From: Frankia alni
GTDB taxonomy: Bacteria > Actinomycetota > Actinomycetes > Frankiales > Frankiaceae
Assembly: GCA_026225295.1 (NCBI GenBank)
Contig: JAMFSN010000129.1
Location: forward strand, 1-36,344
Length of the DNA stretch: 36,344 nucleotides
Direction: 5' to 3'
Every line of letters starts with the position of its first letter. The stretch's first letter is position 1. The notes below the pieces were generated by a model. That model saw nothing but the letters and a program-made list of their open reading frames with translations. It did no database searches and was not told the DNA's origin. The translations under genes and the position numbers were made by a program. Positions 1 through 36,344 of this stretch are shown piece by piece.

Positions 1-36
1 GCCCTGCCCATCGGGCCGGCCCTGCCCATCGGCCGG
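1..36. repeat. 18-bp tandem repeat at the window edge, inside the CruF-like gene
   Basis: The sequence GCCCTGCCCATCGG begins at position 1 and again at 19, so two copies of an 18-bp unit are visible. On the minus strand they encode a repeated RWAGPA-type hexapeptide. The array continues beyond the window or stops there; this cannot be seen. Confidence 0.6.
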
Positions 37-472
37 CCAGCAGAGCCGGGTAGGCCATCATCACCCAGGCCAGGGGAACGACGAGGGGTACCGCGAACAG
101 TCGGGGCCCCAGCGACGACGAATACGCGTACGAGCCGAAGGGCACCCCGGTGTGGACCCCGACCGCCTCGGCGAGCAGACCGCCGCCGGCGGCCACGGCG
201 AGCAGCCCGAGGGCCCAGCGACCGCCCCGGGACCTGGCCGCGTGAGCGACCGACGCGGCGCTGAACGCGAGGACCGAGGCGATCGTGAGCCCGTCCCGGG
301 CCTCCCCGTGGGTCAGCGGATAGGCGATCTGGGTCGCCACGACCAGTGCGGCCAGGACCCGGGGTCCGGTCCCGCGGCGGCTCCGGACGTCGTTGGACGG
401 GCGGGTGCCGGCGGGGTCGGCGGGCCGGATCGGGCGACGTCGGGGGGTTGCCCGGTTGACGGCGGCGGTCAC
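1..472 (-). CDS. Carotenoid biosynthesis membrane protein, CruF/DUF422 family (partial, runs off left edge)
   Basis: Read on the minus strand from GTG at 472, about 157 codons remain before the window edge; the C-terminus is missing. The N-terminal 35 residues are basic and Pro-rich. Hydrophobic segments follow (RVLAALVVATQIAYP, then IASVLAFSAASVAHAA, then WALGLLAVAAGGGLLAEAVG). The stretch EAVGVHTGVPFGSYAYS, followed by LGPRLFAVPLVVPLAW and VMMAYPALLAG, matches the conserved core of the CruF/DUF422 family. Members are integral membrane proteins that act on C40/C50 carotenoids; CruF hydrates the psi-end group, and archaeal relatives hydrate bisanhydrobacterioruberin. Exact substrate cannot be inferred. 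It lies 54 bp downstream of the GNAT gene on the same strand. No good ribosome-binding site precedes the GTG, so the start is tentative. A CrtA-like gene 3.8 kb upstream supports a pigment role. Confidence 0.8.
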   Translation of the reverse strand, partial: MTAAVNRATPRRRPIRPADPAGTRPSNDVRSRRGTGPRVLAALVVATQIAYPLTHGEARDGLTIASVLAFSAASVAHAARSRGGRWALGLLAVAAGGGLLAEAVGVHTGVPFGSYAYSSSLGPRLFAVPLVVPLAWVMMAYPALLAGRWAGPARWAG

Positions 473-526
473 GGCCGGCGGCCGGTCGGGCCGCTGGGTT
501 GCTCGTCGGGCGGCCCGGACGCCACG

Positions 527-1108
527 TCAGCTGCGACGGGCGCCGGCGAGGCGATCGGCGTCCAGCCGCTTGGCGAGCACCGCGTACCGGGTGCTGCTGC
601 CCGGGAAAGGGAAGTTCGACAGCAGGGGTTGGAAGCCTTCGCTCTCGTAGAGCCGCCGGGCCGGGCTGCCGTCCGGTTCGAGCGCGGACAACGCCGCGGT
701 CCGCTGCGGCGCGTCGCCCAGCAGTTCCCGCACCAGCCGGCGCCCGATGCCGTGGCCCTGGTGGGTGGGCAGCAGGTGCAGCTCGACGATCTCCAGGCAG
801 TCGGCGAGCCAGTCGGCGGCCACATCGCGGGAGACGGCCGAGGTCACGACGTCGTGCCACCACTGGCCGCGCCGGCCGGGCAGGGCGTAGACGAAGCCGA
901 TGAGCTGGTCTGATCCGTCCAACGCCACTATCGTGATCATGTCGGCGCGTTCGGTGTGCCGCCGCGCGTGGGCCATCCGGTCCCGGGCGGCGCGATCGGG
1001 ATCGGCCTCGTGCACGTCCAGGAATGCGGCCTTGTAGACGCGGATGATCTCGTCGAGGCGGGCCCGCGTCTGCACGGGGGTCCACCTGACCAGCCTGACG
1101 TCCTGCAT
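527..1108 (-). CDS. GNAT-family N-acetyltransferase
   Basis: This is a 193-residue protein read from ATG at 1108, preceded by GGGAGG about 7 nt upstream, which decides the start over longer in-frame options. Residues roughly 85-135 hold the GNAT core: the beta-4 strand EIVELHLLPTHQGHGIGRRL includes the Q-x-x-G-x-G/A acetyl-CoA pyrophosphate loop (QGHGIG). The family's usual C-terminal element follows, ARRLYESEGFQP. GNAT enzymes transfer an acetyl group from acetyl-CoA to an amine; the acceptor here is not predictable. The gene sits between the dehydrogenase-oxidase fusion (211 bp upstream) and the CruF-like gene (54 bp downstream), all on the same strand, so it could be cotranscribed with the latter. 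No link to carotenoids is implied by the family. Confidence 0.85.
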   Translation of the reverse strand: MQDVRLVRWTPVQTRARLDEIIRVYKAAFLDVHEADPDRAARDRMAHARRHTERADMITIVALDGSDQLIGFVYALPGRRGQWWHDVVTSAVSRDVAADWLADCLEIVELHLLPTHQGHGIGRRLVRELLGDAPQRTAALSALEPDGSPARRLYESEGFQPLLSNFPFPGSSTRYAVLAKRLDADRLAGARRS

Positions 1109-1319
1109 GGGGGCTGCCTCCCGACCGCGGGCGTCGTTGGGAAGGTTCGACGATAACGGGTGACGGTTCGTCGGCGCGCGCCGCGTGACTCCGACCGGTG
1201 CGACCTGTCCCGTTCCGTCCGGCCTGCGTAGTTCGTGCCCCGCCTGACGCACCGGGCCCGCGGGTGCCGGCCGGGCGGGCGCTGACCGGCCCTCACGGGC
1301 GGGTGGAGTGGAGGGGCGG

Positions 1320-3986
1320 CTACCGGATCGTCGCCGGGCCCAGGCTGACCCGGTCGGGCCGCATTGACAGGTGCGCGCAGCCCTCCTGGCCGGCCAGGAG
1401 GGTCGACACCAGCCGCGCGATCGCGGGTGCCTGCACGGTGCCACCGGCCCCGGTGCCGCCGGCAATGACCAGGCGGCCGTCCGGACCGCCGACCCGTTCC
1501 AGGACGGGGGCGCCGTCCGCGGTCATCGGTCGCTCGCAGATCCGCCGGTCGAGCACCGGCAGCGTGCCGTCCGCGTCGGTCAGGTGCGGGAAGACCCGGG
1601 CGATGACCGCTTCGAGGGCGGCGGTGACCGCGGCGACCGTGGACTCGTCCGGCTCCGCCCCGGTGAGTCCGAGCCAACAGAAACCACCGCTGGCGTGGAT
1701 GACGGTGCCGTCGGGGGACAGGGTGATGTTCACAACCCCGACCGGATCCGGTGCGTGGATCTTGAGGGCGTGGCTGATTCCGGGGTTGGGCAGGGTGACC
1801 GAGGAACCCAGTACCGGCTGGATGGTGCCGGGGCCCCGGGCCGGTCCGACCCGTTCGGCCGGTCCGACCCGGACGAGATCGCGACCCCCGACGGTCATGA
1901 CCGCCGCCGCGACGGTGGTGGTCGACCCGTCGGACAGTTCCACCGCGAGCCCGGGTTCCCGGTCGACCGAGCCGTGCTTCGTACCGTGCTCCGAGCCGAG
2001 TTCCGGGGCCGGCCTGGTCGGATCGGTGCCGATCGGGTCGGTGCCGCCGGCCGGGTCGGTGCCGCCGGCCGGCGCGATCCGGACCACGCGGGCGCCGTGG
2101 CGTACCTGGACGCCGGCCCGGCCCAGCGCAACCCCCAGGTTGTCGGCCAGCCGGTGGATGTTGAGCGCGTAGCCGTCGACCTCGATGGCGCCGGCGATCG
2201 CGCCGGAATCCCGCGTGGCCAGCGCCGGCCAGGTGCCGCGCAGCTCGTCGTCGGACAGTTCACGGGCGTACCGGTTGACTCGTCCCTGCAGCTCGCGGCC
2301 CTTTTCCAGGTCGTCGACGGTCAGATAGACCCGCGGGATGCGGTGGTCGATCCGCACACCGTCGAGGACTTCCGGGTGCCGGTCGAAGATCGCCTCCCAG
2401 CCGCGCAGCCCGAGCCGGTTCATCGCGGTCACTTCGTCGGCGATGAGGGCGTGCAGGCCGGGTCGGTCCGCGAGGCGTTCGAAGGCACCGGCCCACCGGT
2501 GCTCGGCGGGGCTGAGCTCGGCGGGGTCGGCGGCGGTCGGACGGGCGGCACCGTCGAGTTGAATCGGGCCGGTTGCCTCAGTCGCGCCGGCCGCTTCTGC
2601 CTCTCCGGCCGCGCCGGGCGGGCCCGTTCCGCCGGGTCCGTGGTCGGCCGGCGGTTCGGGTGGCGGTCGGTAGCCACCCCAGCCACCTTCGGTGACCGTC
2701 CGGCGCAGGACGTCGCGGCGGGCGGCGATGGCGTGCGGCACGGTCTCGGTCAGCGACAGATGCCGGCCGTCGGTGCCGGAGTAGGTCGTTCCCTGGGTGG
2801 TCGGATCGGTCCGGTCGGCGGGGGCCGCATCCACGACTTCGACCTCGGGCCAGCCCGCGTCCCGCAGGGCCAGCGCGAGGGTCAGCCCGACAATTCCGGC
2901 CCCGACGACCAGTACCGGCCCGAGGCCACCGACCGGCGGCGGCGCGGCGACCGGATGGGCGGCCGCATCGGTCAACTCGGCCGCGCCGGCCGCGGTCAGG
3001 ACCGCGTGGTCAAGATCCTCACCGCAGCCGGGGACGTGCATCGCCCTCGACTGGAGGACGAATCCCGGCCGCAGGTGCTCCACATCACCGAACCGCTCGG
3101 CAATGTCGCGGCGGACGGATACGAACAGCGGCGGCGCGTTGTCCATGAGCACCGACACGTCGCGTCGCGCGTAGGCCTCGCGCACGCCCCCCGGGCTGAA
3201 GACTTCGGGCTCGGAAACGGAGACGATGCGGCGCCCGGCAAAGGTCTTGAGGTGCCGGGCCCGGACCATCCCGTGGGTGGGATGAGGTCCGGCGTCGGTC
3301 AGCGGGACGGCGATGGCCAGCAGATCGGCGCCGGTGAAGACGCTGTTGAGGTCGGTGGCCAGCCGCACCTGGCCCGTGGCCGCGGCGCCGTCCAGGTCGG
3401 CGGCCGCGAGCCACGGACCCCACCGGGCGCCGTCCTGGGCGGCCAGTCCCGGGGTGTGGATCACGACGTGGTGGCCGGCGCCGACGAGCAGGCGGGCGAC
3501 GGTGCTGTTGATCGCGCCGGCTCCCACCAGGCCGACATCGCGCGGTCCGGCCGCCGGGTCGAGGTCGGCGCAGAGCTCGTCGACGACGTACCGGGCGAGG
3601 TACCGGGCGTTGACCTCTGGAGTGTTGCGAACCGCAATGCCCAGCTCAGCCGCGGCGGCGACGTCGATGGCGGCCAGGCTCGTGCCGCGCCGGATGATCA
3701 GCAGGCCGGGGCCCTCGCCGTGGGCCCGGGCGGCGTAGGCCCACCGCCGAAGCGTCGGACCGTCCACGGAATTGCTGCCGACGATCAGCGTGTCGGGCCG
3801 CAACTCCTCGAGGACCGTCCGGAGCGCTTCGGTGTCCGCGGTCGACAGGCTGGGCAGGTACGCGACGGACGGCAGGCCCGCGAGCGCCGCCCGCGTCGCG
3901 GGGGTCAGCGCCGACGCAACGAGGAGGCGACGGGGCCCGAATCGAGCGGTGACGCCGTTGGTCGTCCGCTCACCCGCCTGAGCCAT
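1320..3986 (-). CDS. Fusion protein: D-2-hydroxyacid-dehydrogenase-like NAD domain plus FAD-dependent amino-acid-oxidase-like domain
   Basis: The protein has 888 residues if started at ATG 3986 (GGAG 8 nt upstream); an upstream in-frame ATG at 4157 adds an unlikely Arg/Pro-rich 57-residue tail. Residues about 1-330 resemble D-isomer-specific 2-hydroxyacid dehydrogenases: GTSLAAIDVAAAAELGIAV, the NAD Rossmann motif GLVGAGAINSTVA near residue 150, and a C-terminal part of the same fold. The usual NxxRG segment is replaced by VSVSEPEVFSPGG, so catalytic competence is uncertain. Residues about 350-888 form a DAO-type flavoprotein: VLVVGAGIVGLTLALAL is the FAD-binding GxGxxG, and VIAGGTGAGGTVQAPAIARL near residue 840 is the C-terminal FAD-contact motif. 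Two Gly/Pro/Ala-rich inserts (near residues 455-500 and 635-670) interrupt the oxidase half. The reaction is unknown; an amine or D-amino-acid oxidation coupled to 2-keto acid reduction is one inference. Confidence 0.75.
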   Translation of the reverse strand: MAQAGERTTNGVTARFGPRRLLVASALTPATRAALAGLPSVAYLPSLSTADTEALRTVLEELRPDTLIVGSNSVDGPTLRRWAYAARAHGEGPGLLIIRRGTSLAAIDVAAAAELGIAVRNTPEVNARYLARYVVDELCADLDPAAGPRDVGLVGAGAINSTVARLLVGAGHHVVIHTPGLAAQDGARWGPWLAAADLDGAAATGQVRLATDLNSVFTGADLLAIAVPLTDAGPHPTHGMVRARHLKTFAGRRIVSVSEPEVFSPGGVREAYARRDVSVLMDNAPPLFVSVRRDIAERFGDVEHLRPGFVLQSRAMHVPGCGEDLDHAVLTAAGAAELTDAAAHPVAAPPPVGGLGPVLVVGAGIVGLTLALALRDAGWPEVEVVDAAPADRTDPTTQGTTYSGTDGRHLSLTETVPHAIAARRDVLRRTVTEGGWGGYRPPPEPPADHGPGGTGPPGAAGEAEAAGATEATGPIQLDGAARPTAADPAELSPAEHRWAGAFERLADRPGLHALIADEVTAMNRLGLRGWEAIFDRHPEVLDGVRIDHRIPRVYLTVDDLEKGRELQGRVNRYARELSDDELRGTWPALATRDSGAIAGAIEVDGYALNIHRLADNLGVALGRAGVQVRHGARVVRIAPAGGTDPAGGTDPIGTDPTRPAPELGSEHGTKHGSVDREPGLAVELSDGSTTTVAAAVMTVGGRDLVRVGPAERVGPARGPGTIQPVLGSSVTLPNPGISHALKIHAPDPVGVVNITLSPDGTVIHASGGFCWLGLTGAEPDESTVAAVTAALEAVIARVFPHLTDADGTLPVLDRRICERPMTADGAPVLERVGGPDGRLVIAGGTGAGGTVQAPAIARLVSTLLAGQEGCAHLSMRPDRVSLGPATIR

Positions 3987-4143
3987 CAACCGTGCTCCAC
4001 TTCGTCGTGCGGGGGGCACTACCGCGTGCCGCGTCACCCGCGAACCGTCGTCCCGCGAAACCGCGCGGTCAGGAAAAGGCGGAGCTGGCGGTCCGTGTCG
4101 TGGACCGGGGTCGTTCCCCTTCGTTCGCTTTGTCCGCCACAAC

Positions 4144-4167
4144 ACTATCCGTGACATCTGTGATAGT
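4144..4167. promoter_or_regulatory. Inverted repeat ACTATC-N12-GATAGT upstream of the fusion gene
   Basis: ACTATC (4144-4149) and GATAGT (4162-4167) form a 24-bp dyad in an A/T-richer patch, about 160-180 bp upstream of the start at 3986 on the minus strand. The size and symmetry are those of a dimeric-repressor operator, and the spacer also contains two GTGA copies. No regulator family is recognised. It could be coincidental. Confidence 0.3.
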
Positions 4168-4260
4168 TCGGCGGCAGCGAGTGTGACGAATTCCCAGCGT
4201 GCCGGAGCACTGTCAACGAAAGCTCAACACGGCGCGTGATCATCTGCAGCGGGGTGGTAC

Positions 4261-4278
4261 GGATGCCCCGGGGCATCC
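4261..4278 (-). terminator. Perfect 18-bp palindrome just after the crtA-like stop
   Basis: GGATGCCCCGGGGCATCC is perfectly self-complementary. It begins 3 nt past the stop codon of the crtA-like gene in the direction of transcription. It would fold into a 7-bp GC-rich stem with a 4-nt loop. No T-run follows, as is common for actinobacterial terminator hairpins. The role is inferred from position. Confidence 0.45.
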
Positions 4279-4281
4279 GGA

Positions 4282-5130
4282 TCAGTCCGGATCGGCCGGA
4301 TCCCGGCAGTGTCCGCGCTGACCAGCCAGTTGCGGACCCGGCTGGGTGAGTGGCTCGCGGCCGTCGACCGACCCCCGGGCGCCGAGGACCGCGAACCGTG
4401 CGAACAGTTCCTCGGCGTACCAGCCTTCTTTCCCGGTCCGTCGGACCACGGCGGCGTGTGCGGGGCGCCCGTACGCGAAGGCCCGCAGTGAACGGGCGTC
4501 GTCCCACAGGCTGAAGGTGCCCTGCAGCCCGACCGGTGCCTCGCCGATACCGGCCGCGAACCGCAGGCCCGGGGCGGCCGCCAGATCGGCGGAGACCGGC
4601 GGGACGGCCCGCCAGAAGGAGAGCGCGCGGCGGGGGACCAGCCGGGCCCGGGTCACGGCGGCGACGGGGCCGACCCAGGGGACCCCGGTCGCCGTCGGGC
4701 GGGCCCCGGACAGCTCGTCGGAGCCGAACGGCTGCCGGCCCGACCAGCGGCCCCGCGACGACAACGGCCGCAGTTCCGTCCGCCACCGCTGCGTCGCGAG
4801 CCGGTTCCAGGCCCGCGCCGTGGCGGACTGCTCGAAGGCCAGCGCGCTCCGCGGATCGGCCCAGACGCACAGCAATGCCCATCGCCGGGGGTCGGCGTCG
4901 CGCACCGTGAAGGTGCGCCCGTCCCCGGTACCGAGCAGCTTGGCAAAGGTCAGCCCGGGCAGCCGCCGCAGGTGGACCCGGTCGAGGGCCATCCGCAGCA
5001 CGGCGCCGGGCACCCCGCGACCGGCGACGGTCCACAGGTCGAAGGTGACCAGCGGCGGTCGGATTCCGTCGGAGCGTTGCTCGGTGCCGGCCGGCTGGTC
5101 CCGGCCGGTCAGGTCGGTCCAACCGGTCAC
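4282..5130 (-). CDS. CrtA-like (spheroidene monooxygenase family) protein
   Basis: The 282-residue protein starts at GTG 5130, whose TGA-containing overlap (GTGA) with the stop of the SARP regulator gene indicates translational coupling. It resembles the CrtA / spheroidene monooxygenase family in two blocks. One is near residues 75-115 (the region of WALLCVWADPRSALAFEQS). The other is the family's best-conserved region near residues 195-245: GLQGTFSLWDDARSLRAFAY, then GRPAHAAVVRRTGKEGW and YAEELFARFAVLG. CrtA enzymes introduce keto groups at C-2 of acyclic carotenoids in purple bacteria; actinobacterial homologues are mostly uncharacterised. The nearby CruF-like gene supports a carotenoid role, but the substrate is unknown. 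The Pro/Gly-rich last 40 residues are outside the family core. Confidence 0.7.
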   Translation of the reverse strand: MTGWTDLTGRDQPAGTEQRSDGIRPPLVTFDLWTVAGRGVPGAVLRMALDRVHLRRLPGLTFAKLLGTGDGRTFTVRDADPRRWALLCVWADPRSALAFEQSATARAWNRLATQRWRTELRPLSSRGRWSGRQPFGSDELSGARPTATGVPWVGPVAAVTRARLVPRRALSFWRAVPPVSADLAAAPGLRFAAGIGEAPVGLQGTFSLWDDARSLRAFAYGRPAHAAVVRRTGKEGWYAEELFARFAVLGARGSVDGREPLTQPGPQLAGQRGHCRDPADPD

Positions 5131-8100
5131 GGCCGATCAGCTCGATGGTTCAGCCCGGGGCCGGCTTCGCGGCCCGGATCCTGGCCATTCCAGCGTTCGG
5201 AGACGTTCAGCGGCCGGTCGAACGGCCCGGGTGGTCCGGAGGTTTGTTCAGCCGCCGGCGCGGGCGGTTGCCCGATCACGGAGTGGCCGGGCGGTCCCGG
5301 GCCGCGCCCCAGCGCCTGCCCGGCCCGTCGCATCGCCTCACCCCGGCGGGCGAACGTTTCGGCCGGGCCACCGGGTGCTCCCGCGACGTGGGTGCCGAGA
5401 TCGACCAGGCGGGCCAGACCTCGGCGTGGCACCCCGTACTTGGTTTCCAGTCGGTTGGCCACGCCGACCGGTTCCACCATCGGTATGACCAGCCGGTAGC
5501 GGCCCCGGCGGCGGGCCGGATGCCGGACCGTGCCGATGAGCTCGACGATCAGTCCGTCAGGTCCCGCCCGTTCGGCCAGCCCGGCGAGTTCTTCGTGGGC
5601 GACGTAGAGCAGTTCGTCCACCTCGACGAACGCGACCTCGTAGTCGCGCGGGCGTCCTTCGGGGGAGGTGAGTCGGAGCGGAAGCCTCAGGTAGTCCTGC
5701 AGGCTGACGCTCCCGTCGGGACTCCACAGGCTTTCGAACCGCTGCTCGATGAACTGGGTGAGCGGGGAATCGACGGTTGTCTCGTGCTGGGTGGTGGCCG
5801 CCGAGGAGTGTCCGACCGGGAAGGCCGATACGAGCGCGCCGTTGTCCCAGCGGTGGTACGCGGTCAGCGGGGTTTCCGAGTACACCCGGACCGTCATCCG
5901 GGCCCGCAAGGTCGGATCGGTGGTGGCCCGCAGCGCGTCGAGCCGCCACAGGTTCTCCCGGATCAGGCCCCGGACGTCGACGGTTCCCCGCAGGTCGGCG
6001 GCCCGTTGCTCGGCCGCGAGGGAATCCGGATCGAGCAGCAGGATCTGAATCAGCGCGCCTCCGTCGAGCGCCGCCCCCAGGGCGGTCCCGAAGGCCGCGA
6101 CGTTGGCGTCGGTAACCAGGTCGGTCCAGGTGTTGAGGATGCGCACCAGTCGGCGGCTGGCTGCTACCCGGTCGATGAAGTACGTCGGGTCGAAGTCGCC
6201 CAGCAGGCGGCCGCCCCGGATGAATTCGATCGGTTCGGCCGAACGGGCCCCGGATATTCGCCGTTCGGCGGCGCCGAGTTCCTGCGATCCGGTCTGCCGC
6301 ATGACGGTGGTGGCCTGCTGCCAGGCCCGGCGGGCGCCCACCGGGTCGTTGATCTGGGCCAGGATCTCCCCCCGGCGGAAGAGGATCCGCGGCTCCCACA
6401 ACGGGTCGGGCAGGCTGACCAGCATGCGGAGACTTTCGTTGTAGTTCGTCAGCGCGTTCTCGGCCTGGCGCGCATGCCGGTACAGATCGCCCAGGCGCCG
6501 CAACGCGTAGGCCTCCAGGGGAACGTTCTCGAGGTCGCGGGCGATGGACAGGCTCGTACTGAGGCAGGCCACACCGTCGCCCACCTCGTGCCGATCGCCA
6601 TGACACATCGCCAGGCAGACGAGCGCCCGCGCCTCCTCGACCGGCGCGACCGTGTGCCGGAACAAGCTCAGAGAGCGCTCGAAATACTCCAGTGCGGTGC
6701 CGAAATGGCCCTGCCCACGGACTGCGTCGGCCAGTCCGTGGAGCGCTGTCGCCTCACCGAACGTGTCGCCCAGCGCCGCGAAGATGTCCCGTGCGTGGCT
6801 GAACCGTTCGGTGGCCTCCTCGAGCCGCGCGAGCGTCGAGCCGCTGGCCTCCACGGCGGACTGTCCATTGGGGTCGTCACCCGGCGCATCCAGGCGCCAG
6901 AACGCCTGCTCGAAGGCCAGGACGAGCGCGCGACCGCCCAGGCTGCTGAGCATCGTTGCCTCGGCCAACCGGTCGCCGGCGCGCCGCGCGGCCTCGAGAC
7001 CCATCGTGTGGGTCTGTTCCCAGTCCACCCAGTGGGCGCCGAATTCGTACAGATCGGCTGCGGAGTAGGCGAGCAGCCAGGTGGTTTCCCACATTCCGGT
7101 GGCGTAGGCCTGTTCGACGAGCGAAAGGACGTTGACGCGTTCGATACCGAACCAGGTGAGTGGCCGTCTCACCAGTTCCTGAGCGGCCTCGGGATCGCGG
7201 ATCGACCAGCTCGGACCCCGCCGACGGCCTATTCCCTGGCTGTTTCCGGGGGAGAAGGTACCCACGGCGGCGTCCAGCGTCGTGAGGTAAGCGGTGAGCA
7301 GCCGCTCGAGCGCCTCCCGCTGTTCGACCAGTTCGGATTCGGTTTCTCCGAGCCGCTCGCGGGCGAAGGCCCGCAGGAGGTCATGGAAGCGGTAGCGCGA
7401 CTGGCCGGTTGCATCGATCCCGCGGGGTTCCAGCAGTTGTGCGTCCGCCAACCGGTCGACGACGTCCTCGGCCTCGTCGATGTCGATGTCGAGCAGGGCG
7501 GCCGCGACCCAGGGGGTGAAGTCGGCGGTGATCGGGAGCGCGAGCAGCCGGAACGCCCGGCGTTCCTCCTCGGGGCGGCCCTCGTAGCTCAGGGAGAAGC
7601 TCGCCCGCACCTCCAGGTCGCCGACCTCCAGCTCGGAGAGCCGGTCGCGTTCGTTGCCGAGGCGCTGGACCAGCCGCGCGAGTTTCCAGTGCTGGCGGCC
7701 GGAAAGTTTACGACCCGCGATCTGGACCGCCAACGGGAGGTAGCCGCACAGGCCGACGATGTCGCGGGCCGCCTCGGGCTCATTGGCCACCCGGTCCGCG
7801 CCCGCGACCTTGGCGAGCAGATCGACGGCCTCATCCGGCCGCAGGACATCGACGATCCAGTGGGCGGCGGTCAGGCCGGACAGTCGCGCGCGGCTGGTAA
7901 TGATGACGGCGTTTCCCGGGCTCGCCGGAAGCAGCGGTCTGACCTGCCATTCACCGGCGGCGTTGTCGAGGATGATCAGCACTCGGCGGTTGGCCACCGT
8001 CTCGTGGTAGAGCTCGATCAGCTCGTCGAGATCCACCGGTACGGCGGCGCGGGTCACCCCGAGCGTCTGTACGAACCGCGACAGCACCCGGGCCGGATCC

Positions 8101-9158
8101 AGCGGTTTGGCCTGGGTCCCCCGCAGGTCGACGTAGAGCGCCTCGGGGAAGCGGGGGCGCAGCTGGTGCGCGACGTGGACGGCCAGGGCGGTTTTGCCGA
8201 CCCCGGCCTTGCCGGCGACCGCCGCAATCGTGACTCCACCGTCGGCCGCGTCGGTGTCCAACGCCTCCATCAGGCGGGTCCGGATGCGGCCGCGGCCGGT
8301 GAAGTCGCCGATGTCGGGCGGGAGCTGGTACATGCCCTGGCCGGTCGGGGCGGCCCGCGTCGGCCGGTTCAAGGAGCGCGGGGGACTCCAGGCCAGGGCG
8401 GGTGCCCCACGCAGGACGTCCTCCTGGACGCCGCGCAGAAGCGTGGAATCGAGCCCCTGGTCGGCGAGGGCCTCGAGCCCGTCGCGGCACACCTTCGCCG
8501 CTTCGTCGGGCCGGCCGTCGCGGTAGAGCGCTATCGCCAGCTCGCGTCGGAGTCCTTCGTCCCGGGGATGCTCACTGACCAGCACCCGTACGTCGCCGAT
8601 CACCTCGCGGTGGCGGCCCAGCGACAGGTCGGCGGAGATCTTCGTCTTGGCCAGTTCGAGACGTAGATCGCGCAACCGCTGGGCGTGCGCCGCGGCGAAC
8701 GGGAAATCACTGACGTCGGCGAGTGCCTCTCCGCGCCACAGTGCCATGGCTTCCTGCAAAGGAGCGGTCGCCGCGACCGGGTCGCCGTCGTCGAGCGCGC
8801 GCCGGGCTTCGTCGAGCAGCCGCCGGGCCCGGTTCGCGTCGACCTGTTCTGACTCGATCCGCAGGGTGTATCCGCTGCCCTGGCGGATGAGCACCGTCGG
8901 CTCCTCCGCGCCGGACACCTCGATGCGCCGCCGGAGTTCGCTGATGTGCGTCCGCAAGGTGGCCAGGGCTTTGTCGGGAGCCGGGTCGCCCCACACCGCG
9001 TCAATGAGCCGGTGGGTCGGCACGACGTGCCCGGCCTCGAGCAGCAGGACGGCGAGCAGGACTTTGCGTTGCAGCCCGCCGAGCGGCGCGGCCCGGCCGT
9101 CGACGACGACCTCCAACGGCCCGAGGATGTGGAACTGCAGGCGCTGCGCGGAGGTCAT
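5127..9158 (-). CDS. AfsR/SARP-family transcriptional regulator with NB-ARC, TPR and a C-terminal phospholipase-D-like region
   Basis: This is a 1343-residue protein. Start ATG 9158 is chosen because the OmpR-type winged helix begins at once (LQFHILGPLEVVVDGRAAPL) although no ribosome-binding site lies at normal spacing. Residues 1-95 are the DNA-binding domain and about 100-245 the bacterial transcriptional activator domain (ADVSDFPFAAAHAQRLRDLR). The NB-ARC ATPase starts near 290, with P-loop AGKAGVGKTALAVHVA near 314-325 and Walker B VLIILDN. A TPR-rich helical section spans about 780-1110. From about 1120, the segments IQILLLDPDSLAAEQRA and PLTQFIEQRFESLW resemble the PLD-like DUF5919 module found on other actinobacterial regulators; this call is tentative. 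The long inducer-sensing part suggests ATP-dependent activation by a ligand. It is coupled by GTGA to the crtA-like gene, a plausible target. Confidence 0.85.
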   Translation of the reverse strand: MTSAQRLQFHILGPLEVVVDGRAAPLGGLQRKVLLAVLLLEAGHVVPTHRLIDAVWGDPAPDKALATLRTHISELRRRIEVSGAEEPTVLIRQGSGYTLRIESEQVDANRARRLLDEARRALDDGDPVAATAPLQEAMALWRGEALADVSDFPFAAAHAQRLRDLRLELAKTKISADLSLGRHREVIGDVRVLVSEHPRDEGLRRELAIALYRDGRPDEAAKVCRDGLEALADQGLDSTLLRGVQEDVLRGAPALAWSPPRSLNRPTRAAPTGQGMYQLPPDIGDFTGRGRIRTRLMEALDTDAADGGVTIAAVAGKAGVGKTALAVHVAHQLRPRFPEALYVDLRGTQAKPLDPARVLSRFVQTLGVTRAAVPVDLDELIELYHETVANRRVLIILDNAAGEWQVRPLLPASPGNAVIITSRARLSGLTAAHWIVDVLRPDEAVDLLAKVAGADRVANEPEAARDIVGLCGYLPLAVQIAGRKLSGRQHWKLARLVQRLGNERDRLSELEVGDLEVRASFSLSYEGRPEEERRAFRLLALPITADFTPWVAAALLDIDIDEAEDVVDRLADAQLLEPRGIDATGQSRYRFHDLLRAFARERLGETESELVEQREALERLLTAYLTTLDAAVGTFSPGNSQGIGRRRGPSWSIRDPEAAQELVRRPLTWFGIERVNVLSLVEQAYATGMWETTWLLAYSAADLYEFGAHWVDWEQTHTMGLEAARRAGDRLAEATMLSSLGGRALVLAFEQAFWRLDAPGDDPNGQSAVEASGSTLARLEEATERFSHARDIFAALGDTFGEATALHGLADAVRGQGHFGTALEYFERSLSLFRHTVAPVEEARALVCLAMCHGDRHEVGDGVACLSTSLSIARDLENVPLEAYALRRLGDLYRHARQAENALTNYNESLRMLVSLPDPLWEPRILFRRGEILAQINDPVGARRAWQQATTVMRQTGSQELGAAERRISGARSAEPIEFIRGGRLLGDFDPTYFIDRVAASRRLVRILNTWTDLVTDANVAAFGTALGAALDGGALIQILLLDPDSLAAEQRAADLRGTVDVRGLIRENLWRLDALRATTDPTLRARMTVRVYSETPLTAYHRWDNGALVSAFPVGHSSAATTQHETTVDSPLTQFIEQRFESLWSPDGSVSLQDYLRLPLRLTSPEGRPRDYEVAFVEVDELLYVAHEELAGLAERAGPDGLIVELIGTVRHPARRRGRYRLVIPMVEPVGVANRLETKYGVPRRGLARLVDLGTHVAGAPGGPAETFARRGEAMRRAGQALGRGPGPPGHSVIGQPPAPAAEQTSGPPGPFDRPLNVSERWNGQDPGREAGPGLNHRADRP

Positions 9159-9495
9159 GGCTCTGGGTGAAACCGTCCCTTCCCTACCTTCGCCGGCGCG
9201 GGCTGTGGCGTCCGTCGTAGTCGCGGGTGCGGTGACGGCGGAAACCCGATCGTCGCCCACGGCTCCCTGTGTACCGCAGGTTCCTCCCAACGGGTACCGG
9301 TCACCCCGCGGCGGTCGGCGCGGTGAACCGGGCCACCTCCGCGGGTGCCACTTCCCATCCTGGCGGGGGTGCCTCAACAAGGCATCAATGCCGGCCATGA
9401 CGGAACGTGCACCGTGCGTTGAGCACCCCTTGCTCAACTGAGCGTGCCACAAAGACCGGTCGTCGGACCGGGCGGCGGATGACAGGAGGTGGGCG
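9159..9495. other. Divergent intergenic region between the SARP regulator and the gene at 9496
   Basis: No coding region is credible here: the reading frames that cross it are continuations of opposite-strand shadows. It must hold both divergent promoters. The only distinct signal is the dyad at 9418-9438, listed separately, close to the plus-strand gene. No confident -35/-10 pair was identified. Confidence 0.5.
9418..9438. promoter_or_regulatory. Inverted repeat GTTGAGCA-N5-TGCTCAAC, candidate operator
   Basis: Two perfect 8-bp arms, GTTGAGCA (9418-9425) and TGCTCAAC (9431-9438), are separated by CCCCT. The dyad lies 58 bp before the ATG at 9496 and about 260 bp from the regulator start. 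A further partial half-site (CCTCAACAA) occurs near 9372. The layout fits a repressor or activator dimer; an RNA hairpin is the alternative. The binding protein is not known. Confidence 0.45.
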
Positions 9496-10119
9496 ATGGC
9501 CGGTCTGACGATCGTCACCGATGACCAGACCCCGCGGGAACTGGTGTGCTCGCGGGAGAAAAGGACCGGGGCCCGGCTCGTGCTGCCGGCGGATGCCGCG
9601 ACGCTTGAGGCCGTGCGCGCGGACTGGACCCTCCGGGGGGCCGTCGAGTTGTCGCTTGAGGGGCGGGCGCTGGTATTTCGGATAGACCTGGACGGCCGCG
9701 GGGTGCGGGTCACCGACCCGTTCAGCCGGGTGCCGATCGCCGTTTTCCGGCCCGCCCGCCGGAGCCGCGGCACGGTTGCCTTCGCCGACGGCTCGGTCGT
9801 GCGGTGGGTGGCCCCTGACCGGTGGGCATTCGAGTGCGGCTTCGTGACGCTGCGGGGAAGCAATCTCGTTCTGTTCGCCCACGACGGGACCGCGATCATG
9901 CTCGTGGATGAGGTCGACCACGAGGCGGGTCGGGCTCCTGACCCGGCGGTGCTGCTCGCTATGGGCTGGTTCCTGCTCTGGGTGGGGGTCGCGACGTCGG
10001 CATCGGCCGTGAACGCCATGGAGTCGGCGGTCGAGGAGGCCACCGACCGGCGTCCCCACAATGCCGGTCGGATCCGGGAGACGGTGGACGCGGTCGGCCG
10101 CCGGGGAAACGCGGCCTGA
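9496..10119 (+). CDS. Conserved-looking hypothetical protein, possible LURP-one/scramblase-like fold
   Basis: This 207-residue gene starts at ATG 9496 after an excellent AGGAGGTG 5-7 nt upstream. I do not recognise the family with confidence. The body alternates short beta-strand-like segments with turns (ALVFRIDLDGRGVRVTDPF, then GSVVRWVAPDRWAFECG, then GSNLVLFAHDGTAIMLVDEV). This is the look of a LURP-one/tubby-like beta-barrel. A hydrophobic stretch near residues 150-170 (AVLLAMGWFLLWVGVAT) ends the fold and may touch the membrane. The Arg-rich C-terminal 35 residues look cytoplasmic. It is divergent from the SARP regulator and could be controlled by it. An opposite-strand open frame across this gene lacks any recognisable protein and is taken as a shadow. 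Confidence 0.75.
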   Translation: MAGLTIVTDDQTPRELVCSREKRTGARLVLPADAATLEAVRADWTLRGAVELSLEGRALVFRIDLDGRGVRVTDPFSRVPIAVFRPARRSRGTVAFADGSVVRWVAPDRWAFECGFVTLRGSNLVLFAHDGTAIMLVDEVDHEAGRAPDPAVLLAMGWFLLWVGVATSASAVNAMESAVEEATDRRPHNAGRIRETVDAVGRRGNAA

Positions 10120-10251
10120 CCGGCCGGTGGAATAAACGGCCACCGACCCACGGCTCGGGCCGAGGTGGCGCTGGGTTGGCGCATGGGATGCCCCTGGAAT
10201 TGTTCAGGATCACCCAGAGATGATCATGGAATGACAATGCTGACCGCTGGG

Positions 10252-10268
10252 CCGCGACCGGGTCGCGG
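10252..10268. repeat. 17-bp interrupted palindrome
   Basis: CCGCGACC and GGTCGCGG flank a single central G, a perfect dyad 133 bp past the preceding stop codon. It may form part of a terminator or a protein-binding site. Confidence 0.35.
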
Positions 10269-10307
10269 ATGTGTGTCGGGAGTGGTTCGTCCACCGCGCC
10301 ATCTGGA

Positions 10308-10329
10308 GTGATGCGTCTTCGCGCATCAC
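10308..10329 (+). terminator. Hairpin GTGATGCG-N6-CGCATCAC
   Basis: A perfect 8-bp stem (10308-10315 with 10322-10329) closes a 6-nt TCTTCG loop, a stable UUCG-containing tetraloop-like turn. It lies 57 bp before the -35 of the SOS promoter and could insulate it from upstream transcription. No T-run follows. Confidence 0.3.
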
Positions 10330-10385
10330 CCGCGCGGGCTCGTTCGTCCATCTCGTCGGGCCACCCGGTGGGGCCTGGATCGGCA

Positions 10386-10414
10386 TTGACGCTTCCTCGC
10401 GGGCCGGGTTTACT
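10386..10414 (+). promoter_or_regulatory. Sigma-70-type promoter of the SOS mutasome operon
   Basis: TTGACG (10386-10391) and TTTACT (10409-10414) are separated by 17 bp. The predicted transcription start is near 10421, directly beside the LexA box. This arrangement lets LexA block initiation. Confidence 0.65.
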
Positions 10415-10424
10415 GGAACTCGTT

Positions 10425-10438
10425 CGAACACATGTTCG
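10425..10438. promoter_or_regulatory. LexA (SOS) box
   Basis: CGAACACATGTTCG matches the Gram-positive/actinobacterial LexA consensus CGAAC-N4-GTTCG with perfect half-sites. It sits just downstream of the -10 element and upstream of the HEPN-imuA'-imuB-dnaE2 genes, a known LexA regulon in mycobacteria. No other equally good box was noticed in the window; dinB at 18600 lacks one. Confidence 0.88.
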
Positions 10439-10477
10439 CACGATCCATCCGGATCGACAACCGTGAGGAGTGGTCCT

Positions 10478-10639
10478 GTGAACGGACCCGCCATGGATCC
10501 CGCCCGCGCCCGCGCCGGCGACCATGCGATCGACGTCGATCCGGTTGGCGTCGCCCACGTTCAGATCGCCCACGTCGATGTCGGTGACGGTTCCGACGCC
10601 CGGATCACCGACCGGCGCTCCGACCGTGTGCGGGCGTGA
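10478..10639 (+). CDS. Small SOS-promoter-proximal ORF, 53 residues, unknown function
   Basis: A GTG at 10478 follows GAGGAG with 7-8 nt spacing and opens 53 codons ending at TGA 10637-10639, 4 nt before the next ATG. It is the first ORF after the LexA-controlled transcription start, with a leader of about 57 nt containing a CGATCC-N4-GGATCG hairpin (10441-10456). The peptide is acidic in the middle, with Asp/Val/His repeats (VGVAHVQIAHVDVGDGSD) and an Arg-rich tail (RITDRRSDRVRA). I recognise no family. It may be a real small SOS protein, a leader peptide for coupled translation, or an extension region before the HEPN gene. An alternative internal ATG lies at 10493. Confidence 0.5.
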   Translation: MNGPAMDPARARAGDHAIDVDPVGVAHVQIAHVDVGDGSDARITDRRSDRVRA

Positions 10640-10643
10640 CGTC

Positions 10644-11168
10644 ATGGGCATTACAGCACCGCTTCCGGTCCGTACCGCCCCCGTTTCCACCGCCACTTCC
10701 TCCCGCACCCGGCCACCGGTCCGGCTGACACCACCGCCGATCGGACTGCCCCGGCGGTCACGGGACGCTCTGCTGGCCGCCGCCCGCACCGGCCTCACCG
10801 AAGCGGCCCTCGCGCCCGTGCCGGGCGAGCGCTACGCCCTCGCGCATCTGTCTGCTCTGCGGCTGGCCGCCGCGGTACTGGCCGACCGGGCCCAGTCCGT
10901 CCCCGGTCACCGGGGACGCCCGCTGAGCGCCTGGCGGCTGCTCGTCCGCGTCGCGCCTGAGCTTGAGGAGTGGGCGAATTTCTTCGCGGCCGGAGCGGCC
11001 AAGCGGTCCGCCGCCGAGGCCGGTCTCCCGGTGGTGACCAGGCGGGATGCCGACGACCTGATCCGTCAGAGCGAAGCGTTCCTGGAGGTTGTCGAAGTGA
11101 CCCTCGGGTTGCTCCATCAGCCGGTGCTGGGTCCGGTGGACGCAGACGAAGATCAGCGGGTCAGGTAA
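10644..11168 (+). CDS. SAV_6107-family HEPN domain protein
   Basis: Start ATG 10644 gives 174 residues; the preceding frame is open further upstream, to 10524, but those residues look like low-complexity shadow. After a Pro/Arg-rich N-terminus of about 38 residues, the protein is all-helical: [37 protein letters not shown], then WRLLVRVAPELEEWANFFAA and DDLIRQSEAFLEVVEVTLG. This is the pattern of the small HEPN proteins found beside imuA' in many actinobacteria. RYALAH at residues 63-68 is an R-x4-H, the signature of HEPN ribonucleases, though activity is unproven. It lies 2 bp upstream of imuA' and in the LexA-controlled operon, so it should be damage-inducible. A role as a mutasome accessory or damage-linked RNase is inference. 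Confidence 0.75.
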   Translation: MGITAPLPVRTAPVSTATSSRTRPPVRLTPPPIGLPRRSRDALLAAARTGLTEAALAPVPGERYALAHLSALRLAAAVLADRAQSVPGHRGRPLSAWRLLVRVAPELEEWANFFAAGAAKRSAAEAGLPVVTRRDADDLIRQSEAFLEVVEVTLGLLHQPVLGPVDADEDQRVR

Positions 11169-11170
11169 CG

Positions 11171-11875
11171 ATGGCCGCCGCCTCCGTGCTCTCCCCGGTT
11201 CCCCGGATCGGGACCATGGTCCCCGGTGTGGAACGTCACCGGGGACCGGCCGGCGAGCAGCTCCTCCCGGTCATCCCGGGGCTGGCGTCGCTGTTTCCCG
11301 AGGGCGGCCTGCGCCGCGGTTCGACGGTGACCGTCGCTGATTCGACGTCTCTGCTGCTGGCTTTGTTGAGTGGGGCGTCCCGGTCGGGTGCCTGGTGCGC
11401 GGTGGTCGGGATGGCCTCCTTCGGCGCGGTGGCGGCGTCCGAGTCGGGGATCGCGCTGGATCGACTGGCGTTGGTCGCGCAGCCGGGTGCTGCCTGGCAA
11501 TCGGTGACGGCGGCGTTGCTGGATGCCTTCGAAATGGTGGCGGTGTGCCCTTCCACCCGGGTCTCATCCACCGATGCCCGCCGATTGGCGGCCCGCGCCC
11601 GGGAGCGGGGCTCGCTGCTGGTCCCGCTCGGACCGTGGGAAGGAGCCGACCTTCGGCTCTCCGTGACCAGGCAGCACTGGAACGGTCTGGGCGACGGGCA
11701 CGGATATCTGCGCGGTCACCAGGCCGAGATTCATGCGGAAGGTCGGGGGAGTTTTGCCCGCCCCCGGCAGGTCCAGCTGTGGCTGGCGGGTGAGGATCTC
11801 GCCGGCCGACCCGCCGGATCGACCACCGCCGCTCCCCGTTCGGCGGCAGTCGTGGTCCGGGAGGTGGTCGCGTGA
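11171..11875 (+). CDS. imuA': ImuA'-like RecA-fold mutasome accessory protein
   Basis: The 234-residue protein starts at ATG 11171, two bases after the HEPN stop. It has the layout of actinobacterial ImuA': a short N-terminus, then PVIPGLASLFPEGGLRRGST at residues about 35-55, VTVADSTSLLLALLSGAS, and CAVVGMASFGAVAASESGI. The last part continues with LDRLALVAQP. The fold is RecA-like, but the normal P-loop GxxxxGKT is absent (ADSTSLLL occupies the place), as in mycobacterial ImuA', so ATP hydrolysis is doubtful. ImuA' binds ImuB and takes part in damage-induced mutagenesis with DnaE2. Its stop overlaps the GTG of imuB by 4 bp, and the operon has a LexA box. Confidence 0.88.
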   Translation: MAAASVLSPVPRIGTMVPGVERHRGPAGEQLLPVIPGLASLFPEGGLRRGSTVTVADSTSLLLALLSGASRSGAWCAVVGMASFGAVAASESGIALDRLALVAQPGAAWQSVTAALLDAFEMVAVCPSTRVSSTDARRLAARARERGSLLVPLGPWEGADLRLSVTRQHWNGLGDGHGYLRGHQAEIHAEGRGSFARPRQVQLWLAGEDLAGRPAGSTTAAPRSAAVVVREVVA

Positions 11876-13569
11876 CGCCGCCGGTCCGGACGCTCGCGGT
11901 CTGGGTGCCGGACTGGCCGCTCGTCGCCGCCCGGGTTGATCCGGGCACCATCGCGGCGGTACTGCGGGCCGGTCGGGTGTGGGCCTGTACCGGAGCCGCG
12001 CGGGTGGCCGGGGTCGTCGTGGGACTACGGCGCCGGGACGCGCAGTCCCGCTGCCCCGAGCTCCAGCTCATTCCGGACGACCCGGCCCGGGATGCGCGGG
12101 CCTTCGAACCGGTGATCGCGGCGGTCGAAACCGTGGTTCCGGGCGTCGAGGTGATGCGTCCCGGGCTGTGCGTCGTTCCGTCCCGTGGGGGCGCGCGTTA
12201 TTTCGGCGGCGACGATCAGCTGACCGTCCAGGTGCGGCAGATGGTCCGTTCGCGGACGGAGGTGGCCTGTCGGACGGGAGTCGCAGGCGGTCCGTTCGCG
12301 GCCGTCCTCGCGGCGCGCGCCGACCAGGTCGTGCCCCCGGATGGAACGCGGGAGTTCCTGGCCCCCATGCCCGTCGAGCTCCTCGGTCAGCCCGAGCTGG
12401 CCGAACTGCTCCGGCGGCTGGGTCTCACCACTCTGGGGGACGTCGCCCGGTTGCCGGCGCCGGATGTGCTCGCCCGGTTCGGGCCCGACGGCGCCCAGGC
12501 CCATCGACTGGCCCGCGGACGGGACGGCCACTCTCCTACTGCCCGCGTACCGCCGCTTGAGCTGGCGGTCAGTTGCGAGCTGGACCCTCCAGCGGACCGG
12601 GTCGAACTCGCGGTTTTCGCCGCGAAGAATCTGGCCGAGCAGGTGTACGACCGGTTGGTCGACGCCAATCTGGCCTGCACGCGCATCCGCATCGAGGCTC
12701 AGACCGAACACGGTGAACAGTTCGGTCGCGTCTGGCGTCACGACGGCCCGTTGACGGCGGTGGCTATCGCCGAACGGGTCCGGTGGCAGCTCGACGGTTG
12801 GCTGGCCGGTACGGCTCCCGCTGTCCAGCCCACCGCGGGAGTGACCCTGCTCCGCATCGTCCCGGAGGAAGTCGTCACGGCCGCCGGCCGGCAGCTCGGA
12901 TTGTGGGGGGACGGGGGTAGCGCGGCGGCCCGGGTCACCCGGGCGCTCGCCCGGGTCCAGGGTTTGCTCGGGCCGGACGCGGTGATGACCGCGCAGGTGG
13001 TCGGAGGTCGCGGGCCGGCCGAACGGGTCCGGCTGGTGCCGTGGGGAGAACCGCGGACCGATTTCGGGCCCGCGACCTGGGGGCCGGGTGGTTTTCGGCC
13101 GGGTGGTTTTGCGTCAGGCGGTCCCGGAGCACGGAGTTCGGCGCCGGACGACACCAGATCCGGTGACTCCGGAAGTGATGGTTCCGGGTCGGACCGCGAG
13201 GGTCCTGACGGGGCTCCCCGTGTACGGGACGAGCGCAATTCCAAGCCCTGGCCCGGCGCCCTACCAGGGCCCGCGCCGGCAACAGTCCTCCCTGATCCCC
13301 GGCCGGCGGTTCTGTCTGACGCATCCGGTGCTCCGGTCGGGGTGACCGGTCGCTGCGCCGTGACCGCTCCGCCGGTCCGGCTGGTCGTAGCGGGCGGGGT
13401 GGATCTGGAGGTGGTGGCCTGGGCGGGTCCGTGGCCGGTCGATGAGCGCTGGTGGGACAGCGCGACGCACCGCCGCAAGGCCCGATTCCAGGTTGCGCCG
13501 CGGTCCGGTCCGGCGTGGCTGCTCGCGCTGGAGCACGGTCGTTGGTGGGCGGAGGCCGTCTATGACTGA
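11872..13569 (+). CDS. imuB: ImuB, non-catalytic Y-family polymerase homologue
   Basis: The 565-residue protein starts at GTG 11872 (GTGA overlap with imuA'). It has the Y-family layout but lacks the catalytic acids: LAVWVPDWPLVAAR replaces the DMDxFF motif, and the region around VVPSRGGARYFGGD replaces SxDE. The little-finger region follows. QLGLWG near residues 341-346 is the beta-clamp-binding motif through which ImuB docks DnaE2 and ImuA' on the sliding clamp. Residues about 400-490 are a long Gly/Ser/Asp/Pro linker. The final 55 residues (VVAWAGPWPVDERWWD, then ARFQV and WWAEAVYD) are the conserved ImuB C-terminus. Mycobacterial ImuB is about 525 residues, so the linker is expanded here. 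It ends 12 bp before dnaE2. Confidence 0.95.
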   Translation: MTPPVRTLAVWVPDWPLVAARVDPGTIAAVLRAGRVWACTGAARVAGVVVGLRRRDAQSRCPELQLIPDDPARDARAFEPVIAAVETVVPGVEVMRPGLCVVPSRGGARYFGGDDQLTVQVRQMVRSRTEVACRTGVAGGPFAAVLAARADQVVPPDGTREFLAPMPVELLGQPELAELLRRLGLTTLGDVARLPAPDVLARFGPDGAQAHRLARGRDGHSPTARVPPLELAVSCELDPPADRVELAVFAAKNLAEQVYDRLVDANLACTRIRIEAQTEHGEQFGRVWRHDGPLTAVAIAERVRWQLDGWLAGTAPAVQPTAGVTLLRIVPEEVVTAAGRQLGLWGDGGSAAARVTRALARVQGLLGPDAVMTAQVVGGRGPAERVRLVPWGEPRTDFGPATWGPGGFRPGGFASGGPGARSSAPDDTRSGDSGSDGSGSDREGPDGAPRVRDERNSKPWPGALPGPAPATVLPDPRPAVLSDASGAPVGVTGRCAVTAPPVRLVVAGGVDLEVVAWAGPWPVDERWWDSATHRRKARFQVAPRSGPAWLLALEHGRWWAEAVYD

Positions 13570-13581
13570 CGGAATCCGACG

Positions 13582-16500
13582 ATGACGGGATGGTGGAATC
13601 CGCCGATCCCGTGGGTGGAACTCGAACAGCGGCTGTCCGGAAAGCCGCTACCACCAAAGCCCGGTTCGGACGGCCCGGGTGCCTTGCCGGGCCCGGCTGG
13701 TTCGGTTGATTCGGACGGCTCGGCCGGCGGCGGCTCAGGCACCGGCGCGCCGGTCGCCCCCCCGGCCCCGGCGGCTCCACTGGCGGAGGCCAATTCTCAT
13801 CGACCGGCAGAGCTGGGGAGTTCCGCCAGCAGCCCGTCCCGCCGGAGCGGTCCGCGTTATGCGGAGCTGCACTGCCACTCGGCCTTCAGCTTCCTGGACG
13901 GAGCGAGCCAGCCGGAAGATCTGGTTGCCGAGGCGGCCCGCATCGGGCTGTCCGCACTGGCGATCACCGACCACGACGGGCTGTACGGCGTGGTCCGTTT
14001 CGCCGAAGCGGCGCGGGAGGTGGGCCTGCCCACGTTGTTCGGCGCCGAGGTGGCGACCGGCCGGTCGGAGCCCCGGGGCGGTGCGCCCGATCCCGAAGGG
14101 GAGCATCTGCTGGTGCTGGCCCGCGATCACATCGGCTACGCCCGGCTGTCCCGCGCGCTCAGCGATGCCCACCTGGCCGGCCGGGAGAAGGGCCGGCTCG
14201 TCGCCCGGCCCGAGGCGTTCGCGGCGGTCGCCGACGGCCGCTGGTTGGTGCTCACCGGATGTCGCAAGGGGAGCGTCCGGGCGGCCCTCGCGGCCGGCGG
14301 TCCCGCGGCGGCCGGCCGGGCCCTCGATCGGTTGGTCGGCCTTTTCGGTCGCGACAACGTGGTTGTCGAGCTGACCGATCACGGGGATCCGCGCGACACG
14401 GAACGTAACGACATCCTCTTCCGGTTGGCCGGCGAGCACCGACTCGACACCGTCGCGACAAACAACGTCCACTACGCGACGCCGGCCGGTTATCGGCTGG
14501 CAGCGGCGATGGCCGCCGTTCGGGCGCGGCGCGCCCTCGACGACATGGACGGCTGGTTGCCGTCGGCGGGCACCGCTCACCTGCGGTCCCCAGGTGAGAT
14601 GGCCGCCCGGTTCGCCCGGTACCCGGGTGCGGTGGAGCGAGCCGCCCGTATCGGGGACGAGTGCGCATTCGAACTGGAACTCATCGAGCCGAAACTGCCC
14701 GACTTTCCCGTGCCGCCCGGCCACACCGAGGCGAGCTGGTTGCGTCACCTCACCGAGCGGGGTGGGGCCGGTCGGTACGGACGCCGCTCAGAACCGGTCG
14801 CCCGCCACGCGTGGAAGCAGATCGACCATGAACTGGACCTGATCGAGCAACTCGAGTTCCCCGGGTATTTCCTGATCGTCAACGACATCACCGAATTTTG
14901 TCGTCGGGCCGGCATTCTGTGTCAGGGGCGGGGTTCTGCCGCGAACTCCGCCGTCTGCTATGCGCTCGGGATCACCGGCGTGGACGCGGTGGGTTTCAAG
15001 CTGCTTTTCGAACGGTTCCTCGCACCCGAACGGGATGGACCTCCCGACATCGATCTCGACATCGAATCGGGCCGCCGCGAAGAAGTGATCCAATACGTCT
15101 ACACCCGGTACGGCCGGGAGTGCGCGGCACAGGTGGCCAATGTGATCAGCTACCGGCCCCGGTCGGCGGTGCGCGACATGGCCCGAGCGCTCGGCTATTC
15201 ACCGGGACAACAGGACGCGTGGTCCAAGCAGATCGAACGGTGGGACCCCCTCCCGCCGGTCCCGGCCGGCCAATCGAGCGATCACCCGCCCCCGGCGCCG
15301 CCGGATACGTCGGACGATCCGCCCGGTCCGTCCCCTACGGAAAGGCCCGCATCCTCGGACCCGGGTCTTTCCGTAGGGCCCCTGCCGTCGGAGCGGCCGG
15401 GCCTGCCGAGCGGGGTCGCGATCGGACACGACATCCCCGACGACGTGCTCGACCTGGCCAACCGCATCAGCCGGTTCCCGCGTCACCTGGGTATTCATTC
15501 CGGCGGAATGGTCATCTGCGACCGCCCGGTCTGCGAAGTGGTGCCCGTGGAGTGGGCCCGGATGCCTGGTCGCACCGTGATCCAGTGGGACAAGGAGGAC
15601 TGCGCGGCCGCCCGACTGGTCAAGTTCGACCTGCTCGGTCTCGGAATGCTGTCGATGCTGCACGGGGTGTTCGACCTCATCGACCTTCACCACGGCCGTC
15701 GGCTCGACCTTTCCTCCATCCCCAAGGAAGACGCGGCGGTCTACGACATGCTGTGCGCCGCCGACTCGATCGGGGTGTTCCAGGTCGAAAGTCGGGCCCA
15801 GATGGCAACGCTGCCCCGGCTGCGCCCCCGGACGTTCTACGACCTGGTCGTAGAAGTGGCGCTCATCCGACCGGGACCGATTCAGGGCGGCTCGGTCCAC
15901 CCCTACATCCGGCGCCGCAAAGATCCGAGCCAGATCACCTACCCGCATCCGTTGCTGGAGAAATCGCTGCGTAAGACGCTCGGCGTCCCGCTCTTCCAGG
16001 AACAGCTCATGCAGATGGCGATCGATGTCGCCGGTTGCACTCCGCAGGAAGCCGATGAGCTACGACGGGCGATGGGTTCCAAGCGTTCCACCGAGCGGAT
16101 GGAACGCCTGCGGTCGCGGCTTTACGAGGGAATGGCGGCGAACGGCATCACCGGTGCGGTCGCCGACGACTTGTTCGGCAAACTCGCCGCGTTCGCGAAC
16201 TTCGGTTTCCCGGAAAGTCACGCCGTGAGCTTCGCTCATCTCGTCTACATCAGTTCCTGGGTGAAACTGCATTACCCGGCCGCGTTCTGCGCGGCGATCC
16301 TGAACGCCCAACCCATGGGGTTCTACTCACCCCAGTCACTGGTCGCGGACGCTCGCCGACACGGGGTGGTCGTGCGGGGCCCGGACATCAACGCCTCCGG
16401 GGCGGACGCCGCACTGGAACCGGACGAGCCGGACCGGCCCGCCGTCCGGATCGGGCTCGGCGGGGTCCGTCATGTCACCGATGAGGTCGCCGACCGGATC

Positions 16501-17151
16501 GTCGCCGATCGTTGGACGGGCGGCCTGTACCTCGACATGGCCGATCTGGTCCGCCGGACCGGAGTGACCGAGCGGCAGGTCGAGGCGTTGTCGACGGCCG
16601 GGGCGTTCGGGTGCTTCGGGCTGTCCCGACGGGAGGCGCTGTGGGCGGCCGGAGCGGTCGCGCAGGCCCGGCCCGGACGTCTGGCCGGGATGGTCGTCGG
16701 GGCCGACGTGACGGCCGTGGCGCCCTTCCTGCCCGATCTGACCGATGACGAGCGCACCGTGGCGAACCTGTGGGCGACCGGGATCTCACCCGACAGTTAC
16801 CCGACCCAGTACGTCCGGGAGCACCTCGACGCGGAGGGGGTGCTGACGGCCGCGCAGGTGCGGGTCGCGGAACACGGCCGGCGGATCCGGGTCGCCGGGG
16901 TGGTCACCCACCGGCAGCGACCGGCGACGGCCCGCGGGACGACATTTCTCAACCTGGAGGACGAGACCGGTATGGCGAACATCATCTGTTCCCGGGGGCT
17001 GTGGACGCGCTACCGCACGGTGGCGCGCACCGCCGGTGCGTTGATCGTCCGGGGCCGGCTCGAGAAGGTGGACGGGGTCGCGAACGTCATCGCCGATGGT
17101 CTCGAGCGGCTCGATCTGTCCGGCGGCATCCAGTCCCGGGACTTCCGGTGA
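13582..17151 (+). CDS. dnaE2: Error-prone DNA polymerase DnaE2
   Basis: This 1189-residue C-family polymerase starts at ATG 13582, 12 bp after imuB. Residues 1-90 are a variable Pro/Ala/Gly-rich lead. The PHP domain begins with YAELHCHSAFSFLDGASQ near residue 92. The polymerase core has QGRGSAANSAVCYALG near 449 and the catalytic PPDIDLDIESGRREEV near 487-500. HLGIHSGGMVI and FQVESRAQMATLPRLRPR follow. A Pro/Ser-rich insert of about 55 residues (near 556-610) carries a DNA hairpin, listed separately. The OB-fold region near 1090-1175 (RIRVAGVVTHRQRPATARGT) is typical. DnaE2 performs translesion synthesis with ImuA' and ImuB after LexA derepression. Length is somewhat above the usual 1050-1100. 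Confidence 0.96.
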   Translation: MTGWWNPPIPWVELEQRLSGKPLPPKPGSDGPGALPGPAGSVDSDGSAGGGSGTGAPVAPPAPAAPLAEANSHRPAELGSSASSPSRRSGPRYAELHCHSAFSFLDGASQPEDLVAEAARIGLSALAITDHDGLYGVVRFAEAAREVGLPTLFGAEVATGRSEPRGGAPDPEGEHLLVLARDHIGYARLSRALSDAHLAGREKGRLVARPEAFAAVADGRWLVLTGCRKGSVRAALAAGGPAAAGRALDRLVGLFGRDNVVVELTDHGDPRDTERNDILFRLAGEHRLDTVATNNVHYATPAGYRLAAAMAAVRARRALDDMDGWLPSAGTAHLRSPGEMAARFARYPGAVERAARIGDECAFELELIEPKLPDFPVPPGHTEASWLRHLTERGGAGRYGRRSEPVARHAWKQIDHELDLIEQLEFPGYFLIVNDITEFCRRAGILCQGRGSAANSAVCYALGITGVDAVGFKLLFERFLAPERDGPPDIDLDIESGRREEVIQYVYTRYGRECAAQVANVISYRPRSAVRDMARALGYSPGQQDAWSKQIERWDPLPPVPAGQSSDHPPPAPPDTSDDPPGPSPTERPASSDPGLSVGPLPSERPGLPSGVAIGHDIPDDVLDLANRISRFPRHLGIHSGGMVICDRPVCEVVPVEWARMPGRTVIQWDKEDCAAARLVKFDLLGLGMLSMLHGVFDLIDLHHGRRLDLSSIPKEDAAVYDMLCAADSIGVFQVESRAQMATLPRLRPRTFYDLVVEVALIRPGPIQGGSVHPYIRRRKDPSQITYPHPLLEKSLRKTLGVPLFQEQLMQMAIDVAGCTPQEADELRRAMGSKRSTERMERLRSRLYEGMAANGITGAVADDLFGKLAAFANFGFPESHAVSFAHLVYISSWVKLHYPAAFCAAILNAQPMGFYSPQSLVADARRHGVVVRGPDINASGADAALEPDEPDRPAVRIGLGGVRHVTDEVADRIVADRWTGGLYLDMADLVRRTGVTERQVEALSTAGAFGCFGLSRREALWAAGAVAQARPGRLAGMVVGADVTAVAPFLPDLTDDERTVANLWATGISPDSYPTQYVREHLDAEGVLTAAQVRVAEHGRRIRVAGVVTHRQRPATARGTTFLNLEDETGMANIICSRGLWTRYRTVARTAGALIVRGRLEKVDGVANVIADGLERLDLSGGIQSRDFR
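15333..15378. repeat. Long inverted repeat inside the dnaE2 coding sequence
   Basis: CCCTACGGAAAGGCCCG (15333-15349) pairs with 15362-15378 at 16 of 17 positions across a 12-nt loop. It is wholly within the reading frame, in the region coding the Pro/Ser-rich insert that separates two conserved polymerase blocks. The size suggests a small palindromic element that entered in frame, or an RNA hairpin with a role in translation. Confidence 0.7.
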
Positions 17152-17347
17152 CCCACGCCCCGGTGGCGGGCTCCGCTGGCGCCTGGCCGACGAGGAACCG
17201 GACGGGCAGACCGCGCTGTTCACGACGGACGAGGTACTGACCCGGGTGGCCCGCACCGGCCGGTTGTCGGGCCTGGAATTTCTGCACGTAGTTCGCGGAC
17301 CGGTCGATAGCCGCGGATCGGAGGGTCAGAACCCGTCGTCCCGATGA
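17096..17347 (+). CDS. Doubtful ORF after dnaE2
   Basis: An 83-codon frame runs from ATG 17096 inside dnaE2 to TGA 17347. Only its second part looks protein-like: RWRLADEEPDGQTALFTT, then DEVLTRVARTGRLSGLEFLH and VVRGPVD. The ATG has no ribosome-binding site and overlaps dnaE2 by 56 bp. A GTG at 17148 overlaps the dnaE2 stop as GTGA, the coupling style of this locus, but that frame closes after 30 codons. A -1 shift would join the two. It may be a gene with a sequencing or real frameshift, or a chance frame. No family is recognised. Confidence 0.3.
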   Translation: MVSSGSICPAASSPGTSGDPRPGGGLRWRLADEEPDGQTALFTTDEVLTRVARTGRLSGLEFLHVVRGPVDSRGSEGQNPSSR

Positions 17348-17403
17348 GTCGTGGAGCCGGCCGAGTCGTGATCATCTTGCGATCGGGCAACCCAGTTCTC
17401 ACT

Positions 17404-17419
17404 ATGAGTTACATCTCAT
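17404..17419. promoter_or_regulatory. A/T-rich inverted repeat ATGAG-N6-CTCAT upstream of a small membrane protein gene
   Basis: The 16-bp dyad ATGAGTTACATCTCAT sits in the most A/T-rich patch of this part of the window (about 17370-17437), 30 bp before the GTG at 17449. It probably marks the promoter and operator of that small gene. The regulator is unknown. Confidence 0.4.
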
Positions 17420-17448
17420 TGTTTCAGTGGTTCTTCTGGAGGCTCCCG

Positions 17449-17607
17449 GTGTCTTCGCTCCCGGTTCCACACCTGCTCGGGTCACGACCCGTCCCCGGCC
17501 GCCACCGCCGCCGGCCGGGCTGGCTGCTTCGGGTGTTCGGCGTGTCGCTCGGTGGCCTGGCCGTCGGGGTGGCGATCGGACTCGTCCTGCCTGGTCAGCC
17601 ACTCTGA
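17449..17607 (+). CDS. Small single-span membrane protein, 52 residues
   Basis: GTG at 17449 follows GGAGG with 6-nt spacing, which decides the start over upstream in-frame ATGs at 17344 and 17404. The 52-residue product has a basic N-terminal half (PGRHRRRPGWLLR) and one hydrophobic helix (VFGVSLGGLAVGVAIGLVL), then stops after five residues. The expected topology is N-in with a single transmembrane segment. No family is recognised. An A/T-rich dyad lies just upstream, so it probably has its own promoter. The methyltransferase gene starts 165 bp later. Confidence 0.5.
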   Translation: MSSLPVPHLLGSRPVPGRHRRRPGWLLRVFGVSLGGLAVGVAIGLVLPGQPL

Positions 17608-17772
17608 CGGCGTTCTTCAACCGGCCTCTGACCGAGTTTTCCGACCTGGCCGTGTACCGACCGCCGGCCGGTGCCGCCCGGTCACCCGGCGCGACAGCCG
17701 CCCGGGCCGCGATCGGAAACTGTCGGCGGCCGTCGCTACTGTTGTCCCGTCGGCAATGAGCGGGAGGCGCGG

Positions 17773-18603
17773 GTGCCTGTGGTGAACCGGTCCGTCTCGT
17801 GGGTCGACCTGCGGCAGGCGACCATCTGGCACGGCTTGCGACAAGCGATCAACGAAAGCGCTCCCGACCGGCGGCTGGCGGTCGTCGATGCCGGCGGCGG
17901 ATCGGGCGGGTTCGCCGTTCCGCTCGCCGAACAGGGCCACGACGTCACGGTCGTCGACCCGAGTCCGGACGCGCTCGCGTCCCTCGCCCGGCGGGCGACC
18001 GAACGAGGCGTCGGTGATCTGGTCCACGGCCGGCAGGGCGACCTGACGAACCTGCTCGAGGTCGTCGACCGGAACGCGGCCGACCTCGTCCTGTGCCACA
18101 ACGTGTTGGAGTTCGTGGACGCGCCCGCCGACGCCCTGGTCACGGCGGTGCGCGCGCTGCGACCCGGCGGCCTGCTCAGCGTGCTGGCCGCTAACCGGGC
18201 CGCGGCCGTGCTGGCCCGGGCGGTCGCCGGGAAGTTCACCGCCGCCGCCGCCGTCCTGGCCGAGGCGCTCGACGCGCCGGTCGCGGCCGGCGCGGGAACG
18301 CCCGGTCCGGGCGCTGGCGGCAACCCGGGCGTGGCCGGCCCAGGAGCGGCAAGCGCGGGAACGGCGGCCCGACGTTTCGATGCCGCCGGTCTCGCGAAGC
18401 TGGTCAACGGCGCCGGCGCCCGGGTGAGCTTCATCCACGGGGTGCGCGTCTTCGTTGATCTTGTGCCCAGCGCGCTCGCGGAGGCCGACCAGACAGCCGC
18501 CGAGGCCCTCCTGCGCCTCGAGCTGGCCGCGTCCACCATGGCGCCCTACATCGACATCGCGACCCAACTCCACGTGCTGGCCCGGCGTCCCCCCGACCGG
18601 TGA
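17773..18603 (+). CDS. SAM-dependent methyltransferase (class I)
   Basis: Start GTG 17773, 5-6 nt after GGGAGG, gives 276 residues. The Rossmann core is clear: motif I LAVVDAGGGSGGFAVPLA near residues 36-53, the acidic end of beta-2 VTVVDPSPDAL, then ADLVLCHNVLEFVDAPADAL and LRPGGLLSVLAANR. A Gly/Ala/Pro-rich insert occupies about residues 172-198. The C-terminal part closes with LELAASTMAPYIDIATQLHV. The substrate is not predictable; small-molecule and RNA acceptors are both possible. The stop overlaps the GTG of dinB by 4 bp, so the two are translationally coupled. A possible -10 TACTGT precedes it near 17739. Confidence 0.85.
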   Translation: MPVVNRSVSWVDLRQATIWHGLRQAINESAPDRRLAVVDAGGGSGGFAVPLAEQGHDVTVVDPSPDALASLARRATERGVGDLVHGRQGDLTNLLEVVDRNAADLVLCHNVLEFVDAPADALVTAVRALRPGGLLSVLAANRAAAVLARAVAGKFTAAAAVLAEALDAPVAAGAGTPGPGAGGNPGVAGPGAASAGTAARRFDAAGLAKLVNGAGARVSFIHGVRVFVDLVPSALAEADQTAAEALLRLELAASTMAPYIDIATQLHVLARRPPDR

Positions 18604-19901
18604 TCCGCGACCAGGCGCCCCGCGACCAGGCGGCCGTCGACGATCGCGGCAGCACGGTCCTGCACGTCGACATGGACGCGTTCTTCGCCGCCGTCGAGGT
18701 CCGCCGACGCCCCGAGCTGCGCGGACGGCCCGTGATCGTGGGCGGCGGGGTCCGGGGGGTGGTGCTGTCGGCCACCTACGAGGCCCGCCGGTACGGCGTG
18801 CGCAGCGCGATGCCGATGGGGCGGGCCCGGCGGATGTGTCCCGCCGCGGTGGTCGTCCCGCCCGACCAGAACGCCTACCGGGCCGCGTCCAAAGAGATCA
18901 TGGCCGTGTTCCGTGAGGTCACGCCGCTCGTGCAGCCGCTCTCGGTCGACGAGGCGTTTCTGGATGTCGCCGGTGCCCGGCGCCGGCTCGGGTCCCCGGC
19001 CACGATCGCGGGCGCCATCCGCGCCCGCATCGTCGCCACCCAGCGGCTGACCTGCTCCGTCGGGGCTGCCCCGTCGATGATGGTCGCCAAGATCGCCTCG
19101 GCCCGCTGTAAGCCCGACGGTCTGCTGGTCGTTCCGGCCGACGGTGTGACCGCGTTTCTCCATCCGCTACCGGTCTCGACCCTGTGGGGGGTCGGGGCCC
19201 GCACCGGTCAAACGCTCGAACGCCTCGGGCTGCGGACCATTGGCGACCTGGCCGCGACCCCGCTGACGACCCTTCAGCGAGCGGTGGGGGTGGCGGCCGG
19301 CGCGCACCTCGCCGCGCTGGCGGCCGGCATCGATGATCGCGCCGTCACCCCCCACGAGGCCGAACGCAGCGTCGGTGCCGAGACGACGTTCGACACGGAC
19401 GTGACGGACAACACCCGATTGGCCCGAGAGTTGCTCGCGCTCGCCGAACGCAGCGCCGGGCGCCTCCGGGAGGCCGGTCTCGTCGGTCGCACGATATCGA
19501 TCAAGGTTCGCCACGCCGACTTCACGACCATCACCCGGTCCCGCAGCCTGCCCGAGGCCACCGATGTCACCCAGCTCATCTACGCGACGGCCCGCGGTCT
19601 CCTGGACGGGCTGGCCCCCCTCCCGGCGCTCCGGCTGCTCGGTGTCCGGATCGAGGTCATCTCCGCCGCCGACGGGTCTACTCACCAGCTTGAGCTGGGA
19701 GAACGCTTGATGGGCTGGCGGGAAGCCGACCGGGCGGTCGATCGTGCGGCGTCCCGGTTCGGGCGGGGAGCGGTCCGGCCGGCGAGCCTGGTCGGGCCGC
19801 CGGGGCCGGCCGGCCCCGGCGGGCCCCCGCTGCCGATTCCCGGCCGGGCGGAGACGGTGGCCCGCATGGATCAGCCTCCGACCGGGGAGGACGTCCCGTG
19901 A
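18600..19901 (+). CDS. dinB: DNA polymerase IV, DinB family
   Basis: The 433-residue protein starts at GTG 18600, overlapping the methyltransferase stop. It has intact Y-family catalytic motifs: LHVDMDAFFAAVEVRRRPEL near residues 21-40, YEARRYGVRSAMPMGRA, and PLSVDEAFLDVAGARR near 113-130. The fingers, helix-hairpin-helix (LWGVGARTGQTLERLGLRTI) and little-finger (AGRLREAGLVGRTISIKVRH) regions follow, then a Pro/Gly-rich tail from about 390. Pol IV enzymes bypass lesions with low fidelity. No LexA box is seen in front of the methyltransferase-dinB pair, so it may be expressed independently of the SOS operon 8 kb upstream. Confidence 0.95.
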   Translation: MIRDQAPRDQAAVDDRGSTVLHVDMDAFFAAVEVRRRPELRGRPVIVGGGVRGVVLSATYEARRYGVRSAMPMGRARRMCPAAVVVPPDQNAYRAASKEIMAVFREVTPLVQPLSVDEAFLDVAGARRRLGSPATIAGAIRARIVATQRLTCSVGAAPSMMVAKIASARCKPDGLLVVPADGVTAFLHPLPVSTLWGVGARTGQTLERLGLRTIGDLAATPLTTLQRAVGVAAGAHLAALAAGIDDRAVTPHEAERSVGAETTFDTDVTDNTRLARELLALAERSAGRLREAGLVGRTISIKVRHADFTTITRSRSLPEATDVTQLIYATARGLLDGLAPLPALRLLGVRIEVISAADGSTHQLELGERLMGWREADRAVDRAASRFGRGAVRPASLVGPPGPAGPGGPPLPIPGRAETVARMDQPPTGEDVP

Positions 19902-20021
19902 CGGACCGGTGACGGAACCGGACCGGTCGGCTCGCGACGGGGCCGCCCGGCCCTCGGAAACGGCGGGGAGACCGGCACTACAGGAGGCTTCGGCCCGACG
20001 GGCATGGACCGTCTCCTACCG

Positions 20022-20050
20022 TTGCCGTCCCGGGATGCCTATTCTTAAAT
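20022..20050 (+). promoter_or_regulatory. Promoter of the DUF3040 gene
   Basis: TTGCCG (20022-20027) and TTAAAT (20045-20050) are 17 bp apart in an otherwise G/C-rich region, with the -10 in a local A/T patch. It lies 48 bp before the ATG at 20098. The pattern fits the main housekeeping sigma factor. Confidence 0.55.
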
Positions 20051-20097
20051 ATCGGGTCCGGACCGGGCGGATCCGGAGGTTGGTGGGAGGAGCGTCA

Positions 20098-20505
20098 ATG
20101 CCGCTCTCTGAGCACGAGCAGCGTCTGCTCGAGCAGATCGAGCGCGCGCTCGTCCAGGACGATCCGAAGTTCGCCAATACCGTCCGCACGACGAACCCGC
20201 GCACCTATCTGCTTCGTCGCCTGTGGCGGGGACTTCTGGTCTTCCTGCTCGGCCTCGCCGCGCTGATCGTCGGGGTGAGCCTCAACAAGTCGCCTTATAC
20301 CGTGATCCTCGGGGTCATCGGCTTCGCGCTGATGCTCCTGGCCGGAGTCCGGGCGGCCGCTGACCTCAAGCGGATCAGCGGGCGGGGCAACAACAACGAG
20401 CTCGCGGCCCGGCGGGCCCGGCGGTCGCGCGGACGCCGGACCCCGTTCACCGAACGTCTCGAGGAGCGCTGGCGCCGTCGGTGGGAAGACCGCGGCGGGC
20501 TCTGA
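20098..20505 (+). CDS. DUF3040 membrane protein
   Basis: The 135-residue protein starts at ATG 20098 after GGGAGGAG. It begins with the DUF3040 signature MPLSEHEQRLLEQIERAL, then DDPKFANTVR. Two transmembrane helices follow: LLVFLLGLAALIVGVSL at about 43-60 and VILGVIGFALMLLAGVRAAA at about 67-86. The Arg-rich tail (RRARRSRGRR) is cytoplasmic. DUF3040 proteins are actinobacterial, often lie near dinB and the mraZ region, and have no established function. The last 59 bp overlap the convergent transglutaminase-like gene. Confidence 0.92.
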   Translation: MPLSEHEQRLLEQIERALVQDDPKFANTVRTTNPRTYLLRRLWRGLLVFLLGLAALIVGVSLNKSPYTVILGVIGFALMLLAGVRAAADLKRISGRGNNNELAARRARRSRGRRTPFTERLEERWRRRWEDRGGL

Positions 20506-23122
20506 CGGCGGCGCTACCGGCCACTCCGGACCCCCGTCGGCGGGGGTTCGCCCGCAACGACCGCATTCCCGACCGGGCCCGCGATCCGAACGTGGCCAAC
20601 ACCGACTTCGGCGCGATGGTCGCCCAGACCCGCCGGGTCGGTGAGGTCTGCGCCCGCAGGCCCCGGGCCACCAGCCGCACGTCCTTCGACAACCCCGAGC
20701 CGTCCAGCCCGGCCAGCATCGCCGACGGCGCGTACCGGGCATTCTCCTCGGCCGAACCCAGCCGGGTCACAGCTTCCCGGACGCCCGGGACGGCCGGCCG
20801 ACCGTCGGCACCGGTTCCGCGCCGGACCCGGTCGGACCCGGACCGGCCGGGCGGCCGGGAACCGGTCGGGCCCGAGCGTCGACCGGGTCGGCGGGCCCGA
20901 CCGGCTCCCCGCCCGGGCCGATCCTCGGCGCGCGGGGCCGCCCCGGGTGAACCGTTCGGGCCGCCCACCGCGATCGTCTCGGTCCGGGCCACCCCGTCGA
21001 CTCCGGCCTCCGGGTCGCGCGTCCGCTCGGGGCCCAGGTTGGCCGCCAACCGGGCCGCGTAGGCCCGGGGCGACTCCTGCGGGCCGATCGGCCAGCCGAG
21101 GTCCACCGCGGCGTCCACCAGCTCACTCCAGGCCGCGTGGACCTTGGCCCGGGCCACCTCGGGCGCCGGGCCCCGGCCGCGGCCCGGACCCTCGGGCCGC
21201 AGCCGTCGGCCCCGCAACCGGGCCCGCACGACAGCCGGCACCGCACCCAGGGCGAGCAGTGCCAGGATCAGCAGCACCACCAGGATCGACGGCCACCCGC
21301 CGCCACCTCCGCCGTGGCCGGTGACCGTGATCGGGGCCGGCGCCTTCAGCGCGGGGGCGGTCGCGCGCGGGGTCGGGGCGCCCGCGCCGGCGGCCGGCGT
21401 GGCGGTCGCGGCCGGCTGCGGCGCGGGGGCCGGAGTGGCCAGACTGGACGCCGCGTCGGCGTACGGCGGCGGGTTGACGCCCCGGTCGGGGGCGGGTGTC
21501 GGCTCGAACGTCACCCACCCCGACCGCGGGAACCACACTTCCGGCCAGGCGTGGGCGTCGTGGTTGGTGACCAGGTAGCTCCCGTCCGGCAGGGGGGTCC
21601 CGGGGCTGAAGCCGACCGCGATCCGGGTCGGGATCCCCAGCGTCCGCAGCATGACGGCCATCGCCGTGGCGAACTGCTCGCAGTAGCCGCGCCGGTTGCT
21701 GAACAGGAAGGCGTCGAGCGCCCCCTGACTGTTGGTCGGCGCGCCGGTCAGGTCATAGGTGAACAAACTGCTACGCAGGTAGTCCTGGATCTTCAGGGCC
21801 TTGTCGAACTGGGTCGTCGCGCCGGCCGTGACGGTCCGGGCCAGGGCCCGGACCCGCGGGCTGACCGTCGTCGGAACCTGGGCGTCGGGCGTGATGGGAC
21901 CCGGGACCGGGCCGAGGCGCTGCGCTTCCAGCTCCGTCCGGCTCGGGTTGGGAACCACGGTCCGGACGGTGTAGTTCTTGTTGGCCGAGGTGTCGCCGAC
22001 CGAGAAGACGGTGCCGGTCTGGGTGGACATTCGCCAGTCGCCCGACAGCTTCGACATCGAGCGGGGCGTGCCCGGCAACGGCAGATAGTGCTCGGCGAAC
22101 TGCGGGGCGACCCGGACCGATGACGTCACGGTGGTGGTCGGGGTCGTCGTGGCGATCGCCGGCAGGCCCCGGTTGATCTCATCGTCCTTCGTCGCGTTGA
22201 GCCGGCCGAGCGTGAACTGCACCCCGTCGAAGTCCTCGAGGGCGGTCAGGCGCAGGTACTGCGGCCGGGTCGTGATGACCCGCAGCAGCGGGATGGCCCG
22301 GGCGTCGTGGAGCTGCTGGGTCATCGTGACCATGGGGGGCTCCACGGTCGTCGAGGTTTTCGCCGCCCGCCCACCGCCGGAGAACGGACCGCTGCCGTAC
22401 AGCCGGGAACTGCCGCCCGGCGACACCGCCGACAGGGCGAACGGCACCGCCACGGCCAACCCGAGCGCGACCACCCCGATCCCCGCGCCGGCCGCGCCGA
22501 CCGGCACCCGCGGCCGCGGCCCGCGCCCGACGTGGTGACCCCAGCCGCCGACCGTCGCCCGGCCTTCCTGCAGAAGCAGGGCCAGGTAGCCGGCCGCGCC
22601 GAGCACGAACGGGACCAGCCCGATCCCGGCCGACGGCAGCAGGGCGGCCGGGAAGACAACCAGGGCCAACAGCGGCAGCCCGGCCAGGGTCGGCCGGGCC
22701 AGCCGCACGGCCAGCGCATCCACGGCCACGGTGACCAGGTACATGGCCAGCACGAGCAGCAGGAGCAACCCGTTGCGGCGGGGGACCGGCGCGGCCAGCC
22801 GGCTCACGTCCCTACGACCGTCGCCCAGCAGCCGGACCAGGTCGGCGATCGTGTCCGGGGTCGGGATGACGCCCCCGATCGCCGACCGCGGCGCGCACAG
22901 GATCGTGACCATCAGCAACAGCGCGACCGCGCCCCCGGCGACGTGGACCGCGGGGCTGATCCGGATGAACCGCGGCAGGGCCATCGTCGCCGCGGCGACG
23001 ATCACCGAGACCAGGATCGGCCCGTACCACCAGGCGAACCCGGCGAACAGCCGGGTGAAGGCGGTCGCCGCCAGGGCCGGTCCGAGCGCGACGGCGATGG
23101 TCGTCGACACGCGTCCGGTCAT
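20447..23122 (-). CDS. Transglutaminase-like membrane protein, TgpA/DUF3488 family
   Basis: The 891-residue protein starts at ATG 23122, 4 bp after the DUF58 stop and with GGTGAG upstream; ATG 23140 is an alternative. Several N-terminal transmembrane helices fill residues 1-240 (TUF3488-type region, e.g. LLLLLVLAMYLVTVAVDALA). The transglutaminase core has RRGYCEQFATAMAVMLRTLG with the catalytic Cys near 480, NHDAHAWPEVWF with His near 522, and WVTFEPTP near 538, where the third triad residue lies. A further helix near 610-635 (ILVVLLILALLALGAVPAVV) precedes a cytoplasmic DUF4129-like tail rich in Arg/Pro/Gly. The core probably faces outside. It works with the DUF58 and MoxR proteins of the same operon; the substrate is unknown. 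Confidence 0.92.
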   Translation of the reverse strand: MTGRVSTTIAVALGPALAATAFTRLFAGFAWWYGPILVSVIVAAATMALPRFIRISPAVHVAGGAVALLLMVTILCAPRSAIGGVIPTPDTIADLVRLLGDGRRDVSRLAAPVPRRNGLLLLLVLAMYLVTVAVDALAVRLARPTLAGLPLLALVVFPAALLPSAGIGLVPFVLGAAGYLALLLQEGRATVGGWGHHVGRGPRPRVPVGAAGAGIGVVALGLAVAVPFALSAVSPGGSSRLYGSGPFSGGGRAAKTSTTVEPPMVTMTQQLHDARAIPLLRVITTRPQYLRLTALEDFDGVQFTLGRLNATKDDEINRGLPAIATTTPTTTVTSSVRVAPQFAEHYLPLPGTPRSMSKLSGDWRMSTQTGTVFSVGDTSANKNYTVRTVVPNPSRTELEAQRLGPVPGPITPDAQVPTTVSPRVRALARTVTAGATTQFDKALKIQDYLRSSLFTYDLTGAPTNSQGALDAFLFSNRRGYCEQFATAMAVMLRTLGIPTRIAVGFSPGTPLPDGSYLVTNHDAHAWPEVWFPRSGWVTFEPTPAPDRGVNPPPYADAASSLATPAPAPQPAATATPAAGAGAPTPRATAPALKAPAPITVTGHGGGGGGWPSILVVLLILALLALGAVPAVVRARLRGRRLRPEGPGRGRGPAPEVARAKVHAAWSELVDAAVDLGWPIGPQESPRAYAARLAANLGPERTRDPEAGVDGVARTETIAVGGPNGSPGAAPRAEDRPGRGAGRARRPGRRSGPTGSRPPGRSGSDRVRRGTGADGRPAVPGVREAVTRLGSAEENARYAPSAMLAGLDGSGLSKDVRLVARGLRAQTSPTRRVWATIAPKSVLATFGSRARSGMRSLRANPRRRGSGVAGSAAVRARRGLPTDGASAPRDVR

Positions 23123-23126
23123 CGGC

Positions 23127-24485
23127 TCACCGGCCCGCATCAGCCGGCCATCCGGCCTGGGGTACGGCGCCCGCGCCGGCGTGGGCCCGGCCCCGGGCCG
23201 TGCGACCGGGGGTCCCGGAGCGGCGGGCGCTGGCCGGCCACACCGTGGCCAGGGAGTCGCCGTAGCGGGCCTCGGCGACCAGCCAGCCGGCCCGCCACAG
23301 CGTCGCGCGGGCCGTGGCCTGGGCGGCTGCCTGATCGGTCAGCTCGGCCGCCGACGGCCGACCCAGTGGGTCGTCCGCGACGCCGGCCCACGACTGGGTG
23401 TCGACCAGCAGGGCGATGCCGGTGGAGGCGGCCGGCCGGGCCCGGGCAATGAGGGCGGCGTCGGCCGGGCCCATCCGCCCGAGGACCGCCACGGTCAGGC
23501 CGGCCGGCGCGCCGGTCCGCAGCCGGGCCAGCGCGGGAGCCAGCGTGGCGCCGTCGGTCGGCATGATCACGGCCAGTTCGTCGAGCAGCGGGCCGAACGC
23601 GGCCGCGCTCCCGACCTTCTCCTTGCCGGTGTCGAGGACCAGGCGGGGCGCGAAGCCGGACCGGGCGACCGCGCTCGCGACCGACGCCGCCGCGCCCACC
23701 GCCCATTCGAACGACGAGGTGGGACCGCCGCCGCTCCAGGCCGAGGCCCGCGTGTCGAGCAGGATGGTGGCCCGGCTCGAACGGGGCGCCTCCTCCCGCC
23801 GCACCATCAGCTCGCCGGCCCGGGCGGTGCTGCGCCAGTGGACCCGGCGCAGGTCGTCGCCGTGGCGGTAGGCCCGGGTGGCGGTGTCGTCGTCGCCCGA
23901 GGCGGCGGCGCTGCGGCTGTGCCCGTCGGGCATCAGCGCGGCCCCCATCCGCCGGAGGCGGGGGATCGGCTCGATGGCCGGCGACACGATCAGTTCGTCC
24001 CGGTCGCGGAAGGACCGGTTCAGTTCGCACAGGCCGAACGGATCGGACAGCCGGACCGTCAGCGGGCCGACCTGGTAGCGGCCCCGCAGGCTGCCCCGCA
24101 GCGGATAACTCAGATCGCGCCGGCCGCCGGCCTCGATGCGGTCCAGCACGAAGCGGGTCCGGGCCCCCAGCCGGGGCGGCACCTCGTCCTCGACCAACAG
24201 GACGGAGGTCTTCAACCGGCCGACATTGTTCAGCCGGAGGGTGACGGTGGCCGACCCGCCGGCGGCCAGCCGCGGCGAGTCGAGGAACCGGCTGCAGGCC
24301 AGGCGGTAACGGGTCCGGGCGACCATGGTCGCGGCGACCACCGGCAGGATCATCAGCAGAACGCCGATCCGGACCAGATCCAACTCGCCCAGTAAGAGCC
24401 CGCAGCCGGTCGACGCGGCGCCGGCGGCGATGAAGCAACGGCCCCGGGTGGTCAGCCCGGACAGGGCGGTCCGCAGACCCCGCAC
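23127..24485 (-). CDS. DUF58 domain protein
   Basis: The 452-residue protein starts at GTG 24485, 7 bp after moxR. Two hydrophobic segments lie near residues 15-55 (CFIAAGAASTGCGLLLGELD, then IGVLLMILPVVAATMVA). The extracellular-like middle holds YQVGPLTVRLSDPFGL. The DUF58 signature follows at about 203-235: TATRAYRHGDDLRRVHWRST, then ARAGELMVRREE. A von Willebrand A-like part begins with ATILLDTRASAW. DUF58 proteins pair with MoxR ATPases and transglutaminase-like proteins in a conserved operon, thought to be a chaperone-type module for metal-dependent or cell-envelope proteins. Arg/Ala-rich residues end the protein. Confidence 0.93.
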   Translation of the reverse strand: MRGLRTALSGLTTRGRCFIAAGAASTGCGLLLGELDLVRIGVLLMILPVVAATMVARTRYRLACSRFLDSPRLAAGGSATVTLRLNNVGRLKTSVLLVEDEVPPRLGARTRFVLDRIEAGGRRDLSYPLRGSLRGRYQVGPLTVRLSDPFGLCELNRSFRDRDELIVSPAIEPIPRLRRMGAALMPDGHSRSAAASGDDDTATRAYRHGDDLRRVHWRSTARAGELMVRREEAPRSSRATILLDTRASAWSGGGPTSSFEWAVGAAASVASAVARSGFAPRLVLDTGKEKVGSAAAFGPLLDELAVIMPTDGATLAPALARLRTGAPAGLTVAVLGRMGPADAALIARARPAASTGIALLVDTQSWAGVADDPLGRPSAAELTDQAAAQATARATLWRAGWLVAEARYGDSLATVWPASARRSGTPGRTARGRAHAGAGAVPQAGWPADAGR

Positions 24486-24492
24486 GCCCGGT

Positions 24493-25524
24493 CTACCGCC
24501 CGCGCAGGGCCGGCCGGCCCTGGCCGGGCCGGGGAATGGCCACCCGGGCCACGATCTCGGCCACGATCCGGGACGCCGTGTCGTTGGTCGCGCCGGGGGC
24601 GGCCAGTTCCGGGTTCGGCATCAAGCGGTGGGCGAGCACCGGCTCGGCCAGGGCCTGCACGTCGTCGGGCAGAACGAAGCCCCGCCCGTCGATCGCCGCC
24701 GAGGCCCGCGCGGCCCGCAGCAGGTGCAGGGTGGCCCGCGGGGAGGCGCCCAGGATCAGGTCGGGATGACGCCGGGTCGCCCCGACCAGGTCCACGACGT
24801 ACCGGCGGACCTCCTCGGACACGTGGATGGTCCGGACCAGCGCGGCCAGCTTGGTGATCTCGGCGGCGGTGGTGACCGGGGCCAGGTCGCCCAGCGGATC
24901 GCCGGTGCCGTGGCTGTCGACCATTTCCAGTTCGGCGTTCGGGGACGGGTACCCCATCGACAGCCGCGCGGTGAACCGGTCGCGCTGGGCCTCGGGCAGG
25001 GGGTAGGTCCCCTCCATCTCGATCGGGTTCTGGGTCGCGACGACCATGAACGGCGACTCGAGGCGGTAGGTGACGCCGTCCACCGTCACCTGGTGCTCTT
25101 CCATACTCTCCAGCAGCGCGGACTGCGCTTTGGGAGAAGCCCGGTTGATCTCGTCCCCGACGACGATGTTCGCGAACACCGGGCCGGGCCGGAACTCGAA
25201 GTCCCGGGTGTCCTGGTTGTAGACGCTGACGCCGGTGACATCGCTGGGCAGCAGGTCCGGGGTGAACTGGATCCGGCGGACCCGGGCGTCGACGGAGCGG
25301 GCCAGGGCTTTGGCCAGCATCGTCTTACCCACGCCGGGGACGTCCTCGATGAGCAGATGACCCTCGGCCAGCAGGACCACCAGGGTCGTGCGGATGACCT
25401 GGGTCTTGCCGTCGATGACGGTCTCCATGGCCCGCGCGATGCGCGCGACGACGTCCGCGAGCACCCCGAGGTCGGACGGACCTGGATCTCTCCAATGGAG
25501 CAACCCTGGGTCGCTGACGGCCAC
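24493..25524 (-). CDS. MoxR-family AAA+ ATPase
   Basis: The 343-residue protein starts at GTG 25524 with GAGGAG 5 nt upstream. It has Walker [19 protein letters not shown] near residues 59-76, Walker [20 protein letters not shown] near 119-137, sensor 1 [20 protein letters not shown] near 160-180, and a C-terminal lid domain with [16 protein letters not shown]. MoxR ATPases act as chaperones that load cofactors or assemble complexes in partnership with VWA or DUF58 proteins. Here it leads a three-gene operon with the DUF58 and transglutaminase-like genes, divergent from the dcw cluster. Confidence 0.95.
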
Positions 25525-25892
25525 GTCGGCTCCTCACGCATGAATGTCACGGACAAACACCCGCGCACACGGGCCTCTGGCCCCCGCGGGCGCGCGCTTC
25601 CTGCGTTGCGAGTGTGACACCTGCCGCACGAGGCGTCGGCGCCCGTCCCGACACGCCGAACGGCGACGTGTCCTGAATATCCCATTTTGGTAGTGATCGG
25701 TGGGCTGAACGGTCTCTGTAAAGACACCGCGAGGACAACAGATGCGCCCCGGCTGCCGCATGCCACCGTACGTCCCGCCGCTTTGTATCGGAATACCCCG
25801 CCGTCGGCCACCGAACGGTTCCCCGGGGTGGCCGTCATCAGGCTGTGAGCAGGGGGGATGCAGCGCGTCCCGAGGGCTTCTAGGGGCGGCCA
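25525..25892. other. Divergent intergenic region between moxR and mraZ
   Basis: No gene is supported here. It must hold the moxR promoter on the minus strand and at least part of the dcw promoter on the plus strand. An A/T-richer patch at about 25672-25700 (around AATATCCCATTTTGG) is the likeliest promoter area, but no confident -35/-10 pair was fixed. Short frames across it are continuations of moxR-strand shadows. Confidence 0.5.
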
Positions 25893-25932
25893 GGTGGGGG
25901 GTAGTGGGGTAGAGTGGCGTGCAGTGGGGGGC
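25893..25932 (+). promoter_or_regulatory. MraZ-binding repeats, four GTGG units at exact 10-bp period
   Basis: GTGG occurs at 25894, 25904, 25914 and 25924, giving four consecutive 10-bp units, three of them AGTGG. A further AGTGGGG is at 25955. MraZ of E. coli binds TGGGN repeats separated by 5 nt, also a 10-bp period, upstream of its own gene. The repeats lie 78-117 bp before the mraZ start, so autoregulation of the dcw operon is expected. Confidence 0.8.
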
Positions 25933-26009
25933 AGCGGTACCCGAGTACCTCGTGAGTGGGGGAACCGGGCCGGCGCTGGCCCTCCGGGGCTGGGCGAGGA
26001 GGGGTGCCG

Positions 26010-26441
26010 GTGTTTCTCGGCAGCCATTCGCCACGCCTGGACGACAAGGGGCGGCTCACGTTGCCCGCGAAGTTCCGTGAGGAGCTGGAGGGGGGTCTGG
26101 TGATCACCAAAGGTCAGGAGCGCTGCCTCTACGTCTTCCCGCTGGCCGAGTTCAGCCGGATCAGCGAGTCGCTCCGGACCGCTCCGGTCACCGCGAAGGC
26201 GCTGCGGGACTACAGCCGGGTCTTCTTCGCCTCGGCCTCGGACGAGGTGCCTGACCGGCAAGGTCGCGTGACGATCCCGCCGGCGTTGCGGGACTACGCG
26301 GGGCTGACCCGGGACTGCATCGTCAACGGGGCCAACACCCGCGCCGAGATCTGGGACGCGGTGCGCTGGGAGCAGTACCTCGCGGAATCCGAGGACCGGT
26401 TCTCGGACCTGTCCGAGGAGGTGCTGCCGGGCGTCATCTGA
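26010..26441 (+). CDS. mraZ: Transcriptional regulator MraZ
   Basis: The 143-residue protein starts at GTG 26010, 7 nt after GAGGAGG; another GTG two codons earlier is possible. Both AbrB-like SpoVT/MraZ motifs are present: [20 protein letters not shown] at the N-terminus and [20 protein letters not shown] near residues 72-92, each with the D-x-x-G-R core. MraZ forms a ring-shaped oligomer and binds upstream repeats to control the dcw genes. The binding repeats are visible before the gene. The length matches mycobacterial MraZ. A strong hairpin separates it from rsmH. Confidence 0.96.
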
Positions 26442-26523
26442 GCGGTCGCCGTAGCTCTCCCCGCCTCGAACGTCCGGGTGTCCCTTCCCCGGTGCCCGGG
26501 CGCACGAGTGGGGTGACACGAAC

Positions 26524-26569
26524 CCCGCCGGCCCGTCCGACCCGCAATCGGGTCGGGCGGGCCGGCGGG
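26524..26569 (+). terminator. 21-bp GC hairpin between mraZ and rsmH
   Basis: Arms 26524-26544 and 26549-26569 pair over 21 bp with one G-U and a 4-nt CAAT loop. The hairpin begins 82 bp after the mraZ stop and ends 153 bp before the rsmH start. It has no T-run. It may terminate some transcripts after mraZ or protect the 3' end of a short mraZ mRNA. Confidence 0.7.
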
Positions 26570-26722
26570 AATCGACGGTCCGCGGCTGATGACCGCGCCC
26601 GGCGGCGCCGGTCGGCGGGCGGGAGCCCGGGCAGGACAGATCGGCCCGCGAGGGACGGTCCGCGGTAGGCGCAACGGGTGGAACCGGCCGGAGCCGGTGC
26701 GGCACACGGCGAGGAGGTCGAC

Positions 26723-27784
26723 ATGGACCACCACCACCACATCCATGACGACCCGGCATATGACCAGGTCGACTCGCCGGATGCCGCCGGTTCGGCGGGC
26801 TCTGCGGATGTGCACGTGCCGGTCATGCTCGATCGGGTCGTCGCGCTGCTGGCCCCCGCCCTCGTTGAACCGGGCGCCGTGCTCGTCGATGCCACCCTCG
26901 GCCTGGCCGGGCACGCCGAAGCCCTGCTGCGGGCGGCGCCGACCGCCCGGCTGGTCGGCCTCGACCGCGATCCGGTCGCGCTCGAACGGGCCCGCCGCCG
27001 GCTCGCGCCGCACGCCGGCCGGGTCACCCTCGTGCACGCCGTCTACGACGAGCTGCCCGCGGTGCTCGACCGGCTCGGCATCCCGGCCGTCGACGGCGTC
27101 CTGCTCGACCTGGGTGTCTCCTCCCTCCAGCTCGACGCGGACGAGCGGGGCTTCTCCTACGCCCGCGACGCGCCCCTGGACATGCGGATGGACCCGAGCC
27201 GCGGGCCGACCGCGGCCCACGTTCTGAACACCTATGACGGGCCGGCGCTGACCCGGGTCCTGCGCGACTACGGCGAGGAGCGGTTCGCCCGAAGGATCGC
27301 CACCGCGGTGGTCGCCGAGCGGGCCCGGGAGCCGTTCACCACGTCCCGCCGGCTGGTCGACCTCGTGCGGGCGTCGATCCCGGCGGCCACCCGGCGGACC
27401 GGCGGCAACCCCGCCAAGCGGACGTTCCAGGCACTGCGGATCGAGGTCAACGGCGAGCTGGAGGCGTTGGCGGGCGTGCTGCCCGCGGCGATCGACGCGC
27501 TCGCCCTCGGAGGGAGGTTGGTCGTGCTCGCGTACCACTCGCTGGAGGATCGGATGGTCAAGCGGGCGATGGCCGCCGGCACCCGGTCGACCGTTCCGCC
27601 GGACATGCCGGTGGTGCCGCCCGGGTCCGAACCGCCCCTGCGCTCGTTGACCCGGGGCTCCGAAACCCCGTCGGAAGCCGAGATCGCCACCAACCCACGG
27701 GCCGGGTCGGCCCGCCTGCGGGCCGTCGAGCGGACGTCGCCGGCCGGCCCGTCCCGCCGCACCCCGGCCCGGGGCGCGGTATGA
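26723..27784 (+). CDS. rsmH: 16S rRNA (cytosine-1402-N4) methyltransferase RsmH (MraW)
   Basis: Start ATG 26723, after GAGGAGG, gives 353 residues. The N-terminus is unusual: a natural His-rich tract, [10 protein letters not shown], in the first ten residues, and an acidic lead up to [14 protein letters not shown] near 32. The SAM-binding motif [14 protein letters not shown] is near 56-69. [15 protein letters not shown] is near 125-139, [12 protein letters not shown] near 152, and [18 protein letters not shown] near 229-246. [15 protein letters not shown] closes the core. The enzyme N4-methylates C1402 of 16S rRNA in the ribosomal P-site. Its stop overlaps the ftsL ATG by 4 bp. Confidence 0.96.
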
Positions 27785-28617
27785 CGGCGCCGGCGCCGGC
27801 CCTCCCGCGCTACGCGCGGACGCCGGCCGAACCCCGGATCGAGGAGGAGTCCCGCACGGCCGGGGCCCGGACCGCCGCCGGACCGGCCGCCGGCCGATCC
27901 GCGAGCCCGGCCGGGGCGACCCGGAAGGGTCCGGCCGGCTCGACCACCGCCGCGCGCACCGGGACCGCCGCGCGCACCGGGACCGGGACCGCCCGGAGTG
28001 CCGCGGCACCGCGGACCGCCCCGACCCGCGCGACGCCCAGCCCCCGGACCGGGACGACGGGGGTCGCCACCGCGCCGCGGCGCGCCACCTCGGCGGCGGC
28101 CGCCGCGATCGACGCGTACGCGAGCCCGCGCGGTTATCGTCGCCCGGCCCGCCCGGACCATGGCTCCGCGGACCCCGGGATCGTTCCGTCCCTGCGCGAG
28201 GCGGTCCTGCCGCCGCGGGCCCCACGGCTCCGGGCCCGGCCCCGGGCCCTGCCGCTGGGCGTCCGGCCCCGCTGGCCGTTCTTCGCCCTGCTGCTGGTCA
28301 TGCTGGCCAGCGGGCTCATCGGGCTCCTGGTCCTGAACACCGCGCTCGCCCAGGGCGCGTTCCGCGTGCACGACCTGCAGAACCGGGCCGACCAGCTCGA
28401 CAGCACCGAGCAGGGCCTGGCCAAGCAGGTGGACGAGCGGTCCGATCCGGCGACGCTGGCCCGTCGGGCCGCGGCCCTCGGCCTGCGCCCCGGCAACCCG
28501 CCGACGTTCCTGCGGCCCGGCGCCCCGCTGCCGAAGTCCGCGCGGTTCGTGCGCGGGGCGGACGGACAGGAGGTGGTGGTCATCCCGGCCGCCCCGCCGG
28601 CGGGCCCACATCGATGA
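27781..28617 (+). CDS. ftsL: Cell-division protein FtsL with long N-terminal extension
   Basis: The 278-residue protein starts at ATG 27781 (ATGA overlap with rsmH). Its first 160 residues are Ala/Thr/Arg/Pro/Gly-rich and disordered-looking, with repeats ([15 protein letters not shown]). A single transmembrane helix lies near 163-190 ([19 protein letters not shown]), followed by a coiled-coil-prone periplasmic-type segment ([20 protein letters not shown]) and a short tail. The order between rsmH and ftsI and the topology identify FtsL, since the sequence itself is weakly conserved. FtsL bridges FtsQ/DivIB and FtsW-FtsI in the divisome. Usual FtsL proteins are 100-200 residues, sometimes longer in actinobacteria. 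The stop overlaps ftsI by 4 bp. Confidence 0.82.
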
Positions 28618-30551
28618 CATCCCCGCCCCGCGCCCCCGGCCGGGGCGGTCCCCGACCGTCCGCCGGGCATCCGCCGCGGGGGACGGGGCACGCGCCGGCC
28701 CGGTTCGCCGCCTCCGAGGGGGCGGCTGACCGCCATGTCCGGTACGTCGACCGGCGCGGCGCGGGTCGGCCCCCGACGCGGCCCGGGCGTTCCCCCCGAC
28801 CGGCCCGGCTGGGCAGTCCCCGGCGGCGGCTCCGGGTCGCCGCGCTCGGCCTGCTCGCTTTCCTCCTGGTCATCGCCGGCCGCCTGACCCAGCTCCAGGG
28901 CCTGCAGGCCGCGTCCTACGCCCACGCGGCGGAACTGCAGCGGCGCCAGACCACCACCCTGCCCGCCGTCCGGGGGTCGGTCACCGACCGCGCCGGCGCG
29001 GTGCTGGCTACCGACGTGGACGCGAGCGCCGTGTACGCCGACCCGTTCGCGATCGCCGACAAGGCGCGGACCGCTGACCTGCTGGCCCCGCTGCTGCGGG
29101 TCCCGGCCGCCCAGCTGGTCCCGAAGATGACCGGGTCCGGTCGGTTCGTCTACCTGGTGCGGGGCCTCGACCCGGCGGTCGGCGCAAAGATCAACGCCCT
29201 GGTCGTCAAGGACGCGCTGCCCGGCATCGGTGTGCTGCCCGAACGGCGGCGCCTCTATCCGTCCGGGACGTTGGCGTCCAACATCCTGGGCTTCACCCAC
29301 TTCGGCGATCTGGATCAGATCGTCGGCGGGGGCGGCATCGAGTCGATGTACGACACGCTCCTGCGCGGCGTCGACGGCACCCGCACGCTGGAGGCGGACT
29401 CGGCCGGCCACGCGATCCCGAGCGCGCAACAGAAGGAGAAGGACGCCGTCCCCGGTTCCGACGTGCGCCTGACCCTGGACCGCGACATCCAGTGGTCGGC
29501 CCAGACGGCGATCACCCAGGCGGTCAAGCAGACGGCCGCCGACACCGGCACCGTCGTCGTGATGGAGCCCGGGACCGGGAACATCCTGGCCATGGCCGAC
29601 GCTCCCGGCTTCGACCCCAACAACGTGGCCGCGGCGAACCCCGACGACATGAGCAACCTGGCCACCAGCACGCCCTACGAGCCGGGCAGCGTCAACAAGA
29701 TCATCACGATGGCGGCGGCCATCAACCGGGGCCTGGTCACCCCGTCGACCCCGGTGACCGTGCCCCCCGTGCTGCGGGTCGGATCGCGGACGTTCCACGA
29801 CGCGGAGGTGCACGGGACCGAGCACCTCACGGTGGCCGGCGTCCTGGCCGAGTCGAGCAACATCGGCACCGTCGAGATCGCCCAGAAGCTCGGCTCCCCG
29901 GCGCTGGCCCGGGCGCTGCACGCGTTCGGGCTCGGCTCGCTGACCGGCGTGCACTTTCCCGGGGAGAGTTCCGGGGTCCTGCCGGCCGAGTCGACCTGGA
30001 ACCAGGCCCAGGCCACCACGATCCCGTTCGGGCAGGGCATGTCGGCGACCGCCCTGCAGATGGCCAGCGTCTACGCGACGATCGCCAACGGCGGGGTCCG
30101 GGTGACGCCGCGCCTGGTGGCGGCGACCATCGCCCCGGACGGCACCGTCGACCCGACCCCACCGTCGGCCGGCACCCGGGTGGTCACCGCGGCCACCGCG
30201 ACGACCGTCTCGCGGATGCTCGAGCAGGTCACCTCGGCCGGCGGGACGGCCCCGCTGGCCAGCATCAGCGGCTACCGGGTGGCCGGCAAGACCGGGACCG
30301 CCAACCGGGTCGACCCGACCTGCGGCTGCTACCGGGGCTACGTCGCGTCGTTCGTGGGTTTCGCCCCGGCGGACCATCCGAAAGTTGTGGTCGAGGTGGT
30401 CCTCGACAACCCCAAGCAAGGCCACTTCGGGGGTGACATCGCCGCGCCGGTCTTCAGTAAGATCATGAGTTTCGCGCTGGCCAGCGAAGGGGCCGCGCCG
30501 AGCGGTTCGCGGTCGCCGAGAATGGTCCTCAACCTCGATACCGGCCGGTGA
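28614..30551 (+). CDS. ftsI: Septal peptidoglycan transpeptidase FtsI (PBP3-like)
   Basis: The 645-residue class B penicillin-binding protein starts at ATG 28614 (ATGA overlap with ftsL). A basic, Pro-rich cytoplasmic lead of about 68 residues precedes one transmembrane helix (RVAALGLLAFLLVIAGRL) near 73-91. The dimerisation domain starts with LPAVRGSVTDRAGAVLATDV. The transpeptidase has the SxxK motif in EPGSVNKIITM (Ser near 358), SxN in AESSNIGTVEI (near 414), and KTG in VAGKTGTANR (near 558). It crosslinks septal peptidoglycan together with FtsW. No PASTA repeats are present. A 120-bp gap to murE follows. Confidence 0.96.
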   Translation: MTSPPRAPGRGGPRPSAGHPPRGTGHAPARFAASEGAADRHVRYVDRRGAGRPPTRPGRSPRPARLGSPRRRLRVAALGLLAFLLVIAGRLTQLQGLQAASYAHAAELQRRQTTTLPAVRGSVTDRAGAVLATDVDASAVYADPFAIADKARTADLLAPLLRVPAAQLVPKMTGSGRFVYLVRGLDPAVGAKINALVVKDALPGIGVLPERRRLYPSGTLASNILGFTHFGDLDQIVGGGGIESMYDTLLRGVDGTRTLEADSAGHAIPSAQQKEKDAVPGSDVRLTLDRDIQWSAQTAITQAVKQTAADTGTVVVMEPGTGNILAMADAPGFDPNNVAAANPDDMSNLATSTPYEPGSVNKIITMAAAINRGLVTPSTPVTVPPVLRVGSRTFHDAEVHGTEHLTVAGVLAESSNIGTVEIAQKLGSPALARALHAFGLGSLTGVHFPGESSGVLPAESTWNQAQATTIPFGQGMSATALQMASVYATIANGGVRVTPRLVAATIAPDGTVDPTPPSAGTRVVTAATATTVSRMLEQVTSAGGTAPLASISGYRVAGKTGTANRVDPTCGCYRGYVASFVGFAPADHPKVVVEVVLDNPKQGHFGGDIAAPVFSKIMSFALASEGAAPSGSRSPRMVLNLDTGR

Positions 30552-30671
30552 CCGGGCCGCTGACCGGGCCGTTCCGGCGGGGCACGACGGTCGCGAGGCA
30601 ACGCGGCGGGCCACGGACCGGCCCGCCCACGACGCGCGACACCGCCGGCCGCCGGATACGGTGAGGTCCCG

Positions 30672-32399
30672 ATGAAGATCGAAAGCCCGAGCCCTAGCCT
30701 CGTTCCCGTGATGACGACGACGGCGCCGCGGCCGACCACCGGCCCGGCCCGGCCGCTGGCCGACCTGCTGGCCGCGGACGCCGGGCTCGCGCTGGCGCCG
30801 GCCGGCCCGGCCCGCGCCGCCAGCGGGCCGGAGGCGGTCGCCCGGTTGGCGGCGGTCGCCGTCCGGGGCGTCACGCACGACTCGCGGGCGGTCCGTCCGG
30901 GGGACATCTACGCGGCCCTGCCCGGGGCCCGGGCCCATGGGGCCCAGTTCGCGGCCGACGCGGTCCGGGCCGGCGCGGTCGCCATCCTCACCGATCCGGC
31001 CGGCGCGACCGCCGTCGCCGCCGCGGTGGCTGCCGCCGGGACCGCGGAGGTGGGCCCGGCGACCGGCGTGGCGGCCCTCGCGGCCGTCCCCGTGCTGGTC
31101 ACCGCCGATCCCCGGGCCCGGCTGGGCGGGGTCGCGGCCTGGACCTACGGCGACCCGTCGTCGGCCCTGCGGCTGCTCGGGGTCACCGGTACCAACGGCA
31201 AGACGACCGTCGCGTACATGCTGGAGGCCGGCCTGCGGGCCGCCGGCCACACCACCGGCCTGCTCGGCACGGTCGAGACCCGGGTCGCCGGGGTGACGAT
31301 CCCGGCGGTCCGGACCACCCCCGAAGCCACCGACCTGGAGGCCCTGCTGGCCGTCATGGTCGAGCGGGGGGTGACCGCCGCCGCGATGGAGGTCTCCAGC
31401 CACGCGCTGGCCCTGCACCGGGTCGACGGGGTCCACTTCGCGGGCGCCGCGTTCACCAACCTCAGCCAGGACCACCTGGACTTCCATCCGACGATGGAGG
31501 ACTACTTCGCGGCCAAAGCCAGCTTGTTCGCGCCCGGCCGGGCCGGCGTGGCCGTGGTCAACGTGGCGGACCGGTACGGCGCGCGGCTGGCCGCCGCCAC
31601 CCCTGGCGCCCTGACCTACGCCGTGAACGGGGCGGCCGACTGGCGGGCCACCGACCTCGACTGCGGACCGACCGGCACGACGCTGCGGGTCGCCGGCCCC
31701 GGCGGCCTGCGCGGGGCGCTGCGGGTGCGGCTGCCGGGCGCGTTCAACGTCGCCAACGCGCTGGCCGCCGTCGCGTTGCTGGTCGCCACGGGCACTCCGC
31801 TGGAAGCCGCCCTGGCCGGGATCTCGGGGCTGGCCGGGGTGCCCGGCCGGATGGAACCGGTCGACGCCGGCCAGCTGTTCCTCGCGCTGGTCGACTACGC
31901 GCACACGCCCGACGCGGTGGCGACGCTGCTGTCCACCGTCCGGCCGTTGGTGGCGCCCGGGGCCCGGGTCATCGTCGTGCTCGGCTGCGGCGGCGACCGG
32001 GACCGCGGCAAGCGTCCGCTGATGGGGGCGGCTGCCGCCGCCGGCGCCGACCTCGTCATCATGACCAGCGACAACCCTCGCTCGGAGGACCCGGAGGAGA
32101 TCATCGCCGCGATGGCGAAAGGTGCCCGTACCGTCCCGGCCGGTGGCCGGGCCCGGATCGTGCGCGAGGTCGACCGGGCCGCCGCGATCGCCACCGCCGT
32201 GGCGGCCGCCCGACCCGGCGACGCGGTCATCGTGGCCGGCAAGGGCCACGAGACCGGCCAGGAGGCCGGCGGGGTCGTCACCCCGTTCGATGACCGGACG
32301 GTCCTGCGGGCCGCCCTGGTCGGCGCCCTCGGGATCGGGGCCGGCGGGATCGGGGCCGGTGCGCCGGCCGGGCCGCCCGTGAGGTCTGCCCGCCCGTGA
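30672..32399 (+). CDS. murE: UDP-MurNAc-L-Ala-D-Glu:meso-diaminopimelate ligase MurE
   Basis: Start ATG 30672 follows GAGG at 5-6 nt and gives 575 residues; ATG 30711 lacks a ribosome-binding site. After an Ala-rich lead of about 60 residues, VRGVTHDSRAVRPGDIYAAL is the MurE N-terminal signature. The ATP loop LGVTGTNGKTTVAYML is near 170-185. MEVSSHALALHRVDG and NLSQDHLDFHPTMEDYFAAK are standard Mur ligase blocks. DNPRSEDPEEI near 467-477 is the motif that marks meso-DAP rather than lysine addition. The enzyme acts in the cytoplasm on the third peptide residue. The stop overlaps the murF GTG by 4 bp. Confidence 0.97.
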   Translation: MKIESPSPSLVPVMTTTAPRPTTGPARPLADLLAADAGLALAPAGPARAASGPEAVARLAAVAVRGVTHDSRAVRPGDIYAALPGARAHGAQFAADAVRAGAVAILTDPAGATAVAAAVAAAGTAEVGPATGVAALAAVPVLVTADPRARLGGVAAWTYGDPSSALRLLGVTGTNGKTTVAYMLEAGLRAAGHTTGLLGTVETRVAGVTIPAVRTTPEATDLEALLAVMVERGVTAAAMEVSSHALALHRVDGVHFAGAAFTNLSQDHLDFHPTMEDYFAAKASLFAPGRAGVAVVNVADRYGARLAAATPGALTYAVNGAADWRATDLDCGPTGTTLRVAGPGGLRGALRVRLPGAFNVANALAAVALLVATGTPLEAALAGISGLAGVPGRMEPVDAGQLFLALVDYAHTPDAVATLLSTVRPLVAPGARVIVVLGCGGDRDRGKRPLMGAAAAAGADLVIMTSDNPRSEDPEEIIAAMAKGARTVPAGGRARIVREVDRAAAIATAVAAARPGDAVIVAGKGHETGQEAGGVVTPFDDRTVLRAALVGALGIGAGGIGAGAPAGPPVRSARP

Positions 32400-33853
32400 T
32401 CCCCCTGACTCTCGCCGAGGCCGCCGCGGCGGTCGGCGGTCACCTCGCCGACGCTCCGGACCCGACGACCACGCTCACCGCGGTCGTCGTCGACTCCCGC
32501 CTGATCACCCCCGGGTGCCTGTTCGTCGCGGTGAGCGGGACCCACCACGACGGGCACGACTTCGCCGCCGGGGCGCTGGCCGCCGGGGCGGCCGCGGTGC
32601 TGGCCGCCCGTCCGGTCGGCGGACCGGCCATCATCGTGCCCGACGTCCTGGCCGGCCTGGCCGCCCTGGCCGCCGAGGTCCGGTCGCGGGCGACGGCGAC
32701 GGTCGTCGCGGTGACCGGATCGTCGGGCAAGACCTCCACCAAGGATCTGCTGGCCGACCTGCTGCCCCGGCTGGGCGAGACGGTCGCGGCGCCGGGCAAC
32801 TTCAACAACGAGATCGGGCTGCCGCTCACGCTGCTGCGGGTCACCTCGACCACCCGCTACGTGGCGTTGGAGATGGGAGCCCGCGGGATCGGTCACATCG
32901 CCGCGTTGTGCGAAGTGGCGCGGCCCGACGTCGGCCTGGTCCTCAACGTCGGCTCCGCGCACGTCGGTGAGTACGCCGACGGCCGGGCCGGCATCGCCCG
33001 GGCCAAGGGCGAACTGGCCGCCGCGGCGAGCGCGCTGGTGGTCCTGTCGGCCGACGACCCGCTGGTCGCGGCGATGGCCGATCGGGCCACGGCCCCGGTC
33101 CTGACGTTCGGTCAGCGGCCCGGGGCCGACGTGCGGGCCCGGAACGTGACCATCGACGGGGCCGGCCACGGCTCCTTCGACCTGCTGGCCGGTGGTGAGC
33201 AGGCCCGGGTCCGGCTCGGCCTGGCCGGGGCCCACCACGTCGCGAACGCGACGGCCGCCGCCGCCGTGGCCACCAGCCTGGGCCTGAGCGTGCCGGAGAC
33301 CGCCGCCGTCCTGTCGGCGGCCCGCCCCCGCAGTCGCTGGCGGATGGAGGTCACGACGACCGGGGACGGCCTGACGGTTGTCAACGACGCCTACAACGCC
33401 AGCCCGGAATCGGTGCGGGCCGCGCTGCGGGCGCTGGCCGACATGAGCGCCGGCCAGCGCTCGTGGGCGGTGCTCGGGGCCATGGGCGAACTGGGGGCCG
33501 CCGCCGACGAGGAGCACGACGCGGTCGGCCGGCTGGCCGTGCGGCTCGGCGTCGACCGCCTGGTCGTGGTCGGGCCGGAGGCGCGCCGCATCCACCTGGG
33601 AGCTTCGCTGGAAGGATCATGGAACGGTGAGTCCGTGTCGGTGCCGAGCCTGGACGCGGCGGTCGACCTGCTGCACGACGAGCTGCGCCCCGGGGACGTG
33701 GTGCTGGTGAAGGCGAGTCGGGCCGTCGGCCTGGAACGCCTGGCCGCCGCGGTCCTGGCCGACCATCCGGCGGCTGACCGTCCGGTGGCTGACGACGACG
33801 CGGCGTGGCCCGGGGCTGTCGCCGGCGCGGACCGGTCGGGACCCCGCGCGTGA
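32396..33853 (+). CDS. murF: UDP-MurNAc-tripeptide:D-Ala-D-Ala ligase MurF
   Basis: The 485-residue protein starts at GTG 32396 (overlap GTGA with murE). The N-terminal domain has [19 protein letters not shown]. The ATP-binding loop [20 protein letters not shown] is near residues 103-122, and [14 protein letters not shown] follows near 136. [20 protein letters not shown] and [10 protein letters not shown] are family blocks, as is [17 protein letters not shown] in the C-terminal domain. MurF completes the cytoplasmic pentapeptide precursor. The last 35 residues form an Ala/Asp-rich tail. The stop overlaps the GTG of mraY by 4 bp. Confidence 0.97.
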
Positions 33854-34914
33854 GGGGTGTTCTCGTCGCGGCCCTGGTCGCGCTGGTTGTTTCGCTGCTC
33901 GGCACCCCGTGGATCATCCGGCTGTTCCGCCGGCAGGGCTACGGCCAGGAGATCCGGGAGGACGGCCCGTCCAGCCACCTGGCCAAGCGCGGCACGCCGA
34001 CCATGGGTGGCACGGTCATCATCGCGGCCACCCTGATCGGGTACTTCGTTTCCCACCTGGCTCTGCGCCGCGGGTTCACCGCCTCGGGGCTGCTGGTCCT
34101 GATGGTCATGACCGGCCTGGGCGTGGTCGGCTTCCTGGACGACTACATCAAGATCCGCAAGCAGCGCAGCCTCGGGCTCACGGCCCGGACCAAGGCGGCC
34201 GGCCAGATCGTGGTCGCGCTGGCCTTCGGGCTGCTGGCCGTGCGGTTCAAGAACGGGCAGAACCTGCTGCCCGCCTCGACGTTCATCTCGATCGTGCGGG
34301 ACACGAACTTCTCGATCGGGATCGGGTTCTTCCCGTTCCTGGCCCTGCTGGTCATCGCGGCCACCTCGAACGCGGTCAACCTCACCGACGGGCTCGACGG
34401 GCTGGCCGCCGGCACGTCGGCCATGGTCTTCGGCGCGTACGTCGTCATCTCGTTCTGGCAGTTCGGCAACAAGTGCACGGTCAGCGCCGTGTCCGGCTGC
34501 TACGTGGTGCGCGACCCGCTCGACGTGGCCCTGGTGGCCGCGGCGGCGATGGGGGCCTGTTTCGGGTTCCTGTGGTGGAACGCCAGCCCGGCCAAGATCT
34601 TCATGGGCGACACCGGCTCGCTGGCCCTGGGCGGCGCGTTCGCCTCGATCGCCATCGTCAGCCGCACCGAACTGCTCCTGTTCGTGCTCGGCGGGCTGTT
34701 CGTCATCGAGACGCTGTCGGTGATCCTGCAGGTCGCCGGGTTCAAGGCGACCCGCAAACGGATCTTCCGGATGGCGCCCATCCATCACCACTTCGAGCTG
34801 GCCGGCTGGCCGGAAACCACCGTCATCATCCGGTTCTGGATCATTTCGGGCCTGGCCGTGGCCTTCGGGCTGGGGCTGTTCTACGCCGACTTCCTGGCCA
34901 AGGGCGGCTCCTGA
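33850..34914 (+). CDS. mraY: Phospho-N-acetylmuramoyl-pentapeptide transferase MraY
   Basis: GTG 33850 (overlap with the murF stop) gives 354 residues, the normal length, so a longer in-frame reading back to 33805 was rejected. Around ten transmembrane helices are visible. Diagnostic loops are [12 protein letters not shown] near 50, [18 protein letters not shown] near 93-110 with the catalytic Asp pair, [16 protein letters not shown] near 173-188, [12 protein letters not shown] near 250, and [14 protein letters not shown] near 308-321. MraY moves phospho-MurNAc-pentapeptide to undecaprenyl phosphate, forming lipid I. murD starts 2 bp after the stop. Confidence 0.97.
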
Positions 34915-34916
34915 CC

Positions 34917-36338
34917 GTGTCACCGGCCACGGGGGACAGCTGGGCCGCTCGCCGGGTGGCGGTGGTCGGAGCCGGCGTGTCGGGCCTGGGCGCCGCGCGG
35001 GCGCTCGCCGCGCGGGGCGCCGCGGTGGTGCTGCTCGACGGGGCGGACGGGGACCGGCAGCGGGCGGCCGCCGCCGAGGTGGTCGGCCTCGGGGGGACCG
35101 CCCGGTTGGGCGGCCTACCGGCCGCGCCCGGGCCGGACGTCGACCTGGTTGTCACCTCGCCGGGGCTGCGCCCCGACACGCCCTACCTGGTCGCGGCCGG
35201 GGCGGCCGGCGTCCCGGTCCTGGGTGAGGTCGAGCTGGCCTGGCAATGGACCGGGGCCACCCGGTGGCTGTGTGTCACCGGGACGAACGGCAAGACCACG
35301 ACCACCGAGATGCTCGGCGCGATCCTCGCCGCGGCCGGTCGCTCCGCCACCACGGCCGGCAACATCGGCACCCCGATCGTCGAGGCGGTCGGGGCCCGGC
35401 CGCCCTACGAGGTGCTGGCCGTCGAGCTGTCCAGCTTCCAGCTGCACTGGAGCGCGTCCGTGGCCCCGGTCGCGGCCGCGATCCTCAACATCGCCGACGA
35501 CCACCTCGACTGGCACGGCGGCCCGGCCGCCTACGCGGACGCCAAGGCCCGCCTCTGGGCCCACCCGGAGACGATCGCGATCGGCAACGCCGACGACCCG
35601 GTGGTCGCCGAGCGGCTGGCCGCCGCGGCCGGCCGTCAGGTCACGTTCGGCCTCCGGTCCGGAGCGTCCGGCGGGCCCGGCGGGCCCGGACTGACGGTCG
35701 AGGACGGGGTGCTCGTCGACCGGGCGTTCGGCGGGGGGCGGTTGCTGCCCGTCGCCGAGCTGGGCGCGACCGGCCCCCACAACGTCGCCAACGCGTTGGC
35801 CGCCGCCGCCCTGGCCCGGGCCTACGGGATCGGCGTCGGACCGATCGGCGCGGCGCTGGCCGCCTTCCGGCCCGGGGCCCACCGCAACCAGGTCGTCGCG
35901 CGGGTCGACGGGGTCGACTTCGTCGACGACAGCAAGGCCACCAACCCGCACGCGGCGGCGGCGTCACTGGCGGCCTACCGCTCGGTGGTCTGGATCGCCG
36001 GCGGCCTCAACAAGGGCCTCTCCTTCGACGACCTGATCGTCGCCGTACGTGACCATGTGCGGGCCGCGGTCCTGATCGGCCGCTGCGCGCCCGAGGTGGC
36101 GGCCGCGATGGCTCGACACGCCCCGGATGTCCCCGTCGAAGCGGCCTCGAGCATGGACGATGCCGTTGAGGCGGCGGCGAAACTGGCCCGACCGGGCGAC
36201 ACCGGCCTGCTGCCCCCGGCCGCGGCCTCCATGGACATGTTCCGTGACTACCCCGAGCGCGCCGATCGCTTCCCGCTCGCGGCGCGGGCCCGAGGGGGGA
36301 GCGGTGACGGCGCTCGACCCGGGAACCTCCCGCCGTAA
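34917..36338 (+). CDS. murD: UDP-MurNAc-L-Ala:D-glutamate ligase MurD
   Basis: Start GTG 34917, two bases after mraY, gives 473 residues; the frame is open far upstream, but that part is the mraY shadow. The N-terminal Rossmann domain has VAVVGAGVSGLGAARALAA. The ATP loop CVTGTNGKTTTTEMLGAIL is near residues 118-137, followed by AGNIGTPIVEAVG. ELSSFQLHWS, NIADDHLDWHGG and VDFVDDSKATNPHAAAASLA near 338-357 are standard blocks. MurD adds D-glutamate to UDP-MurNAc-L-Ala in the cytoplasm. Its final 12 codons overlap the probable ftsW start. Confidence 0.97.
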   Translation: MSPATGDSWAARRVAVVGAGVSGLGAARALAARGAAVVLLDGADGDRQRAAAAEVVGLGGTARLGGLPAAPGPDVDLVVTSPGLRPDTPYLVAAGAAGVPVLGEVELAWQWTGATRWLCVTGTNGKTTTTEMLGAILAAAGRSATTAGNIGTPIVEAVGARPPYEVLAVELSSFQLHWSASVAPVAAAILNIADDHLDWHGGPAAYADAKARLWAHPETIAIGNADDPVVAERLAAAAGRQVTFGLRSGASGGPGGPGLTVEDGVLVDRAFGGGRLLPVAELGATGPHNVANALAAAALARAYGIGVGPIGAALAAFRPGAHRNQVVARVDGVDFVDDSKATNPHAAAASLAAYRSVVWIAGGLNKGLSFDDLIVAVRDHVRAAVLIGRCAPEVAAAMARHAPDVPVEAASSMDDAVEAAAKLARPGDTGLLPPAAASMDMFRDYPERADRFPLAARARGGSGDGARPGNLPP

Positions 36339-36344
36339 TCGGCC
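36304..36344 (+). CDS. ftsW: Probable start of ftsW (partial)
   Basis: GTG at 36304 follows a GGGGGGAG purine run by 2-3 nt from its last G and opens a different frame from murD, VTALDPGTSRRNR, up to the window edge. In the usual actinobacterial order ftsW follows murD, and long basic N-terminal leads are common there. Only 13 codons are visible, so the call rests on gene order. Confidence 0.45.
   Translation, partial: MTALDPGTSRRNR

Follow-up and report, generated by a model that had tools for sequence, protein, structure and literature searches.

The window analysed here, a 36,344-nucleotide stretch of Frankia alni DNA (contig JAMFSN010000129.1, assembly GCA_026225295.1), harbours an SOS mutasome operon, recognized by imuA', imuB and dnaE2 in series together with a LexA box in the promoter (Table 1). 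Ahead of imuA' lies a gene for a HEPN protein of the SAV_6107 type (HEPN-M), which a survey of HEPN proteins treats as an actinobacterial family, LexA and DnaE2 being unmentioned there (PMC3710099). The conserved part of the protein begins at about position 10743 and is preceded by a 32-residue P/S/T-rich leader counted from the ATG at 10644. Upstream of this ATG, a 53-codon open reading frame (ORF) starts with a GTG and ends four nucleotides before it (TGA-CGTC-ATGGGC), i.e. within the few nucleotides of the next start that characterize a coupling leader. Equally tight junctions follow between HEPN and imuA' (TAA-CG-ATG) and between imuA' and imuB, which overlap. All elements that a sequence-only reading of this DNA had listed, namely the -35/-10 pair, the LexA box, the ribosome-binding site, the GTG with its 53 codons and the 4-nt gap to HEPN, are indeed present.

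Table 1. Positions of the features at the head of the operon and of the genes downstream.
Feature	Coordinates	Strand	Remarks
Putative promoter	10386..10414	+	-35 TTGACG 10386-10391, -10 TTTACT 10409-10414, 17-nt spacer
LexA (SOS) box CGAACACATGTTCG	10425..10438	+	Unique match in the window; kept in 29/29 crown relatives
Shine-Dalgarno GAGGAG	10465..10470	+	7 nt before GTG 10478
53-codon ORF, lineage-specific	10478..10639	+	GTG 10478 to TGA 10637-10639; stands in place of the HEPN extension (crown) or the DUF6504 gene (stem)
HEPN frame, open stretch upstream of the ATG	10482..10643	+	Bounded by TGA 10479-10481; P/S/T-rich like the extensions of relatives
HEPN protein (PF18726, SAV_6107-like), 174 aa	10644..11168	+	Pfam 110.5 bits
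imuA' (Rv3395c type)	11171..11875	+	NF058630
imuB (Y-family)	11872..13569	+	PF00817
dnaE2, error-prone DNA polymerase	13582..17151	+	NF004225, 1493 bits

Shuffles would give 0.12 matches to the LexA pattern in the 36-kb window, where a single one is found. The promoter is a putative assignment: a consensus scan called none at this position, as TTTACT departs too much from TATAAT, and the call rests on conservation in relatives. The ribosome-binding site of the GTG, previously judged strong, is a good one, with a duplex energy of -8.9 kcal/mol (roughly the 5th percentile among background sites), and the Shine-Dalgarno of the HEPN ATG is weaker (-6.3 kcal/mol). A search of positions 10200-11200 against Rfam returned no known RNA element up to E 1.

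In this assembly, the ORF is offset by one base from the HEPN reading frame, and both frames are open over 10482-10636. Its length alone is not significant for DNA of such G+C content, since 48% of dinucleotide shuffles keep the frame open for 53 codons; in addition, frames of 40 codons or more begin behind a Shine-Dalgarno-like motif at 36 places in the window. The codon composition of the frame beats the shuffles (0 of 5000 as good), and its codon score exceeds that of about 99% of wrong frames. Nevertheless, this score is not decisive for coding, because the antisense frame over the same triplets scores nearly as high (0.269 vs 0.297) and because the preference continues into 10644-10740, where the frame of the ORF again scores higher than that of HEPN in a segment in which HEPN is presumably translated. 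A single-sequence structure model of the 53-residue product (hereafter the 53-mer) is of low confidence (pLDDT 66, pTM 0.27).

The family to which the window genome belongs has Frankia, Parafrankia and Pseudofrankia as its named members, and the window genome is the sole one of its genus in the comparison. When translated relatives were searched for the 53-mer between LexA box and HEPN, as the sequence-only reading had proposed, no homologue was found in 35 family genomes; the best foreign match (E 0.007) lies away from HEPN loci, and phage and plasmid records, PDB, Pfam, NCBIfam and PHROGs yielded none either. An origin of the ORF from a repeat or mobile element was rejected, as it has no second copy in the genome and only short weak repeats. 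The operon heads of 29 other loci from four crown genera (g2, g3, g5 and g6) are the closest comparison. All 29 have the same promoter layout and a LexA box at the matching place, and they resemble the window also in the position of the ribosome-binding site and in having HEPN as the first full gene of a HEPN-imuA'-imuB-dnaE2 operon. They differ from it in what the first start opens: in 29 of 29 crown loci (L002 by eye), the start codon and ribosome-binding site behind the LexA box open HEPN itself in frame, whereas in the window the out-of-phase 53-codon frame stands ahead. For example, the HEPN start of L003, a g3 locus, is AGGAGTGGTCaTG (AGGAGTGGTCATG) and matches AGGAGTGGTCcTG (AGGAGTGGTCCTG) of the window, while L002 has a weaker GGAAGGGG site. 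The 13-nt block of ribosome-binding site and start, AGGAGTGGTC(C/A)TG, is also the sole similarity of 10438-10665 to g3 DNA. Crown HEPN proteins total 159-229 residues and carry an N-terminal extension of 17-87 residues ahead of a conserved GLPRRSRD. Two crown loci show additional frames, a 26-codon ORF in the leader of L015 and an overlapping TTG start beside the HEPN start of L024, both unlike the 53-mer, and several have leaders of 60-160 nt between LexA box and HEPN. A 53-codon first gene is not conserved with the mutasome operon among the crown loci, and a new SOS small protein, one of the two possibilities raised by the sequence-only reading, is not supported. That reading had counted related genomes without the ORF as evidence against it, an outcome largely borne out by the relatives.

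Some observations on the family concern neighbouring features. The LexA box of L013 and L015 sits inside a far longer palindrome (CTCCAGTAAGTCGAACATATGTTCGACTTACTGGAG in L015). The crown HEPN extension seems to have evolved through short tandem repeats that keep the frame (e.g. GGCGGCCAACACAAC in L008; also L023). Moreover, a strong match to the dnaE2 C-terminus (E <= 1e-100) was lacking in five g3 genomes and, besides these, in G009, G017, G021, G029 and G006, all with HEPN present, and dnaE2 may have been lost or have diverged in these lineages; for a dnaE2 tree, the g3 and stem genomes likewise yielded no strong match.

Another arrangement is seen in two divergent genomes, G003 and G006, which form the stem of the family: the LexA box is followed by a DUF6504 gene (PF20114) and then by HEPN. 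In G003, HEPN starts on the stop codon of DUF6504; in G006, the distance is 4 nt (TGA-CACC-ATGGGC). The DUF6504-HEPN order is also found in many other actinobacteria, at 17 of 110 sampled loci by a motif scan and at three more (L054, L111 and L128). The idea that these operons lack an extra first gene has to be revised, given DUF6504 before HEPN in the stem members and at about 20 of the 110 sampled HEPN loci. The window resembles this LexA-DUF6504-HEPN head in having a separate first frame that ends at or a few nucleotides before HEPN, and it has the TGA-N4-ATGGGC junction in common with G006; it differs in that the 53-mer is half the length of DUF6504 and has no detectable similarity to it. 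DUF6504 is absent from the window genome and from all 32 other crown genomes. A remnant of DUF6504 was considered and rejected for the 53-mer, which scores -1.2 bits with a profile of 18 neighbouring DUF6504 proteins, 76% of shuffles being as good, and which has no match in Pfam, PF20114 included, up to E 10. Other reading frames did no better against the DUF6504 profile. Likewise, at the DNA level 10438-10665 resembles the operon heads of the stem no more than shuffled sequence does, and the HEPN N-terminus of the window shows no protein similarity to the stem HEPN N-termini.

In both the HEPN/ImuA'/ImuB tree, in which many rows are HEPN only, and the rpoB tree, the window genome is sister to the crown and thus falls between the two architectures, with a local support of 0.80 in the rpoB tree for a crown without it. 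The explanation that we prefer, and to which we give an even chance, is that the 53-codon ORF is a lineage-specific coupled leader without a conserved product. The ribosome-binding site and start behind the LexA box would be the ancestral ribosome-entry site of the SOS operon, which opens DUF6504 in the stem and HEPN in the crown and which, with DUF6504 gone, would open an out-of-phase 53-codon frame here. Upon DNA damage, LexA would be released and the transcript made; ribosomes would load at GAGGAG and the GTG, read 53 codons, stop at the TGA and restart at the HEPN ATG four bases on. HEPN would thereby be made by stop-start coupling, which may extend via the further tight junctions to imuA' and imuB, and the peptide would be a by-product without a conserved role. 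Termination-reinitiation appears to be the simplest route to HEPN, since the HEPN Shine-Dalgarno is the poorer one and the HEPN-imuA' and imuA'-imuB junctions are also tight. The coupling leader, the other possibility of the sequence-only reading, is thus plausible from the sequence and gains from the 4-nt gap, the weaker HEPN site and the next junctions. It is similar to actinobacterial upstream ORFs and coupling leaders, such as the mycobacterial ones treated in PMC11260477, in that a short frame ends beside a downstream start, which fits termination-reinitiation; the leader in the window is for its part a prediction from sequence, as would be its translation and any sensing or regulation. 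Three points speak against the leader: the ORF matches real genes in its codon choice, which could point to a protein that is real or of recent origin; HEPN retains some Shine-Dalgarno complementarity and could start alone; and the out-of-phase state could be an assembly error.

One may argue that the GTG at 10478 is the true HEPN start and that a one-base indel, either real or an assembly error, splits the extension from the domain, so that the 53-codon ORF would be the front or the shadow of a single HEPN gene of about 228 codons. We regard this as a serious possibility, though not a probable one. The matching site opens HEPN at all crown loci, and a single indel anywhere in 10482-10636 would join both open frames; the joined extension would measure about 88 aa and the protein about 228 aa, both at the upper end of what crown loci show. 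In addition, the HEPN frame upstream of 10644 consists of 57% P/G/S/T/Q, as is usual for crown extensions (29-63%). The 53-mer itself, with 23%, lies under every crown extension, its codon score is above theirs, and its protein similarity to them reaches a Z of at most 2.4; it shares with these extensions the start at the post-LexA ribosome-binding site but neither the HEPN frame nor the P/G/S/T/Q-rich composition. The displaced start is further weakened by the 32-residue leader that HEPN already has from 10644, by a stop-start junction like that of G006, and by the lack of any homopolymer of more than 3 bases near the junction. The quality of the assembly also bears on this question, as it carries at least one near-certain fault: its rpoB (G000:C206:35975-36994; L186 and L188) is without 76 conserved residues, including the QKRKITDGDKLAGRHGNKG segment, and the gap is joined exactly at a short PHG/PHG direct repeat. 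The QKRKITDGDKLAGRHGNKG segment is intact in every other aligned genome except G020, whose rpoB is likewise disturbed nearby. To our knowledge, a living cell could not lack this segment, and the gap is almost certainly an artefact of assembly or amplification. However, a collapse between repeats is a fault of a different type, hence it lowers trust in the assembly but does not point to an indel at the ORF.

The other two explanations are much less probable. That the ORF arose by chance in a high-GC untranslated leader, with HEPN translated from its own site, is unlikely: the frequency of equally long frames in shuffles and the 60-160-nt leaders of several crown loci fit this idea, yet the frame begins at a good ribosome-binding site and start equivalent to the HEPN site of the relatives, and HEPN's own Shine-Dalgarno is the weaker. 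Slightly more doubtful still is a genuine SOS-induced micro-protein, new in the genus, that took the first-gene slot after the loss of DUF6504. LexA control, the good ribosome-binding site, codon usage like that of the window's genes and the separate gene that stem relatives have in the same slot would agree with such a protein; the failure to find a homologue in any search or in any crown relative, the nil similarity to DUF6504, the low-confidence structure model and the near-equal antisense score all tell against it.

The three arrangements illustrate how an SOS mutagenesis operon can be remodelled at its head, with DUF6504 first in the stem, an out-of-phase leader in the window and a direct HEPN start in the crown, and they offer a small natural series for the study of gene loss and translational coupling. 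Furthermore, the recurring LexA-DUF6504-HEPN order ties two uncharacterised families to error-prone repair and the SOS mutasome. We found no mention of DUF6504 in the open-access papers searched, and the arrangement may still be described elsewhere. Among the loci of other families, DUF6504 followed by HEPN (SAV_6107) recurs in L054, L056, L117, L123, L128 and others, often behind a LexA box. A recurrent leader in other families was also considered and rejected, as the candidate ORFs of L068, L111, L117, L123 and L128 turned out to be whole or partial DUF6504, judged by eye in the case of L068 and L128. Finally, L095, L109 and L114 have unrelated ORFs of 40-43 codons with Shine-Dalgarno-like motifs, which end near the HEPN starts and by eye are not DUF6504.
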